Source: Flavobacterium sp. J372 (GTDB lineage Bacteria > Bacteroidota > Bacteroidia > Flavobacteriales > Flavobacteriaceae). Taken from it: a DNA stretch of 64,000 nt. The stretch lies in assembly GCF_024699965.1 (NCBI RefSeq), contig NZ_JAJOMZ010000004.1, positions 3,194,001 to 3,258,000 of the forward strand, in the 5' to 3' direction. Made by a program: the position numbers and the translations under genes. Positions 1 through 64,000 of the stretch are shown piece by piece. Under the pieces are notes generated by a model that saw only the letters and a program-made list of their open reading frames with translations, did not search any database and was not told the origin of the DNA. Each line of letters opens with the position of its first letter. Positions within the stretch are counted from its first letter, which is position 1.

Positions 1-1612
1 CAAATGTGCCATTGCCATTGTTTTTATACACTTTAACAGCAGGAGCTATATAAGCAATTATATCTTTATCTCCGTCACTGTCTACGTCAACATAATTATA
101 GCTGTAAGCAGGGTTGCCAAACTCTTCAGGTATTATAAGCTGTTGTGTAAATATTCCCTGCCCGTTATTCTTATAACAAAATAGAGAAGTATAGCTGCCT
201 TGCATAAAATATGTGCTGTTCGCCATAATGTCGAGGTCGCCGTCATTATCTATATCAACAAGCGTGGCATTACATGCGCCATTCAGAGAAGAGGTCACAA
301 TATTCTGGTTTCCTGTAAAGCCTTGCCCGTTATTATTTTTGTACCAAGTAATCTTCTTGTCGGTTCCAGATGATACCACAATATCTATATAGCCATCACC
401 ATCAATATCGCCTGTGTCCGCTTTATTAGGGTCAAACACTGCGCTGGTGATGTTCACTTCGCTATTAAAGCCATCCGGCGTGTTTTTATACCACGACAAT
501 TTGTAGCCCGCATTACTTGCAACAACATCAATACTTTCGTTGGTATTTATATGGCCAACCGCAAAATTGATGATGCCGGCCATATTTTGGGCGATAACCT
601 GCTCAGCCGCCACAATACCATTTCCCATGTTTTTGTACCAGGCCAATTTACCTGTTTCCCTTCTCGACAAGCCAATGTCGTGTTTACCATCATTGTCAAA
701 GTCGGCGGTTTCCAGCCAGAACCAATCATAGCTATTATTTGCCGTTAGTGGTGTAACCAGGGTTTGCCTCGCACCAAACTGACCATTATTATTGTTTTTG
801 TACCACACCAAACTTTTCAAGGAAAAGCTTGAATCCTGTTCCCATCTTATAAATACAATATCTTCATTACCATCACTATCCATATCAGCAGCTGCGATAT
901 TAAAACCTATAGATGCTGTATCTATAGGTTGCATTGCTGCAAAATTCCCGTCCCCGATATTTTTAATTAAACCCATTGTATTTACATGGTTATACACAAT
1001 ATCCGGAAGACCGTCATTAGTGAAATCTGAGCATGTAAACACTATAGTTGCATCACTAAGTTGGGCAATTACAGTGGGCGAAGCGAAATTCTGCCCGTTA
1101 GTATTTTTAGACCAGCAAACAGCATTATTTTTTATAAACACAAGATCAGGTTTTCCATCAGCATCTATATCAGATAAATAAAGGTTTACATCTGCAATGG
1201 TATTGCCAAGACTAGCTATCATCACTACAGGAGCAAAATTACCTGCTCCGTCATTCTTGATAAAACCTATGTGTGCTGACTGACTTTGTTCACTATATCT
1301 ATGGAAAATAATGTCCTTGTCTCCGTCACCATCAATATCACCTGTAATAAATCCGCGCATTGACTCACCTGTAAGTATAGTTTTACCCCGGCCAAATGTA
1401 CCATGTCCATCAATATTTTTATGCCATAGGATTTTTGTTGACCCCTTACTTACAACATCATTTTTACCATCACCGTCAATATCTGCAATTGCAGTATACA
1501 TCAAATGAAAGTCGCCGGATGTCTCGTCTGTTATTATTTCCCGTGCAAAACCCGTTTGGGCTTGAGCTGCCCCGCAAATCGCTAAAAACACAAGCGTAAA
1601 AATTTTCTTCAT
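1..1612 (-). CDS. Secreted FG-GAP/VCBS repeat protein, 3' end cut by window
   Basis: The minus frame opens with ATG at 1612 and stays open to the window edge, so the C-terminus is missing. The first ~19 residues (MKKIFTLVFLAICGAAQAQ) are a signal peptide. The rest is a run of about ten repeats of roughly 45-55 residues, each with a calcium-binding loop of the DxDGDGxxD kind. Loops are visible near 1480, 1335, 1160, 1015, 875, 685, 395, 245 and 80, and a degenerate one near 530. This is the FG-GAP/VCBS beta-propeller pattern of surface or secreted proteins, which in Flavobacteriia often end in a type IX secretion sorting domain that would lie outside this window. Function is probably adhesion or binding; no enzyme motif is seen. 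Confidence 0.85.
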   Translation of the reverse strand, partial: MKKIFTLVFLAICGAAQAQTGFAREIITDETSGDFHLMYTAIADIDGDGKNDVVSKGSTKILWHKNIDGHGTFGRGKTILTGESMRGFITGDIDGDGDKDIIFHRYSEQSQSAHIGFIKNDGAGNFAPVVMIASLGNTIADVNLYLSDIDADGKPDLVFIKNNAVCWSKNTNGQNFASPTVIAQLSDATIVFTCSDFTNDGLPDIVYNHVNTMGLIKNIGDGNFAAMQPIDTASIGFNIAAADMDSDGNEDIVFIRWEQDSSFSLKSLVWYKNNNNGQFGARQTLVTPLTANNSYDWFWLETADFDNDGKHDIGLSRRETGKLAWYKNMGNGIVAAEQVIAQNMAGIINFAVGHINTNESIDVVASNAGYKLSWYKNTPDGFNSEVNITSAVFDPNKADTGDIDGDGYIDIVVSSGTDKKITWYKNNNGQGFTGNQNIVTSSLNGACNATLVDIDNDGDLDIMANSTYFMQGSYTSLFCYKNNGQGIFTQQLIIPEEFGNPAYSYNYVDVDSDGDKDIIAYIAPAVKVYKNNGNGTF

Positions 1613-1631
1613 AAAGTGATTTATTCTGCCG

Positions 1632-1664
1632 CGAATATAGCATATTGTTTTGATTTACAGCAAA
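1632..1664 (-). promoter_or_regulatory. Probable promoter of the FG-GAP protein
   Basis: On the minus strand TTTG (1664-1661) and TATATTCG (1639-1632) are spaced by 21 bp. This resembles the Bacteroidota TTTG/TAnnTTTG promoter, with one mismatch in the -7 box. It lies 20 bp before the start codon. Confidence 0.4.
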
Positions 1665-2072
1665 CAAAATACAAGCGACCGATATGTGGACTGTTTTACA
1701 AGCACACTAAATAAAGACTAAGCTGGAAAATTTCAGAATTTCAAAGAACGTTTGCAAGACTTGAAAAACTTTGAAAACTGAAGACTTTGAAACTTGAAGA
1801 CTTGAAAAATGAAACCTTAACTTTCTACACTGCAAAATTACGGCGGCTATTTTGAACCGGCGTTACAAAACCCTTTCAAAAAGTTACCGTTCATCGATTA
1901 TTTTATAAGGAAGAATTTTCTTGCATTTTTTTAATTGAAAAACATATTGAACAGCACCTGTTAAAGAAGTGTTAATCGCTGCTCTGCAAAAATTCAAAAG
2001 TGAAGGCAAATAAGGCAATTTATTGTTCAGGTGTTAAATTCTGTTAAAACGAGGCGCGAAAATTAATTATCG

Positions 2073-2080
2073 TAACTTTG
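2073..2080 (+). promoter_or_regulatory. -7 promoter box for dxs
   Basis: TAACTTTG is a perfect TAnnTTTG box 17 bp before the dxs start codon. No clear -33 TTG was found at the usual distance. Confidence 0.5.
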
Positions 2081-2096
2081 TTTTTTATACCACAAA

Positions 2097-3866
2097 ATGC
2101 CGGGCAAAATTTTATCAAACATCAACTCCCCAAAAGACATTAAACAGCTTTCAATTAGCGAATTACATCAGTTGTCGCATGAGTTGAGGGAGTTTATAAT
2201 TGATGTGGTTTCGGTTAAAGAGGGGCATTTGGGTGCGAGCCTGGGCGTTGTAGAGCTTACTGTTGCCCTGCACTATGTTTTTGACACCCCTAATGACCTG
2301 TTAATCTGGGATGTAGGCCACCAGGCGTACGGCCATAAGATACTCACTGGCCGCCGAGACAGCTTTGACACCAACCGTCAGCTTGGCGGTATCAGCGGCT
2401 TCCCAAAACGCGATGAGAGCGAATACGATGCTTTTGGCACAGGCCACTCAAGCACTTCAATTTCAGCAGCTCTGGGCATGGCGCTGGCCTCAAAATTAAA
2501 AGGTGATTCTGAAAAAGTACACATTGCTGTGATTGGTGATGCCTCGATAGCATCAGGAATGGCTTTTGAGGCCCTGAACCACGCCGGGATGACCGATGCC
2601 AACCTGCTGGTGATACTCAACGATAATTCCATTGGCATTGACCCGAGCGTTGGCGCACTCAAGCATTATCTCACAGAGGTAAAAGCAGGCCGTAATCCGC
2701 GCCAAAACAACATGATACGCTCGCTGAATTTCAATTATAGCGGACCTATTGATGGCCATAATCTTGAAGTTCTGGTTGCCGAACTTAATCGGCAGAAATC
2801 ACTGAAAGGCCCACGTTTCCTGCACATTGTTACAACCAAAGGCAAAGGCATGAAACTGGCTGAGGAAGACCAGGTGAAGTACCACGCCCCGGGTAAATTT
2901 AACCGCGAGACTGGTGAAGTTTTGCCGGTTAAAAACGAAGGGCTTCCGCCCAAATACCAAGATGTTTTCGGGTTAACCCTGGTTGAGTTGGCGCAGCAAA
3001 ATGATAAAATCATCGGGATTACGCCGGCCATGCCATCGGGCTCGTCTATGAAATTTATGATGGAGGCTTTCCCGGATCGTGCCATTGACGTTGGCATTGC
3101 CGAGCAGCACGCCGTAACCCTCTCCGCAGGCCTTGCCAGCCAAGGAATGACGGTGTTTTGCAACATCTACTCAACCTTCCTGCAACGGGCATATGACCAG
3201 GTTATTCACGATGTGGCTTTGCAAAATTTGCCTGTTATTTTCTGCCTTGACCGCGCCGGGCTGGTTGGCGAAGACGGCGCTACACATCACGGTGTTTTTG
3301 ATATTGCCTACCTCAGCTGTATACCTAACCTTATCATTTATGCACCGCGAAATGAGTCTGATTTACGAAACATTTTATATACCGCCCAGCTTGGGCTGCC
3401 CCACCCCATTGCTATTCGCTACCCGCGTGGCCGTGCAGAAAACGCCGACTGGCTGAAGCCGTTTGAACGCATTGAAATAGGTAAGGCACAACAGCTGAAG
3501 TCCGGTAGTGAAGCTGCGATTTTAAGCACGGGTACAATCGGCAACAATGTTACCAAAGCGCTTGCAAATAGTAGTAGCGCTGATAAGTTTTCGCATTATG
3601 ATTTTGGGTTTATAAAGCCGCTTGATGAAGAGCTCTTACATAAGATTTTTGCAGAATTCAAATCCATCATTACTATTGAAGACGGTACCGTTATCGGCGG
3701 TTTCGGCAGCAGCATTACGGCCTTTGCTGCAAAGCATAACTACAGAGCTGCTATCAGGGTTTTAGGGATTCCGGACAACTTCATTGAACACGGAACAGTA
3801 ACCGAACTGCAACAAATTTGCGGTATAGACGTTAAATCACTTACCGATATTTTTTCGGCTTACTAA
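2097..3866 (+). CDS. dxs: 1-deoxy-D-xylulose-5-phosphate synthase
   Basis: Thiamine-diphosphate enzyme that joins pyruvate and glyceraldehyde 3-phosphate to make deoxyxylulose 5-phosphate, the first step of the MEP isoprenoid pathway. The cytosolic protein has 589 residues, slightly shorter than the usual ~620. Visible family motifs are GHQAYGHK (74-81), GTGHSSTS (114-121), the thiamine-binding stretch starting GDAS at 147 and ending in N161, VILNDNSIGI (~172-181), and a C-terminal RYPRG. The ATG at 2097 sits just behind a -7 box and is the natural start. It appears to be transcribed alone; the next gene starts 38 bp downstream and may be co-transcribed. In the thiamine motif, D-A-S replaces the more common D-G-A/S. 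Confidence 0.96.
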   Translation: MPGKILSNINSPKDIKQLSISELHQLSHELREFIIDVVSVKEGHLGASLGVVELTVALHYVFDTPNDLLIWDVGHQAYGHKILTGRRDSFDTNRQLGGISGFPKRDESEYDAFGTGHSSTSISAALGMALASKLKGDSEKVHIAVIGDASIASGMAFEALNHAGMTDANLLVILNDNSIGIDPSVGALKHYLTEVKAGRNPRQNNMIRSLNFNYSGPIDGHNLEVLVAELNRQKSLKGPRFLHIVTTKGKGMKLAEEDQVKYHAPGKFNRETGEVLPVKNEGLPPKYQDVFGLTLVELAQQNDKIIGITPAMPSGSSMKFMMEAFPDRAIDVGIAEQHAVTLSAGLASQGMTVFCNIYSTFLQRAYDQVIHDVALQNLPVIFCLDRAGLVGEDGATHHGVFDIAYLSCIPNLIIYAPRNESDLRNILYTAQLGLPHPIAIRYPRGRAENADWLKPFERIEIGKAQQLKSGSEAAILSTGTIGNNVTKALANSSSADKFSHYDFGFIKPLDEELLHKIFAEFKSIITIEDGTVIGGFGSSITAFAAKHNYRAAIRVLGIPDNFIEHGTVTELQQICGIDVKSLTDIFSAY

Positions 3867-3904
3867 AATTACCGACTTTTGCACCGAATTAAAACCGTTT
3901 CCCG

Positions 3905-4855
3905 ATGAAGTTCAGGGTATACCTCACTACAGTAGTGTTTTTGGCGTTTTTTTCTCAATTGAAAGCACAGGTGCTTATTACTACAACCCTGCCTGATACC
4001 ATTACTTACTGGACGAAAACCAATACCGTGGGCCTTGACATAAACCAGGTAGCTTTTGTTAACTGGAGCGTAGGTGGTAATAATTCGGTTGCCGGGCTTG
4101 CCAAAGGCGCTTTCATCAGGAAATACACCAAAGGCAACCTCAACTGGAATAATGAGCTAATACTGAAATATGGGCTTAACAGTCAGGAAGGGCGTGAGAT
4201 GCGAAAGACAGACGACCAGATACAAATGAACTCGACCTTCGGCTACCGCACAGACACGATATCTAACTGGTACTACAGTTCAAAATTTACTTTTAATACC
4301 CAGTTTGCCAACGGTTATGCCTACCCTAATACCGATATTGAAATCTCTGCCCCATTTGCACCTGCTTATATTTTCCTGGGTGTTGGTACAGAGTACATCC
4401 GCAAAGACCTTGGGCTTACTGCTTATTTCTCGCCTCTTACTGAAAAGACTACTTTAGTCCTGAACCAGATGCTTGCAGATAAAGGTGCATTTGGGGTTGA
4501 TGGTGCCATTTATGACAGTGAGAGCAATAAATTACGAGACGGCAAAAAGTCGCGTACTGAAGTTGGTATACTTGTAACCAACCAGATAAAGCGCCCAGTA
4601 GCTAAAAACATAAAAATGGATCACCGTATAAGTTTCTACAGCGATTACCTGAACAATTTCGGGAATATTGATGTAGACTGGCAGCTGTCGCTTGATATGA
4701 CCGTAAATGAATATGTGAAGGCCAACATAGGCACCCATATTATTTATGATGATGATATAAAAGCTACCGAAGAGCGTGATGGCGGAGTAGTGACCGTAGG
4801 CCCGAAACTTCAGCTGAAGCAAATACTAGGGCTTGGGCTGAGCTATACTTTTTAG
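3905..4855 (+). CDS. DUF3078 outer-membrane protein
   Basis: 316-residue protein with a signal peptide (cleavage probably after SQLKAQ, ~residue 22). It matches the Bacteroidota DUF3078 family: an N-terminal NQVAFVNWSVGGNNS segment, alternating aromatic beta strands, and a terminal phenylalanine (LSYTF) typical of outer-membrane barrels. The exact role is not known. It follows dxs by 38 bp on the same strand. In my recollection dxs and DUF3078 genes are often adjacent in Flavobacteriaceae, but no functional link has been shown. Confidence 0.85.
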   Translation: MKFRVYLTTVVFLAFFSQLKAQVLITTTLPDTITYWTKTNTVGLDINQVAFVNWSVGGNNSVAGLAKGAFIRKYTKGNLNWNNELILKYGLNSQEGREMRKTDDQIQMNSTFGYRTDTISNWYYSSKFTFNTQFANGYAYPNTDIEISAPFAPAYIFLGVGTEYIRKDLGLTAYFSPLTEKTTLVLNQMLADKGAFGVDGAIYDSESNKLRDGKKSRTEVGILVTNQIKRPVAKNIKMDHRISFYSDYLNNFGNIDVDWQLSLDMTVNEYVKANIGTHIIYDDDIKATEERDGGVVTVGPKLQLKQILGLGLSYTF

Positions 4856-4864
4856 TCAGATTTT

Positions 4865-4935
4865 TCGATTATTAGATCTTTCGACAGCATGACTATTTCA
4901 ACAATTGACCTCTTCGATTACTCGACAGCATGACT
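4865..4935. repeat. Short direct repeats between convergent genes
   Basis: The 14-bp word TCGACAGCATGACT occurs at 4881-4894 and 4922-4935. TTCGATTA also recurs just before each copy. The 163-bp gap between the convergent DUF3078 and dgt genes is rich in TTCGA words and has no gene. Confidence 0.5.
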
Positions 4936-5018
4936 GTCTGAATGCTTATTCTTCATATACTTGGTAATTCGAACAGTCGAAATCGAATATCCAACTTTCG
5001 AAGATGTCGAACAGTCGA

Positions 5019-6362
5019 TTATTTGTTCCCTGTTATCATATTGTACAACAGCACTGCCTTACCATCGGTAAGGGTTGATACAAAGTGGCAGATATGCAGC
5101 AGCCTGTCATATAAGTTCATTTTTTCGGTGATGAACTTTTCGGGAAGCATTTTCAGCAGCAGGTTGTCATAATTTCCCGCGGTGCCGTCATACTTTTTGT
5201 TGTAAGCGGTACAGAAGCTATCCAGAAGTACATTAATCATCCTGTAACCCATTATCTCCTTTTCTACTACTTCACGGCTTTGGTAGATATTCTTCACGCT
5301 CAGATTGATGATATCACGCATTTGTGCAGTATATCTGCCCTGATTTGTGAGCGCGTGGGGATATTTACCTTCCAGTATCAATTCTTCGTTCTCAAGGAAG
5401 GTGCTTACCGCATCGCTGATAAGGCTGCCTATTGCCAGTGCACGCAGGTAGCTCAGGCGGTCTTCCTTAGTTGTCAGCGTATTATATTTGGCTGCGTCTA
5501 TAGAATCTTTTACCAGTTTTATGAGGTATTCCAGGGCAAATTCTTCAGGAATTAGGCCCAGGTTGATACCGTCTTCAAAATCGATAATGGTGTAACAGAT
5601 ATCATCGGCCGCTTCAACCAGATACGCCAGCGGGTGACGCTCATAACCTATATCTCCACTTGTTTTATTCGGAATCATTCCCAGCTCTTTCGCCACGTCC
5701 TGAACAAACTCTTTATCGCATTGGAAGAACCCGTACTTCTTATCAGATATATTGGCAGTCGGCTTTTTAGGAAGCGATTCTTTGGGGTATTTCATGAAAG
5801 TGCCAAGCGTGGCATATGTGAGGCGTAGGCCGCCCTCAACGCCGGGGCGTGATGATGTAAGCAGTGTGAAACCGTTGGCATTGCCTTCAAAATCAATCAG
5901 GTCCTGCCACTCTTTATCAGTAAGCTTATCACGGTACTGCTGCCCGTTGCCGGTTTTAAAATACTCGCCAATAGCTTTCTCACCCGAATGCCCGAAGGGT
6001 GGGTTGCCAATATCATGTGCCAGCGCCGCCGCTGCCACAATAGCCCCAAAATCGTTCATATGGAAACCATGCACTTCGCTTAAGTATGGATGCTTCTCTA
6101 TGATTTTCTTGCCTACCAAACGCCCAAGTGAACGCCCAACTACACTCACTTCAAGGCTGTGCGTGAGGCGGGTGTGCACAAAGTCGGTTTTAGAGAGCGG
6201 TATCACCTGCGTCTTGTCCTGCAGGCTGCGGAACGCCGACGAGAATATAATACGGTCATAGTCCACCTCAAAGCCGAGGCGGGTATCATCCTGTTCTTTA
6301 CGTAAACGCTTGCTTGTATCGCCCTGCCTTTTAAGAGACAGCAGCTGTTCCCATTGCATCAT
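5019..6362 (-). CDS. dgt: Deoxyguanosinetriphosphate triphosphohydrolase-like HD protein
   Basis: HD-domain dNTP triphosphohydrolase that removes the whole triphosphate from dGTP or other dNTPs, so it acts in the cytosol to control dNTP pools. The 447-residue length fits the family. Metal-binding residues are visible: RLTHSLEVS (65-73, H68), AHDIGNPPFGHSG (115-127, H116-D117), and a distal YLVEAADDICYT containing the second Asp. It is the last gene of the leftward series nrdB-nrdA-RDD-hypothetical-dgt. That series places dNTP synthesis and dNTP breakdown side by side. Substrate preference cannot be read from sequence. Confidence 0.93.
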   Translation of the reverse strand: MMQWEQLLSLKRQGDTSKRLRKEQDDTRLGFEVDYDRIIFSSAFRSLQDKTQVIPLSKTDFVHTRLTHSLEVSVVGRSLGRLVGKKIIEKHPYLSEVHGFHMNDFGAIVAAAALAHDIGNPPFGHSGEKAIGEYFKTGNGQQYRDKLTDKEWQDLIDFEGNANGFTLLTSSRPGVEGGLRLTYATLGTFMKYPKESLPKKPTANISDKKYGFFQCDKEFVQDVAKELGMIPNKTSGDIGYERHPLAYLVEAADDICYTIIDFEDGINLGLIPEEFALEYLIKLVKDSIDAAKYNTLTTKEDRLSYLRALAIGSLISDAVSTFLENEELILEGKYPHALTNQGRYTAQMRDIINLSVKNIYQSREVVEKEIMGYRMINVLLDSFCTAYNKKYDGTAGNYDNLLLKMLPEKFITEKMNLYDRLLHICHFVSTLTDGKAVLLYNMITGNK

Positions 6363-6439
6363 GGAGTTTTTGTTTCAGGTTTAAGGTTTCAAGTTACTCA
6401 CTCTTGCAGCAAAACTTGTGGCTTGTGCCTTTTGGCTAG

Positions 6440-6688
6440 TTACTCTTCTTTACGTGGTGTTTTTACGAACTTCTTATCAGCCAGTACAAAATCCTTTGAC
6501 TTCATTGGGTAGTCGTGATAGCTGATATCGCTTGGGTTTTCAATCACCGAGCGTATCGTTATCTTATCGCCTTCCTTAAAGCTATTCACCACTATTTTAT
6601 AATCCAGCAGGTACTCGCCACAGTGGTAGTTGCCTTTCTCATCTTTTCCGATAATGCCGGTGTATATATCCTTTTTATCTTTTGACAT
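6440..6688 (-). CDS. Conserved hypothetical protein, 82 residues
   Basis: Small soluble, charged protein starting MSKDKKDIYTGIIGKDEKG. It has no signal peptide or membrane segment and one cysteine in GNYHCGEYLL. The pattern of alternating strands suggests a small beta fold. It starts 3 bp after the RDD gene stop, so the two are almost certainly co-transcribed. No family function is recognised. Confidence 0.7.
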   Translation of the reverse strand: MSKDKKDIYTGIIGKDEKGNYHCGEYLLDYKIVVNSFKEGDKITIRSVIENPSDISYHDYPMKSKDFVLADKKFVKTPRKEE

Positions 6689-6691
6689 GAT

Positions 6692-7165
6692 TTATTCTGA
6701 TTTGCCTATATCATCGAAAGAATTTTTCCGACTCATTGCTTCATTATACAATTTAATATCAACTACATAGGTGTTAGAGAAGTTGTCGTGCCAGCCATAC
6801 GCGTCATCACCAATAAAAGATAATGCCTCAAAAGGTATCAGCCTGCACAATGTACGCAGCACAATTGTCCCAAAAGATGGTTTTGAACCGTCGGCCATTA
6901 CAACCATTGTCCCGGTGATTAACTTCCCTACCGTCCTCTGGAAAATTGATTCCGTTACAATGAAGTAAATCATTAATAGCAGCAGGCTGTACATGATATC
7001 TTCGAGCGTAGTCACAGTCTCAATCCAGGCCGTAAATCCTTCGGGATCTATTACAATCGCGATAAAACTCAACACGAACACAATCACATACCGGAAAATT
7101 AGGTCTATCACAAAATTCCCGAATCGCTTGCTTTTTACAGCAAGCACATCATCTGTTATTTCCAT
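6692..7165 (-). CDS. RDD-family membrane protein
   Basis: 157-residue integral membrane protein with three hydrophobic segments: ~20-42 (starting FVIDLIFRYVIVFVL), ~58-78 (MYSLLLLMIYFIV) and a weaker one around 100-120. RDD proteins usually have an R-D-D motif in the first helix; here it is F-V-I-D-L, with the aspartate kept. GKLITGTMVV and the late RTLCRLIPFEALSF segment are typical of the family. Transport of ions or compatible solutes has been proposed for some members; the role here is unknown. It lies between nrdA and a small hypothetical gene on the same strand. Confidence 0.8.
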   Translation of the reverse strand: MEITDDVLAVKSKRFGNFVIDLIFRYVIVFVLSFIAIVIDPEGFTAWIETVTTLEDIMYSLLLLMIYFIVTESIFQRTVGKLITGTMVVMADGSKPSFGTIVLRTLCRLIPFEALSFIGDDAYGWHDNFSNTYVVDIKLYNEAMSRKNSFDDIGKSE

Positions 7166-7232
7166 AAGGTGTTTTCAATCAAATAAGGAGCAGTTGCCTG
7201 CCCCTCATTTTCTGTTTGTGTTTGTTTTAAGG

Positions 7233-9653
7233 TTAAGATCCGCACATTTCGCAGTCTTCAGGGTCAGCATTGCGTGAACGCTCAAGCATCGCCCTGAACT
7301 CTGCCGCACTCATGCCTTCTGCTTCCGCCTCAACGGTTACAACTTCAGGCATTGCGGCTGCAACCGGTGCAGGCTCAGCTTTTTTATCGTTATTCAGCGT
7401 AAATTTAATAGCATCAACCGCGCTCTTCGTCCTCAGGTAATACATGCCTGTTTTCAGGCCGCTCTGCCATGCATAGAAGTGCATCGACGTAAGCTTGGCA
7501 AACGTAGCGCCCTCCATAAACAGGTTAAGTGACTGGCTCTGGTCAATGAAGTATCCGCGCTGGCGAGACATATCAATGATGTCTTTCATACTCATTTCCC
7601 ATACGGTTTTATACAGCTCTTTTATATCAGCCGGGATGCCTTCAATATTCTGGATTGAACCATTTGCCCTCATGATCTCCTGTTTCAGGGTCTCGTTCCA
7701 CAAGCCAAGGCGCACCAGGTCTTCAAGCAGGTGCTTGTTCACCACAATGAACTCGCCCGAAAGTACGCGGCGCGTGTATATGTTTGATGTATAAGGCTCA
7801 AATGCCTCATTGTTGCCCAGTATCTGTGATGTAGAAGCTGTAGGCATTGGCGCCATAAGCAGTGAGTTGCGCACGCCATGCTCCATAACTTCTTTACGAA
7901 GCGAAGCCCAGTCCCAACGCCCGCTAAGGTCGCTGTCATTAAGCCCCCAGAGGTTATACTGGAACTCGCCCTGAGATATTGGCGAACCTGCAAATGTAGA
8001 GTATGGCCCTTCTTCTTTCGCCATTTCCATAGATGCGGTAACGGCGGCAAAGTACATGGTTTCAAATATTTCCTGGTTTAGCTTTTTAGCCTCATCACTG
8101 GTGAATGGCAGGCGCATAAGTATAAATGCATCCGCAAGGCCCTGCACACCCAAACCAACCGGACGGTGGCGCATGTTACTGTTCTCGGCCTCTTTCACCG
8201 GATAGTAGTTCCTGTCAATAACCTTGTTAAGGTTACGGGTTACGCGCTTAGTAACCTGGTATAGGTAATCGTGGTTGAATTTGCCATCTTCAACAAACAT
8301 TGGCAGTGAAATTGAAGCCAGGTTACATACGGCAACCTCATCAGGCGCAGTATATTCCATAATTTCCGTACACAGGTTTGATGAACGTATAGTACCAAGG
8401 TTCTTTTGGTTTGACTTGCGGTTAGCGGCGTCTTTGTAAAGCATGTATGGCGTACCGGTCTCGATTTGAGACTCCAGTATTTTTTCCCAAAGCTCACGTG
8501 CCTTAATGGTCTTACGGCCACGGCCCTGTGCTTCGTAAGATGTATACAGCGCTTCAAACTCATCGCCATAAACATCATATAGTCCCGGGCACTCGTTAGG
8601 GCACATCAGCGTCCAGTGTGCATCTTCCTGCACGCGCTTCATAAACAGGTCACTTGTCCACATTGCGTAAAACAAGTCACGTGCACGCATTTCTTCTTTA
8701 CCGTGGTTTTTCTTCAGGTCAAGGAAATCCATGATATCAGCATGCCATGTCTCAATGTACACAGCAAAGCTTCCCTTGCGCTTACCGCCGCCCTGATCAA
8801 CATAACGTGCAGTGTCGTTAAACACACGCAACATCGGCACAATACCGTTTGATGTACCGTTTGTACCGCGGATGTAAGAGCCTGTAGCCCTCACGTTGTG
8901 TATAGAAAGGCCTATACCACCCGCCGACTGCGATATCATGGCTGTTTGCTTCAGCGTGTCATAAATACCTTCAATACTGTCATCGCGCATGGTCAAAAGG
9001 AAGCAAGACGACATCTGCGGCTTTGGCGTACCCGCGTTGAAAAGCGTTGGCGTAGCATGGGTAAAATATTTTTTAGACATCAGCTCATACGTTTCTATAG
9101 CTGAGTCTATATCGTTCAGGTGGATACCTACAGATACACGCATAAGCATGTGCTGCGGGCGCTCAGCAATCTGGCCGTTCACCTTAAGCAGGTATGAGCG
9201 CTCAAGTGTTTTGAACCCGAAATAATCATAGTTGAAGTCGCGGTTGTAGATGATGGTTGAGTCCAGCTTTTCAGCATTGGCCATAATCACTTCATACACT
9301 TCGTCAGAAATAAGCGGAGCCTCCTGGTTGGTGCGGGGGTTCACGTACTTATACATGTCGTGCATGGTTTCAGAGAACGACTTCTTGGTATTCTTATGCA
9401 GGTTGCTCACAGCTATACGTGCAGCAAGCTGGGCATAGTCAGGGTGCGTAACCGTCATAGATGCCGCCGTTTCAGCTGCAAGATTATCCAGCTCACTTGT
9501 AGTAACGCCGTCATACAGGCCTTCAATCACGCGCATGGCTACCTTTACCGGGTCTACCAGCTCGTTAAGCTCATAACATAATTTCCTTACCCTGTCGGTA
9601 ATCTTATCAAACATTACCGGCTCTCTTTTACCGTCTCTCTTTACTACATACAT
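7233..9653 (-). CDS. nrdA: Ribonucleoside-diphosphate reductase alpha subunit
   Basis: Class Ia ribonucleotide reductase large subunit, which reduces NDPs to dNDPs with the NrdB radical subunit. It has 806 residues. Residues 1-~95 form an ATP-cone ([16 protein letters not shown]), the allosteric activity site for ATP/dATP. The catalytic core shows [23 protein letters not shown], the NLCTEI active-site cysteine and glutamate, and the PTASTSQI loop. The protein ends in CEMCGS, the redox cysteine pair that relays electrons from thioredoxin or glutaredoxin. It follows nrdB by 63 bp and is probably in the same operon. Confidence 0.96.
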
Positions 9654-9716
9654 ATGGCGACATTTTTTAGGTTAGAACTGGCAGCATAGCTGCATATATA
9701 ATGGTTTGTTATCTTA

Positions 9717-10697
9717 TTAAAAATCAGCATCAAAGCTTATTTTCTGCGAGTCTCCGCTTTCTTTGTTGAGCACGCCCGCCTTCTGGTATTCGCTTACGCG
9801 CTTCTCGAAGAAGTTGGTTTTCCCCTGAAGCGAGATCATATCCATGAAATCAAACGGGTTGCCGGTGTTGAACTGCCTTTCACAGCCAAGCTCTACAAGA
9901 AGCCTGTCGGTTACAAACTCAAGGTACTGTGTCATCAGCACGGCATTCATCCCGATAAGGCTCACCGGAAGCGACTCGGTAATAAATTCACGCTCAATGT
10001 TAAGCGCATCTATCAATATTTCTTTTATCCTGTCTTTCGATACTTTATTTACAAGATGGTGGTTGTGCAGGTGCACGGCAAAATCACAGTGAACACCTTC
10101 GTCTCGCGAAATCAACTCATTTGAAAAGGTTAGGCCCGGCATCAACCCGCGTTTCTTCAACCAGAATATAGAGCAAAATGCACCTGAGAAGAAAATACCC
10201 TCAACGGCCGCGAACGCAATAAGCCTTTCGGCGAAAGAGTCGCTTTTAATCCATTTCAGCGCCCATTCCGCTTTTTTCTTGATGGCGGGAAACACTTCAA
10301 TAGCATGGAACAGTTTGTCTTTTTCAGCCTCATCTTTCACATAAGTATCAATAAGGAGCGAGTATGTTTCGCTGTGTATGTTCTCCATCATGATCTGGAA
10401 ACCGTAGAAAAACTTAGCTTCCGGATACTGCACCTCGTTTACGAAATTTTCTGCGAGGTTCTCATTCACAATACCGTCTGACGCCGCAAAGAACGCCAGG
10501 ATATGCTTGATGAAATACTTTTCGTCAGGGCTGAGTTTAGTGTTCCAGTCTGTAATATCCTGGTGCAGGTCAATTTCTTCAGCAGTCCAGAAACTAGCCT
10601 CCATTTTCTTGTACCAGTCCCATATATCATGGTGCTTGATAGGGAAAATTACGAAGCGGTTTTTGTTTTCCTGTAAAATTGGCTCTATTGCAGACAT
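9717..10697 (-). CDS. nrdB: Ribonucleoside-diphosphate reductase beta subunit
   Basis: 326-residue radical-generating subunit of class Ia ribonucleotide reductase, partner of the adjacent NrdA. Dimetal ligands and family motifs can be seen: [11 protein letters not shown] near the N-terminus, [10 protein letters not shown] (~127-136), [12 protein letters not shown] (~168-179), and [13 protein letters not shown] (~200-212). The length and the EGIFFSG helix resemble the eukaryote-like R2 type common in Bacteroidota. It is the first gene of the leftward nrdBA operon. A DnaA-box consensus lies about 100 bp upstream. Confidence 0.95.
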
Positions 10698-10792
10698 ATT
10701 ATTTTGACTTTAATTTTATTATTTGTATGGCGATTTTACCGCCGGAGTAGATTACAAAGATTGGCATTTGAAAAAGAAAATGAAAGCCAAAC

Positions 10793-10801
10793 TTATCCAC
10801 A
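10793..10801 (+). promoter_or_regulatory. DnaA-box consensus upstream of nrdBA
   Basis: TTATCCACA is an exact match to the classic DnaA-box consensus. It lies in the 247-bp gap between nrdB and the DUF3109 gene, 96-104 bp upstream of the nrdB start. DnaA regulates nrdAB in E. coli; whether it does so here is inference. A single 9-mer can also occur by chance. Confidence 0.4.
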
Positions 10802-10913
10802 ATCAGGCATAGTTTTTAACAACGCTTAACATTAAGGCAATCAAATATTAAATTTATAAATACCTGAAAAGCAAAATGTTACGAAACTAAAATAGCAAGA
10901 TGAGATAGATGTA

Positions 10914-10935
10914 ACGCCCTGTAAAATCAGGGCTT
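10914..10935 (-). terminator. Weak hairpin after the DUF3109 gene
   Basis: GCCCTG (10916-10921) and CAGGGC (10928-10933) form a 6-bp stem with a 6-base loop, 12 bp past the stop codon of the leftward gene. There is no clear U tract, so the terminator call is weak. Confidence 0.3.
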
Positions 10936-10944
10936 AAGAAGCGA

Positions 10945-11532
10945 TTAACGCCTGCGTTGCGCAGGTTGTTCTTTCAGTTCGGCAGCCACTTTTTCAAGTT
11001 CAGCATACCAATCTTCCCTAAAGCGGCGTATCAGCGCCTCGCGTACAAATTTATACACCGGTACTTCAAGTTCTTTACCAAGGGCGCAGGCTGGGTTGCA
11101 AATGTCCCACCTGTCATAATTTACCGCCGCAAATTCGGTGAAGTCCTTTACCCTGATTGGGTACAAGTGGCATGAAACGGGTTTTTTCCAGCTTACGATG
11201 CCCTGGTTGTAGGCCTGTTCTATTCCGCACAGGGCGGTTTTTCCGTCAAATATTACGTACGCACAGTCTTTATTATCAATGAGCGGTGTTTCAAGGTCGC
11301 CGTCAGTCCCGGTAACCCATGTGCCCTGGGCCTCAATAGCAGCAATCCCTTCCGGGCGCAGGAATGGTTTTACCAGTGGATAGATCTCTTCAAGAATGCG
11401 GGTTTCCTCTTCATTAAGGGGTGCTCCTGCATCGCCGTCAACACAGCAGCCGCCATGGCATGCCGAAAGGTTGCACACAAAATCTTTCTCCAGTATGTCT
11501 TCAGACACTATTGTTTTACCCAGTTGAAACAT
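10945..11532 (-). CDS. DUF3109 family Cys-rich protein
   Basis: 195-residue soluble protein of the DUF3109/YkgJ-like group. An N-terminal cysteine cluster is seen in CNLSACHGGCC (residues ~21-31). Further cysteines are in NKDCAY, ALCGIEQ, VSCHLYPIRV and CNPAC, the usual set for binding zinc or an iron-sulfur centre. Its function is unknown in Bacteroidota; related YkgJ proteins are annotated as metal-chelating. It is a single gene diverging from the MarC gene across a 128-bp gap. The C-terminus is Arg/Gln-rich (QPAQRRR). Confidence 0.85.
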   Translation of the reverse strand: MFQLGKTIVSEDILEKDFVCNLSACHGGCCVDGDAGAPLNEEETRILEEIYPLVKPFLRPEGIAAIEAQGTWVTGTDGDLETPLIDNKDCAYVIFDGKTALCGIEQAYNQGIVSWKKPVSCHLYPIRVKDFTEFAAVNYDRWDICNPACALGKELEVPVYKFVREALIRRFREDWYAELEKVAAELKEQPAQRRR

Positions 11533-11627
11533 GCGGCAAAGATAACCATTACATTTTGTATAAATATGTGCTAAAATCCTGCCAAAAAATTAACGGTGTG
11601 TTAGCTTCGGGTTCATAAATATTACGG

Positions 11628-11635
11628 TACTTTTG
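11628..11635 (+). promoter_or_regulatory. -7 promoter box for the MarC gene
   Basis: TACTTTTG matches TAnnTTTG exactly and lies 25 bp before the start codon of the MarC-family gene. Confidence 0.5.
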
Positions 11636-11660
11636 CGCTTGCAAATAATTTCGCACAAAG

Positions 11661-12236
11661 ATGAATTTCGACTGGAGAGAAATGTTTACCGTGAGCATGG
11701 TGCTTTTTGCCGTGATAGATATTGTGGGCAGCGTACCTATTATAGTTGACCTACGCAACAAACTTGGCCATATACAAAGCGAAAAGGCTTCAATAGTTGC
11801 TTTAATCATTATGGTGGCGTTCCTGTTTGTTGGTGAAGAGATACTGAAGCTTATCGGGATTGATGCCAACTCGTTTGCCGTGGCGGGTTCGTTTGTACTT
11901 TTCTTCCTGGCGCTCGAGATGATACTCGGTATACGCCTTTACAAAGAAGATAATCCAAGCACAGCATCAATCGTACCTATTGCTTTCCCAATCATCGCGG
12001 GTGCCGGCACAATGACGACAATATTATCTTTAAGAGCTGAATACGAAAAGATTAACATTATAATTGCCATAGCGCTTAATGTGATTATTGTGTTCGCAGT
12101 ACTTAAGTCTTCAGCAAAAATTGAGAAAGCATTAGGTGTAAACGGCCTTGGCGTAATCCGCAAAGTATTTGGGGTTGTGCTGTTAGCTATTGCTGTTAAA
12201 TTATTCGCATCTAATGTTAAACAATTGTTTCTTTAG
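11661..12236 (+). CDS. MarC-family integral membrane protein
   Basis: 191-residue inner-membrane protein with about six hydrophobic helices and the family signature segments VGSVPIIVDLRNKLG near the start and IVPIAFPIIAGAGTMTTI in the middle (residues ~106-123). MarC/UPF0056 proteins were once linked to multiple antibiotic resistance, but that role is not supported and their function is open. A -7 box precedes the gene. The next small membrane-protein gene follows 45 bp later with its own -7-like box. Confidence 0.88.
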   Translation: MNFDWREMFTVSMVLFAVIDIVGSVPIIVDLRNKLGHIQSEKASIVALIIMVAFLFVGEEILKLIGIDANSFAVAGSFVLFFLALEMILGIRLYKEDNPSTASIVPIAFPIIAGAGTMTTILSLRAEYEKINIIIAIALNVIIVFAVLKSSAKIEKALGVNGLGVIRKVFGVVLLAIAVKLFASNVKQLFL

Positions 12237-12248
12237 TTATAATCTGCA

Positions 12249-12256
12249 TAACTTTA
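12249..12256 (+). promoter_or_regulatory. -7-like box for the small membrane protein
   Basis: TAACTTTA differs from TAnnTTTG only at the last base and is 25 bp upstream of the start codon at 12282. Confidence 0.35.
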
Positions 12257-12281
12257 CCACAGAATCATTACGATTTATATA

Positions 12282-12482
12282 ATGAAATTTTTTATCTACA
12301 CTCTTATCGCGATTGCAATTGCCCTGATCGCATTTAACGTCACTCTTCTTGATTTTGATAACCTGCTTGCCGGTAACAGCCTTGTAGCCCTTATTGGCAT
12401 CATTGCCTCTATGTGTGCGGTTTGCATATTGCTTATCTTCAGGATGGCGAAAACTATTGAGGAGAAAACCAGGAACCTGTAG
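12282..12482 (+). CDS. Small two-helix membrane protein, 66 residues
   Basis: Short hydrophobic protein with a transmembrane segment at ~4-20, a polar DFDNLLAG linker and a second segment at ~33-53, ending in a charged tail (MAKTIEEKTRNL). It resembles small conserved membrane proteins of Flavobacteriaceae with no known function. It ends 10 bp before the FAD oxidoreductase start and is probably co-transcribed with it. Confidence 0.65.
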   Translation: MKFFIYTLIAIAIALIAFNVTLLDFDNLLAGNSLVALIGIIASMCAVCILLIFRMAKTIEEKTRNL

Positions 12483-12492
12483 TTTCTCTGAT

Positions 12493-13101
12493 ATGTTTGA
12501 CGTTTTAATTATAGGCGGTGGTGCAGCAGGAGTATCCTGTGCCCTTGTGCTCGGCTCATCTCTTAAAAAGCCTTATGCTGAAGGCAAGAAGGTAGGCATA
12601 TTCACCCACCAGAAAGCTTCAGCCCTGCAAGACGGGCTTTACAACAATGTTTACGGCATCGCTCCCGGCACATTAGGTAAAGACATAATGGCCCAAAGCC
12701 TTGCCCACCTTTCAGGCACTTATCCTGATGTAGTACAGCTACCCGGAGAAAAAGTGATGAAAGTGGAAGGTACTGCCGGCAATTTTACCATTATAACTAA
12801 CAAAGGCGACTATAAGGCGCGGATTATTGTAGTGGCAGTAGGTTCGGCAGCAACTTTTGATATTGCGGGACTTACAGAATATATTATTCCGCACAAAAAA
12901 GCTTTACCTGAAAAAAACCGCATACAATTAAAGAATGAAGACCACCTGGTTGCTGATGGCATTTATGTTGCCGGGACACTTGCCGGTGAAAGAAGCCAGC
13001 TTAGTATTGCAGCCGGAAGCGGCGCTGCGGTAGCAACTGATATTATGACGTTGTGGAATAGCGGCACACAGAGCCAGCACCACGATAGCACAAGAAAATA
13101 A
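12493..13101 (+). CDS. Small FAD/NAD(P)-dependent oxidoreductase
   Basis: A 202-residue protein starting MFDVLIIGGGAAGVSCAL, the Rossmann FAD-binding fingerprint. A C-terminal segment IYVAGTLAGERSQLSIAAG is the FAD-contacting motif of the thioredoxin reductase-like family. The frame is also open upstream to 12394, but the ATG at 12493 puts the glycine motif at the N-terminus and gives a short gap to the previous gene, so it is chosen. It lacks the central NAD-binding domain and CxxC of true thioredoxin reductase (usually ~310 residues), so it is a shortened single-domain relative. Substrate is unknown. Confidence 0.8.
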   Translation: MFDVLIIGGGAAGVSCALVLGSSLKKPYAEGKKVGIFTHQKASALQDGLYNNVYGIAPGTLGKDIMAQSLAHLSGTYPDVVQLPGEKVMKVEGTAGNFTIITNKGDYKARIIVVAVGSAATFDIAGLTEYIIPHKKALPEKNRIQLKNEDHLVADGIYVAGTLAGERSQLSIAAGSGAAVATDIMTLWNSGTQSQHHDSTRK

Positions 13102-13127
13102 AAAAACCGCTGCATAGCGGTTTTTTT
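13100..13127. terminator. Bidirectional terminator between convergent genes
   Basis: A7 followed by ACCGC, a TGCATA loop, GCGGT and T7 gives a hairpin with a T tract on both strands. It separates the rightward oxidoreductase gene from the leftward lipoprotein gene and fits a shared intrinsic terminator. Confidence 0.85.
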
Positions 13128-13128
13128 A

Positions 13129-13608
13129 TTATTCAGGCAGGTTGTAATTATATGTAAACTCCCCTGCTTCTATTGTTACAACTATGTTGCTGTACTCATT
13201 ATACAGCTGCCCGCTAAAAGTCCCCCTCAGCCTGTTATCACTGTTAAGCAGTGTATTTGAATCAATATCATATTCTTCTCCGTCAACCTGCTTGCGTATG
13301 GCAAGGTTACTGTCTTGTGAATATGCCCATCGTGTGGCACGGTTAGCCCCTGTTTCGTATTTATTTATCCTGAAAGCAATGTATTCTCCCGGCACACCAT
13401 TATTAGACCCTACTACATTAAGATATCTTTGGCCTGTAGAACCCACTTTTTCTGTAACCTGTACATTATTATAAACTTTCTGTACATCATTCACAATAAA
13501 TGTCATTTCGCCATAGGGCGTGTTAAGCAGTTCAGTGGTTTCATCTGAACATGACGAAGCCGTAAGCCCTATAATTATAGCAAATACCAGGAAGTATATT
13601 TTTTTCAT
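13129..13608 (-). CDS. Hypothetical lipoprotein
   Basis: 159 residues with a lipoprotein signal peptide: hydrophobic core then TASSC, making residue ~20 the lipidated cysteine, followed by SDETTE. The mature part is beta-rich, with GEMTFIVNDVQKVYNNVQV and a repeated tyrosine/asparagine pattern like the DUF6252-type lipoproteins of Flavobacteriaceae, though I am not certain of that family. No enzyme motif is present. It is a single gene facing the oxidoreductase gene, with the shared terminator at its 3' end. Confidence 0.7.
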   Translation of the reverse strand: MKKIYFLVFAIIIGLTASSCSDETTELLNTPYGEMTFIVNDVQKVYNNVQVTEKVGSTGQRYLNVVGSNNGVPGEYIAFRINKYETGANRATRWAYSQDSNLAIRKQVDGEEYDIDSNTLLNSDNRLRGTFSGQLYNEYSNIVVTIEAGEFTYNYNLPE

Positions 13609-13692
13609 ATTGTTAACCTTTGAAAAAGTACTGCAATATAATAACTTTTAGCACTCACTATTTAGATTTTGACTTTAATTTAATCATTACGC

Positions 13693-14133
13693 TTATTGCT
13701 TCAGGTAGAGGCAATGGTTGTAATAGTCTATGATCGCTTTGCCCTGAAGCAGCACATCAGCCCCAATTATACCATGTACAGGCCTTGCTTTGTAAAGCCG
13801 AAGCGCTTCATTTACATGCGACATATCGAAAATAACAAGGCTCAGCGCGTCGGTTTTCCAGCGCCCCATCTGCAGCATATTTTCAAACGAAGATTTTGTG
13901 AGCATCCCTACACCGCCTGCTCCGGCAGCTTTGGTTTCAGAGTCGAGCGCGTTTAGCTTAAAATGTTCAATACCCTCAAAATCAACGCAACTGTTTGATG
14001 CCCCGGTATCAAGAATAAAATCGCCTTCTATCCCGTTAATCTTAGCCTTTATTCGCAGGTGCTGGGTCTTAGAAATTTTAAAGCTGATTTTTTTGTAGCC
14101 TTTATCTTTAAGGGTATCGTACAGGTTTTTCAT
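13693..14133 (-). CDS. Retropepsin-like aspartyl protease
   Basis: 146-residue protein with the aspartyl-protease signature FILDTGASNSC (residues ~38-48) and a downstream HGIIGADVL flap/hydrophobic-glycine motif (~124-132). One such domain must dimerise to form the active site. The N-terminus (MKNLYDTLKDKGYKKISFKI) has no signal peptide, so the protein is probably cytosolic. Its target is unknown. It diverges from tatD across a 93-bp gap. Confidence 0.82.
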   Translation of the reverse strand: MKNLYDTLKDKGYKKISFKISKTQHLRIKAKINGIEGDFILDTGASNSCVDFEGIEHFKLNALDSETKAAGAGGVGMLTKSSFENMLQMGRWKTDALSLVIFDMSHVNEALRLYKARPVHGIIGADVLLQGKAIIDYYNHCLYLKQ

Positions 14134-14203
14134 TTATGACATTATGATTGACAAATTTGGTTTAAATTAAAGTATTGTTATACTGAAACACAAACCCAAA
14201 TCG

Positions 14204-14211
14204 TAATTTTG
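14204..14211 (+). promoter_or_regulatory. -7 promoter box for tatD, overlapping a false TTG start
   Basis: TAATTTTG is a perfect TAnnTTTG box 15 bp before ATG 14227. A TTG codon in the same frame at 14209 falls inside the box, so it cannot be the start of a normally transcribed message. Confidence 0.6.
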
Positions 14212-14226
14212 GCACAAATTTACAAC

Positions 14227-14994
14227 ATGACTTTTACCGATACACATACACACCTTTACAGCGAAGAGTTTGAGCAAGACCGCGAGGCAATGATAATGCG
14301 AGCTTTTGACGCAGGCGTAACAAGGCTTTTTGTGCCGTCTATTGACTCATCATATACACAACAGATGTATGAGCTGGAAGCTAAATATCCTGAAAATGTT
14401 TTTCTGATGATGGGCCTGCACCCTACCTATGTGAAAGAAAACTATAAAGACGAGCTTGACCATGTGGAACGTGAACTGGCCGGGCGAAAATTTGCCGCGG
14501 TAGGCGAAATTGGGATTGACCTGTATTGGGATAAATCTACACTAGGGTGGCAGCAGGAAGCCTTTAGCAGGCAGATTGAACTTGCAAAGCAATATTCGCT
14601 GCCAATTAATATACATTGCCGTGACGCTTTTAATGAAGTTTTTGAAGTATTGGAGTCACATAAAGATGATAACCTGTATGGCATCTTCCATTGCTTTACC
14701 GGTGATTTCGCTCAGGCGAAGCAGGCCATCAGTTATAACATGAAACTGGGAATAGGTGGTGTTGCCACTTTCAAGAATGGTAAAATTGACCAGTTTTTGA
14801 ATGAGATACCCCTTGAAAACATTGTTCTTGAAACCGACGCTCCCTATCTTGCACCTAAGCCCTATCGCGGTAAGCGGAATGAAAGCAGCTATACTGTTAT
14901 TATAGCACAGAAACTGGCTGAAATATACAGTATGCCTTTAGAAGAAATTGCCGACATAACTACTAAAAATTCAGTTGAAGTTTACGGCATTTAA
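14227..14994 (+). CDS. tatD: TatD-family metal-dependent hydrolase
   Basis: 255-residue TIM-barrel hydrolase of the TatD family, which act as metal-dependent DNases in the cytosol. Metal ligands are visible: THTHLY at the N-terminus, the GEIGIDLYW glutamate, INIHCRDAF, HCFTGD and the final ETDAPYLAPKPYRGKRN. The frame is open to a TTG at 14209, but that codon lies inside the promoter box, so ATG 14227 is chosen. It is followed by the acyltransferase and asparaginase genes in one direction; conserved TatD-asparaginase neighbourhoods occur in other Flavobacteriaceae. Confidence 0.92.
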   Translation: MTFTDTHTHLYSEEFEQDREAMIMRAFDAGVTRLFVPSIDSSYTQQMYELEAKYPENVFLMMGLHPTYVKENYKDELDHVERELAGRKFAAVGEIGIDLYWDKSTLGWQQEAFSRQIELAKQYSLPINIHCRDAFNEVFEVLESHKDDNLYGIFHCFTGDFAQAKQAISYNMKLGIGGVATFKNGKIDQFLNEIPLENIVLETDAPYLAPKPYRGKRNESSYTVIIAQKLAEIYSMPLEEIADITTKNSVEVYGI

Positions 14995-15063
14995 CAAAGA
15001 TTTTCTAATAAAATCCATTAATTTTTTGTTCATTTGCAGGATTGTTTAACCCGCAGCAAGCAC

Positions 15064-16200
15064 ATGTCTAAATTTGACCATATAAGGCCTTTTTACGATA
15101 CAGAAGTAAACGGGGCTATAAGGAGCGTGATACATCACCCAATGATGAAAGCGCTCATGAGCTTTACATTTCCCGGAACACCTGAAGAAGTCTGGACCGA
15201 ATGGCTGGAGAAAACGCATTCAAAACGTGATTTTCAGATCAATTTCATTTACCAGGCCATACAAAGGGTTCTTGAAAAAACATCTGACGGGCTTACCACT
15301 TCGGGTTTTGAAAAGCTTGAAACACACACACCCTACCTTTATATATCAAACCACAGGGACATCATACTTGATACATCATTGCTTAATGTGTGCCTGTATG
15401 ACCATAAGCTTACCATGACAGCCAGTGCCATTGGCGATAACCTGGTGCAAAAACAGTTTTTGCAGGTACTGTCAAAACTTAATCGTAACTTTTTGGTACA
15501 ACGCGGGCTTTCGCCAAGAGAACTGCTGCAAAGCTCTAAACTAATGAGCGAATACATTTACCAATTATTGATGAGGGAGTGCAGATCTGTATGGATTGCA
15601 CAGCGTGAGGGACGGACTAAAGATGGTAACGACGCTACCCATCAGGGTGTACTGAAGATGCTTGCCATGGCCAGCGATGAGGAGAACCTTATGGATTATT
15701 TCAAAAAGGTTAAGATTGTGCCGGTTTCAATTTCTTATGAATATGACCCTACAGATATGCTTAAAATGCCACAGCTGTTGGCAGAGGCTAACGATGAAGT
15801 TTACATAAAAGAAAAGAATGAAGACTTCATGACACTGATAAGCGGAATCATGGGCCAGAAAAAGCGAATACACCTGCATGTATGCGAGCCCCTGGACAAA
15901 GAACTTGATGCGATTGCTGCCACTGAAAGTAACCCAAATAAACAGATACAGGCACTTGCGCAGGTTATTGACGATGCCATATTAAGCACCTATAAGCTGT
16001 GGCCCACCAATTATATAGCCTATGACATGCTCAATGGATCTGACAGGTTTGCTGCACACTATTCTGAAAAGGAAAAAGATCTTTTTGAACGCCGGCTTGA
16101 ACTTCGCATAGATGCAGATGACAAAATTGTGCGTGAAGGTTTCCTGGCTATGTATGCCAACCCGGTTGTTAACCAGATGAAATACCAGAATGCACTATAG
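15064..16200 (+). CDS. 1-acyl-glycerol-3-phosphate acyltransferase-like protein
   Basis: 378-residue PlsC-type acyltransferase that would transfer acyl groups to lysophospholipids or another acceptor at the inner membrane. The catalytic H-x4-D motif is ISNHRDIILD (~104-113), and an E-G-R block appears in QREGRTKDG, in place of the usual FPEGTRS. The frame also contains a TTG at 15034; ATG 15064 is preferred because MSKFDHIRPFYD is a typical N-terminus. The C-terminal ~120 residues are family-specific. It overlaps the asparaginase start by 11 bp, so the two are translationally coupled. Confidence 0.85.
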   Translation: MSKFDHIRPFYDTEVNGAIRSVIHHPMMKALMSFTFPGTPEEVWTEWLEKTHSKRDFQINFIYQAIQRVLEKTSDGLTTSGFEKLETHTPYLYISNHRDIILDTSLLNVCLYDHKLTMTASAIGDNLVQKQFLQVLSKLNRNFLVQRGLSPRELLQSSKLMSEYIYQLLMRECRSVWIAQREGRTKDGNDATHQGVLKMLAMASDEENLMDYFKKVKIVPVSISYEYDPTDMLKMPQLLAEANDEVYIKEKNEDFMTLISGIMGQKKRIHLHVCEPLDKELDAIAATESNPNKQIQALAQVIDDAILSTYKLWPTNYIAYDMLNGSDRFAAHYSEKEKDLFERRLELRIDADDKIVREGFLAMYANPVVNQMKYQNAL

Positions 16201-17218
16201 GCCAAACATCCTGCTTATTTATACCGGCGGCACCATTGGCATGGTGAAAGATTTCACTACAGGAGCTCTTAAGGCCTTCAATTTTAAAAAACTGCTGAAC
16301 CGCATACCCGAACTACGCCACCTGGACTGTAATATTGAAACGGTTTCTTTTGACCACCCTATAGATTCATCAAACATGGATCCGGATAAATGGACAAAGA
16401 TTGCAGCTATAATAAATGACAATTACGACATTTTTGACGGTTTTGTGGTATTGCATGGCTCAGACACTATGTCGTATTCAGCATCAGCGCTAAGCTTTAT
16501 GCTTTCTGGGCTTACCAAGCCAGTGATTTTTACAGGCTCTCAGCTGCCAATCGGGGATTTGCGTACTGATGCCAAAGAAAACCTTATCACTGCCATACAG
16601 GTTGCGGCCCTACAAAAAAATGGCAAACCCGTAATCAAAGAAGTTTGCCTGTATTTTGAATATAAGCTGTACCGGGGCAACCGCACAACAAAGATTAGCG
16701 CTGAGCACTTTAATGCATTTACATCGCCCAACTACCCTGCCCTTGCAGAATCTGGCGTGTATTTGAAGGTAAATGAAGATTTGCTGCACAGCAATAACAA
16801 TGAACAATTTAGCGTAAAAGATAAGCTGGATGCAGGTACTGTAATTATCAAAATATTTCCTGGTATAAACAAAGCAGTACTAACATCAATAATGGCAACT
16901 CCGGGCCTTAAAGGCGCTGTTATTGAAACTTATGGCTCGGGCAATGCGCCTACAGATGAATGGTTTGTAGATATTTTAAAGGAGGCAATAGCAAAAGGCA
17001 TCCACATCATTAATGTTACCCAATGTTCCGGCGGAAGTGTGAATATGGGGCATTATGAAACCAGTACCCAATTAAAAGAAATAGGGGTTATTTCAGGCAA
17101 AGATATTACAACCGAAGCTGCCATTACAAAGCTTATGTGGCTGTTAGGGCAGGAGACTCCGGCAAATCAATTCATGTATGCTTTTGAAAGCAGCATCTGC
17201 GGCGAATTGACACAATAG
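16190..17218 (+). CDS. ansA: Type I L-asparaginase
   Basis: 342-residue cytosolic asparaginase that hydrolyses asparagine to aspartate and ammonia. The catalytic motifs are YTGGTIGM (~10-17, nucleophilic Thr) and LHGSDTMSYSAS (~86-97, second Thr-Asp pair), with TGSQLPIG between them. No signal peptide is present, as expected for type I. The ATG at 16190 overlaps the acyltransferase 3' end by 11 bp. The tRNA-Ser gene lies 43 bp downstream. Confidence 0.93.
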   Translation: MHYRPNILLIYTGGTIGMVKDFTTGALKAFNFKKLLNRIPELRHLDCNIETVSFDHPIDSSNMDPDKWTKIAAIINDNYDIFDGFVVLHGSDTMSYSASALSFMLSGLTKPVIFTGSQLPIGDLRTDAKENLITAIQVAALQKNGKPVIKEVCLYFEYKLYRGNRTTKISAEHFNAFTSPNYPALAESGVYLKVNEDLLHSNNNEQFSVKDKLDAGTVIIKIFPGINKAVLTSIMATPGLKGAVIETYGSGNAPTDEWFVDILKEAIAKGIHIINVTQCSGGSVNMGHYETSTQLKEIGVISGKDITTEAAITKLMWLLGQETPANQFMYAFESSICGELTQ

Positions 17219-17243
17219 CCTTTTTTTAATGGTTATTAAATAG

Positions 17244-17251
17244 TATTTTTG
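17244..17251 (+). promoter_or_regulatory. -7 promoter box for tRNA-Ser
   Basis: TATTTTTG matches TAnnTTTG and ends 10 bp before the mature tRNA 5' end. Confidence 0.5.
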
Positions 17252-17261
17252 GCGCCAGCTT

Positions 17262-17349
17262 AGAGAGGTGGCCGAGTGGTCGAAGGCGCACGCCTGGAAA
17301 GTGTGTATGCTCCAAAAGGGCATCGAGGGTTCGAATCCCTTCCTCTCTG
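17262..17349 (+). tRNA. tRNA-Ser (GGA)
   Basis: An 88-nt class II tRNA. The acceptor arm AGAGAGG (17262-17268) pairs with CCTCTCT (17342-17348), with discriminator G at 17349 and no encoded CCA. The anticodon stem CACGC/GTGTG closes the loop CTGGAAA, giving anticodon GGA. A long variable arm follows, as expected for serine. The T arm is GGGTTCGAATCCC. The gene is the insertion point of the neighbouring island: an integrase gene begins 272 bp after it, and the 3' half of the tRNA would be the attachment core. Confidence 0.95.
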
Positions 17350-17397
17350 CGAAAAAGGACTCAATTATGAGTCAAAAATATCTTAAATAGCTAAAAA

Positions 17398-17430
17398 CCT
17401 GCAAGTTAACAATTTGCGGGTTTTTTATTT
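17398..17430 (+). terminator. Terminator downstream of tRNA-Ser
   Basis: CCTGCAA (17398-17404) and TTGCGGG (17414-17420) form a 7-bp stem with one G-U pair, followed by a T-rich tract (17421-17432). Confidence 0.7.
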
Positions 17431-17435
17431 TTAGC

Positions 17436-17520
17436 CTGCAAATACACAAAATTTGCAAAAATGCACAAAATTTTTGTGGTGCATTCGTGGCGCAGAGGCC
17501 CGAAAAAAAAAGTGCGCCAC
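17436..17520. repeat. Repeat-rich left end of the island, possible integrase arm sites
   Basis: Between the tRNA and the integrase there are two copies of ACAAAATTT (from ~17446 and ~17465) and a near-palindrome CACAAAATTTTTGTG (17464-17478). There is also a perfect 8-bp inverted repeat, GTGGCGCA (17487-17494) and TGCGCCAC (17513-17520), with 18 bases between its arms. Such clusters beside the core site are typical arm-type binding sites for tyrosine recombinases. Function is inferred. Confidence 0.4.
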
Positions 17521-17621
17521 AAAATCCTTGTAACTCATTGATTAGCAAGATGTAAAGCACGTTAACGACTTGATTTTTAAGTACAACAGTTCGACCTTTA
17601 TTAACTTTAAATGTTTGAATT

Positions 17622-18935
17622 ATGTTGGAAAGCAGTTTTGGATTAACCTTCTTTTTGAGGACTCCGCGAAGAAAGACCAATATCAGGTCTATTTATTTGA
17701 GAATTACCGTTGACGGTATTCCTAAAGAAACATCTATTAAATGTACCTGGGATTTAACCAGGTGGGATCAAAAAACAGAACGTGCAACCGGGAGCAAGGA
17801 AGATGCACGCGTCTTAAACAATGTGCTTGATGCAATAACCGTCAAAGTAAATAAGAGAAAAGCTGATCTTATCTATGCCGAGGAAACAATCACTGCACAA
17901 AAGCTTATCGATTATGTCAAGGGAAAGGTTGCTTCCAGGGCAAAGGTTCTGGAAGAATTCCAACTTCATAACGACGAAGTCAAAGCCCTTGTACCAAAAG
18001 AGTATTCAGCAGGAACACTTGAACGTTTTGTTACCGCTAAATCTCACGTCAGGGATTTTATAAAGTTTAAGTACAGGGTAGATGATCTGGAGTTTAGGGA
18101 ACTGAATTTCCAGTTTGTTAAAGATTATGAATTCTACCTTAAAACGGTCAAAGGATGCTGTAATAATACTACGTTGAAATATATATCGAATTTTAAAAAG
18201 ATAGTATTGCGGGCAATTGCAAAGGAAATTATAACGGTTGACCCTTTTAAACTTTTCAAGGGGAAAAAGACGAAGACCAATAAAAAGCCTTTAAGTAGGG
18301 AAGAACTCCTAAAAATCGAGAGGCATAGTTTTTCTACACCAAGACTTGAATTAGTACGCGATATTTTTGTATTCCAATGTTATACGGGCTTAGCTTATAT
18401 TGATGTATTTAACCTAAAAGCATCAGACATTAAAACTGGCATTGATGGTGAGCCATGGATTATGACTGAAAGGCAGAAAACCGGTTCAGAAACCAATGTC
18501 CCACTGCTGCCACAAGCTTTGGAAATCATGTCGCGTTACAAAGGTCATCCACTCAGTGAAAAGCGCGGTGCTGTGCTACCAGTCAAATCAAATCAAAAGA
18601 TGAACGCCTATCTGAAAGAAATCGCAGACTTATGCGGCATCAACTGCGAATTGAACACGCACAAAGCGCGTAGAACGTTTGCAAGTACAGTAACCCTCGG
18701 CAACAATGTTCCGATACATGTTGTGAAGGAAATGCTCGGCCATCATTCCATTCAGCAAACGGAAGAGTATGCTATCACTGAGAAACAGAGTATATCACGA
18801 GAGATGCAGGGACTAAGGCATAAATTTGCCGTTGAAAAAGCAAGCAAGCCTGAAGTAACGTGGGAGGCCATTCATAAATTAGAGAATGAACTTCAGGAAA
18901 TGAAAATGAAATTCCTCACCATTCAAAGTGCATAA
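17622..18935 (+). CDS. int: Tyrosine recombinase / integrase of the island
   Basis: 437-residue site-specific recombinase. The N-terminal ~90 residues form the Bacteroidota arm-DNA-binding domain (KTNIRSIYLRITVDGIPKE), followed by a SAM-like core-binding domain (~105-210) and the catalytic domain (~220-410). Catalytic residues seen are the Lys in RQKTGS, H347 and R350 in HKARR, H374 in LGHHS and the nucleophile Y383 in TEEYA. The first catalytic Arg is replaced by Ala (residue ~258, CYTGLAYIDV), a change also known in conjugative-transposon integrases of this phylum. It sits 272 bp from tRNA-Ser, pointing away from it, and most likely mediated insertion there. Confidence 0.93.
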   Translation: MLESSFGLTFFLRTPRRKTNIRSIYLRITVDGIPKETSIKCTWDLTRWDQKTERATGSKEDARVLNNVLDAITVKVNKRKADLIYAEETITAQKLIDYVKGKVASRAKVLEEFQLHNDEVKALVPKEYSAGTLERFVTAKSHVRDFIKFKYRVDDLEFRELNFQFVKDYEFYLKTVKGCCNNTTLKYISNFKKIVLRAIAKEIITVDPFKLFKGKKTKTNKKPLSREELLKIERHSFSTPRLELVRDIFVFQCYTGLAYIDVFNLKASDIKTGIDGEPWIMTERQKTGSETNVPLLPQALEIMSRYKGHPLSEKRGAVLPVKSNQKMNAYLKEIADLCGINCELNTHKARRTFASTVTLGNNVPIHVVKEMLGHHSIQQTEEYAITEKQSISREMQGLRHKFAVEKASKPEVTWEAIHKLENELQEMKMKFLTIQSA

Positions 18936-18936
18936 T

Positions 18937-18970
18937 AATTAAGCCTTAAGATAAATCTTAAGGCTTAATT
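18937..18970. terminator. Long-stem bidirectional terminator
   Basis: A perfect 16-bp inverted repeat (18937-18952 and 18955-18970, around AATTAAGCCTTAAGAT) with a 2-base centre separates the rightward integrase from the leftward helicase. AT-rich flanks give short U tracts on both sides. Confidence 0.75.
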
Positions 18971-18982
18971 ATTTAATAGAGA

Positions 18983-20156
18983 TTATAGCTTAGGTTTGGA
19001 AGTGTAAGTTTTAGTACCAGGAATAGCTGTCTTGAAAGCTCCAACAATTCCAACGCTGAAACGGGCTCGCGTTATTCCAACATATAATTTTGCCCTCGCT
19101 TCATCTTTTAAGGCAGAACTGTTATTCTCTATCCATTTTTTCATATCAGAGGTAGGATAAATTAAAACACGATCGAATGTCTTGCCTTTTGAAGTCCCAA
19201 AGTTTGCAACTGCAAAATCCAGATCCGCTTTTACAGTAATACTCCACCGTAATTGCACAGGATCAAATTCCTCTAAATATGATCTTGCGTCAGCTTCGTT
19301 TATTAAATAAATGCCAGTATGGTCACTCTCACCGCTGCGGCAGGACTGACAGTCGCAAGCTGATGTTGCAGCGTATTGTGGATAAAGTTTTGATGAGTAG
19401 TCGCAAATAAGCTGGTTGTTCCGGTGTGATGCGGCAAGTGTTGTTTCATCAATGTTCCCATTAATTAACTTTTTGCATTCAGTCTGCAAAAATTCTTTTA
19501 TTTTCCCGTCAGCATACTTTTTGTATTTTGCTTCGTGGTGTGTCAAGTAAGTTACCTGTCGCGGATCGCCTACAAGCGTGATAGTACTCGCGGATTTAAA
19601 AAGAAGTTTTATAATTTCCAGATCGTAACCTGCCAGATCTTGTACCTCATCTATAAAAATATGGGGGTAAATCCTCCTTATGCGGTCTATGATTTCGCCT
19701 TTCAAAGCTGCATCAGCGTTTACGACGAATTTGGCAAGTTTATCGGAGTAGATTCTCCCGCCACCCGTGAAGTAATGCTTTATAAAATTTTCGTGCTCAC
19801 CCCAGAATAACGGATGTCCGTTTGAGACTACACGCTTTCCCTGCTTATCGAATTTTGCTCCAGATCTTTGATTTACCAGATCTAATCCTCTGACCGATTG
19901 CGTGAACATTACTTCATTAAAGGTTCCCTGATAGGGCTTTACGCCATGCTGAATTAGAAACGAAAACCACGTTTGTATTTTTATATTGCTGGGAACATAC
20001 TTGTTCAGTTGAATAATTTTGCTGCGAATTTCTTCCTCGTTGTATTCCGTATACGTCGTGATCAGGGACCTGTTTGTCTTTGATCTTTAAAGCCTCCTTT
20101 ACGATTGCGGTTGTCTTTCCCGATCCTGCTGCTGCAATGACAAGCTTATTGTTCAT
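18983..20156 (-). pseudogene. gajB: Gabija GajB-like UvrD helicase, frameshifted
   Basis: Superfamily 1 helicase of ~390 residues, read in two frames. The 5' frame (from ATG 20156) has Walker A AAAGSGKT (8-15) and runs to KIKDKQV. One extra G in the run 20065-20067 (plus strand) then shifts the frame. Removing it gives a continuous protein through LITTYTEYNEEEIRSK to the part ending at 18983. That part holds DEVQDLAGYD (Walker B), LVGDPRQVTY, SHRNNQLICDY and YVGITRAR (motif VI). The start overlaps the upstream ATPase/TOPRIM gene stop by 11 bp. An OLD-type ATPase/TOPRIM nuclease coupled to a short UvrD helicase is the layout of the Gabija anti-phage system. As written, the gene would not make a full helicase. 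Confidence 0.75.
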
Positions 20157-21770
20157 TACACCAGGCTATTGCATCCAAAATGTACTTCGGATAGGTGATT
20201 GATTTTGCCGAGTTGAATATTTTCATCGCGCATTCGGTTTTATTGTCCTGCATATATTCACTGATTGCCTCCTCAGTCTTATATATAGTCGCACTGATGC
20301 CCAATATGTCGCAGAGGTTTGACAAATTGCCTGCATTGGCCCTGACGATTTGCGGTTCCAATGTGTTAAGGCTATTATCAGAATCGGCAAAGATTTTAAT
20401 GGTCATTGATCCCGCATAATCTTTGTACTTTTTCGTGATTTTTGTTGCGTAATCTTTGTCATTGTCGGTCAAAACCGCGACAGGCTTTTGAACCAGTTCC
20501 GCTATTTCCAGAAATCTTTTAAAAGAAGTGCCTACTGAAATAATGTCTATTTCGTTTTCTATTGGCAATGTATTGGCATGGCTGTCTTTGTATGCACGCT
20601 GAAATACAAGTTCGTCAGACGGGCCTTCAACCAATAGCGCTTTCTTTGAGAGTATCATGCGTAAAGTTTCGTAGCCAGGCAATTTTTCGAAAAAATCGTA
20701 TGTGTCAGACTTCAACGCCGTCAAGCGGATTTCCTTTCTATTATGAAGCAATATCAGATTTTTTAAACTCAACTTGTTTGCAACAAAGCTACTATGCGTA
20801 CTGACAATAATCTGCTTGCCCTCACATTTTTGCTGGATACTTTTAATGAACTGATTCAGTTTTGTATGAGATAGGTGGTTTTCCGGTTCCTCTATTAAAA
20901 TGAGGTTTGACTCTTTCGCTTTTTTGTGGGCAAGAGCCAAGTTGGTTTTGATCAGGCATTGCTCGCCCTTTCCTATCTGATGGAATGGTATGCCTTCGAG
21001 ATAAGTCATTAGCGATGTTTCCCATGAATTTTTTGCTGACAAATCAACTGAAATATGAACGGTCTTTGTCGATATATCGGCTTTGCCGGTAATTTTTGTA
21101 TTGATTGCCGCAACAGATTTGTCCGACATAAACGTCTCCTTCATTTTCCGATAGGCTTGGGATAAGTCTACGATTTCCTTTTCAATCAGGTCGTCCTTGA
21201 TAATTTTGGAAATATAAACATCCGACCCATTTTGAAATCTTGTTCCGGAGGAATCTATCATTACTGACTTTACAGGAAGCGTCCTGATCGATACTGTATC
21301 CCGCGCAAAAGTCGTCCACGTCATCTTATAGAATTCAATCGGAATAGTCATGACATCGCCGAGAATTAACTCGTTATAATCATCAATATAATCGTGGTCG
21401 AACTCTATTTTAAAACTTATTCCGCATCCCTTTTTTCGCTGAATGTTAGCATCACCTTCGAAGAGGGGGAGTGGGTCACCACAAAAAAAATCTCAATCAC
21501 GATCTCGGGCGGCTTCTGTGGGGCAGCAGTTTTAAGACTGGCAAGGTAATCGATTTCGACGTCCTTATTAAATAAGTATTGTGAAAGTTCGTTCTTAAGA
21601 TAACGTCCGCAAAGCAATCCTGATAATGCCAAATGAATAGCTTCAAGAATTGTAGATTTTCCGGCTTCATTGTTCCCGACAATGATATTTATACCGTTTG
21701 ATAATTCCAACGGAAAAAGTCCTTTAAAGCATTTATAATTTACAATATTAATTCTCTCGATAAAGTTCAT
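20146..21770 (-). pseudogene. gajA: Gabija GajA-like OLD-family ATPase/TOPRIM nuclease, frameshifted
   Basis: ~541-residue protein in two frames. The N-terminal frame (ATG 21770) has Walker A VGNNEAGKST (31-40). At a run of eight A on the plus strand (21483-21490) one base is missing; restoring it joins EIVIEIFF to GDPLPLFEGD and continues to 20146. The downstream frame holds a signature-like IGKGEQCLI, Walker B LILIEEPENHLS and H-loop VSTHSSF of an ABC-type ATPase. It then holds a TOPRIM nuclease domain with LLVEGPSDELVF and VLTDNDKDYA. In Gabija, GajA is a nucleotide-sensing nicking endonuclease. Gene order, coupling with the UvrD helicase and placement beside an integrase support the assignment. 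A homopolymer read error is the main alternative to true inactivation. Confidence 0.78.
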
Positions 21771-21804
21771 TAAGCGATTTCGTTTTAAATTTGATTTGAG
21801 GCGC

Positions 21805-21835
21805 GCTATATTAACAAAAGTTTAGCTAATATAGC
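21805..21835. promoter_or_regulatory. Inverted repeat upstream of gajA
   Basis: GCTATATTA (21805-21813) and TAATATAGC (21827-21835) form a perfect 9-bp inverted repeat with 13 bases between, 35 bp upstream of the gajA start. It could be an operator or promoter-linked hairpin. Confidence 0.35.
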
Positions 21836-21964
21836 AAAAAAGAAAGGCATGTTGTCGAAAGCAATTCCTACTACCGGCAAGTATTCAAACAAATAGCAGT
21901 GCATTTGGAGAGTTGCTTGTAAATTGCGGACGGCGCGAATGAACCTTACGGTAAAATTAGTAGA

Positions 21965-22218
21965 ATGGAAGATTATTTTGTTTCGGCAGCGAGTATAGTT
22001 TATACAAAAAAAGATTGCTGCCTGGCAATGGTTACGATGAACGTTGCTTGCAGCAACGCCGGCAGGCAGGCTTGGGATTGCTCCCCGAACTTACAGAGGA
22101 ACTGGAAAATTTTGCAACATTTTTCATCCTCATTAATCAGCCAATGACAAACCGGCAAATAAGATTGCTTGCCTCTATTAATAACGAGCTGATAAGTTCC
22201 TTTATTTCCGCGATATAA
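21965..22218 (+). pseudogene. Possible small mobile-element protein, frameshifted
   Basis: Two overlapping plus-strand frames join into one 84-residue protein if one A is added to the run 22006-22012: MEDYFVSAASIVYTKK then RLLPGNGYDERCLQQRRQ and onward to NNELISSFISAI. The second part has a coherent helical pattern (LLPELTEELENFATFF). I do not recognise a family. It lies in the 464-bp gap between gajA and the leftward small genes, where nothing else is seen. This is a weak call. Confidence 0.35.
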
Positions 22219-22234
22219 AGCGGAAACAAGTCGA

Positions 22235-22522
22235 TTATTGGGCTATTTTCAGTATTACTTCACTTCGATACCCTGGATGATATGAAGGACGATAGTCGAT
22301 ATATCCCATAACTTGAAGTTCCTTAAAGTATTTATGGTAAGTGGGAATTGTGTGGATGTGTGACAGGCTCATCAATTTACTCCGGCTCACTTTAATTATA
22401 CCGCTCTCGCCCTGCCTGTAACCTAAATACAATATGGCGGTAAGCAATGCAAAATGCCAAACATTAAGCCTGTTGTCCTTTTCAAATATTGAAAGATATT
22501 TTAGAAGATTTGCCAGTTCCAT
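22235..22522 (-). CDS. Small mobile-element protein, 95 residues, winged-helix-like
   Basis: 95-residue protein with NVWHFALLTAILYLGYRQGE followed by ISRSK-like VSRSKLMSLSHIHTIPTYHKYFKELQVMGYI, a likely helix-turn-helix/winged-helix DNA-binding fold. Proteins of this kind are common on Bacteroidota integrative elements, usually annotated as hypothetical or transcriptional regulator. It follows the excisionase-like gene by 2 bp in the same operon. Its role in element control or replication is inferred. Confidence 0.7.
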   Translation of the reverse strand: MELANLLKYLSIFEKDNRLNVWHFALLTAILYLGYRQGESGIIKVSRSKLMSLSHIHTIPTYHKYFKELQVMGYIDYRPSYHPGYRSEVILKIAQ

Positions 22523-22524
22523 AT

Positions 22525-22794
22525 TTAATTTTCCCCGAAAAGTTTCAGAAGGTCAGACTTATTGTAGTAGTAGGAACCCAAGACTTTTTTGTAGCGAATC
22601 TTTCCACTGATACGCAAGTTTTGCAAGGAGCCGGCAGAAATGTCCAAAAGCTTTCGCACTACCCTTCCCTTTAACCATTCAAAGTCTGTTCCGGCATTTT
22701 CTGTTCTTTCACCTTGCGCTAATAGCTGCCCGATCTGTTCAAGGAGCAGTAGCCCAAATTGGCGCAGGTCGTCTTTAGTTACATTATTGTCCAT
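22525..22794 (-). CDS. Helix-turn-helix protein, excisionase-like
   Basis: 89-residue protein with WLKGRVVRKLLDISAGSLQNLR followed by ISGKIRYKKVLGSYYYNKSDLLKLF. This is the MerR/HTH_17 arrangement (a helix-turn-helix then a small wing that reads a recognition site) seen in excisionases and small regulators of Bacteroidota conjugative elements. It is the first gene of a two-gene leftward operon beside the Gabija-like pair. It may assist excision of the island; the sequence shows only a DNA-binding fold. Confidence 0.72.
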   Translation of the reverse strand: MDNNVTKDDLRQFGLLLLEQIGQLLAQGERTENAGTDFEWLKGRVVRKLLDISAGSLQNLRISGKIRYKKVLGSYYYNKSDLLKLFGEN

Positions 22795-22935
22795 CGTTCA
22801 CCAATCGTTTTCATATGTAAAAATGAAATTACGTAGTGTTTCAATACCTTTTGCAGATGTGGAATTGGATGGCGTTAATTGACCTTTAGTGTTATTACGT
22901 CGTAACTGACATGAAAACTGTTTTTACTTTGCGGC

Positions 22936-23141
22936 ATGAATCCAGATGAGATAAAAAAATATTTTGAGAAAAACCCGCCGCCGGTTGCTGTTGACTGGAA
23001 GCCTTGGGCTAAAATCAGTGACACCCAGAAATTCCTTAATAGCTGTTATACTTCAATTGCCAGCTTTAAAGACCCTATGACAAGTGCCCTTCGTATTGGC
23101 ATTTAAAGGAATTTTATGATGATATGCGCTCAAAGGAATAG
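22936..23141 (+). pseudogene. Small conserved protein (DUF6965-like), frameshifted
   Basis: An ATG at 22936 opens MNPDEIKKYFEKNPPPVAVD, continuing to SIASFKDP. One missing C in the run 23073-23075 then shifts the frame. With it restored the protein continues YDKCPSYWHLKEFYDDMRSKE and stops at 23139-23141, giving ~68 residues. The combination of NPPP, W-x-PWAKI and CPSYWHLKEFY is a small conserved family found beside Bacteroidota integrative elements; the DUF6965 label is from memory. Function is unknown. Confidence 0.6.
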
Positions 23142-23228
23142 TAAAGCATCAGTGATTGTAGTGAAAATCCTCCCTTGAAGATTGTAACGGAAAGCGCAGC
23201 GGTGTCGGATGCCCCAAAAAAACCAGCC

Positions 23229-23491
23229 CTAAAAGAACTGGTTTCCAACGTGGATAACGAAAATCATTGCGCTCCCATAATTTTTTTGGATTTGCAGCAT
23301 TTGCCCTCCGGCATATTCTAATTCATATGTGTATTCTTTTCCTTTCAGTGGAGTAAACAATTTTCTATACTTCTTTTTAGTGGTATTGTAGATTTTTAAA
23401 ACTATAAAAGTTTGAAACCAATTCTTGTCCATTGGTATTTCATAATTGTATATTTTATGACTGCCATCTGAGTAATCATAATAATCAAATG
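23229..23491 (-). pseudogene. Gene remnant lacking its 5' end
   Basis: A minus-strand frame reads FAFDYYDYSDGSHKIYNYE and continues through MDKNWFQTFIVLKIYNTTKK to a stop at 23229. A stop codon lies directly upstream, so no proper start exists beyond an internal ATG at 23432. Tyr/Lys-rich beta strands look protein-like rather than random. It is probably the tail of a lost gene in the gap between the mobile-element genes and the copper region. No family is recognised. Confidence 0.4.
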
Positions 23492-23558
23492 CAAATTAGA
23501 AATGCGTCAACAAACTGGCGCTGGCATCTTAACTACGTAAATTAAAACCTTAAAATCG

Positions 23559-23566
23559 TAATTTTG
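23559..23566 (+). promoter_or_regulatory. -7 promoter box of the copper region regulator
   Basis: TAATTTTG is a perfect TAnnTTTG box, 20 bp before the ATG at 23587. An AGGAG stretch (23577-23581) lies between them and could serve as a ribosome-binding site. Confidence 0.5.
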
Positions 23567-23586
23567 CAGGTAAATTAGGAGTGCCA

Positions 23587-24150
23587 ATGACAACATTATA
23601 TATAAAAAATATGGTTTGCAACCGCTGTATCATGGTGGTAGAAAACGAACTCGGTAAACTTGGCCTGAAGACAAAATATGTACGATTGGGCGAAGCTGCA
23701 TTGGAAAATGAGCTTTCAGTCACGGAAAGGGAAAAGCTGAAAGATATCCTGATCTCCCTAGGATTTGCCCTTATAGATGACAAAAAGGGCAAGATTATTG
23801 AAAAAATAAAAAACACAATAATCCATTTGGTGCACTACCACCAGGGTGAATTGAAGACCAATTTGTCAGATGTGCTTAAGGATGAGCTGAATCACGACTA
23901 CAATTACTTATCCAGTCTTTTTTCAGAAGTGGAGGGCACTACAATCGAGAAGTACTACATTGCGCAGAGAATAGAAAAGGTAAAGGAACTCCTGGTGTAC
24001 GACGAATTGTCATTGAGTGAGATTGCCTTCCGCCTGAATTACTCCAGCGTTGGATACCTGAGCAACCAGTTTAAAAAAGTGACCGGACTCACGCCGAGCC
24101 ATTTCAAACAGGTAAAGGAAGAGAAAAGAAGGCCCCTGGATAGTTTATAA
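23587..24150 (+). CDS. AraC-family regulator with N-terminal HMA-like domain
   Basis: 187 residues. Residues 1-~65 resemble a heavy-metal-associated domain with a MVCNRC metal site (C11 and C14). Residues ~95-185 are an AraC-type DNA-binding domain with two helix-turn-helix units (LSLSEIAFRLNYSSVGYLSN, then FKKVTGLTPSHFKQ). The in-frame GTG at 23581 is less likely than ATG 23587, which follows AGGAG. The protein probably senses Cu+/Ag+ or a related metal and controls the efflux genes starting 85 bp downstream. It differs from the usual CueR or CusS/R systems, and no other regulator is seen in the metal region. Confidence 0.85.
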   Translation: MTTLYIKNMVCNRCIMVVENELGKLGLKTKYVRLGEAALENELSVTEREKLKDILISLGFALIDDKKGKIIEKIKNTIIHLVHYHQGELKTNLSDVLKDELNHDYNYLSSLFSEVEGTTIEKYYIAQRIEKVKELLVYDELSLSEIAFRLNYSSVGYLSNQFKKVTGLTPSHFKQVKEEKRRPLDSL

Positions 24151-24234
24151 AAGTTACAAATCAATTAAAGAATTCCACAATAAACGACAAGGATGCCGTA
24201 GCCAAATTTGCAGGGTAATTAAACCAAGCAAAAT

Positions 24235-26454
24235 ATGGCAGCAAATGACCTTTATACTATAAAACAGGTGTTCCCTGTTCTGGGTATGACTTGCGCTTCC
24301 TGCGCGGCAAGCGCTGAAAGTATCGTTAACTTTCAACCGGGTGTCAAGAGCGCTTCAGTGAACTATGCTACGGGAAATTTGACAGTCGAATTTGAACCCG
24401 GCAGAACAGATGTCATCCAACTGCAAAAGGCGGTGCAGTCTGTGGGTTACGACCTATTGCTGGAAGATGAGGAACAAAGGCAGGAGGCATTAGAAGCGAT
24501 TTATGCCCAAAAGTATACACAACTTAAGAAAAAAGCTTTCTGGGCTGTCCTTTTCTCGTTACCCGTAGTAGTACTAGGGATGTTCGCTATGGATATGCCC
24601 TATGCGAATGAGATGATGTGGGTATTTTCTACTCCTGTCGTAATTTGGCTGGGTAGGGACTTTTTCATCAATGCATGGAAGCAGGCAAAATACCGCTCTG
24701 CCAATATGGATACATTGGTAGCGCTCAGCACCGGCATTGCTTACCTGTTCAGTGTTTTCAATATGTTATTTCCGGCCTTTTGGCACAAGAGAGGCTTGCA
24801 TGCGCACGTCTATTTTGAAGCAGCAGCGGTTGTCATCGCATTTATCCTGCTTGGTAAGCTTTTGGAAGAAAGGGCTAAAGGAAGCACCTCCTCGGCCATC
24901 AGGAAGCTGATGGGCCTACAGCCAAAAACTGTTACGGTAGTGCTCGCAGATGGATCGCTTCGGCAGACTCCTCTTGACCAGGTAATCCCTGGCGATGTCA
25001 TACAGGTGAAACCGGGCGAAAAGATAGCGGTGGATGGTATAGTGACCTCGGGAACGTCGTATGTGGACGAAAGTATGTTAAGCGGAGAGCCTATACCGGT
25101 AGCCAAAAAGATAGCCGAAAAGGTATTCGCAGGTACGATTAACCAACGGGGCGCTTTTGAGTTCAAGGCGATAAACGTAGGGAAAGAAACCATGCTTGCA
25201 CACATAATAAAAATGGTGCAGGATGCCCAAGGCAGCAAAGCACCCGTGCAGAAACTGGTGGATAAAATTGCAGGCATTTTTGTTCCCGCGGTGATGGGTA
25301 TTGCAACCGTTACCTTTATGCTATGGTGGGTGTTAGGTGGTGAAAACGGCATAGTACAGGGGTTACAGGCAGCTATTACCGTTCTTATAATAGCCTGCCC
25401 CTGCGCATTGGGGTTGGCGACTCCCACTGCCATTATGGTTGGTGTTGGTAAAGGCGCAGAGAATGGGATACTTATAAAAGATGCCGAAAGCCTTGAGTTG
25501 GCGAAACGAGTTACTGCCGTGGTACTTGACAAAACGGGGACTATTACAGAAGGAAAGCCACTTGTTATGAACATTGTGTGGCTGGATAATGATGATACAT
25601 CAAAAAATGTCCTTTTGAGCATGGAAAAGCGCTCCGAGCATCCTTTGGCAGGAGCAGTGGTTAACCACTTTGGTGATCTTCCAACGATTCCTTTATCCAA
25701 CTTTGAAAGCATAACAGGTAAGGGGCTAAATGCCCGGCACAATAACGAAAACTACTTTGCAGGCAGTAAAAGGCTGTTAGAAGAAAATAATATCCGTATT
25801 GATGTGAGCCTGCAAAAGCAAGCTGAGGAATGGGATAAACTATCGGTTACGGTTATATGGTTTGCCGATAGCAGACAAGCCTTATGTGTAATCGGCATAT
25901 CGGATAAGGTTAAAGAAACTTCTGCCATGGCCGTCCGACAGATGCAGGGAATGGGAATTGAGCTTTACATGTTGACGGGCGATAACCACGCTACGGCCAG
26001 GTCAATCTCAGAACAAACCGGCCTACGGTATTACAAGGCCGAGGTATTGCCACAGCAGAAAGCCGATTTTATCAAAGAACTGCAAGGTAAAGGAAAGGTA
26101 GTGGCAATGGTGGGCGATGGTATCAATGACAGCGCTGCACTTGCGACAGCCGATATAAGTATCGCGATGGGCAAAGGTGCAGACATCGCAATGGACGTAG
26201 CCAAGATGACCATCATTTCGTCAGACCTCACAAGGATACCACAGGCCATACGTTTGTCAGAAAAGATCGTAGCTACAATTAGGCAAAACCTGTTTTGGGC
26301 ATTTATATACAACTTGATCGGCATCCCTATAGCAGCTGGGATTTTATACCCGGTGAACGGTTTCCTGCTGGATCCTATGGTCGCAGGAGCTGCGATGGCG
26401 CTCAGCAGCGTAAGCGTGGTGTCTAACAGCTTACGCCTAAAGCTGAAAAAATAA
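24235..26454 (+). CDS. copA: Cu+ -exporting P1B-type ATPase CopA
   Basis: 739-residue inner-membrane pump moving Cu+ (or Ag+) from cytosol to periplasm with ATP. One N-terminal HMA domain has GMTCASC (C20, C23). About eight membrane helices follow, with the metal-binding CPC at 388-390, phosphorylation site DKTGT at 432-436, the HP motif SEHPLAGAV, and hinge GDGINDSAAL. This is the P1B-1 pattern. It follows the AraC-type regulator and precedes a lone HMA protein, so regulator, pump and chaperone are together. Confidence 0.95.
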   Translation: MAANDLYTIKQVFPVLGMTCASCAASAESIVNFQPGVKSASVNYATGNLTVEFEPGRTDVIQLQKAVQSVGYDLLLEDEEQRQEALEAIYAQKYTQLKKKAFWAVLFSLPVVVLGMFAMDMPYANEMMWVFSTPVVIWLGRDFFINAWKQAKYRSANMDTLVALSTGIAYLFSVFNMLFPAFWHKRGLHAHVYFEAAAVVIAFILLGKLLEERAKGSTSSAIRKLMGLQPKTVTVVLADGSLRQTPLDQVIPGDVIQVKPGEKIAVDGIVTSGTSYVDESMLSGEPIPVAKKIAEKVFAGTINQRGAFEFKAINVGKETMLAHIIKMVQDAQGSKAPVQKLVDKIAGIFVPAVMGIATVTFMLWWVLGGENGIVQGLQAAITVLIIACPCALGLATPTAIMVGVGKGAENGILIKDAESLELAKRVTAVVLDKTGTITEGKPLVMNIVWLDNDDTSKNVLLSMEKRSEHPLAGAVVNHFGDLPTIPLSNFESITGKGLNARHNNENYFAGSKRLLEENNIRIDVSLQKQAEEWDKLSVTVIWFADSRQALCVIGISDKVKETSAMAVRQMQGMGIELYMLTGDNHATARSISEQTGLRYYKAEVLPQQKADFIKELQGKGKVVAMVGDGINDSAALATADISIAMGKGADIAMDVAKMTIISSDLTRIPQAIRLSEKIVATIRQNLFWAFIYNLIGIPIAAGILYPVNGFLLDPMVAGAAMALSSVSVVSNSLRLKLKK

Positions 26455-26552
26455 AACATTAAATGTCACAAATCAAAGAAGAATTTTCACAATGATGAGG
26501 CGTGATTAAGTGCTGAAATTTGTGGGACAAGATAATCTATAAATTATAACCG

Positions 26553-26774
26553 ATGGACAACAAGGAATTTCTATTTAAGACAAATATCAACTGCGGGGGA
26601 TGTGTGGCGAAGGTAACTCCATTTTTGAATGATGCTGAAGGTGTCTGCCACTGGGAAGTTGATACGCAAAATAAAGACAAGGTGCTGACAGTTAAATCCG
26701 AGGGTATATCTCAGGAGCAGGTGATGCAGACGGTTCAAAGGGCCGGCTTTAAAATAGAACCTTTGCCTCAGTAG
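26553..26774 (+). CDS. HMA-domain copper chaperone
   Basis: 73-residue cytosolic HMA-domain protein. The metal site is NCGGC (residues ~13-17) instead of the common MxCxxC. Such proteins carry Cu+ to the CopA HMA domain. It lies 98 bp downstream of copA on the same strand. Confidence 0.85.
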   Translation: MDNKEFLFKTNINCGGCVAKVTPFLNDAEGVCHWEVDTQNKDKVLTVKSEGISQEQVMQTVQRAGFKIEPLPQ

Positions 26775-26881
26775 ACCTTACTAAAACCTGTATATAGCAG
26801 GAAGAATGAAGCTTAATTGAATTTTTTACATCGAATATCAAAAAAAGATAAAGAAATCTATCAGAAAGATTAACTTATTTG

Positions 26882-26889
26882 TAAATTTG
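26882..26889 (+). promoter_or_regulatory. -7 promoter box of the Cys-rich protein
   Basis: TAAATTTG is a perfect TAnnTTTG box whose expected transcription start (~26896) coincides with the apparent TTG start codon at 26895. The message may be leaderless. Confidence 0.5.
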
Positions 26890-26894
26890 TTGTA

Positions 26895-27306
26895 TTGAAG
26901 TACTTTAGAACACATATAGGCATAACTCTCTTGTTTTGTTTGGGGCTTTTCCTTGTTCCCACACAAGGGCTTGCCTGTTCCAAAGGGTCAGTTAAGACGG
27001 AACACTCGTCCAAAACGACACATTCATCATCCTGCTCCAAGAAACAATCGGCAAAACCTGATCATAAGGCCTGCTGCAATGGGAAGCCTTGCGCGAAATG
27101 CAAGCACGGTAAAGATTGTGGGGGGCAAATGCAAGCACAGTTCCTGCCGGTGCGTTTCACCGCAAACTTCGCCTAATCTTGTAGGCATTATGGAGGTAGT
27201 GGCAAACACTCAATTAGCCATAATAAAAAAACGGGAGTTTTCTTTTGAACAAGCCTATTATTCTTCTGGCTTTTACGCTCTCTGGCTACCGCCTAAAATA
27301 AGCTAA
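26895..27306 (+). pseudogene. Exported Cys/His-rich metal-binding protein, frameshifted
   Basis: From TTG 26895 the frame gives a signal peptide (RTHIGITLLFCLGLFLVP) and a Cys/Lys-rich region with many single cysteines. At a six-G run (27120-27125) one base is extra. Removing it joins GKDCGG to KCKHSSCRCVSPQTSPNLV and carries on to a C-terminus ending in YALWLPPKIS at 27304. That ending, with FSFEQAYYSSGFY, is typical of small exported proteins in Bacteroidota metal-resistance clusters. The intact product of ~136 residues probably binds copper in the periplasm. No ATG is available upstream. Confidence 0.65.
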
Positions 27307-27308
27307 AA

Positions 27309-27360
27309 CTATGGCTTGACAGCCATAGGTGTGCCTTGTCAAAAGCTGTTCCGGCTTTTG
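27309..27360 (+). terminator. Two hairpins between the Cys-rich and HMA-DUF3347 genes
   Basis: CTATGGCT (27309-27316) pairs with AGCCATAG (27321-27328), and CAAAAGC (27340-27346) pairs with GCTTTTG (27354-27360). Both stems are perfect. There are no long T tracts, so they may attenuate or stabilise RNA instead of ending transcription. Confidence 0.35.
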
Positions 27361-27443
27361 CAAATCCCCTATTTGTATCATTTATTTAAAATTTAAAACA
27401 GAAATGGGCTTATCAATCCCCCGTTTCTCAAAATGTAATTATT

Positions 27444-28319
27444 ATGAAATCATTATCAAAAATAGTGATGGTAATCGCCGTATTACTATCATCAATAAAC
27501 GGCTTCGCACAAATCAAGAATGCGAAAACAGAAACCGTAAAGATTTATGGCAATTGTGGTATGTGCAAAACCACCATCGAAAAAGCAGGTAACGTAAAAA
27601 AGGTAGCCAGTGTGGACTGGAACAAAGATACCAAGATGGCTACGCTCACCTATGACGGCGACAAAACAAATCAGGATGAAATCCTGAAACGTATCGCTTT
27701 GGCTGGTTATGACAGTGAGAAGTTCCGTGCGCCGGATGACGCATATGCTAAACTGGCTGGTTGCTGCCAGTATGATAGACCAGTGAAGACGGTTGCCAAA
27801 AACAAGGAGGCGGGAATGGACATGAATGCCGGACATGGCAATCACGACCATAGCCAAATGGCAGCTAACAAAGATGCAGCCCAAAACCAATCACAGCTAA
27901 AGGCTGTATTTGACAACTACTTTTCAGTGAAAGATGCTTTGATAAAAACCGATGCAGCGACCGCATCTGCCAAAGCCGCTGAATTGGCTACATCCCTTAA
28001 AGCAGTCGATATGAATAAGCTATCGGCAGAGGAACATACGGCTTGGATGAAAGTAATGCAGGACTTAACGGCCAATGCGGAAAGCATTTCAAAATCAAAA
28101 GACGTTGCAAAACAAAGAAGTGCTTTTGCGGCACTTTCGGGAAGCATCTACACACTGGCTAAAGTGTCTAAACAGGACACCCCCGTTTATTACCAGCACT
28201 GTCCTATGTACAATGGAGGTAAGGGAGCCAATTGGCTAAGTAAAGAGAATGCCGTTAAAAATCCATATTACGGCTCACAGATGCTTACCTGCGGCAGTAC
28301 GGTCGAAACCATTAAATAA
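27444..28319 (+). CDS. Periplasmic HMA-DUF3347 fusion protein
   Basis: 291 residues with a signal peptide (cleavage after GFAQ, ~23). An HMA domain follows (~30-100) with metal site GNCGMC, then a His/Met-rich linker (MDMNAGHGNHDHSQM), then a DUF3347 helical domain (~150-290). The latter ends in the family hallmark HCPMYNGGKGANWLS and NPYYGSQMLTCG. Both parts suggest Cu+ binding in the periplasm, handing metal to the Cus system. DUF3347 proteins recur at 44.4 and 46.1 kb. Confidence 0.85.
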   Translation: MKSLSKIVMVIAVLLSSINGFAQIKNAKTETVKIYGNCGMCKTTIEKAGNVKKVASVDWNKDTKMATLTYDGDKTNQDEILKRIALAGYDSEKFRAPDDAYAKLAGCCQYDRPVKTVAKNKEAGMDMNAGHGNHDHSQMAANKDAAQNQSQLKAVFDNYFSVKDALIKTDAATASAKAAELATSLKAVDMNKLSAEEHTAWMKVMQDLTANAESISKSKDVAKQRSAFAALSGSIYTLAKVSKQDTPVYYQHCPMYNGGKGANWLSKENAVKNPYYGSQMLTCGSTVETIK

Positions 28320-28333
28320 CAGGTCTGAAAGCT

Positions 28334-28639
28334 ATGGTACAGTACAATGACATGGTGCAGGCACTTAAAGACCTAAGACAGCGTGGGTACAGTATGGACT
28401 TTAGTCTGTTGCCGGACTGCCTTTACTGTGCGTCAAAGAGCCTGAAACTAAAACCGGAGGATTTTACGGTTACGGAAACTCATAGGTTTGAAAGCCTCGA
28501 CAGTAGTCCTGATAACAATGCCGTGATTTATGCCATATCGTCCAATGACGGTAAGAGCAAAGGGGTACTTGTTGATGCCTATGGTACTTATGCTGAAGAA
28601 ATGTCCCATGAGATGGTAAAAAAATTAAATGCAACATAA
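28334..28639 (+). CDS. Small conserved protein, 101 residues
   Basis: Cytosolic protein with the pattern DLRQRGYSMDFSLLPDCLYC, then AISSNDGKSKGVLVDAYG. Close Bacteroidota relatives are often labelled 'phosphoribosylpyrophosphate synthetase', but at 101 residues it has none of that enzyme's catalytic regions and the label should not be taken literally. It lies 14 bp after the HMA-DUF3347 gene and 18 bp before copB, hence in the operon. Role unknown. Confidence 0.72.
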   Translation: MVQYNDMVQALKDLRQRGYSMDFSLLPDCLYCASKSLKLKPEDFTVTETHRFESLDSSPDNNAVIYAISSNDGKSKGVLVDAYGTYAEEMSHEMVKKLNAT

Positions 28640-28657
28640 CTTTTAAAATCCCTTGTT

Positions 28658-30781
28658 ATGAAAAAATACACGTGTCCTATGCACCCGCAGGTGCTAAAAG
28701 ACGAACCAGGCAAATGCCCTCTTTGTGGCATGGCATTGGTTCACGTTGGCGGTACGTCAGCTTCTCATGAACACACATCAGAACATGGGCATTCCGGGCA
28801 TTCTCAACATGGCCATGCTGATGAAAACTTTAATAAACATGAGGGACATCATACAGGCGATTTCCTCACACGTTTTTGGATAAGCCTTGTCATTACAATC
28901 CCTATCCTGCTCCTGTCGCACATGATACAGCAATGGTTAGGTTTCTCCCTTGTTTTCAATGGCGATAAATATGTGCTGCTGGCATTGGGTACGGTGATTT
29001 ATAGCTATGGAGGCTTGCCATTCCTAAAAGGAATGATTGGCGAGATAAAAGCCAAGGCCATAGGCATGATGACCCTTGTCGCCATTGCCATATCCGTAGC
29101 CTATGTCTATTCCGTAGCCGTTGTATTTGGCTTGCAGGGTATGGACTTCTTTTGGGAACTGGCAACCCTTATTGACATCATGCTGTTAGGGCATTGGCTG
29201 GAAATGCGTTCCCAAATGGCTGCTTCACGGGCATTGCAGTCATTGGTGGCTTTGCTGCCCAACGATGTTACCGTGGAACGTGGCGGAGAAGCCGTAAAGA
29301 TAAAGCTCGAAGACCTGCAAAGCGGTGAAACGGCTATCATAAAACCGGGTGAAAAAATTCCAGCCGATGGATTGGTACTGGAGGGGCTTTCGTATATCAA
29401 CGAGAGTATGCTTACCGGAGAAAGTGTTCCCGTAAAAAAGGAAAAAGACGGAAAGGTCATCGCAGGCTCTATCAATGGCGATGGTGCGCTGAAAGTCAAG
29501 GTAACAGCCGTGGGAAAAGACAGCTACCTGAACAGGGTTATCAATCTTGTGCAGGAAGCGCAGGCTACCAAGTCTAATACACAGAACCTTGCGGACAAAG
29601 TTGCCAAATGGCTCACCTTTATTGCCATTGCCGTTGGCATAGGCACATTTGCCTATTGGTATGCAAGCAGTGGAGATATTGCCTTTGCGCTTGAAAGAAT
29701 GGTGACGGTGATGGTAACGGCCTGCCCGCACGCATTGGGCGTGGCTATCCCGTTGGTGGTCGCCATTTCCACAACGCTTTCGGCGACCAATGGCCTGCTC
29801 ATCCGCAACCGTACGGCATTTGAAACCACCCGCAAACTTTCCACCGTCATTTTTGATAAGACTGGTACACTCACCAAAGGTTCCCATGCAGTAGAAAAGG
29901 TTATACCGTTAACGGATGAATATAATGCCGATGAGGTTATCCAGTATGCTGCCGCAGTACAGCAAAATTCGGAACACCATATTGCTAAAGGCATTATGGC
30001 TACATTGAAAGAAAAGAGCCTTGCCTTATGGAAATCTGAAAACTTTAGCTATATGCAGGGCATAGGTGTAAAAGGTGTCGTGAACGGCAAAAATATCGTA
30101 GCTGGCGGCCCGAATTATTTCACCGAAAACCACCTTTCCCTGCCGGAAATACCAAGCGAAATCAATCAGGAAGCCGAAACGGTCAACTTTGTCCTCATTG
30201 ATGACAGGGTAATCGGCATCATTACTTTGGCAGACAGCATCCGTGAGGGTTCGGCACAGGCGATTGAGGAACTCAAAAAAATGGGCATCAAGTCCTTTCT
30301 GCTCACCGGGGACAACGACAGGATTGCTGCTGCCGTAGCCGGAAAATTGGGTATGGACGGGTATTTGGCCAATGTGCTTCCGCATAACAAGCAGGAGAAA
30401 GTAAAGGAGTTTCAGGCAAAAGGCGAAATCGTAGCAATGACTGGTGATGGTGTAAATGATGCACCTGCACTGGCACAGGCAGATGTTGGAATTGCCGTGG
30501 GTTCCGGTACGGACGTGGCTGCCGAAACAGCCGATATCATATTGGTGGACAGCGACCCGAGGGATGTGGTCAAACTGATTGACTTTGGCAGACTTACCTA
30601 CAAGAAAATGATACAGAACCTGATATGGGCGGTTGGCTACAACGTGGTGGCAATACCACTTGCAGCAGGTATATTCTATCCAAATTTTGTTTTAAGCCCA
30701 GCAATGGGTGCGGTATTGATGAGCGTAAGTACGATAGTAGTAGCGATTAATTCCCAACTTTTAAAAAGGAGACTGTCATGA
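28658..30781 (+). CDS. copB: CopB-type copper P1B ATPase (CPH)
   Basis: 707-residue inner-membrane metal pump. The N-terminus carries a heavy-metal-binding domain (YTCPMHPQVLKDEPGKCPLC, then GMALV) followed by a His-rich stretch (~30-65). The membrane metal site is CPH at 356-358, phosphorylation site DKTGT at 400-404, hinge GDGVNDAPAL near 600. CPH marks the P1B-3 group, which exports Cu2+ and/or Cu+/Ag+, distinct from the CPC-type CopA upstream. Its stop overlaps the cusA start (ATGA), so it is translationally coupled to the RND pump. Confidence 0.92.
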   Translation: MKKYTCPMHPQVLKDEPGKCPLCGMALVHVGGTSASHEHTSEHGHSGHSQHGHADENFNKHEGHHTGDFLTRFWISLVITIPILLLSHMIQQWLGFSLVFNGDKYVLLALGTVIYSYGGLPFLKGMIGEIKAKAIGMMTLVAIAISVAYVYSVAVVFGLQGMDFFWELATLIDIMLLGHWLEMRSQMAASRALQSLVALLPNDVTVERGGEAVKIKLEDLQSGETAIIKPGEKIPADGLVLEGLSYINESMLTGESVPVKKEKDGKVIAGSINGDGALKVKVTAVGKDSYLNRVINLVQEAQATKSNTQNLADKVAKWLTFIAIAVGIGTFAYWYASSGDIAFALERMVTVMVTACPHALGVAIPLVVAISTTLSATNGLLIRNRTAFETTRKLSTVIFDKTGTLTKGSHAVEKVIPLTDEYNADEVIQYAAAVQQNSEHHIAKGIMATLKEKSLALWKSENFSYMQGIGVKGVVNGKNIVAGGPNYFTENHLSLPEIPSEINQEAETVNFVLIDDRVIGIITLADSIREGSAQAIEELKKMGIKSFLLTGDNDRIAAAVAGKLGMDGYLANVLPHNKQEKVKEFQAKGEIVAMTGDGVNDAPALAQADVGIAVGSGTDVAAETADIILVDSDPRDVVKLIDFGRLTYKKMIQNLIWAVGYNVVAIPLAAGIFYPNFVLSPAMGAVLMSVSTIVVAINSQLLKRRLS

Positions 30782-32052
30782 TAGAGAAAATTATTTCATG
30801 GTCAACGCACAACCGCTTTTTCGTGTGGATAGGCATACTGCTGATTGTGGTTGGGGGCGTATGGTCGGTAATGACCACACCGGTTGATGCCATCCCCGAC
30901 CTTTCCGAAAATCAGGTCATCGTTTACACCGAATGGATGGGACGTAACCCCCAAATCATGGAAGACCAGATTACCTACCCTTTGGTTTCCAACTTGCAGG
31001 GTATTCCCAACGTTAAGGCCATTCGTGCAGCATCTATGTTTGGCATGAGTTTCATCTTTGTTGTATTTAATGACGATGCAGAAATCTATTGGGCAAGAAC
31101 CCGTGTTTTGGAGCGGTTGAACTTCGCTCAAAAAGCATTACCACAAGGGGTAACTCCCACTCTCGGTCCCGATGGAACAGGCGTGGGTCATGTTTTTTGG
31201 TACACGCTTCAGGGCGATGGTTACGATTTGGGCGAACTCCGTGCAGTGCAGGACTGGTATGTAAAATTTGCAATGCAGAATGTAGAAGGTGTGAGCGAGG
31301 TGGCCTCTTTCGGAGGTTTCCAAAAACAATATCAGGTGAGCGTCAATCCCAACAAACTTATTTACTACAACATTTCAGCAATGGATGTGGCAAATGCCCT
31401 TAAAGCCAACAATCGTGACGTTGGAGGAAGTATCTATGAAATGAACCGTATGGGTTATATGATTAGAGGATTAGGTTATATCAAAGACATCCGGGATATA
31501 GAAGAAATTTCCGTTGGCTCAAATAAATCCATTCCCATCAAGCTGAAAGATGTTGCCGATGTACAAATGAGCAGCGACATCCGATTGGGAATTGTAGAAG
31601 AAAACGGCGAAGGCGAAGTAGTGGGCGGTGTGGTGGTTGCCAGATATGGCGAAAATGCAAAAGAAGTGATTGACCGTGTAAAAGAAAGGTTAGGCGATGT
31701 GGAAAAAGGTTTGCCTCCCGGAGTGAAGATTAAAATTGCTTACGACCGTAGCAATTTAATTGAAGCTGCCATTGCAACATTGAAAGAGGCGTTGTGGGAA
31801 GAAATTATTGTGGTTTCATTAGTGGTGCTGATTTTTCTTTTCCATGTGCGAAGCGCAGTAGTGGCCATTGTTACCATTCCCTTGTCGGTGCTGATTGGCT
31901 TTATGTTCGTGAAAATGTTTGGCATTTCACTCAACATTATGTCATTGGGCGGTATTGCCTTAGCCATTGGCGATTTGGTGGATGCGGGAATTGTGATGAC
32001 TGAAAACGCTTATAAAGGTTTAGTAAAAGCAGTTTTAAAATCAGAAGAATAA
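30778..32052 (+). CDS. cusA: CusA/CzcA heavy-metal RND pump, N-terminal fragment
   Basis: 424 residues corresponding to the first ~40% of a heavy-metal RND pump. It starts MIEKIISWSTHNRFFVWIGI, with TTPVDAIPDLSENQVIVYTEW as in CusA, the first periplasmic porter domain, and transmembrane helices up to DLVDAGIVMTENAYKGL. It stops after KSEE in the cytosolic loop between helices 4 and 5. The next fragment starts at the overlapping TAATG. Together the fragments (30778-33969) equal ~1,064 residues, the normal CusA length. A break in the original gene is likelier than a designed split. Overlap with copB shows they were one operon. Confidence 0.75.
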   Translation: MIEKIISWSTHNRFFVWIGILLIVVGGVWSVMTTPVDAIPDLSENQVIVYTEWMGRNPQIMEDQITYPLVSNLQGIPNVKAIRAASMFGMSFIFVVFNDDAEIYWARTRVLERLNFAQKALPQGVTPTLGPDGTGVGHVFWYTLQGDGYDLGELRAVQDWYVKFAMQNVEGVSEVASFGGFQKQYQVSVNPNKLIYYNISAMDVANALKANNRDVGGSIYEMNRMGYMIRGLGYIKDIRDIEEISVGSNKSIPIKLKDVADVQMSSDIRLGIVEENGEGEVVGGVVVARYGENAKEVIDRVKERLGDVEKGLPPGVKIKIAYDRSNLIEAAIATLKEALWEEIIVVSLVVLIFLFHVRSAVVAIVTIPLSVLIGFMFVKMFGISLNIMSLGGIALAIGDLVDAGIVMTENAYKGLVKAVLKSEE

Positions 32053-33969
32053 TGGAAAAGCAAAGAATAGGAAATACAAAAGAATTGAGTGAGGAAGAAC
32101 GTATCAAAATCATTGAACGCTCATCACGCACTGTTGGAAGAGCCGTTTTCTTTTCCATATTGGTAACGCTCATTTCATTCTCTCCCATATTGTTTCTCGA
32201 AGGGCAGGAAAAGAAAATGTTTTCGCCTTTGGTATGGACAAAAACCTTTACTATGATTGGCTCCGCCATTATAGCATTATTTGTTGTCCCAATGCTGTTG
32301 CGTTCTTTAATGAAAGGCAAGCTCATTCCTGAAAGCAGAAACCCCGTTGCAAATTTCTTTATAAAAATATACAGCCCTGTTTTGCGCCTTTGCCAGCATT
32401 GGAAAAAAACGGTAATTGCTATTGCTGCTTTAATCGTGGTGGGTAGCATTCCTTTTGTAGTGCGTTTGGGTTCGGAATTTATGCCACCGTTAGACGAAGG
32501 TTCTCTTTTGTTTATGCCCGTTACACTTCCTGATGTTTCCAACAACGAAGCCAAACGTATTTTGCAGGTGCAGGACAAGCTCATTATGTCCGTTCCCGAA
32601 GTGGAAAATGTTCTGGGCAAAGCAGGTCGTGCCTATACTGCAACCGACAATGCTCCGGTAAGTATGATTGAAAGCATTGTTGTATTAAAACCCCAATCGG
32701 AGTGGCGTAAAGGCATGACCACCGAAAAGCTGATTTCGGAACTGAACGAAAAAGTGCAGATACCTGGTGTTACAAGTGGTTGGACACAGCCTATAATCAA
32801 TCGTATCAATATGCTTTCGACAGGTGTCCGGACAGATATTGGTGTGAAAATTTATGGGCAAAACTTAGATACTATCTACAACCTTTCAAGGCAAATTGAA
32901 AAATCATTGAAAGGTATTGATGGGCTTGCAGATTTATATGTAGAGCAACTCACAGGGGGGAAATATTTGGATATAAGAATTAATCGGGAAGAAATTGCCC
33001 GATATAATCTTTCTATTGAAGAAGTGAATATGCTTATTGAAATGGCATTAGGAGGAATGCCTTTGACCAATACCATTGAAGGCAGGCAGCGTTTCAGCGT
33101 TTCCATACGCTTAGCGCAGGATTTTAGAAGCGATATAGAAGAAATAAAACGAACGCCTTTGCAGACATCGGGTTACGGTGTTATTCCATTGTCAGCAGTG
33201 GCGGATGTTGAAATTTCGGAAGGCCCGCCAATGATAAATTCTGAAAATGCCATGCTGCGGGGAACGGTTCTGTTCAATGTGCGTGGCAGGGATATGGGAA
33301 GCGTAGTTGGCGATGCTAAAAAACGTATTGATGCAGATTTTCAAAAGCTGCCCAAAGGCTATTTTATTGAATGGAGTGGGCAATATGAAAATAAGGTTCG
33401 AGCAGAGAACCGTTTAAAAATCATCATTCCCATTACGCTTTTGATAATTGCTTTTGTCCTCTATTTCACTTTCCATTCGGTTAAGGAAATGGTGATTGTC
33501 CTTTCAAGTATTCCCATTGCATTAATCGGGGGGTATATTCAATGTATTTTTTCGATGTGAATTTTTCGGTAGCTGTTGCGGTAGGTTTTATTGCCTTATT
33601 CGGCATTGCGGTAGAGACTGGTGTATTGATGCTCGTCTATATGAATGAAGCCATAAGAGATACAGTAGAAAAAAGAAAAGTGCTGAACTCTCAAACGAAG
33701 ATGTCGAGAAAGCCGTGTTTTCCGGTGCCGTAATGCGTGTACGACCTAAACTGATGACGGTAATGGCCGATATGATTGGTTTAATGCCTATTCTTTTGGC
33801 AACAGGTGTAGGTAGTGATGTCATGAAGCCTATTACAATACCTTTTGTTTTTGGCCTAATAACTTCTACTCTTTTCGTATTAATCGTTTTGCCAGTTATA
33901 TATCAAATCGTCAAGGAAAGAGAAATAAAAAAATATGGTAAAGTAGAATTTTTAGAAAACATAGATTAA
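32052..33969 (+). pseudogene. cusA: CusA/CzcA C-terminal part, two further frameshifts
   Basis: This continues the pump from MEKQRIGNTKELSEEERIKI through FSPILFLEGQEKKMFSPLVWT, the second porter domain with methionine-containing metal sites, to the final helices. At a six-G run (33528-33533) one G is missing; restoring it joins SSIPIALIGG to VYSMYFFDVNFSV. At a six-A run (33669-33674) one A is missing; restoring it joins DTVEKK to KSAELSNEDVEKAVFSGAV. The frame then reaches its stop at 33967-33969, where the next gene starts. Without correction no full pump can be made, although CusC and CusB genes downstream are intact. Confidence 0.75.
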
Positions 33970-36590
33970 TGAAAACAGTAAACCCACATACAATTCCTGT
34001 AACAGAACTTATCACTGAACTTGGCAGTGATATAAAACAAGGATTGAACTCCCTTGACGCTGCAAAGCGTATTGAAAAATACGGGAGTAATAGTATTCAA
34101 TCCGATAAAGGAAAACACCCTTTAAAAATAGTCCTGTCGCAGTTTAATAACCTCTTGGTGTATTTGTTGTTGTTTGCAGCCGCCATGTCGTTTTGGTTTC
34201 AGGAATATTTGGATGCAACGGCAATTCTGCTTGTAATACTTGTTAATGCAACCATTGGCTTTTGGATGGAAATGCAGGCGGAACGCTCCATGAATGCGCT
34301 GAAAAAAATGGTCAGTGTCCCTTCCAAAGTTTTCAGAAATGGTAAGCTGACCGAAATAGCATCCGAAGAATTAGTTCCGGGCGATTTGCTGTTTGTTGAA
34401 GCAGGTGAGATGATTACCGCAGATGCAAGAATTATTTCCGCTACACAACTTTCCATAAATGAAGCATCGCTTACGGGCGAAGCCATGCCTGTTGAAAAAA
34501 CAGCAAGCGAACTTTCGGGAGATATTCCACTTGCTGACCGCACCAATATGTTGCACAAAGGCACTTTCGTTACCAACGGAAACACCACTGCCCTTGTGGT
34601 TGCAACAGGTATGCAAACCGAATTAGGCAAAATCGCACACCTCGTGCAGGGAGCAGAGCAATCAGCCACTCCACTTGAAAAAAAGTTACAGGTATTCAGT
34701 CGTAAACTCATTTACATAACAGTTGCTTTAGTGGTGCTGATTTTCATTGTCGGTATGTTCACGCATGGCGATTATGTGGAATTGCTTGAAACGGCCATTG
34801 CCCTTGCAGTAGCAGCCATACCCGAAGGACTTCCCATTGTGGCAACCCTTGCATTGGCTCAAGGGATGATGAAAATGGCAAGGCATAATGTCATCGTAAA
34901 AAAACTTTCGGCAGTAGAAACCTTAGGAGGCACAACCGTTATTTGCACCGATAAAACAGGAACACTTACTCAAAATAAAATAGAAGTAACAGATTTAATC
35001 CCTGCTGATGAAACTTCTGAAAAGAATAAACAACTCCTTCAGCATATAGCTGTTTTATGCAACACCGCATCCATTCAGATTTTAGAAAACGACATTAAAG
35101 AAATTGGCGACCCGCTGGAAACGGGCTTACTGAAATATGCACACAACAAAGGAGAGAATGTTGAGCGGTTGCGTCAACAGTTTCCTAAAATAGATGAAGT
35201 CCCGTTTTCATCGGAAACAAAAATGATGGCAACGCTACACGGCAATCAAAACGATTTTATAGTTTGTGCTAAAGGCGCAGCAGAAGAAATACTCAAACAG
35301 TGCAGTCATATTCTTAACGGTTCTGAAATTAAAGAGATGAATGAAGAAACAAGAAACCAATGGAAAGACAAATCTGAACAATTGGCATCATCCGGTTTAA
35401 GAGTTATTGCTGGTGCTTTTAAAGAAACTGCTTCAAAAGATGTTGCACTCACAGACAGTTTGGTTTTTGCCGGACTATACGGAATGATGGATCCGCCAGC
35501 CGAAGATGTGTTTGATGCAATCAATGAATGTAAAGATGCAGGTATTAAAGTAGTGATGATTACAGGCGACCATCCTGCCACTGCAAATTATATAGCCAAC
35601 CAACTTCATATATCCGAAAACACGCAACCTGTCATCGGCAAGAACATGAAGCCCTTTGAACAGTTAAGCGAACAGGAAAAAAATCTTTGGGCTGACACTT
35701 CTGTTTTCGCAAGGGTTACACCCGCTCATAAATTGGATTTGGTAAGAGTGTTGCAGGAAAAAGGAAACATCGTTGGCATGACAGGTGATGGTGTAAATGA
35801 TGCTCCTGCTTTGAAGAAATCAGACATCGGCATCGCAATGGGAGTGAGAGGAACACAAGTGGCACAGGAAGTGTCAGACATGGTATTGAAAGACGATAAA
35901 TTTTCGTCCATAGTTCATGCAATAAAGCAAGGTCGTGTTATTTTTACTAATGTTCAGGAATTTGTGATTTACCTGCTTTCCTGCAACATGAGCGAATTGT
36001 TTGTGGTGTCATTAGCTGCGTTGTCCAATCTGCATTTTCAATTAATTCCGCTGCAAATACTTTTTATCAATCTAATAACAGATGTGTTGCCCGCCCTTGC
36101 TTTGGGCGTAAGCGAAGGCAGTCCGTATGTTATGAAACACAAGCCCCGAAATCCGGCTGAACCGCTGTTAAAAACAAAACAGTGGTATGCTGTTTGGATT
36201 TATGCGGCAATCATTTCCGTTTGCACATTGGGAGCAGTATTCTTTAGCCATTTTGTTTTGCATACAGGCGAACACTTTGACCCGAAACTCTGCAACAACA
36301 TTTTATTCTTTACTCTTATTGTTTGCCAGTTGTTCCATGTGTTCAACATGGCATCGGTCAAAACTTCTTTTATAAAATCTGAAGTATTCCAAAATAAATA
36401 TGTTTGGTATGCACTGCTTACAAGCGGGTTAGTCGTGGTTTCCGTATTTTTTATTCCTCCAGCTCGTGAAGCATTGAATGTTCAGTCGCTGAAAGCGGAA
36501 GACTGGTTGATTGTTTTCGTATCTGCTTCGATTTCACTATTGGTTATTCAAATTTTAAAACGAACAAATCTAATTCACGATGAAGATTAA
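33969..36590 (+). CDS. P2-type cation-transporting ATPase
   Basis: 873-residue ATP-driven cation pump of the P2A (Ca2+-ATPase-like) group. Seen: cation-ATPase N-terminal domain (1-~70), actuator TGEAMPV (~175), PEGLP in helix 4 (AAIPEGLPIV), phosphorylation site DKTGTLTQ at 328, KGAAEEIL, TGDHPATA, GDGVNDAPAL, and C-terminal helices with NLITDVLPALALG. It does not carry the CPx metal signature of CopA/CopB, so it moves Ca2+, Mn2+ or another cation, not copper. It starts on the last base of the cusA stop (TAATG) and overlaps the nuclease gene by 11 bp, opening a tight four-gene cassette. Confidence 0.9.
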   Translation: MKTVNPHTIPVTELITELGSDIKQGLNSLDAAKRIEKYGSNSIQSDKGKHPLKIVLSQFNNLLVYLLLFAAAMSFWFQEYLDATAILLVILVNATIGFWMEMQAERSMNALKKMVSVPSKVFRNGKLTEIASEELVPGDLLFVEAGEMITADARIISATQLSINEASLTGEAMPVEKTASELSGDIPLADRTNMLHKGTFVTNGNTTALVVATGMQTELGKIAHLVQGAEQSATPLEKKLQVFSRKLIYITVALVVLIFIVGMFTHGDYVELLETAIALAVAAIPEGLPIVATLALAQGMMKMARHNVIVKKLSAVETLGGTTVICTDKTGTLTQNKIEVTDLIPADETSEKNKQLLQHIAVLCNTASIQILENDIKEIGDPLETGLLKYAHNKGENVERLRQQFPKIDEVPFSSETKMMATLHGNQNDFIVCAKGAAEEILKQCSHILNGSEIKEMNEETRNQWKDKSEQLASSGLRVIAGAFKETASKDVALTDSLVFAGLYGMMDPPAEDVFDAINECKDAGIKVVMITGDHPATANYIANQLHISENTQPVIGKNMKPFEQLSEQEKNLWADTSVFARVTPAHKLDLVRVLQEKGNIVGMTGDGVNDAPALKKSDIGIAMGVRGTQVAQEVSDMVLKDDKFSSIVHAIKQGRVIFTNVQEFVIYLLSCNMSELFVVSLAALSNLHFQLIPLQILFINLITDVLPALALGVSEGSPYVMKHKPRNPAEPLLKTKQWYAVWIYAAIISVCTLGAVFFSHFVLHTGEHFDPKLCNNILFFTLIVCQLFHVFNMASVKTSFIKSEVFQNKYVWYALLTSGLVVVSVFFIPPAREALNVQSLKAEDWLIVFVSASISLLVIQILKRTNLIHDED

Positions 36591-37461
36591 CGCTGAAAAT
36601 ATAAACATCATTAAGGCATCAGGCGAAAAAGCTCCGTTCAACAAAGGAAAGCTAAAACAATCGTTGCTGCGTTCTGGTGCAACTAACGAACAGGCAGATG
36701 AAATTACCAATGAAGTAATCGAAATGCTGGTTGAAGGAATGTCCACCCGGAAGATTTACAAAACTGCATTTCGATTGCTGAGAAATTATTCCCGTCCGGC
36801 AGCAGCACGTTATAAACTCAAACAAGCCATTATGGAATTGGGACCTTCCGGTTTTCCGTTTGAGCAATTTGTTGGCGAACTTTTAAAACATAGAGGTTAC
36901 AAAACGCAAGTGGGCGTAATTGTAAAAGGACATTGTGTAAACCATGAAATTGATGTGATTGCCGAAAAAGACGAACACCATTTTATGATTGAGTGCAAAT
37001 TTCATAACCGTCAGGGTTACTCGTCCGATGTTAAAATCCCGCTATACATTCAGTCAAGATTTTTAGATGTGGAAAGACAATGGAAACAGTTAGATGGTCA
37101 TTCTGAAAAATTTCATCAGGGTTGGGTAGTAACCAATACTCGCTTTTCAGAAGATGCTGCTCAATACGGAAGGTGCATGAATATGAACCTTGTGAGTTGG
37201 GATTACCCCAAACATAATGGGTTAAAAGACTGGATTGATGGTTCGGGATTACACCCCGTAACCTGCCTTACAACGCTTACCCAAAAAGAGAAACAACAAT
37301 TATTAGACAGAAAAATAGTGCTGTGTAAAACCATGCATCACAATCAAAGTGTGTTGCAAAACATAGGCATCCATTCACCACGGTTGGAAAAAGTAATGGA
37401 AGAATGTTCGGCATTGTGTGAAGAATTCTCAGCAAAGAAATTTCAAAGTATAAAACAATAA
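36580..37461 (+). CDS. ATP-cone/Mrr-type restriction-endonuclease-like fusion
   Basis: 293 residues. Residues ~8-92 are an ATP-cone (IIKASGEKAPFNKGKLKQSL, then ARYKLKQAIMELGPSG), the nucleotide-sensing module of ribonucleotide reductases and NrdR. Residues ~95-200 are a PD-(D/E)xK nuclease of the Mrr family: FPFEQFVGELLKHRGY, NHEIDVIAE, then MIECKF (catalytic D and E-x-K). The C-terminal ~90 residues are unassigned with several cysteines. The fusion suggests a nuclease gated by ATP or dATP; this is inference. Both ends are coupled: it overlaps the ATPase by 11 bp and lies 2 bp before the metallo-hydrolase. Confidence 0.85.
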   Translation: MKINAENINIIKASGEKAPFNKGKLKQSLLRSGATNEQADEITNEVIEMLVEGMSTRKIYKTAFRLLRNYSRPAAARYKLKQAIMELGPSGFPFEQFVGELLKHRGYKTQVGVIVKGHCVNHEIDVIAEKDEHHFMIECKFHNRQGYSSDVKIPLYIQSRFLDVERQWKQLDGHSEKFHQGWVVTNTRFSEDAAQYGRCMNMNLVSWDYPKHNGLKDWIDGSGLHPVTCLTTLTQKEKQQLLDRKIVLCKTMHHNQSVLQNIGIHSPRLEKVMEECSALCEEFSAKKFQSIKQ

Positions 37462-37463
37462 TT

Positions 37464-38855
37464 ATGAACGACAATAAAATCAAAATCCAATTCTTAGGTG
37501 CTGCCGGAACAGTTACCGGCTCAAAGTATCTTGTTACTGCTTTTGGTAAAAAAATACTGATAGACTGCGGTTTGTTTCAGGGGCTAAAAGAACTCCGGCA
37601 ACTAAATTGGCAACCATTAGCCGTTTCAGCAAAAACTATTGATATAGTATTACTAACACATGCACACTTAGACCACACAGGCTACCTCCCCTTACTGGTG
37701 AAGCATGGTTTTAGCGGAACAATCAACGGCACTTCACCAACCTTACAGATTGCCGAAATCATTTTAAAAGACAGTGCAAAAATTCAGGAAGAAGATGCAG
37801 AGAGAGCGAACAAATTCCGCTACTCAAAACACAAGCCCGCTTTGCCGCTTTATGGCTTGCCTGATGTGGAAAATACTTTGCCGCTTTTTCAACCGCAACC
37901 CCTCAATCAATGGTTACAAATTAACGAGCATATCCGATACCGTTTCCGATACAACGGACATATTATTGGTGCTACATTTATTGAATTGCAGATTGGCGAA
38001 AAAACATTAGTCTTTTCCGGTGATATTGGCAGGGAGATAGACCCACTTTTGTTTCCACCGGAAAAGCCTGAAAAAGCGGATGTTTTATTTATTGAAGCCA
38101 CTTATGGCAACCGCCTTCATCCTGTCGAACCAGCCATCAACAATTTGGAAAAACTTATTAATCGTTGCATGGCAAGAAACGGCACTATCATCATACCGAG
38201 TTTTTCGGTAGAGCGGACACAGTTACTCATGTATCTGTTTTGGCAGTTAAAAAAGACCAATAAAATTCCCGATATACCTATTTATATGGATAGTCCTATG
38301 GGAAGAAATGTTTTGGAAGTTTTTCATAGAAATACAGATTGGCATAAACTCTCCACCGATGAATGTTCTGAAATGTGCAACACCATAAAGCGTATTAAAA
38401 GTGTTGATGAAACTTTTGCACTTGCAGAAGACAATACACCTAAAATAATTATTGCCGGAAGCGGAATGGCGGCAGGAGGCAGAGTGCTTACTTACTTTGA
38501 AAAATACTTAGGCGATGAAAGCGCAACTATTCTGTTGGTTGGCTTTCAGGCGGAAGGAACAAGAGGAAGAGCTTTACTTGAAGGTGCATCTGAAATCAAG
38601 ATGAGAGGTAAATTCTATGCAGTAAAAGCTCATATTGAAAATATTGAAGGATTATCCGGTCATGCCGACCAAAATGGATTGATTGACTGGATGAGAAAAC
38701 TGCAATCCAAACCGGATAAAATTTTTATTGTCCACAGCGAAGCGGATGGCGCAAAGGGATTGCAGGAAAAAATAAAAGAAGTTTATAAATGGGATAGTGA
38801 AATTCCTGTCCTTAATCAGCGAAACGAATTTGAATTAAAAATCAAAAGGCCATGA
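37464..38855 (+). CDS. MBL-fold beta-CASP RNA-processing-type hydrolase
   Basis: 463-residue cytosolic metallo-beta-lactamase-fold protein of the CPSF73/YSH1 group. Visible: FLGAAGTVTGSKYLV, THAHLDHTGYLP (zinc-binding HxHxDH), GDIGRE (metal Asp), the beta-CASP insert with a Lys-rich KPEKADVLFIEATYG region, SFSVERTQ, SGMAAGGRVLTY, and a C-terminal RMMBL with LSGHADQNGL and IVHSEADG. Family members cut or trim RNA, sometimes DNA. It is third in the cassette, ending in an ATGA overlap with the NTPase gene. Confidence 0.9.
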   Translation: MNDNKIKIQFLGAAGTVTGSKYLVTAFGKKILIDCGLFQGLKELRQLNWQPLAVSAKTIDIVLLTHAHLDHTGYLPLLVKHGFSGTINGTSPTLQIAEIILKDSAKIQEEDAERANKFRYSKHKPALPLYGLPDVENTLPLFQPQPLNQWLQINEHIRYRFRYNGHIIGATFIELQIGEKTLVFSGDIGREIDPLLFPPEKPEKADVLFIEATYGNRLHPVEPAINNLEKLINRCMARNGTIIIPSFSVERTQLLMYLFWQLKKTNKIPDIPIYMDSPMGRNVLEVFHRNTDWHKLSTDECSEMCNTIKRIKSVDETFALAEDNTPKIIIAGSGMAAGGRVLTYFEKYLGDESATILLVGFQAEGTRGRALLEGASEIKMRGKFYAVKAHIENIEGLSGHADQNGLIDWMRKLQSKPDKIFIVHSEADGAKGLQEKIKEVYKWDSEIPVLNQRNEFELKIKRP

Positions 38856-39391
38856 AACACAAAGAAATTATCACAAACTGGAATGTAATTACAGGGGGGC
38901 CCTGCACGGGGAAAACCACGGTAGTAAACCTGCTTGCCGAAAGAGGTTACAAAACCACTATTGAACATGCACGTCATTACATTGATACGCAAAAAATAAA
39001 AGGGCGCACGGTTGAAGAAATTCGTGAAAACAAAAAAGAATTTCAGTTAGGAGTGCTGAATATGCAGATTGAAGAAGAAGCAACCTTAGATGTAAATGAA
39101 ATGGTGTTTTTAGACCGCGCCTTACCCGATGCAATGGCATACTATCAGTTCTTGGGTTTAGAATATGACGACAGGTTAATAGAACAGTGTAATAAATATT
39201 GCTACAAGCAAGTTTTCATATTAGACCGTTTGCCGCTTACCAACGACTATGCAAGATTAGAAGACGAAGCAGAGCAAATCCGTATTCATAACCTGATAAT
39301 TAAGGTGTATGAAACATTCCCTTGCCCTATTGTTCATGTGCCGGTTCTGCCACCGGAAGAACGGGTTGATTTTATTCTAAAACACATTTAG
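38852..39391 (+). CDS. AAA_28-type P-loop NTPase/kinase-like protein
   Basis: 179 residues. Walker A is TGGPCTGKTTVVNLL (~13-27), then ARHYID, a LDRALPDAMAYY lid-like segment and an ILDRLPLTNDYAR loop. This is the AAA_28 family of small P-loop proteins, related to nucleotide and NadR-type kinases. The substrate is unknown. It overlaps the MBL gene by 4 bp (ATGA) and ends 3 bp before cusC, so it is the fourth and last gene of the cassette set between cusA and cusC. Confidence 0.85.
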   Translation: MKHKEIITNWNVITGGPCTGKTTVVNLLAERGYKTTIEHARHYIDTQKIKGRTVEEIRENKKEFQLGVLNMQIEEEATLDVNEMVFLDRALPDAMAYYQFLGLEYDDRLIEQCNKYCYKQVFILDRLPLTNDYARLEDEAEQIRIHNLIIKVYETFPCPIVHVPVLPPEERVDFILKHI

Positions 39392-39394
39392 AGC

Positions 39395-40645
39395 ATGAAA
39401 AAGATAGTTTCAACAATAGTATTATTGGTTTGTCTGCTCCAGCTTCACGCTCAAGACACAACTTATATTTCGCTGGAAAAGCTGTTGCAGCAGGTGGAAA
39501 CTAATTACCCGTCCATTATTCAGTACCAATACAGCATACAGTCTATTCAGGCAAAAGCAGACGGTGCAAAAGCATGGATGCCGCCCACTTTTTCAACAGG
39601 CATCATGCGTTTCCCTTACGACTTCTCCATGCTCAAAGAAAAAAACGACCCAATGAACCAGGCGGGTATTGCTTTTTCCGTTGAACAGATGATACCCAAT
39701 CCAAGCAAACTGAACGCCAAGAAAAGTTACATCAGTTCACTGGCTGAAATCGAAAAATCAAAAAGTGAATGGACAAAAAACGAGTTGAGGCGTGAAGCGA
39801 AAATTCTGTACTACAACCGTTATGTAACCGAGAAGAAACAACGCATTCTAAAAGAAAGTGAAGAAATACTTCAATTGCTCATCACGACATCCGAAGAGAA
39901 ATTTACCAATAACCAGTCGCAACTGCAAACGATATATAAAGCAAAAGCCCGCTTAGCCGAATTAAAAAATATGCTGGTGATGCTCAACAGCGTGATTGCA
40001 GAAAGCAATATCGGATTAAACACGCTGATGTTGCGTGATGCAAACACGCCATTTCAGATTGATACACTCATTTCGCCAAGCAACTACCTATTCAGCATTG
40101 CAGATACTGTAAGCATTTCTAACCGTAGTGATATTACGGCGCTTGACAAATACATTCAATCCATGAAGTTGGAGCAAAAAGTAATGAGAACAAGCGCAAG
40201 ACCTGACTTTGGTATCCGTGCCGAACATGCCCAAATGTTTGGTATGCCAAGCCAATGGTCAGTTATGGGAATGGTAACAATTCCCATTGTTCCCTGGTCG
40301 TCTAAAATGTATTCCTCTGAAGTAAAGTCAATCGGTTTTCAAATTCAGTCTATGGAACGGGAAAAGGAAACAATGCAACTCATGGCTTCAAAAATGTTAG
40401 CCGAAAAAACTGCGATGCTTAATTACGAAAACGAACAATATCAGAGCTACACAAAAAATATTGTTCCCGCCTATGAGAACAACCTGCAAGCCAACCTGCT
40501 TGCCTACAAGCAAAACACAGGCGATTTTTTTGTGCTGCTGGATGCCTGGGAAATGTTGCTGATGAAAAAAATGGAAGCGTATGACAAACTGTTCAATATT
40601 TTAAAATTGGAAGCCGAATATGAATACGAAAGAGAAATTAAATAG
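39395..40645 (+). CDS. cusC: Outer-membrane TolC-family efflux protein CusC-like
   Basis: 416-residue outer-membrane efflux protein with a signal peptide (cleavage after QLHAQ, ~20). Long alternating helices and coiled-coil stretches (IEKSKSEWTKNELRREAKI and later) match the TolC alpha-barrel repeats. It would form the exit duct of the CusCBA copper/silver pump. Its 3' end overlaps the first CusB adaptor by 26 bp. Its natural partner cusA lies 5.4 kb upstream behind the inserted cassette. Confidence 0.85.
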   Translation: MKKIVSTIVLLVCLLQLHAQDTTYISLEKLLQQVETNYPSIIQYQYSIQSIQAKADGAKAWMPPTFSTGIMRFPYDFSMLKEKNDPMNQAGIAFSVEQMIPNPSKLNAKKSYISSLAEIEKSKSEWTKNELRREAKILYYNRYVTEKKQRILKESEEILQLLITTSEEKFTNNQSQLQTIYKAKARLAELKNMLVMLNSVIAESNIGLNTLMLRDANTPFQIDTLISPSNYLFSIADTVSISNRSDITALDKYIQSMKLEQKVMRTSARPDFGIRAEHAQMFGMPSQWSVMGMVTIPIVPWSSKMYSSEVKSIGFQIQSMEREKETMQLMASKMLAEKTAMLNYENEQYQSYTKNIVPAYENNLQANLLAYKQNTGDFFVLLDAWEMLLMKKMEAYDKLFNILKLEAEYEYEREIK

Positions 40646-41918
40646 CATCTGCATTATGGTGTGTTTGCTTTTGGTAGCTGCGTTATCATCCTGCAAAAAT
40701 GAACAAGGTGAACAAGGGTATGAAAATCATGAGAAGGTTGAGGGCGAGTACATCTGCCCCATGGGTTGCGAAGGTGATAAAACCTATCCGCACCCCGGCG
40801 ATTGTCCTGTATGTAATATGAAATTGCAGTTGGTGGAAAAAGAATTGGAGCAGGCAGTTTCACCAAACAAACTGGTCTTGTCAAATCAGGCAACCTTTAG
40901 ACTGCAATCAGGCAACAGTGGAAAAACCGAGAAAGCGCAAGGCTTTATTACCCTCGCTCAAAACAGAAATCAATCCGTTGCAGCCCGTTTCGGAGGAAGG
41001 ATTGAGAAGCTATACGTTAAATTCAGCAACCAATACGTAAAGCAAGGCGATAAAATCATGGACATATACAGCCCCGGCTTACGCACCTTTCAGGAAGAAC
41101 ATCTTTTTCTTTTCAAATCAGGTGCAGATAATTATTTAATAGAAAAGTCGAGAGAAAAGCTACGTCTGCTCGGTATTACCGAAAATCAGATTGCGCAGTT
41201 GGAAAAAAAGGGAGCAGTTGCCCTAACAGTTTCTGTTTTCAGTCCTTCAAACGGATATGTTTTTTTCAATGCTTTAACATCGCAGCAAAACACTACTGCA
41301 AAAAGCACATCGGCAATGAACGACATGGGTACGCAGCAGAATGCCATCAATACAAGCTCTTATGCTGTTTCCGCTTCGCAAATTCGTGAAGGCACATATG
41401 TAAACGAAGCACAAACCCTTTTCAATATAAATGATTTACAGGAAGTTTGGGTATTGGTTTCAGTTCCCAACCGAAACGTAAGTCAAATTCACGAAAACCA
41501 ATCTGCACAAATAGTTTCTGAAAGCGACCCTTCAAAACTTCTCAACGGAAAAGTTGCTTTGATTGAAAAGACATTTGAAGAAACTGACCAGCGTTTTGCA
41601 AGAGTTAGGATTGTGTTGCCCAATCCCAATAATTCGCTGAAAATAAATTCGCTTGTTACCGCAGGCTTTGCTTTGAGCGGTAATGAAAATTTACAGGTTC
41701 CATCAACGGCAGTTTACACTACGGGATTGAATGCTTACGTATGGGTCAAAACAGATACTACCCGCAATGGAGCGGGAGTTTTTCAGGTGCGGAAAGTAAT
41801 TGCTGGAGCAAGCAACAACGGAATGACAATCATTAAAAGCGGTCTTTCACCTACTGAAGAAATTGCAAAACAAGCGGGTTTGATGACTGACAGTGAAACT
41901 TTTTTAAATGCAAATTGA
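40620..41918 (+). CDS. cusB: RND periplasmic adaptor CusB-like, copy 1 (lipoprotein)
   Basis: 432 residues, lipoprotein signal (ALSSC, lipid Cys ~25). A heavy-metal-binding domain YICPMGCEGDKTYPHPGDCP follows (~43-62). The membrane-fusion domains include lipoyl-like FGGRIEKLYVKFSNQYVKQG, a helical hairpin and an adaptor beta barrel. It would link CusA to CusC and may capture Cu+/Ag+ through Met/Cys residues. It overlaps cusC at the 5' end and the second adaptor at the 3' end. Confidence 0.88.
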   Translation: MNTKEKLNSICIMVCLLLVAALSSCKNEQGEQGYENHEKVEGEYICPMGCEGDKTYPHPGDCPVCNMKLQLVEKELEQAVSPNKLVLSNQATFRLQSGNSGKTEKAQGFITLAQNRNQSVAARFGGRIEKLYVKFSNQYVKQGDKIMDIYSPGLRTFQEEHLFLFKSGADNYLIEKSREKLRLLGITENQIAQLEKKGAVALTVSVFSPSNGYVFFNALTSQQNTTAKSTSAMNDMGTQQNAINTSSYAVSASQIREGTYVNEAQTLFNINDLQEVWVLVSVPNRNVSQIHENQSAQIVSESDPSKLLNGKVALIEKTFEETDQRFARVRIVLPNPNNSLKINSLVTAGFALSGNENLQVPSTAVYTTGLNAYVWVKTDTTRNGAGVFQVRKVIAGASNNGMTIIKSGLSPTEEIAKQAGLMTDSETFLNAN

Positions 41919-41919
41919 C

Positions 41920-43125
41920 ATGAAGCAGTTTATTATCTCAACTATATTGCTTTCAATACTCATTCTTACGGGTTGTAAGAACGGGCAAGAAAGCCATCAG
42001 GAAACATCCGGCAGTTATTATACTTGCCCCATGCACCCAAGTGTAGCAAGCGAAACACCTGGTTCTTGTCCCGTTTGTAATATGTCTTTAATCAAAGTAG
42101 AGAAGAAAGAAACCGACCATGCAGGAATGCAAGGCAACATTATCACCATTGACAAGCATAAGCAGGCATTGGCAGGTATTGAAACAGATACCGTCAGAAA
42201 AAGAAACATTTTATCATCTTCCGTTATTTTAGGAACAGTTGCCATTAATGAAGAACAGGTAAAGACCATTAGCAGCCGTGCAAAAGGAAGGATTGACGAA
42301 CTGTTTGTAAGAAACACAGGTGTATATCTTCAAAAAGGAAGACCCCTTTACAGTATTTACAGTGAACAACTGCAAACAGATGAAAAGGAATATCTGTCCG
42401 TGCTGGAAAAAGCAAAAACAACAATCCCTATATCTAAGCTGACAAGCGATTTATTAAGTGCTGGAAAAAACAAATTGACATTGTGGGGTTTAACCGAAAA
42501 GCAAATTTCCGAACTGGAAACATCGGGCAAAACAAATTCCCTCATTACATTTTATTCGCCCGAAGCGGGATATGTAAGCGAAGTAAACATCAACGAGGGC
42601 ATGTATGTGGCAGAAGGCAGTCCACTTGTAAAAATCACCTCGCTCAATGAGGTTTGGGTCGAAGCGCAATTGTATCCCAATGAAATTTCAGGACTTGAAG
42701 AAATCAAGACCTTTCAGGTGTTTGCCGACAGTAATCCCGGAGAAGTTTACAAAGGTACGTTGGTTTACTCCAACCCGGTAATAGAAGAAGGCAAAAGAAT
42801 TTACCTGCTTAAAATCAGGGTAAACAATTCAGCCGGTAAACTTATACCCGGCACATTGGTTTCGGTCGTTCCCGAAAAATCGTTTACCAATGTGCTGGCA
42901 GTTCCTAAATCGGCAGTACTGCTGGAAAAGATGAAAACCGTTTGGGTATTGGCCCATGATAACACATTTGAGCAACGCATGGTAGAAACAGGTGTGCAAA
43001 ACAAGCAGTGGATTGAAATTACATCAGGATTAAAACCAGGTGACATCGTTGTTACCGAAGGTGCATATTTAATCAGCAGTGAGTTTATACTTAAAAGCGG
43101 AGCAGGACAAAGACATGACCATTAA
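41920..43125 (+). CDS. cusB: RND periplasmic adaptor CusB-like, copy 2 (lipoprotein)
   Basis: 401 residues. ATG 41920 gives a clean lipoprotein signal (MKQFIISTILLSILILTGC); an in-frame ATG at 41908 would add four residues and overlap the previous gene. A metal-binding domain YYTCPMHPSVASETPGSCPV is followed by lipoyl and barrel domains (KGRIDELFVRNTGVYLQKG, VWVEAQLYPNEI). It is similar to copy 1 but clearly diverged, so the two adaptors may form mixed assemblies or serve different pumps. A decayed P-type ATPase tail lies just after it. Confidence 0.87.
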   Translation: MKQFIISTILLSILILTGCKNGQESHQETSGSYYTCPMHPSVASETPGSCPVCNMSLIKVEKKETDHAGMQGNIITIDKHKQALAGIETDTVRKRNILSSSVILGTVAINEEQVKTISSRAKGRIDELFVRNTGVYLQKGRPLYSIYSEQLQTDEKEYLSVLEKAKTTIPISKLTSDLLSAGKNKLTLWGLTEKQISELETSGKTNSLITFYSPEAGYVSEVNINEGMYVAEGSPLVKITSLNEVWVEAQLYPNEISGLEEIKTFQVFADSNPGEVYKGTLVYSNPVIEEGKRIYLLKIRVNNSAGKLIPGTLVSVVPEKSFTNVLAVPKSAVLLEKMKTVWVLAHDNTFEQRMVETGVQNKQWIEITSGLKPGDIVVTEGAYLISSEFILKSGAGQRHDH

Positions 43126-43172
43126 ATCTGATAGGCAGTTGGACGCTGCTCCAATGTAATTAAAGTCCCGCC

Positions 43173-43220
43173 ATGAGTGTAAGCATCATAGTAGTAGCGA
43201 TTAACACAAATATTTTCTAA
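43173..43220 (+). pseudogene. Remnant of a copB-like C-terminus
   Basis: The 16-codon frame reads MSVSIIVVAINTN, matching LMSVSTIVVAINSQLL at the end of CopB. At DNA level 26 of 30 bases agree, and 17 bases (43188-43204) are identical to 30734-30750. This is a scar of a second ATPase copy, deleted by recombination, in the 114-bp gap after the adaptor gene. Confidence 0.55.
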
Positions 43221-43239
43221 TATCTAAAAATGAGTAAAA

Positions 43240-44301
43240 ATGAAAAACAGAGCAACTTTGGTGGCAATAGCTACTACCATTTCCTTAACCGTTCTATCTT
43301 CTTGTAGTAAAGATGATATGGGCGATATGCCAATGGGTAAAAACATTGATTATCCGGCAGCTTACGTAGTCAATGGCGAAAGCGCAACCGTTTCTGTCAT
43401 AAAACTAAGTGACAATACCGTGAGTGAAACCTTTGACATCATGAACTCCGGCGGCAACATGGTCATGTGGCCGCATCACATTTACAGCCATCAAAACCAT
43501 TTAGCTATCGGCGTACCGGGCATGGATTTGAGCGCAGGCCATTCCGGTGGCATGGCAGGCATGAAAGGGCGTATCCTGATAATGGATGCCGTAAAAGGAA
43601 CCGTTTTAAAAGACATTGAAACTCCGGCAATGAACCACAATGCCGTTTATTCCCCTGATGGTACAGAAATATGGACAACGCAAATGGCAATGGATGGAAA
43701 AGTTTTGGTTTACGATGCCAATACCTATGCTGTCAAAAATACGATTGCCGTAGGTGAAGACCCCGCAGAAGTAACCTTTAGCATGGATGGCACAAAAGCA
43801 TACGTGTGCAACGGCGGCAGCGGTACGGTTTCGGTTATCAACCCATCGACCAAGAGTGTGGTTGCAACCCTGACCGTGGGTGACGACCCGGTAGGAGCCT
43901 GGCCAGCCACTAACGGCAAAATGTATGTGGATAATGAGGCTTCACAGACCATTTCGGTTATTGATGTAGCTACCAATGCGGTAACTGAAACCATTAGCTT
44001 AGGCTTTATGCCCGGATATGCAGCCCACAATGCTTCAAAAAATGAACTGTGGGTTACCGACCCAATGAACGGAAAGGTGCATTACTGGAATTGGGACAAC
44101 GGCATGAGTATGTGGATGCACGCCGGTGTTTTTGATGCAGGTGCAGGAGCGCACGCCATTGTATTTACACAGGACGGCAATATCGCTTATGTAACCAATC
44201 AGGAAAGCAACACGGTTTCGGTAGTCAATGTATCATCCCATGCCGTAACAAAAACCCTTAACGTTGGCAAAAAGCCCAACGGCATACTTATAAAAATGTA
44301 A
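43240..44301 (+). CDS. YVTN/YncE-type beta-propeller lipoprotein, Met-rich
   Basis: 353 residues with a lipoprotein signal (LSSC, lipid Cys ~22) followed by a Met/Asp-rich segment (KDDMGDMPMGKNID). The rest is a seven-bladed YVTN-type propeller, with repeats such as TVSVINPSTKSVVATLTVGD and TISVIDVATNAVTETISLG. The propeller has Met/His-rich loops (MDLSAGHSGGMAGM, MSMWMHAG) that suggest Cu+ binding in the periplasm. The role is inferred from context; other YncE relatives bind DNA or metals. Confidence 0.82.
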   Translation: MKNRATLVAIATTISLTVLSSCSKDDMGDMPMGKNIDYPAAYVVNGESATVSVIKLSDNTVSETFDIMNSGGNMVMWPHHIYSHQNHLAIGVPGMDLSAGHSGGMAGMKGRILIMDAVKGTVLKDIETPAMNHNAVYSPDGTEIWTTQMAMDGKVLVYDANTYAVKNTIAVGEDPAEVTFSMDGTKAYVCNGGSGTVSVINPSTKSVVATLTVGDDPVGAWPATNGKMYVDNEASQTISVIDVATNAVTETISLGFMPGYAAHNASKNELWVTDPMNGKVHYWNWDNGMSMWMHAGVFDAGAGAHAIVFTQDGNIAYVTNQESNTVSVVNVSSHAVTKTLNVGKKPNGILIKM

Positions 44302-44306
44302 AAAGG

Positions 44307-44336
44307 AGCGGTACAGATAATATCATCTGTACCGCT
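44307..44336 (+). terminator. Hairpin after the beta-propeller gene
   Basis: AGCGGTACAGAT (44307-44318) and ATCTGTACCGCT (44325-44336) form a perfect 12-bp stem with a 6-base loop, 6 bp past the stop. No T tract follows, so Rho-independent termination is uncertain. Confidence 0.5.
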
Positions 44337-44422
44337 TAACAAAACTGTTATCGGTTGTCCGTAAGGGATTTCACAACGGCAACCACTACAAAAAGTACTT
44401 GTTTAATTAAAAAAATAATAAA

Positions 44423-45089
44423 ATGAAAAATCTAACATTATCAATCATTGCTGTTATCATGGCATTTGTAACAGTATCATGCAATCAGGCATCCAACAAA
44501 AACGAGCAGTCTTCAAATGATACTGCTGTGGTATCACAAGAACAGCCAGCTTCCCAACCAAAAGAGGATGATACGGTAGCTGCGCCCGCTGTGAGCGAAA
44601 CACCGAGCGGTCAGGAAGCAATAGCAACAGGAAAAGAAGAAACAAAAAACTTTTCTATTGCGCCCATAGTTACCGATTATCTGTCCTTAAAGAACGCCCT
44701 TGTTTCGGACGATGACAAAGCTGCCGCCAGTTCAGGGAAAAAGCTGTTAGCTACCCTGAATAAAGTGGACATGAAAGCCGTTCCTGCCGATAAGCACAAA
44801 AAGTACATGGACATAGCGGACGATGCTAAAGAACACGCAGAACATATCGGGGAAAATGTCGGCAACATCCACCACCAGCGGGAACATTTGGCCTCGCTTG
44901 GCGAAGATTTGAAAGACCTGATTGATTTGTTCGGTACATCGCAAACATTGTATCAGGACCCATTGCCCGATGTTCAATGACGGTAAGGGTGCTGTTTGGT
45001 TCAGCGAAAACAAGGAAATCAAAAACCCTTACTACGGTTCTAAAATGCTGACCTGCGGTAAGGTGGAAAAAACAATTAACAGCAAATAA
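44423..45089 (+). pseudogene. DUF3347 lipoprotein, frameshifted
   Basis: Signal peptide with lipobox VTVSC (lipid Cys ~20), acidic linker, then a DUF3347 helical domain (~80-180) with NIHHQREHLASLGEDL. One extra C in the run 44959-44961 shifts the frame just before the hallmark motif. Removing it gives [18 protein letters not shown] and [12 protein letters not shown] and a stop at 45087. The uncorrected frame ends at 44980 without the Cys/Met copper site. It resembles the intact copy at 46095-46673. Confidence 0.72.
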
Positions 45090-45099
45090 ATTTCGGGTT

Positions 45100-45624
45100 A
45101 TGGAAAATATGCAAAACAATCACAATGCGGGTCATGCCTCGGAGCATGGCACGCACAATCCAAAACATGCTTCGGGCATGTACAAACGCTTTGCGGTGAT
45201 GGCTGTCGCCATGTTCGCAGTGATGTATTTTATCATGTACGCCATGATTGACGAGTGGCAGAACCTGATACCCAATATCAATAACCTGTACATGACCCTG
45301 CTGATGACCTCGGCAATGCTGCTTATCGAATTAGCGATAATGAAAGTGATGTACCCCAACAGGAAGATGAATTGGGCGATAGCCATCATCTCGGTTGCCG
45401 TTGGCATCTTTTCATGGTTTGGTATCAGGGAACAAATCAATGTCGGGGACAAGCAGTTTGCAAAGGGTATGATACCCCATCACGCAGCAGCCATATTGAT
45501 GTCCGAAAAGGCACACCTGACCGACCCGGAACTGATAGAGCTGCAAAAAAACATACTTAAAACCCAAGCGGAAGAAATTGAACTGATGAAGCGCAAGCTA
45601 AAAGAGTTTGAAGAAAGTAAATAA
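45100..45624 (+). CDS. DUF305 membrane protein
   Basis: 174 residues: a His-rich N-terminus (NNHNAGHASEHGTHNPKH), three transmembrane helices (~33-52, ~60-82, ~90-105), then a DUF305 segment with GMIPHHAAAILMSEKA (~125-140) and coiled-coil helices. DUF305 proteins are found with copper and other metal resistance genes; the paired His may bind metal. It sits between DUF3347 and YHS-like genes on the same strand. Confidence 0.82.
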   Translation: MENMQNNHNAGHASEHGTHNPKHASGMYKRFAVMAVAMFAVMYFIMYAMIDEWQNLIPNINNLYMTLLMTSAMLLIELAIMKVMYPNRKMNWAIAIISVAVGIFSWFGIREQINVGDKQFAKGMIPHHAAAILMSEKAHLTDPELIELQKNILKTQAEEIELMKRKLKEFEESK

Positions 45625-45648
45625 TAAAATTTAAAAAACAGTTTCGAC

Positions 45649-46071
45649 ATGAGCAAAATAATAATCGGCTTTATTTCCTTATCAGCCCTGCTATTCACCG
45701 CTTGCGGACAGGTAGGGTCAAATAAGGATGAAGCGACACAGCATTCGCAGGCAACTCCGGAAAGCCACGGGCATAGTAACCAAATAGGTGAATTGGTTCC
45801 ATCGGATGAAGTCTGCATGGTCAACGATGCCTATATGGGCAAAAAGCAGTTTGACGTAAAATTTGGCGGTAAAACCTACTACGGATGCTGCGAAATGTGC
45901 AAGGAGCGCATTCCAAAGGATGCCAGCGTGCGGGTAGCAGTAGACCCCTATTCCCATAAGCAGGTGGACAAGGCTCTTGCGGTGATTGCCGTTACGGGAA
46001 ACAACGGTGAAGTATCCTACTTTGAAAGCAGGGATAACTACACCAATTATTTAAAAAAGCAAAAACACTAA
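45649..46071 (+). CDS. Lipoprotein with YHS/TRASH-like metal site
   Basis: 140 residues with lipobox FTAC (lipid Cys ~19) and a His-rich stretch (HSQATPESHGHSN). A YHS/TRASH-like domain has VCMVNDAYMG and FGGKTYYGCCEMCKERI (~56-92). TRASH/YHS cysteines commonly bind Cu+ or other soft metals. It would act in the periplasm as a binding or delivery factor. It lies 25 bp after the DUF305 gene. Confidence 0.75.
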   Translation: MSKIIIGFISLSALLFTACGQVGSNKDEATQHSQATPESHGHSNQIGELVPSDEVCMVNDAYMGKKQFDVKFGGKTYYGCCEMCKERIPKDASVRVAVDPYSHKQVDKALAVIAVTGNNGEVSYFESRDNYTNYLKKQKH

Positions 46072-46094
46072 TTAACTTTTAAAATTAACTAACG

Positions 46095-46673
46095 ATGAAA
46101 TATGTAATCTCAACCGTTCTTGGTATCGCCGTATTTATATTATCGGCATGTAACGGCAATTCGGAAAAGAAGAACAGTTCTGCCGAAACCCATACGGACA
46201 CTACGGCACACGCCAATCATACTGCAAGCACAGAGCCGACCATACCGGGTCTGTTCGGGCAGTACGGGAAGTTGGTGTCCGCTCTTTCTTCAGATGATGA
46301 CAAGGAGGCGGTATTTGCGGCGCAGGGCTTGGTAAAGACACTTTACAGCTTGGATACGACCCGTTTTAGTGCAGAGCAGCTAAAGGCTTATAAGGACATC
46401 TCCGCCAGCATCGAGGAAAATGGCGTGCATATAGCCGCCAACTTGGGCAACATCCACCACCAAAGAGAACACCTGGTCATGTTAGGCGAAGACTTTTACG
46501 ATTTGGCCAAATCATTCGATTTGGGCAAGCCCGTATATAAGATAGCCTGTCCCAAATTTAACGATGGAAAAGGAGCATTTTGGTTAAGCGAAACAAAGGA
46601 AATCAAAAACCCGTACTACGGTGCTAAGATGCAGGGCTGTGGCTCCGTAACGGAAACTATTGCAAAGAACTGA
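46095..46673 (+). CDS. DUF3347 lipoprotein
   Basis: 192 residues, lipobox LSAC (lipid Cys ~19), His/Thr-rich linker, then a complete DUF3347 domain with NIHHQREHLVMLGEDFYDL, IACPKFNDGKGAFWLS and NPYYGAKMQGCGSV. It is the intact twin of the frameshifted 44423-45089 gene, and both follow a common layout with DUF305 and YHS-type genes. It probably binds periplasmic copper. Its stop lies 2 bp before the haem-binding gene start. Confidence 0.83.
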   Translation: MKYVISTVLGIAVFILSACNGNSEKKNSSAETHTDTTAHANHTASTEPTIPGLFGQYGKLVSALSSDDDKEAVFAAQGLVKTLYSLDTTRFSAEQLKAYKDISASIEENGVHIAANLGNIHHQREHLVMLGEDFYDLAKSFDLGKPVYKIACPKFNDGKGAFWLSETKEIKNPYYGAKMQGCGSVTETIAKN

Positions 46674-46674
46674 T

Positions 46675-47130
46675 ATGTCTTTAAAAAAGAAAATCATATT
46701 GGGACTGGCTGTTATCCTCATCGGCATACAGTTCTTTCAGCCGTTACGGAACCAGGCGGATGAAGTGCCAGCCACCCATATCGAAAGTGTGTACGCCGTA
46801 CCCCAAAATGTAAAGGCTATCCTTGTCCAGTCCTGTTACGACTGCCATAGCAACAATACGCGTTATCCGTGGTACAGCCGCATCCAGCCAGGAGCATGGT
46901 ACATGGCGGAGCATATCAAAAAGGGCAAAGAGGAACTCAACTTTAGCGAATTTGGCGAATATTCTGCCCGCAGGCAGCGGAACAAGTTCAGGGCTATGGC
47001 GGGGCAGGTCAAGGACGGGGAAATGCCTTTGTCGTCATACACACTCATCCATCGCAATGCAGTATTATCACCGGAGGATAAGCAGGATTTGATAGCGTGG
47101 TTTGGCATAATGGAAGACAGCATTAAATAA
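46675..47130 (+). CDS. Haem-binding domain protein (Haem_bd)
   Basis: 151 residues, an N-terminal hydrophobic anchor (KKIILGLAVILIGIQFFQPL) and a CYDCHS motif (C54-x2-C57-H58) typical of covalent haem attachment. NNTRYPWYSRIQPGAWYM and DGEMPLSSY are family features. The protein is probably anchored in the inner membrane facing the periplasm, with an electron-transfer or haem role. An in-frame TTG at 46660 lies within the previous gene, so ATG 46675 is used. It precedes the multicopper oxidase by 13 bp. Confidence 0.82.
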   Translation: MSLKKKIILGLAVILIGIQFFQPLRNQADEVPATHIESVYAVPQNVKAILVQSCYDCHSNNTRYPWYSRIQPGAWYMAEHIKKGKEELNFSEFGEYSARRQRNKFRAMAGQVKDGEMPLSSYTLIHRNAVLSPEDKQDLIAWFGIMEDSIK

Positions 47131-47143
47131 AATTTTTCAACGA

Positions 47144-49417
47144 ATGAACAGATATAAAAAAATACCCATAAGAATACTGCAAACAGTGCTGATACTGCTT
47201 TGCACCCAAACGTTGTTTGCACAGAAAGTAGTGCATTACGACCTGTATGTAAAAGATACCCTTGTCAACTTTGCAGGTAAGCAAAAAAGGGCGATTGCCG
47301 TAAACGGGCAAATCCCGATGCCCACCCTTACGTTTACCGAGGGCGACACTGCCGAGATTGTAGTACACAATCAATTGAAAGAAAGTACTTCGTTGCACTG
47401 GCATGGCGTGTTCCTGCCCAATAAGGAAGACGGTGTACCCCATCTTACGCAACAGCCCATTGAACCTGGTACAACCTATACCTACCGTTTCCCGATTATC
47501 CAGCACGGTACACACTGGTATCATTCCCATTCGGGATTGCAGGAGCAGATAGGTATGTACGGTAATTTTGTAATGAAGAAACGGGAGGATGACAAGACCT
47601 TTAGAAAAGGGATTGACGATTTGCCGACCGTACCCATTATACTAAGCGAATGGACAAATTACAACCCCGACAACATCAACCGGATGCTGCACAATGCCAA
47701 CGATTGGGCGGCTATAAAAAAGAACGCTACGCAGTCATACGTTGAAGCCATTAAAGAGGGAAAATTTGGCGTGAAAGTAACCAATGAGTGGAAGCGGATG
47801 CTGGCAATGGATGTGAGCGATGTATATTATGATAAAATCCTTATCAATGGCAGCAATGCACCGGAGCTAAAAACGGTTGACGGCAAAACCTTAAAGGCGG
47901 GGGACAAAGTACGGCTTCGCATATCCAATGGCGGTGCATCTTCCTATTTCTGGCTGCGTTACGCTGGAGGTAAGATTACTGTGGTCGCCAGTGATGGCAA
48001 CGATGTCGAACCTGTCGATGTGGACAGGCTGATCATCGCAGTGTCTGAAACTTACGACATAGTTGTAACTATACCGCAAGAAGGATTGTCGTATGAATTC
48101 CTGGCTACGACAGAAGACAGGACGCAATCCGCAAGCTATTATATCGGCAGCGGCGTGAAGCAGCTAATATCCCCGCTTCCCAGGCTGAAATATTTTGAAG
48201 GCATGAAAATGATGAATGATATGATGAAGATGAACGGCGACCTTGATGATATGGGCATGAATATGAGCCTCAACCAAATGGACATGAATGTGGTCATGTA
48301 CCCCGAAATAACCGGAGAAGCGAATAAAAGCGACGACCATAGTGCGCATGGCGGGATGGATATGGACAAGGATCCCAACCGCTATAACGCCAATGCATTG
48401 GGCGACATCGTGACCCTGAATTATGCCATGCTCAAATCCCCGTATAAAACCTCACTTTCTGGAAGTGCTCCCGTAAGGGAATTGAAATTCACCTTAACGG
48501 GAAACATGAACCGTTATGTGTGGAGTATGGATAACAGGGTACTTTCGGAAACCGATAAAATCCAGGTCAAAAAGGGTGAGATACTACGGATCACAATTTT
48601 CAACAATTCGATGATGCGCCACCCCATGCACTTGCACGGGTTTGATTTCCGGCTGCTCAATGGCAAAGGGGACAATGCACCCCTGAAAAATATTATTGAC
48701 ATTATGCCAATGGAGACCGATGTCATTGAGTTTGCAGCCAATGAGGAAGGTGACTGGTTTTTCCATTGCCATATCCTCTACCATATGATGGCCGGTATGA
48801 ACCGGGTTTTTGAGGTTGGAGATTACGAAAACCCCAATCTTCCCGATAAGGCTAAGGCTTACAGGGAATTACAGAGGGAAAGCAATATGCCGCATCTGAT
48901 GGCTCAAAACGACTTTGCTACCAATGGCAATGATGGGGAGGCGATGCTGCAAACAGCAAGATGGAGCCTAGGTACAGAATGGCGCCTGGGCTATAATGAC
49001 ATGCATGGGTATGAGGTCGAAACGCATTTGGGGAGGTTTATCGGGAAGATGCAGTGGCTGATGCCCTTTATAGGTTTCGACTGGCGCTACCGAAGGATGG
49101 GGATTGACGAACAGGAAAAGAACATCTTTGGGCAAAAAAATGAAAAAGATACCCGTCGCGCCGTTAGTTTGGGGTTTGTATACACCTTACCCCTTCTGGT
49201 GAATTTTCAGGCTGAGGTATATCATGATGGCATCGTGCGCTTATCGCTGATGCGTGAGGACATCCCTGTCTCTAGCAGACTGCGCGCAGGATTTATGGTC
49301 AATACCGATAAAGAATTCATGGGTGAATTCAGGTATATCATAGATAAGAATTTCGGAGTAAGAGCCCACTATGACAGTGATATGGGATTTGGGGTTGGCC
49401 TGGCCCTTACTTATTAG
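47144..49417 (+). CDS. Multicopper oxidase CopA/PcoA-type fused to a CopB-like barrel
   Basis: 757 residues with a signal peptide (cleavage after LFAQ, ~27). Three cupredoxin domains carry the copper sites HWHG (85-88), HYHSHSG-like HWYHSHSG (~127-134), HPMHLHGF (~495-502) and HCHILYHMMAGM (starting at H541). A Met-rich loop (~365-385, MKMMNDMMKMNGDLDDMG) is typical of Cu+ oxidases. Residues ~600-757 resemble the outer-membrane CopB/PcoB barrel, with RWSLGTEWRLGYNDMHGYEV, FDWRYR and a closing LALTY. A fused oxidase and outer-membrane module would place Cu+ oxidation at the outer membrane. Confidence 0.88.
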   Translation: MNRYKKIPIRILQTVLILLCTQTLFAQKVVHYDLYVKDTLVNFAGKQKRAIAVNGQIPMPTLTFTEGDTAEIVVHNQLKESTSLHWHGVFLPNKEDGVPHLTQQPIEPGTTYTYRFPIIQHGTHWYHSHSGLQEQIGMYGNFVMKKREDDKTFRKGIDDLPTVPIILSEWTNYNPDNINRMLHNANDWAAIKKNATQSYVEAIKEGKFGVKVTNEWKRMLAMDVSDVYYDKILINGSNAPELKTVDGKTLKAGDKVRLRISNGGASSYFWLRYAGGKITVVASDGNDVEPVDVDRLIIAVSETYDIVVTIPQEGLSYEFLATTEDRTQSASYYIGSGVKQLISPLPRLKYFEGMKMMNDMMKMNGDLDDMGMNMSLNQMDMNVVMYPEITGEANKSDDHSAHGGMDMDKDPNRYNANALGDIVTLNYAMLKSPYKTSLSGSAPVRELKFTLTGNMNRYVWSMDNRVLSETDKIQVKKGEILRITIFNNSMMRHPMHLHGFDFRLLNGKGDNAPLKNIIDIMPMETDVIEFAANEEGDWFFHCHILYHMMAGMNRVFEVGDYENPNLPDKAKAYRELQRESNMPHLMAQNDFATNGNDGEAMLQTARWSLGTEWRLGYNDMHGYEVETHLGRFIGKMQWLMPFIGFDWRYRRMGIDEQEKNIFGQKNEKDTRRAVSLGFVYTLPLLVNFQAEVYHDGIVRLSLMREDIPVSSRLRAGFMVNTDKEFMGEFRYIIDKNFGVRAHYDSDMGFGVGLALTY

Positions 49418-49446
49418 CAAGTATGTTCAATCTAAATTATATAACT

Positions 49447-49785
49447 ATGTCACACAAAAAATTTGAAGAATGCATAAGAGCCTGTCTGGCCTGTGCCATT
49501 GCGTGCAACCATTGCGCGAGCGAGTGTCTGGGTGAAGAAGAGGTAAAACATCTTGCCAAATGCATCAGGCTTGACCTTGAGTGCGCAGCAATATGCAGGG
49601 CAGCGGCTGAGCTTATGAGCCTGGGCAGCAGCTACAGTGTTGACCTTTGCCGACTTTGTGCCCAAATATGCAATGCCTGCGCCGAGGAATGCGACAGGCA
49701 TGCAGCAATGGGGATGGATCACTGCAGGGAATGCGCCGATGCGTGCAGGGAATGTGCCGAGGCATGCAACACGATGATTAGCTAA
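49447..49785 (+). CDS. Csp-type Cys-rich four-helix copper-storage protein
   Basis: 112 residues with about 19 cysteines spaced 3-4 apart along helices (CIRACLACAIACNHCASEC and CRLCAQICNACAEECD). This is the Csp/DUF326 four-helix bundle, which binds many Cu+ ions inside the tube. There is no signal peptide, so it resembles the cytosolic Csp3 group. An in-frame ATG at 49423 would add MFNLNYIT; the internal ATG gives the typical N-terminus. It lies 29 bp after the oxidase stop. Confidence 0.87.
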   Translation: MSHKKFEECIRACLACAIACNHCASECLGEEEVKHLAKCIRLDLECAAICRAAAELMSLGSSYSVDLCRLCAQICNACAEECDRHAAMGMDHCRECADACRECAEACNTMIS

Positions 49786-49829
49786 AACAATTAAATTTTA
49801 AATTATTAACAACAAAAAAACAACAGATT

Positions 49830-50447
49830 ATGAAGAAACCAATTTTATTATTTACGGCAGCAGCCTTTTCATTGATGGTATCGTGCTCGGATGATGATTC
49901 GGCCAGTGGGGTACAGTTGCAAAATCATGATGACAATGAGATGATGATGGTCATGCATTCTATGATGGATGAGATGTCGTCCATGGAGATGACGCATGAC
50001 CCGGACGTGGACTTTGCAGCCATGATGATTATGCATCACCAGGGCGCCATCGCGATGGCTAACCTTGAGATTGAAAAAGGGAAAAATGCGGAAATGAAGG
50101 CAATGGCCCAAGCGATCATCACGGCACAGCAGCAGGAAATACAGGAACTTCAGGGAATTCTTGCAGCTTTGCCTGTTGACGGTATGGATATGGATTTCAT
50201 GGAAGAGCAAATGATGGGGATGGATAAAATGGATGCTATGGCCGACCAGCAAATGATAACAGGAGATATTGACAATGATTTTGCCAGCCTGATGATCATC
50301 CACCACCAAGCGGCAATCGACAGCGCTTCATCTTACCTGCATCATGGCAGCAACGGTGAGCTGTCCGCTATGGCCAATGCAATTATCGAGATGCAGTCCG
50401 AAGAAATCATAACTTTTAGCAACTGGCTTGCAGAAAACAAAAGGTAA
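49830..50447 (+). CDS. DUF305 lipoprotein, two repeats
   Basis: 205 residues, lipobox MVSC (lipid Cys ~19), then two DUF305 units. Each has an MIxHHQxAI core: MIMHHQGAIAMANLEIEKG (~66-84) and LMIIHHQAAIDSASSYLHHG (~155-174). A Met-rich linker lies between (MDMDFMEEQMMGMDKMDAM). Met/His content points to periplasmic Cu+ binding. It is the last gene of the metal region, followed by a terminator. Confidence 0.85.
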   Translation: MKKPILLFTAAAFSLMVSCSDDDSASGVQLQNHDDNEMMMVMHSMMDEMSSMEMTHDPDVDFAAMMIMHHQGAIAMANLEIEKGKNAEMKAMAQAIITAQQQEIQELQGILAALPVDGMDMDFMEEQMMGMDKMDAMADQQMITGDIDNDFASLMIIHHQAAIDSASSYLHHGSNGELSAMANAIIEMQSEEIITFSNWLAENKR

Positions 50448-50466
50448 TAATCCTTTTGCTGAGAGA

Positions 50467-50495
50467 AGCCCCTGCGATTGCAGGGGCTTTGTTGT
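50467..50495 (+). terminator. Terminator at the end of the metal region
   Basis: AGCCCCTGC (50467-50475) and GCAGGGGCT (50480-50488) form a 9-bp GC-rich stem with a GATT loop, followed by TTTGTTGT. It lies 20 bp past the DUF305 stop and 27 bp before the convergent dnaE end. Confidence 0.85.
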
Positions 50496-50521
50496 ATATG
50501 GTAAAGCCAAAAGCATTTGCA

Positions 50522-53500
50522 CTAAAGGTTTTCAGCCGACACCATTTTATGTCTTGGCAGCCCGATTTCCTGCTCCTGCGGATAGGGAGCACGCTGGGTC
50601 ATCGATACATCCTCACGCAGCTTTTGCTGCGTACGCGAGCTTTCAGCATCGCTTTCCCTGTAGCGAGGGTCAGGGATGAAAGGCATTTTTTCCATCTTTG
50701 AGATTGTGATGGTTGGAAAATGGTAATCTACTTCGACCGTGCCTAAAAGGAGATAGCAGCCACCTCCTTTGAAAGGATATCCTTTGAGGCTACCCGTGAA
50801 ATGCGCCGTGTCGAAAAATTCCCCGTTGGCATCTATCCAGGTGCCAAAATACATAGCGCCCATTTTGGTGGGCACATGCTTGCGCGATACCAGATAAGCA
50901 AGCATTTTCACCTGTTTTTTGTGATGATGGACCAAATCGCGTGCCATCACATCCCCACGATAAGAAGTTTTCAAAAGGTTAAATGGCGTGACGGATACAG
51001 GAAAGCCTAACAACTCAATTTCATCAAAGGCATCTTCGAAAGATGAACGCTTCAATTCGGGCAGGCGGTATTCCCTTACGGGTTCCGGAAGTAACTGAGG
51101 CAGGCGGTTTTCCGGCTTGAAATTCATCATAATGCGCCTGGCCGTCACCAGCAGCTCATTTTTTGCCTTACCGGTAGACCGCAGGGCACCGATGTAGATC
51201 AGGAGTTGCAACCCCTCGATGCCGATAGGCACCCGATTGATAAAATCTTCAAGGGAGCTATAATTCCCATTGGCTTTCCGCTCTTCCACGATCTTTAAGG
51301 CTATTTCGCCCTGCAATCCCTGCAAATGCATAAAACCAAGATAGATTTCCTTTCCATATAGGGTTGTTTCAAACTCGCTTTTGTTGATGCATGGATTATG
51401 TATCTCGGCGCCTGACATGCGCGCTTCATGGACGTACACCTCGGTACGGTAGAAGCCGCCCTGGTTATTGATGACCGCTACCATGAATTCGATAGGGTAA
51501 TGCACCTTTAGATAAAGGCTTTGGTAGCTTTCCACGGCATACGATGCCGAGTGCGCCTTACAAAAAGAATAGCCCGCAAAGGATTCGATCTGGCGGTAAA
51601 TCTCTGTACTTAGCTGTTCGGGATGCCCTTTGGCAGCACATGAAGCGAAAAAATTATCCTTTACCTTTTGAAGCGCCGCTTTGGAACGTCCTTTCCCACT
51701 CATGGCCCTGCGTAGGATATCCCCATCGGCCGCAGCAAGCCCTCCATAGTGCAGTGCAATCTTAATCACATCCTCCTGATACACCATAATACCGTAGGTT
51801 TCTCCAAGCTGTTCTTCAAAGAAAGGATGGAAATACTCGAACCTGTCCGGATGATTGTGCCGGAAGATATATTCCTTCATCATACCGCTTTGCGCTACGC
51901 CAGGGCGTATGATAGACGATGCCGCCACAAGGGTTTTATAATTATTGCACTTCAGCCGTCGTAACAATCCCCGCATTGCCGGGCTCTCGATGTAGAAGCA
52001 GCCAATAGTTTTCCCTTGCCCTAGAAATTTATTACAAGCAGCTTCGTTTTTGGATAGCGAAGTATCACGTATGTTTACATCGATCCCTCTATTCTTTTTG
52101 ATGAGCTTAACCGATTCGTCAATATGCCCAATCCCCCGTTGGGAAAGGATATCAAATTTGTCGAATCCGATCTCTTCGGCCACATGCATATCGAACTGTA
52201 CGATTGGAAAACCCTTCGGGGGCATTTCCAATGCGGTAAAATCGGTGATGGGATCTTCCGAAATAAGGATGCCACAGGAATGCATTGAGCGCTGGTTGGG
52301 ATATTTCTCCATCATCATGCCGTATCGGTGCACCATTTTTACTACCTCATTTTTGTCGTGCTGGTCCATAGGCGTTCCTGATAGCGCATCCAGTTCTTCC
52401 TTTGGAAGGCCGAATACTTTACCTACCTCCCGGAATATGGATTTGTACTTGAACTCCACATTGGTGCCGCAGAAGGCTACATGATCGGAACCATAACGTT
52501 TGAAGATATAGTCCAGTATTACATCGCGTTCTTTCCAGGACCAGTCGATATCAAAATCAGGCGGGCTTTTACGGTTGAGGTTGAGGAAACGTTCAAAATA
52601 TAAATCCAGTTCCAACGGGCAGATATCAGTAATACCAAGGCAGTAGGCAATAATGCTGTTGGCCCCGCTGCCACGTCCTATATGCAGAAAGCCCATCGAG
52701 TTGCTATAGCGGATAATGTCCCATGTAATCAGGAAATAACCGCTGAACTCCAACTGATGGATAACCTTCAACTCTTTTTCAACACGTTCTTTTGCGGCAC
52801 TATTCTCAGCACCATATCTTTTAGCCAGGCCCTGATGTGCGAGGTTGGTAAGCAGAGCGAGGTCAGTATCCCGCCCGGCAGTATAGTGTTTCTTATTCCG
52901 GGGCACTTTGAATTCGTACTCGAAGTGGCAAGCATTAATGAGTGCATAAGTATTTTCCACTATCATGGAGTATTGGCTGTACTTCCCGATCAATGTTTCC
53001 ATTGGGGCCATGGACTCATCAGGCGCGCAATAATCATCAGGGGTCAATTTGCTCCCGAGGGTATTAAGGTCGATTGCACGTAATATGCGGTGCAGGTTAT
53101 ATTCTGTCTTGTTACGGAAAGTCACAGGCTGCAACATAACCATTTTGTCCAGCCTCGATTTCCATTCCGGACGGATAAGCAGGGAAAGTTCTTCCGGTTT
53201 AATGCCGATGTATTCATATGGCCTTAGTACTTCAGGGGCGGACTTTAAAGGATAAATAACTGCAGCATTTTCAAAGTCCGGCGCCATGGGCGGAATGGGA
53301 ATACTGTCAAGATTATATTTAGTCAGGTGGCGGTTGATTTCCCCAAAACCCTGACGATTTTTTGCAAGGGCAATATACAGGAGCTTATGGTCTTCCCGAA
53401 ATTCCATCCCTACAATAGGCTTTATGCCTGCCTCCAGGCAAAGCCTGTAAAACTCATAAGTCCCTGTTATGGTATTGATATCTGTTAGAGCAATAGCGTT

Positions 53501-53590
53501 AGCACCCGACGCTGTTCCCAAAGCGACAAGTTCTTCAACCGGTATGGTGCCATACCGGAGGCTATGAAAGGAGTGACAATTCAGGTACAT
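50522..53590 (-). CDS. DnaE-type DNA polymerase III alpha subunit (error-prone type)
   Basis: 1,022-residue C-family DNA polymerase. It has a PHP domain (1-~230, NCHSFHSLRYGT, with several canonical metal residues not conserved), a palm with IGRGSGANSIIAYCLGITDI and SPPDFDIDWSWKERD, and a PHP-thumb fingers region. YGIMVYQEDVI and FNKAHSxxY-like FCKAHSASYAVESYQS follow, then an OB-fold tail. The length (~150 shorter than replicative DnaE) and pairing with DinB resemble the DnaE2/ImuC group. It begins 1 bp after the dinB stop, so the two are one operon. A 40-residue tail after the OB fold is low in conservation. Confidence 0.9.
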   Translation of the reverse strand: MYLNCHSFHSLRYGTIPVEELVALGTASGANAIALTDINTITGTYEFYRLCLEAGIKPIVGMEFREDHKLLYIALAKNRQGFGEINRHLTKYNLDSIPIPPMAPDFENAAVIYPLKSAPEVLRPYEYIGIKPEELSLLIRPEWKSRLDKMVMLQPVTFRNKTEYNLHRILRAIDLNTLGSKLTPDDYCAPDESMAPMETLIGKYSQYSMIVENTYALINACHFEYEFKVPRNKKHYTAGRDTDLALLTNLAHQGLAKRYGAENSAAKERVEKELKVIHQLEFSGYFLITWDIIRYSNSMGFLHIGRGSGANSIIAYCLGITDICPLELDLYFERFLNLNRKSPPDFDIDWSWKERDVILDYIFKRYGSDHVAFCGTNVEFKYKSIFREVGKVFGLPKEELDALSGTPMDQHDKNEVVKMVHRYGMMMEKYPNQRSMHSCGILISEDPITDFTALEMPPKGFPIVQFDMHVAEEIGFDKFDILSQRGIGHIDESVKLIKKNRGIDVNIRDTSLSKNEAACNKFLGQGKTIGCFYIESPAMRGLLRRLKCNNYKTLVAASSIIRPGVAQSGMMKEYIFRHNHPDRFEYFHPFFEEQLGETYGIMVYQEDVIKIALHYGGLAAADGDILRRAMSGKGRSKAALQKVKDNFFASCAAKGHPEQLSTEIYRQIESFAGYSFCKAHSASYAVESYQSLYLKVHYPIEFMVAVINNQGGFYRTEVYVHEARMSGAEIHNPCINKSEFETTLYGKEIYLGFMHLQGLQGEIALKIVEERKANGNYSSLEDFINRVPIGIEGLQLLIYIGALRSTGKAKNELLVTARRIMMNFKPENRLPQLLPEPVREYRLPELKRSSFEDAFDEIELLGFPVSVTPFNLLKTSYRGDVMARDLVHHHKKQVKMLAYLVSRKHVPTKMGAMYFGTWIDANGEFFDTAHFTGSLKGYPFKGGGCYLLLGTVEVDYHFPTITISKMEKMPFIPDPRYRESDAESSRTQQKLREDVSMTQRAPYPQEQEIGLPRHKMVSAENL

Positions 53591-53591
53591 G

Positions 53592-54749
53592 TTATACCGC
53601 TTTTGGTTTTATAAAACCGCCATTGCAGCGCATAACGGCATTGGCCCCGAAACGGTTCTTTATCCTGTCCATTGCCTGATAGAGCGACATCATTTCCTGA
53701 GTATCCTCGAAAAGGTTAATTTGATAGGAACCGCGGACAAGCTTGCCAAAGCGCACGCCAATCAGGCGGAGGCTCATGCGGCGCTGGTAGAGTTTCTCAA
53801 AGGCTTCCAATACGGTGCGTGTCAATGTATGGTCGGCAGCAGTATAAGCGAGAGTAACCGAGCGTGTTTCGGTATCAAAATTTGAGTACCGGATCTTAAC
53901 GGTAATATTCGAGGTTAGCCATCCTTCGCTGCGCAGCTGATAGGCCAGCTTTTCCACCATGCCGCAGAGGACTGAACGCAGGAATACAATATCGGTGGTA
54001 TCCTGATGGAAAGTGTCTTCAGTAGACAGGGACTTGCGTTCACGATAAGGCTCTACAGGATTATTGTCGATACCATTGGCCTTTTTCCAAAGCTCAAGCC
54101 CGTTTTGGCCGATCATTTCCTGAAGCACTTTGGTGGGCATTTCCGCAAGGGTTTGGATATTCCTGATGCCAATGCGTGATAACAGGCTAAAAGTTGCATC
54201 ACCGACCATAGGTATCTTTCGTATTGATAGCGGGTTCAGGAACTGCTGTACTATAGGCTGAGGTATTTCGAGGTTGCCTTTAGGCTTGCCTTCCCCGGTA
54301 GCAATCTTTGAAACGGTTTTGTTTACTGACAAAGCGAAACTCAGGGGAAGCCCTGTCTCACGTGTCACTTTTGTTACGAGTTCATGGGTCCATTTATAGG
54401 AGCCATAAAATTTATCCATTCCCGTAATGTCGAGATAGAACTCGTCGATGGATGCCTTTTCCATGACAGGAGCGTTCTCCTCTATTATTTGCGAAACCGT
54501 ATTGGAGTATTGGGAGAACAATTCCATGTCACCTTTGACAATGCGTGCCTCTGGGCACAACCTCAATGCCATTTTTATAGGCATTGCCGAATGCACCCCA
54601 AACCGGCGCGCCTCATAGGAACAAGAGACTACTACGCCGCGCTCCCCGCCGCCCACTATAAGGGGGATGCCTTCGAGGCTACTGTTCTGAAGCCTGACGC
54701 AGGAAACAAAAAAAGTATCTAAATCAATGTGTACAATCGAGCGCTGCAT
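53592..54749 (-). CDS. dinB: Y-family DNA polymerase (DinB/Pol IV-type)
   Basis: 385-residue translesion polymerase. Catalytic acidic residues are in HIDLDTFF (7-14) and ASIDEFYLD (~100-108). YSYEARRFGVHSAMP-like SCSYEARRFGVHSAMP, the helix-hairpin-helix (IPMVGDATFSLLSRIGI) and the little-finger domain follow. It ends with a QINLFED beta-clamp-like motif (QxxLF) at ~353. It is the first gene of the dinB-dnaE operon, divergent from an S24 repressor. In Bacteroidota and Proteobacteria such pairs form an SOS mutasome. Confidence 0.92.
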   Translation of the reverse strand: MQRSIVHIDLDTFFVSCVRLQNSSLEGIPLIVGGGERGVVVSCSYEARRFGVHSAMPIKMALRLCPEARIVKGDMELFSQYSNTVSQIIEENAPVMEKASIDEFYLDITGMDKFYGSYKWTHELVTKVTRETGLPLSFALSVNKTVSKIATGEGKPKGNLEIPQPIVQQFLNPLSIRKIPMVGDATFSLLSRIGIRNIQTLAEMPTKVLQEMIGQNGLELWKKANGIDNNPVEPYRERKSLSTEDTFHQDTTDIVFLRSVLCGMVEKLAYQLRSEGWLTSNITVKIRYSNFDTETRSVTLAYTAADHTLTRTVLEAFEKLYQRRMSLRLIGVRFGKLVRGSYQINLFEDTQEMMSLYQAMDRIKNRFGANAVMRCNGGFIKPKAV

Positions 54750-54772
54750 AATCCATTCATTTTTGTACCAAA

Positions 54773-54780
54773 CAAAATTA
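54773..54780 (-). promoter_or_regulatory. -7 promoter box for dinB-dnaE
   Basis: On the minus strand TAATTTTG matches TAnnTTTG exactly, 24 bp from the dinB start codon. Part of it touches the left operator copy. Confidence 0.5.
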
Positions 54781-54828
54781 GTACAGATAATACCAATTTT
54801 GTATAAATTTGCTGGTACAAATTATACC
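54780..54828. promoter_or_regulatory. Tandem operator-like repeats in the dinB/S24 intergenic region
   Basis: AGTACAGATAATACC (54780-54794) and GGTACAAATTATACC (54814-54828) agree at 12 of 15 positions. Each has GTAC...TACC arms that form an imperfect palindrome. They flank and overlap the divergent promoters, as expected for repressor binding sites; the adjacent S24 repressor is the likely binder. Confidence 0.5.
54804..54811 (+). promoter_or_regulatory. -7 promoter box for the S24 repressor gene
   Basis: TAAATTTG matches TAnnTTTG exactly, 26 bp before ATG 54838, between the two operator-like repeats. Confidence 0.5.
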
Positions 54829-54837
54829 ATTTCGCAT

Positions 54838-55599
54838 ATGTCTTTGTTTTCTGACAACATCAGGTACTTAAGGGTAAAAAATGGCTACTCCCAAGAGAAA
54901 GTGGCTAAGGACCTTGCTATACAGCGTGAGCGCTACAGGAAATATGATGACGGAACCTCTGAACCGCCTTATGAGCTGCTCAAAAAGATTTCCAGCTATT
55001 ATGGCGTGACTGTCGATATTTTGCTGAGCGTCGATATCCGGAAACTTAAGACCGACACCTTGGTCAAGCTAGACAATAACAGACTGCTGCTTCCGATCAT
55101 GGTGGACCGCAACGGCGATAACCTTGTCGAGATCGTAACGCACAAGGCAAAGGCCGGTTACCTTACCGGATATTCTGATCCGGAATTTGTCGGGAACCTT
55201 CCGCAATTCCATTTCCCGTTTTTAGGGAGTGGCAAACATAGGGTGTTTCCGGTTGAAGGCGACTCGATGCCGCCCCATGAGGACGGTTCCTACATAGTAA
55301 CCCGTTACATCGAGCATCTTGGGGAAGTCGTGGATGGCAAGACGTATATTGTCATAACCCGTGATGACGGTATCGTATATAAGAGACTTAACCGTAATGG
55401 CAAAAATGAGCTCACCCTGGAATCCGACAATGAGCTATACCCGCCTTACAAGGTTAAAATCTCTGACATTCTCGAAATCTGGGAATACCAGTACCACCTC
55501 GGCAAAAATGACAAACGGCTATCGCAGACCCACAAAGGAATTGAAGAAATGTTCCATGAGCTCAAAAAGGAAATACGGCAACTAACCCTCAAAGGGTAG
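54838..55599 (+). CDS. XRE/S24 LexA-like repressor-protease
   Basis: 253 residues. The N-terminal ~65 are an XRE helix-turn-helix (NGYSQEKVAKDLAIQRERYR). The C-terminal S24 peptidase domain has the self-cleavage site KAKAGYL (A106-G107), catalytic Ser in EGDSMPP (S143) and Lys in VYKRL (K182). It is a phage-CI/LexA-type repressor that would cleave itself when RecA is activated by DNA damage, releasing the divergent dinB-dnaE genes. The frame is open further upstream, but ATG 54838 lies right after the promoter and operators. Confidence 0.9.
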   Translation: MSLFSDNIRYLRVKNGYSQEKVAKDLAIQRERYRKYDDGTSEPPYELLKKISSYYGVTVDILLSVDIRKLKTDTLVKLDNNRLLLPIMVDRNGDNLVEIVTHKAKAGYLTGYSDPEFVGNLPQFHFPFLGSGKHRVFPVEGDSMPPHEDGSYIVTRYIEHLGEVVDGKTYIVITRDDGIVYKRLNRNGKNELTLESDNELYPPYKVKISDILEIWEYQYHLGKNDKRLSQTHKGIEEMFHELKKEIRQLTLKG

Positions 55600-55618
55600 C
55601 ACTACATACTTAAAAAAC

Positions 55619-55645
55619 AGGTTGGCATAAAGCCAGCCTTTTTAT
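55619..55645 (+). terminator. Terminator after the S24 repressor gene
   Basis: GGTTGGC (55620-55626) pairs with GCCAGCC (55632-55638), followed by TTTTTATTT. It is 20 bp past the stop. Confidence 0.8.
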
Positions 55646-55850
55646 TTAAAACTTAAATATTTTAAATCAAAAACACAAATGGCTCGATTTTATCAAATTT
55701 TGGCTCAATTTCTCCATCAATTCTCTAAAACGATTGCGCTAATTTGGCATTATAAAATACTTGCACAGTGATAGTTATAGTAGCGAAGCCGTAGAAGTGC
55801 TATACATTTAGTGGTTTGTGCGCATTGATGTGTGGGTTAAAAGTAAGAGC

Positions 55851-57347
55851 ATGAAAGTATCATTATCTTTTAGGAAAGCTGTTGTTGATGTTGTCAGCCT
55901 GCTATACATTCTACTTTTTACATATGCAGCAGTTAGTAAACTGTTGGATTTTGAAGTATTTCGAATCCAACTTGCCCAATCGCCTTTACTAAGTTCATTT
56001 GCCAGTTGGATTGCATGGGTAGTCCCACTTCTTGAAATTGTTATTGCGGTTATGCTCTGCATACCCAAAACAAGATTACTGGCACTTTACGCCGGATTTT
56101 TCTTGATGGTGATGTTTACCGTTTATATTATCATCATTTTAAACTTTAGTCCATTTGTACCATGCTCGTGTGGCGGGATACTTGAAAAGCTCGGCTGGAA
56201 GGAACATCTTATTTTTAATTTCGGCTTCTGTGTCATTGCTCTGCCCGCTATAATATGGGAAAGTCAATCGCGTAGCTCCCACAGCCTTTTACGGCCTGTC
56301 TTCCAAATGACAGGATTGATGGCTCTCGGTACCTCAACAGTTGTGGCATTGTTTATCATTTCAGAAGACATGATGCATCATAGGAATAATTTTACCCGAC
56401 GATATCCGGTACATCCAGCGGAATTTATTCGAGACCGGAAAATATCCTTCAATGCCTACATTGCGGGGACAGGAAAAGGCTCTGTTTATCTTGGTGACTT
56501 GGACGACCCATTAAAGATTGTGGAGGTTGTTGATGACCTCAATAAAATAATTACACATAGGATTTCAACGAGCGAACCCAACCGAAAATTCAGAAACCTT
56601 CGCATAAGTGTCAAGCCGCCTTACTTTTTTGTGAGCGACGGCGTGGAGGCTTTCGTGTTGATGGGGAGGATAGACGATTGGAAAGCTGACCTTTGGGTTG
56701 ACAATTTAGCCTACTTTAATGTTTTTACGCCTATTGATTCCAACGCGGTAGCAATTCGCGCAGTCACCGGCGCAGCAAACGAGAGTATAATCGGTGTAAT
56801 GAGGCCTACCGGCGGCGGTACGGTTGATTTTAACAAAAAACTATTAGACAAACAAATTGATGGTTTTTTTGATACTGATGGGAAGCTGTTGTTCAACGAA
56901 CGAAATAAAAAAATAGTTTATGTCTATTTATACCGCAACGAATACATCATAAGCGATCCGTCGTTGCAATCAAAAACCATCGGGAAGACTATTGATACTA
57001 CCTCCCGGGCCAATATTGATGTGGCATACATAGGTAAAGAGGGCACTAAGAAAATTGCATCACCGATGAGAGTTGTCAACAAAATGGCTGCGACAAATGA
57101 AGATTACCTGTATGTCAACTCAAAACTGATCGGTCAGTTTGAAGAAAGAAGTATGTGGGACGTGGCTTCTGTGGTCGATGTATATAATATCCTCAACCAA
57201 ACTTATATGTTCAGTTTTTATCTATATGACAAGGATGGCAGAAAAGTTTCGGATTTTGCAGTTTCAGACGGAAAGGTATATACACTGGCCGGACGTTCAC
57301 TTACCGCCTACAATCTTGATCCGGTACCTTTTGAAAAAAACAAATAA
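55851..57347 (+). CDS. MauE/DoxX-type membrane protein with large C-terminal domain
   Basis: 498 residues. The first ~150 form four to five membrane helices of the MauE/DoxX group, with a PCSCGG motif (C105, C107) seen in methylamine-utilisation MauE proteins, which help form disulfides. Residues ~190-498 are a soluble, beta-rich domain facing outward, with repeated LYD/VYDI-type strands and no catalytic motif I recognise. ATG 55851 is preferred over an upstream in-frame GTG at 55818. It lies 75 bp before a small secreted Cys-containing peptide gene, and the two look like a unit. Confidence 0.8.
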   Translation: MKVSLSFRKAVVDVVSLLYILLFTYAAVSKLLDFEVFRIQLAQSPLLSSFASWIAWVVPLLEIVIAVMLCIPKTRLLALYAGFFLMVMFTVYIIIILNFSPFVPCSCGGILEKLGWKEHLIFNFGFCVIALPAIIWESQSRSSHSLLRPVFQMTGLMALGTSTVVALFIISEDMMHHRNNFTRRYPVHPAEFIRDRKISFNAYIAGTGKGSVYLGDLDDPLKIVEVVDDLNKIITHRISTSEPNRKFRNLRISVKPPYFFVSDGVEAFVLMGRIDDWKADLWVDNLAYFNVFTPIDSNAVAIRAVTGAANESIIGVMRPTGGGTVDFNKKLLDKQIDGFFDTDGKLLFNERNKKIVYVYLYRNEYIISDPSLQSKTIGKTIDTTSRANIDVAYIGKEGTKKIASPMRVVNKMAATNEDYLYVNSKLIGQFEERSMWDVASVVDVYNILNQTYMFSFYLYDKDGRKVSDFAVSDGKVYTLAGRSLTAYNLDPVPFEKNK

Positions 57348-57422
57348 AGACATACCGCGCAGTATCAGGGGAAGATCGAAAACCTGTAACAGAGTAGATC
57401 GTCAATTTTAATTTTTAAGAAA

Positions 57423-57692
57423 ATGAAAACGAAAATTTTTAAAGCGATTTTGCCAGTTTTTGCTTTTATGCTGGCCATTGGAGGTGCATTTGCCTTCAAC
57501 CAAGCTCCTGCGGACAACGCAGAAGATTTTGCACAAGTGCTGGGGCATTACAAAGTGAACAACGTTTGTGAGCCGGGTATTATGTGCCAGGACGACACCA
57601 ATACCGGTGCCTGTCAACTGGGATCGGTTACCTACTTCAGGAAGTTATCGACCACAAACTGCTCACAACCGCTGTGGCAGATTATTGAGTAA
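57423..57692 (+). CDS. Small secreted Cys-containing peptide (DUF6520-like)
   Basis: 89 residues. A signal peptide (KTKIFKAILPVFAFMLAIGG) is followed by FAFNQAPADNAEDF, a short linker, and a C-terminal region with four cysteines (49, 55, 64, 80) spaced for two disulfides. It fits the Bacteroidota DUF6520 group of short exported peptides that sit next to MauE-type genes. Its role is unknown; candidates are signal peptide, bacteriocin-like peptide or nutrient-scavenging factor. A strong terminator follows. Confidence 0.75.
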   Translation: MKTKIFKAILPVFAFMLAIGGAFAFNQAPADNAEDFAQVLGHYKVNNVCEPGIMCQDDTNTGACQLGSVTYFRKLSTTNCSQPLWQIIE

Positions 57693-57700
57693 TCAGTATA

Positions 57701-57737
57701 AGCAATGCGGATACAATATCCGCATTGCTTTGCTTTT
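57701..57737. terminator. Terminator between peptide and S9 peptidase genes
   Basis: AGCAATGCGGATA (57701-57713) and TATCCGCATTGCT (57717-57729) form a 13-bp stem with a CAA loop, followed by TTGCTTTT. It serves the rightward peptide gene and lies 8 bp from the convergent S9 peptidase end. Confidence 0.85.
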
Positions 57738-57744
57738 AGTTCTA

Positions 57745-60282
57745 TTACTCTTTTAAATACAGGTCGAACCAATCTTTTACCCTTTTGGTTACATCCCTTT
57801 TTGCTTTTTCGTCCGATAGGATATGTCCCTGGTTGGGATACAATAGGAATATATTTCGCTTATTAAGCCTTCGAAGAGCCAGATGCAGTTCAATACCTTG
57901 CTCGTAATTGACCGAGCCATCGCTTTTGCCAGACCAACTCAGAAGCGGGGTTGTGATATTAGCAGCATGGGCTATAGCAGAATTACGAATGAAGCTATCC
58001 CAATCGTGTAAAGGGGAAGTTTTCATCCTAAACTGGTGCGATTCGAATCGCCAGTTATTAGACCTGTTTGTAAAAGGATTTAAGGTCAGGTAATAACTTA
58101 CGGGATCCGTAACTGCCCCGCTTGATACCGCTGCAGCGAACATCTTCGTTTGGGTAACGATAAATGCCGTTTCCGTACCTCCAAAGGAGTGTCCGATCAG
58201 CCCTATGTGATTTTCCTGTACAACATTTCGATTTATCACTGCGTTTACTGCCGAAGTTACGCAATCAAGTGCCGATGGGCCGGGAGCGTTCAGCTCATAT
58301 TTAATATCAGGCATAAGTACCAGATAGCCATCGAGAAAATAGGCAGGAGCCGAGAATCCTGCACGATCTGCCAATACAGGATTGTTATAGTCATGCAAGG
58401 TTGAGGATAGTCTTTCATATATGTAGACTACCATCGGATACTTTTTGCCTTTCACGTACCCCGCGGGATATATGAGCACACCCTTCAACGAATCTCCGTG
58501 TGAATTGGTATAGGCAATCAGTTCGGATCGTCCCCAATCATATTTTACTGAATGTCTGTTCGATTGAAAAATACGTCTTGGCTTTTTGTTGGAACTGAGT
58601 ATGTTTAGGCTGGGCGGACGAGCACTAGTCTCTTCGACATATAAATATTCGTTCGCTTCTGTGGCCTTTATAATCCTGGATGCTTTGAAGGAGCCATATA
58701 GCAATTTAACCAAACCTTTTTTGTCGTCATAATAGTAGTAGCCTGATGCCATGTCAGCACCTCGCGCGGAAAGAATAATGCCTTTTTGAATGTCATTTTT
58801 TTCCCAAGCGTTTGACGCTACTGTACCACGCTCGGTCTGACTGCGGTCGACCACTACCCTAAATCTTGTCTTATCCTTACGGCCATCGGTTATTTTTTTG
58901 GCAATTCTTCCATCAGGTGAAAATAACCACACATCGTATTGGTCATAGAGGATGACACTTCGGCCGTCCGAGGTCCATCCTGGGCTATAGTATCCGGGGT
59001 TCGCACCGGAGTCGTCGAACTCCGCATCCCTGAAATCAATAGGTATGGCAGCGGTAATATTTGTTGTCTTCCCGCTCTGATTGTCAAAAATATGATAATT
59101 CCCGTCTTTGAAATAGCTCACGAATTGCCCGGATGGGTCCGCTTTAATCAGTCCTGCAGAGCGGCTGCATTGTTTAACCATAAGTTGGGATCGCATGGTT
59201 TTCAGATCAATGCTGTAATAATCAGCCGGCGCCAATTCTGCTGTACGCGAAACCATAGATGATCTGGATTCGGCGAGCGCATACCTGCCGCCCGGCAATA
59301 TCTTTACATTTTGAAAATCATCGCCATCTAGTTTGTGCAGCTTACTCGATACTACATCCCAAAGTGATAGGGCCGCATTCATCCCAGGCTGTTTTAATTG
59401 CTCAATCATAGGATATTCGTAAAATGTCTCGGAATCCCAAATCTCGACGAGTGTTTCTGTTGCTTCAGCGGTGCTTATCTCGTTGGCAAGAAAATAAACA
59501 TGCATTTCGTCATCGGAAACCGCAAGTTTGTAAGGCTCTATCGCATGCAGCTGGCCTTGAAAAATGATCTTGGTACTTTCAAGCAATCTGGACTGTTGAT
59601 TTGCACAATCATAATGCACAATAGAAATGTTGCCGTCCTTTTTTGCTTTGCTGAAGAATACAAGACTTCTGCCTGACTTACTCCAATGGATCCTACTGTA
59701 TGCGGAAAGGGTATCGGTCGTTATTTTCGAAACCTTTAAATCCGTAACATCCAACAGCGAAACAGCCCCCGGTTCGATTATCGCGACTTTGCCTTGGCGG
59801 GAAACAGTGTAATCTGAAACATTATCGCGTTCGGTCAACAATTTATGCTGCCGATCAAAAAGGGAAAGGATATTATGCCCTGTACTTTGATAAAGCACGA
59901 GATACTTCCCGTCAGGCAGGAAATCAAATCGCGTTACCCCAGAATACGCTACAGCATTTTTGCTTGCCAAATCAATCAAACTGATAGTATTACCCTGTAG
60001 CCGGACCGCGATTCTTTTTGAATCCGGGCTAAAGGCAATTAGGTGCCCATTTGGGAAATAGTTCTGTTTGCCCTTGTCGAGGTTTTGAAGGAAAAGCGTA
60101 TCTTTTCCCGATGTATATTCCATCCTAAAGGCAGCCCATTTGCCATTCGGTGACAGTCCTTCTCCCGACAACGTTCCCCACTTTTCAAAATCATCGGGTG
60201 TAACTTTTAGATTCCCTTCCTGAGCGTTGGCCGGAAGCCCGGCAATCACACAAAAAGCTATTATAAATCGGATCGCTTTCAT
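57745..60282 (-). CDS. S9-family prolyl oligopeptidase
   Basis: 845-residue exported serine peptidase. The start at 60282 gives a signal peptide (MKAIRFIIAFCVIAGLPANA); longer in-frame starts upstream would read into the SusD gene. An N-terminal beta propeller (~30-600) is followed by an alpha/beta-hydrolase domain with nucleophile Ser in GHSFGG, Asp in GKSDGSV and His in NQGHIL. It probably cleaves oligopeptides in the periplasm. It follows the SusD stop by 1 bp, forming a SusC-SusD-peptidase operon, so the pair likely imports peptides. Confidence 0.9.
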   Translation of the reverse strand: MKAIRFIIAFCVIAGLPANAQEGNLKVTPDDFEKWGTLSGEGLSPNGKWAAFRMEYTSGKDTLFLQNLDKGKQNYFPNGHLIAFSPDSKRIAVRLQGNTISLIDLASKNAVAYSGVTRFDFLPDGKYLVLYQSTGHNILSLFDRQHKLLTERDNVSDYTVSRQGKVAIIEPGAVSLLDVTDLKVSKITTDTLSAYSRIHWSKSGRSLVFFSKAKKDGNISIVHYDCANQQSRLLESTKIIFQGQLHAIEPYKLAVSDDEMHVYFLANEISTAEATETLVEIWDSETFYEYPMIEQLKQPGMNAALSLWDVVSSKLHKLDGDDFQNVKILPGGRYALAESRSSMVSRTAELAPADYYSIDLKTMRSQLMVKQCSRSAGLIKADPSGQFVSYFKDGNYHIFDNQSGKTTNITAAIPIDFRDAEFDDSGANPGYYSPGWTSDGRSVILYDQYDVWLFSPDGRIAKKITDGRKDKTRFRVVVDRSQTERGTVASNAWEKNDIQKGIILSARGADMASGYYYYDDKKGLVKLLYGSFKASRIIKATEANEYLYVEETSARPPSLNILSSNKKPRRIFQSNRHSVKYDWGRSELIAYTNSHGDSLKGVLIYPAGYVKGKKYPMVVYIYERLSSTLHDYNNPVLADRAGFSAPAYFLDGYLVLMPDIKYELNAPGPSALDCVTSAVNAVINRNVVQENHIGLIGHSFGGTETAFIVTQTKMFAAAVSSGAVTDPVSYYLTLNPFTNRSNNWRFESHQFRMKTSPLHDWDSFIRNSAIAHAANITTPLLSWSGKSDGSVNYEQGIELHLALRRLNKRNIFLLYPNQGHILSDEKAKRDVTKRVKDWFDLYLKE

Positions 60283-60283
60283 T

Positions 60284-61693
60284 TTAATATCCGGGATTTT
60301 GTGGAAGCAGGTTTTCGTTGAGTGACAATTCAGCCTCAGGCAAAGGCAACCAAATGTCACGCATCTGCCAGTTGGGTTTTATGAGGCTCAAGACACTTTC
60401 TGCATTGCCGGTACGCTTAAGATCGAACCACCGATGGCACTGCTCGGTGAAAAGTTCATGTCGTCTCTCCTGTAATATAGCAGCGGCCAATTCTTCCTGC
60501 GTTGCAGCTGAAGTGGCGGGGAGCCCTGCGCGGGTTCGGATGACATCAATATCTGCCTGTGCGCCTGGAATGTTGCCGTTGAAGGCACGTGCTTCGGCAC
60601 GGATCAGGTACTGTTCCTCAAGCCGTAGAAGTAGCGTATATTCCTGGGACTCGGGTGTAGGCGCGTTTAGCTTATACTTAAAAGGCCTGTACCAGGTTCC
60701 ATTTGGATTGGAAATGACTGCAATCCAGTTTGTTTTACGTAAATCGCCGTTTTCAAACGAATCGTATAGATTTACGGATAGTGCGGGCTTGGTGGGTGGA
60801 CCGCTTGTAAAATTGTAAGTTGTCGCATCCTTGGTGTTTTGGCCTTCAATACCCGGGTGGAAGGACCAAATAATTGAAGGGCTGTCTTTTAAAAATGCAG
60901 CTGCCGGATCTGTATCGATTGAATAATCGCCGCTTTCGATTACCAGGGTTGCATAGGCTTCGGCTTGTGAATAGTTCTGAGTATAAAGATGAACTCTTGC
61001 AAGCATTGCATGTACGGTAGCCCGATTCGCTCTAACGCGTGCTGAAGATGGATAACTTTCAGGCAAAATGGATTCGGCTAGTAGAAGATCCTGAATGATG
61101 TTGTTCCAGACCTCAGTAGCCGATGTTTTGCCGATCGCAGCATTAAGCTCATAATCGGTTGTTGTGATATAAGGGATATCACCGAAAAGATTGACAAGGT
61201 AAAAATAATTGAATGCCCTGAGAAAATAGGCTTCACCAAGCAACCTGTTGCGGTCATCTCCCGTAATTGCCGCCGATGATTGTACACCTTCCAAAAGCGC
61301 ATTAATGGCATAAATTTCTCCATAGGTCGTATTCCAGAGTCGCAGCAAATTTGCATTGGACGGAAGCAGTGTGTGCTTGTTGAATTGCTCATTAAGAGTA
61401 TTTGTGCCATAGAAATCCATGTCATCAGCGTAGTTTGCCATAAGAAACGTACCCCCGAACGAAGTGCCTGAAGCGACCCCACCCTCGCGCATGCGGGCAT
61501 ATATGTCCGCAAGTGCGGCATTGGCGGTGGTTACATCCTCATAGACGGCATTGCCAGTGAGTTCAGATTGGGGCATGTCAACTTCGATAAAACTTTCGCA
61601 GGAAAGCAGTGACAGAACCATCACTATAACCGACACCGTGTACAGTTTTAGCTTAGGCCGAGGATTATTTGGGATATTATTAATTGTTGTCAT
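60284..61693 (-). CDS. SusD/RagB-family nutrient-binding lipoprotein
   Basis: 469 residues with a lipoprotein signal (LLSC, lipid Cys ~32). It is a SusD/RagB outer-membrane lipoprotein, with an N-terminal SusD-like helical region and C-terminal RERRHE-type ILQERRHELFTEQCHRWFDLKRTG and LLPQNPGY. It would cap the SusC barrel and bind the substrate, probably peptides given the S9 partner. Its start is 15 bp after the SusC stop. Confidence 0.92.
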   Translation of the reverse strand: MTTINNIPNNPRPKLKLYTVSVIVMVLSLLSCESFIEVDMPQSELTGNAVYEDVTTANAALADIYARMREGGVASGTSFGGTFLMANYADDMDFYGTNTLNEQFNKHTLLPSNANLLRLWNTTYGEIYAINALLEGVQSSAAITGDDRNRLLGEAYFLRAFNYFYLVNLFGDIPYITTTDYELNAAIGKTSATEVWNNIIQDLLLAESILPESYPSSARVRANRATVHAMLARVHLYTQNYSQAEAYATLVIESGDYSIDTDPAAAFLKDSPSIIWSFHPGIEGQNTKDATTYNFTSGPPTKPALSVNLYDSFENGDLRKTNWIAVISNPNGTWYRPFKYKLNAPTPESQEYTLLLRLEEQYLIRAEARAFNGNIPGAQADIDVIRTRAGLPATSAATQEELAAAILQERRHELFTEQCHRWFDLKRTGNAESVLSLIKPNWQMRDIWLPLPEAELSLNENLLPQNPGY

Positions 61694-61708
61694 ATGAATA
61701 AATTTTAG

Positions 61709-64000
61709 TTAGAAACTGATTTGAGCCCCTAAAGTGAATTGTCGTAATGGCGGCAGGAAATAGGCTGAATTGTTCTCTGGGTCGGCTCCCTCATATTTAG
61801 TGAACGTCAGCAGATTTTGTCCCTGCAGGTAAATCCGTGCGCTTGTCGTAGGTGACCAAAGTGACGGTAATGTGTAGGAAAGGCTCAAGCTTTTTAACCT
61901 TACGAACGAAGCATCCTGTACCATGGCGTCACTGAGCACAAAGTTGTTATAAGCTTGTACTGCGTCTGCATTTTCCCCGGTAGTATACAATTGGGCAACC
62001 GCTGCATTGCCGTCAACAGGAAAATGACTTTGTACCTGTGACATTTGATTCGAGAAAGCACCAGGCACCAGAAATGAATTAGTCATTGCCGCTCCTTTTT
62101 GTTTAACAAACTGGAAAAGGAAATCAAGCGACCAGTTTTTATAGGTCAATTGATTGGCTATACCTCCATAATATTTTGGCGAGAAGTCGATAAATGACGT
62201 GAGGTCTTCTGCGGCAGTGATTGCGCCATCTCCGTTGACATCTTCTACGGTATGCAAGCCGGTATCTTGGTCAATACCCGTGTAATGATAAAGTTTTTGG
62301 ATAAAGATGGACTGTCCGACCATGAACCGATTTTTGTAAGTCGAGGTCTCTAAGTCTGGAAAAGCCAGAAGTTTATTACGCGGTATAGTGAGGTTGAGCG
62401 AAGTTATCCAGCTAAAATCCTTTGATTTAAAGTTCTCTGAACGCCACTCAAACTCGAAGCCCGTATTTTCCACGGTGGCATCAAGATTGGCCTGTATTGT
62501 AGGAAATCCGGTCGTTCCGGGAAGGGGCACACCGACTAGCTGGTTTGACGAACGATTGCGAAACCAGGAAGCTGAGAGGAAAATCCTGTCCTGGAAAAAG
62601 CCCAATTCCATCGCAGCTTCAAACTTCTTATTTGTTTCCCAGCCGAACTTCGGATTGAAAAGCCTGGTTGGCTGAATGCCAATAACACCGTCATAAACGT
62701 TGGGTGTTATTTGATAGGTGTCCAAGTATTGGTAATCGCCTATTTGGTCATTACCCGTTACGCCATAACTGGCACGCAGTTTACCGAAGCTCAGAACTGA
62801 GCGCGTCTGCTCAAGGAAAGGTTCAGAGGAAAAAATCCATGCCGCACCAACCGCGCCAAAGTTGGCGAAACGGTTTCCTGTACCGAAGCGGCTTGACCCA
62901 TCACGTCGTCCTGTAAGGTTGATGATGTAACGGTCTTTTATAACAGCATTTATACGTCCGAAAAAAGCGTTGTAGCGGTAGTCAGACTGCTCATCCCTGA
63001 GTATCGTTAACGTTGTCGCTGCTGAAAGGCTGTTCATCAGCGCATTGCTCGGGAAGCCATAAGCGTCTATCGCCAACATTTCCTGCTCTTGGTTCTGGAA
63101 TGTCGTGCCTGCAAGTACGTTCAGCTCTGCCAGGTCCCATTTTTTTTGCCAGGTCAGTTGCGGTTCAATGATCCAGGAGCGGCGCTTGCCATCGTTGACA
63201 ACCATTTCAGACATTGCGCTTGTGAATCCAGAAACCGGGTTGTAGATCGTATAGGGCAAGGACCTGACTTCAGACAACTGAGAGTCGGTAAACCCCAAGC
63301 TTGTTTTGGCCTCGAACCCCGCGGGCAGTTTGAACGATAGCATCGTATTGGCAACTAAGGTATTGGTTGTGTTGATATAATTTCCGTTTAGCTGCGCCAA
63401 AGGATTTTCAAATGTTCCATTTTCCCAGTTAAGGTTTCCGGCATCATCGTAAAGTGCCGGCGCATTTGGCGCGAGCGTATAGGCTTGCCTTGTCAGGTCA
63501 ATGCCCGGCAGGGTATTCTTGTCCCCCGAATAGTTGGCTGAGAACATTAGCCTGAAACGGTCATCTTCTGAGCGATGGGTAATGTTGACTGCTGCTGCAC
63601 CACGATTAAAATGCGCGTCGCCGGGAAATACCGTCGTCTCCTTGCGATATGTGCCGCTGAGCAGGAACTGTGTCAGATCGGAACCTCCGGAAACAGTTAG
63701 TTGTGCGTTATAAATATTAGCTGTACCTCCGATGAGTTCCTTCTGCCAATCGGTATTCCGTGTCTGGCTCCAAGTACCATTGACGTCATAGGCATCTTCG
63801 GGATATTCGCTGATACCATCGTTCTCGAATGCTTCCCTACGCATGGCCAGATACTGTCCTGTATTGAGCAGGTCGAGTTTGTTGGTAATCTTACCGACTG
63901 TCGTATAGCTTTGTACATCAAAGCGCGTACGTCCGGCTTTACCTTTTTTGGTTGTAATCAATACCACACCATTTGCGCCACGCGAACCGTAAATGGCTGT
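61709..64000 (-). CDS. SusC/RagA-family TonB-dependent transporter, 5' end cut
   Basis: The minus frame is open to the window edge, so the N-terminus (signal, carboxypeptidase-like repeat, TonB box, plug start) lies beyond it. The visible 764 residues begin in the plug motif AIYGSRGANGVVLITTKKGK, continue through the 22-stranded barrel (EKKFEAAMELGFFQDRIFLS-like stretches) and close with RQFTLGAQISF. It is the outer-membrane importer of the SusCD pair with the SusD protein directly downstream. The barrel has the usual length. Confidence 0.92.
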   Translation of the reverse strand, partial: TAIYGSRGANGVVLITTKKGKAGRTRFDVQSYTTVGKITNKLDLLNTGQYLAMRREAFENDGISEYPEDAYDVNGTWSQTRNTDWQKELIGGTANIYNAQLTVSGGSDLTQFLLSGTYRKETTVFPGDAHFNRGAAAVNITHRSEDDRFRLMFSANYSGDKNTLPGIDLTRQAYTLAPNAPALYDDAGNLNWENGTFENPLAQLNGNYINTTNTLVANTMLSFKLPAGFEAKTSLGFTDSQLSEVRSLPYTIYNPVSGFTSAMSEMVVNDGKRRSWIIEPQLTWQKKWDLAELNVLAGTTFQNQEQEMLAIDAYGFPSNALMNSLSAATTLTILRDEQSDYRYNAFFGRINAVIKDRYIINLTGRRDGSSRFGTGNRFANFGAVGAAWIFSSEPFLEQTRSVLSFGKLRASYGVTGNDQIGDYQYLDTYQITPNVYDGVIGIQPTRLFNPKFGWETNKKFEAAMELGFFQDRIFLSASWFRNRSSNQLVGVPLPGTTGFPTIQANLDATVENTGFEFEWRSENFKSKDFSWITSLNLTIPRNKLLAFPDLETSTYKNRFMVGQSIFIQKLYHYTGIDQDTGLHTVEDVNGDGAITAAEDLTSFIDFSPKYYGGIANQLTYKNWSLDFLFQFVKQKGAAMTNSFLVPGAFSNQMSQVQSHFPVDGNAAVAQLYTTGENADAVQAYNNFVLSDAMVQDASFVRLKSLSLSYTLPSLWSPTTSARIYLQGQNLLTFTKYEGADPENNSAYFLPPLRQFTLGAQISF

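Follow-up and report, generated by a model that had tools for sequence, protein, structure and literature searches.

The closest described counterparts of the genes analysed here are the low-oxygen locus lxa of Burkholderia cenocepacia, which contains universal stress protein (Usp) genes, the genes bll3115-bll3117 of Bradyrhizobium diazoefficiens, and ctpF of Mycobacterium tuberculosis, a member of the DosR regulon. The lxa locus is a low-oxygen cluster of 50 genes that includes the alpha-crystallin BCAM0278, the phosphofructokinase BCAM0311 and the MBL-superfamily protein BCAM0300, given with a value of 50.96 (taken as kDa); no ATPase is mentioned in the excerpted text, unlike in the cassette described below (PMC6127331). 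The whole locus is absent from another B. cenocepacia strain (PMC3759415, excerpt), and a hypoxia-induced Usp is the topic of a further report (PMC9733578). In Bradyrhizobium, bll3115-bll3117 (MBL, PRPP synthetase, phosphorylase) are induced by microoxia in both transcript and protein. At 0.5% oxygen they rise 15.4-, 7.7- and 5.1-fold and a CusA 6.4-fold, and the excerpted table neither names an ATP-cone nuclease nor marks the three genes as FixK2 targets (PMC6515984). The P2A calcium pump gene ctpF is up 100-fold in hypoxia, and the excerpt mentions no nuclease or RNase partner, unlike for the pump described here (PMC7525011). These low-oxygen expression data all come from phyla other than that of the present locus.

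Single components of the locus also have described relatives. The CRISPR ancillary nucleases Can2, Cdn1 and Card1 join a sensor domain, CARF, to a PD-(D/E)XK nuclease, and the nuclease activity of AF1548 of Archaeoglobus fulgidus (PDB 1y88) is itself a prediction. RNase TTHA0252 of Thermus thermophilus is described as a 5'-3' exo-RNase, and the excerpted account mentions no ATP-cone nuclease partner, unlike the situation described here (PMC4229858). We analysed a stretch of 64,000 nucleotides from Flavobacterium sp. J372 (contig NZ_JAJOMZ010000004.1, positions 3,194,001 to 3,258,000; hereafter the window), in which a cation pump, an ATP-cone nuclease, a beta-CASP protein and an AAA_28 protein are encoded inside a cus operon (Table 1).

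Table 1. Features of the window and the basis of their assignment
Feature	Position	Strand	Basis or remark
tRNA-Ser(GGA)	17262-17350	+	last 22 bp (17329-17350) recur downstream
Tyrosine integrase of the carrying element	17622-18935	+	
Small ORF (101 aa), family c10	28334-28639	+	recurs in wider islands beside metal ATPases
cusA, N-terminal half	30778-32052	+	left slot flank
cusA, C-terminal half	32052-33969	+	TAATG junction to N half; frameshifted in window
P2A-type cation ATPase (873 aa)	33969-36590	+	ORF list, Pfam, NCBIfam, motifs
ATP-cone + AF1548-type PD-(D/E)XK nuclease (293 aa)	36580-37461	+	Pfam, fold matches, alignment
MBL-fold beta-CASP RNase-like protein, TTHA0252-like (463 aa)	37464-38855	+	Pfam, PDB match, motif
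AAA_28 P-loop protein (179 aa)	38852-39391	+	Pfam, Walker A GGPCTGKT
cusC-like outer-membrane efflux protein	39395-40645	+	right slot flank
Two cusB-like adaptor genes	40620-41918, 41908-43125	+	named by reading the sequence

The sequence-only reading had described four genes that overlap or nearly touch between cusA and cusC, and the open reading frames (ORFs) and their junctions confirm this. As read from the sequence, cusA and the ATPase gene meet in TAATG; the ATPase and nuclease ORFs overlap by 11 bp (36580-36590), 2 bp precede the beta-CASP gene at 37464, this gene meets the AAA_28 gene in ATGA (38852-38855), and 3 bp separate the last cassette gene from the start of cusC at 39395. Because the cassette is wedged so tightly between cusA and cusC, a transcript shared with the cus genes is likely. 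Scans gave 31 sigma-70 promoter sites against 34.2 expected and 24 terminator-like sites against 16.9 expected, with two of the latter on the forward strand inside the cassette, both within ORFs. FNR-type boxes were not enriched (6 found, 12 expected), which counts against the low-oxygen explanation given below.

The nuclease protein begins with an ATP-cone at about residues 8-80 (Pfam ATP-cone, 33.7 bits against a cut-off of 25.8). NrdR cones superpose on this part with an rmsd of 1.5-2.0 over 76-82 residues, and the cone residues K12, G15 and K24 are invariant in 37 aligned nuclease rows, so that fold and conserved residues both identify an ATP-cone protein. The C-terminal part matches Pfam Mrr_cat and reaches 22.0 bits with the AF1548-like C-terminus, just under the cut-off of 23.9; its fold and its D...E-x-K residues of catalytic type (D125, E138 and K140, invariant in 37 of 37 rows) are those of an AF1548-type PD-(D/E)XK nuclease. 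The match to AF1548 spans the nuclease part of the protein and not the ATP-cone. Can2, Cdn1 and Card1 are also among the fold matches of this part; they are alike in the nuclease fold, whereas the sensor is CARF in those proteins and here an ATP-cone as in NrdR and ribonucleotide reductases. No CARF domain was found at the N-terminus, where Pfam gives the ATP-cone, and the PADLOC match to CARF_PDDEXK is confined to residues 91-145. An NCBIfam match to an IS256 transposase reached 19.2 of 150 bits and was taken as chance.

The downstream protein combines MBL, beta-CASP and RMMBL domains (Pfam) with the motif HAHLDH at residue 66, and its best PDB match is TTHA0252 (E 1.9e-69); domains and HxHxDH motif are thus those of a TTHA0252-like beta-CASP RNase. 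Type VII CRISPR Cas14 was considered and rejected (NCBIfam NF045584, 380 bits against a cut-off of 800). The earlier proposal of a nucleotide-sensing nuclease beside an RNA/DNA-processing hydrolase agrees with these folds, and a nucleotide-sensing pair of nuclease and RNase is a fair reading of them. Searches of an open-licence library yielded no paper on the ATP-cone nuclease/beta-CASP pair, and this combination, in which an AF1548-type nuclease fused to an ATP-cone is accompanied by a TTHA0252-like RNase, looks like a new element.

The AAA_28 protein carries the Walker A motif GGPCTGKT. NadR-type kinase chains match it weakly (E 0.003-0.03) and no better than GDP-fucose synthase does, and its AlphaFold model, built from ten rows 83-100% identical to the window, is poor (pLDDT 61). 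The pump contains the P2 ATPase motifs DKTGT, TGE, PEGLP and NLITD; PEGLP and NLxTD are ion-site motifs whose roles are known from SERCA, and together with the P2-type domains they indicate a P2A ATPase, putatively for calcium or manganese. Its best NCBIfam match is TIGR01522 (PMR1-type), and it stays under the equivalog cut-offs of the PMR1- (640.7 against 798.3 bits), SERCA- (575.4 against 703.4) and PMCA-type (474.9 against 507.05) families. The PDB entries that match it best carry the name calcium-transporting ATPase (6zhf; 9euq, lmo0841). Like CtpF it is a P2A pump, a likeness of class and not of computed homology.

One alternative role is anti-phage defence, in which the ATP-cone nuclease would be an effector that reads a phage-altered nucleotide pool, for example a rise in dNTPs, and arrests the cell, with the beta-CASP and AAA_28 proteins as partners. 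Nucleotide-gated PD-(D/E)XK nucleases do exist among the CRISPR ancillary proteins that appeared as fold matches, and the cassette lies on a mobile element. However, the PADLOC matches are limited to a generic Mrr-like domain or a marginal MBL hit, with no full-length match to a known anti-phage system. On viral contigs, in scans limited to close relatives, the AAA_28 and nuclease proteins had no relative (3 and 2 pattern matches in the two scans, none related), and the neighbours that we could identify are stress, metabolic and metal genes. We therefore consider a defence function quite improbable.

To what extent the four genes belong together was examined in several sets of genomes, which overlap in part (G395 appears to be the L018 genome and G289 the L024 genome). 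Among 149 genomes of the same family, with nine weak partial beta-CASP matches set aside, the nuclease occurs in 62 and a close beta-CASP in 58, all of them among the 62; for 63 of the 75 nuclease copies, the beta-CASP gene comes next downstream in the same orientation. As related genomes are not independent, the Fisher value for this pairing is descriptive only. A phylum-wide sample of 296 genomes gave the same picture when the best 46 beta-CASP rows (41% identity and above) were used, with two pieces of one nuclease merged and three short second nuclease pieces left out. Here, of 34 beta-CASP copies with at least 50% identity, 33 immediately follow a nuclease gene, and the nuclease is present in each of the 32 genomes that contain such a copy; a beta-CASP partner is missing for 21 of 54 nuclease copies.

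The other two genes are more restricted. Close AAA_28 relatives (at least 64% identity) occur in 3 of 149 family genomes and, at E <= 1e-40, in 4 of 296 phylum genomes; these are five distinct genomes including that of the window, and in all five the gene lies within the nuclease cluster. AAA_28 matches of any distance are present in 142 of 149 family genomes, mostly at about 25-37% identity. Pumps with at least 55% identity were found in 3 of 296 phylum genomes, all next to the nuclease, and none of the remaining 15 pump matches (42-46%) is adjacent to it, in a search (E <= 1e-200, three candidates scored per genome) that can miss pumps. Among GenBank relatives, of which 57 of 58 were scored (L054 left out), the gene next to the nuclease encodes a P2 pump in 27 of 57; it precedes the nuclease in 17 of these and follows it in 10.

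The uninterrupted order P2-nuclease-beta-CASP-AAA_28 was seen in the window, L003 and L004 only, among the 57 GenBank relatives, 20 regions hand-chosen from the 75 same-family nuclease copies and 22 further stretches. Nuclease, beta-CASP and AAA_28 also follow each other in L036, L146 and L147, the last two being other genomes of the order and genus. In 20 regions hand-chosen from the 54 nuclease copies of the phylum sample, beta-CASP occurs in 7 and Usp in 3, and partners are almost absent from the 21 distant nuclease relatives (L039-L060 without L054). The pairings exceed chance, and they recur both in cus operons and away from them, but the complete order of all four genes is rare. Five of the distant relatives (L045, L047, L049, L053 and L055) have parts of another conserved neighbourhood (families c42-c44 and c58-c60). 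On a contig binned as Desulfobacteraceae (L016), the nuclease, beta-CASP and AAA_28 genes share about 75-85% DNA identity with those of the window, reflecting either transfer to another phylum or a binning error.

Comparison of the cus flanks reveals how the cassette is held. cusA is split into two ORFs in the window and in 14 relatives (L003-L005, L007-L009, L011-L014, L018, L020, L027 and L031), and longer single cusA-family ORFs are present in L116 and L119; a CusA in two pieces seems to be a conserved feature of the clade. The second half, frameshifted in the window, is intact in almost identical relatives, and the frameshift is either an assembly error or a recent loss. Directly after cusA, the P2 ATPase and then the nuclease are the first identified genes in all 11 loci with such a slot (the window, L003, L004, L005, L007-L009 and L011-L014; in L008 one unassigned ORF precedes the P2 gene). 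Further downstream the content varies: beta-CASP in 9 of 11 and AAA_28 in 7 of 11, phosphorylase plus PRPP synthetase in three, and MgtC plus PPK2 in two, with the contigs of L003, L007 and L009 stopping before cusC.

In bins of 300 bp, the window and L013 share 99-100% identity in cusA and 100% in cusB but 66-87% in the cassette, with 74% in the bin at the start of cusC and 91-99% in its remainder. The reverse holds for L004, where 34077-39476 is 87-100% identical and the cus flanks 59-88%. This opposition indicates that the insert has a history separate from that of its flanks and that recombination inside the operon has exchanged cassettes. An exchangeable slot in a split-cusA operon is new. 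Records with near-identical flanks are assigned to different hosts (L003 Sediminibacterium, L013 Chitinophagaceae, L014 Olivibacter) and are mostly metagenome bins. Such differing content, exchanged against conserved flanks, would also be expected if the slot were no more than a hot spot of recombination, filling with unrelated genes that the conjugative element brings along. We regard such loose cargo as very unlikely, since most of the variable slot genes belong to one recurring set that is found away from cus too, and since pump and nuclease come first among the identified slot genes in all 11 loci.

The whole operon is carried by a larger element. The 22-bp end of the tRNA-Ser gene, the probable attachment site, recurs 106.7 kb downstream, where no tRNA was found; the assembly has two further complete tRNA-Ser genes with this end at other places. 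The span thus delimited, from 17262 to 64000 of the window and onward to G000:C4:3318085, is ~107 kb long and includes the copper genes. Relaxase, coupling protein, TraG, TraJ and TraO genes lie between its ends. With an integrase, a relaxase, a coupling protein, Tra genes and end repeats, it has the features of a Bacteroidota-type integrative conjugative element and is predicted, from gene content and ends, to be one in integrated form. Carriage of the cassette on this ~107-kb element in tRNA-Ser is likewise new.

Around relatives of the cassette, a much wider set of genes recurs. By profile, these neighbours are universal stress proteins, a phosphorylase, PRPP synthetase, PPK2 and MgtC/DUF4010, and further 2-hydroxyacid dehydrogenase, PFK, class I FBA, type II GAPDH and Hsp20. 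The island phosphorylase scores above the cut-offs of PRK04350 and TIGR02645 (505 bits, compared with 535 for AMP phosphorylase). On a Pontibacter plasmid the order is nuclease-MBL-phosphorylase-PRPP synthetase, and on a plasmid of Criblamydia, from another phylum, the row runs CusA, cation P-type ATPase, phosphoketolase, glucan phosphorylase, nuclease, MBL, phosphorylase, PRPP synthetase and acetate kinase. Genes for PRPP synthetase, an annotated xylulose 5-phosphate 3-epimerase, MBL and phosphorylase are found on a Pseudorhizobium plasmid, and on a Paraburkholderia plasmid an MBL gene shares its region with genes for Usp, Hsp20 and Fnr. The MBL gene of a Legionella adelaidensis plasmid lies by alcohol dehydrogenases and metal ATPases with no phosphorylase or PRPP synthetase in view, and this neighbourhood does not fit the fuller island.

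Rather than a fixed system of four genes, the cassette is one of several varying subsets of a larger island for stress and nucleotide metabolism. This tempers the earlier view of one functional unit: the genes do associate inside and outside cus operons, but as changing selections from the island. Of the clustered Usp, Hsp20, MBL and carbohydrate-enzyme genes that mark an lxa-type locus, the window cassette has the MBL member only and no Usp or Hsp20 gene, whereas some fuller relatives have several. The genes bll3115-bll3117, matched by product name only, represent partner families of the nuclease/beta-CASP pair. The statement that no described system has these parts consequently stands for that pair, within the literature searched, but not for the wider island, which has relatives in lxa and in the microoxic genes of Bradyrhizobium. 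Elsewhere in the window's genome there are a distant PPK2 (40%) and Usp domains; the phosphorylase was not found there, in a search of an assembly ~95% complete run with no positive control.

Given the published low-oxygen induction of lxa, bll3115-bll3117 and ctpF, we infer that the genes form a module that serves the cell when oxygen or energy is low. The explanation we prefer, tentatively and at slightly below even probability, sees in the cassette a pared-down, exchangeable form of a low-oxygen/low-energy stress island, lodged in the slot of a mobile cus operon. The ATP-cone would read the adenine-nucleotide state and gate the fused AF1548-type nuclease, the adjacent TTHA0252-like enzyme would degrade RNA, and the AAA_28 protein may phosphorylate a nucleoside-like substrate. 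In fuller relatives, an enzyme resembling nucleoside-monophosphate phosphorylase, PRPP synthetase and PPK2 could convert the products to PRPP and nucleotides. In this state the P2 pump would keep the Ca2+ or Mn2+ balance, and Cus would cope with Cu(I), which low oxygen favours. The cassette of this host has the core of nuclease, RNase, AAA_28 and pump only, and since no phosphorylase was found in the host genome, recycling by this route may not run there. An earlier suggestion of a nucleic-acid-damage response is not borne out: nothing that we saw pointed to DNA damage, and the published expression of related genes concerns low oxygen.

A stronger version, in which the ATP-cone nuclease and beta-CASP protein form a new kind of nucleotide-gated effector, seems to us improbable. 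A shift in ATP/dATP in energy-starved cells would turn on a DNA or RNA nuclease through the ATP-cone; this switching would be analogous to the CARF control of CRISPR ancillary nucleases; AAA_28, in fuller versions with phosphorylase, PRPP synthetase and PPK2, would reclaim the products of nuclease and RNase; and the module would travel as a swappable insert in copper operons.

The copper genes raise a further explanation, namely that the slot is an accessory of metal homeostasis, adding Ca2+/Mn2+ export and nucleic-acid clean-up to copper resistance and induced by copper rather than by oxygen. The tight placement between cusA and cusC, with its likely common transcript, is in keeping with this, as is the presence of a P1B metal ATPase in 11 of the 20 regions from the same family. 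RND efflux (cus-type) homologues, some with 29-45% identity, occur in the fetched stretches (up to 10 kb, E <= 1e-8) of 30 of 58 relatives, and in 20 of 57 they lie within 8.5 kb of the nuclease; however, these GenBank relatives were fetched with a cus-embedded query, and their stretches often stop at contig ends. cus-type genes are found in only 4 of 20 phylum regions, and the 20 family regions contain cusA-, cusB- and cusC-type genes in 4, 4 and 2 cases, respectively. In the published data it is low oxygen that induces related genes, although a CusA gene responded as well. The metal connection is real in many carriers and keeps this alternative alive, but as a full account of the cassette we judge it rather unlikely.

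If the ATP-cone gates the nuclease, the breakdown of nucleic acids would be under direct control of the cell's adenine-nucleotide state, and we found no description of such a use of the ATP-cone in the literature searched. The pairing rule, by which in both samples each genome with this type of RNase has the nuclease, makes two-protein biochemistry straightforward. The exchangeable slot offers an account of how the module rides copper-resistance elements, and it joins copper, low oxygen and energy starvation in one testable question.

Several smaller gene families accompany these loci. The c10 ORF of the window has no NCBIfam match and its L102 relative no Pfam match. The unnamed families c13, c14 and c26 (L008 12268-12840, L009 12928-13524 and L102 14941-15591) recur near the nuclease, and the members scanned gave neither Pfam nor NCBIfam matches. 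In L021, L022, L025, L027-L029 and L038, which form one clade, a long conserved cluster that includes NrfD-like, cytochrome c and cusB-like genes terminates in the nuclease-P2 pair, and this cluster looks respiratory.
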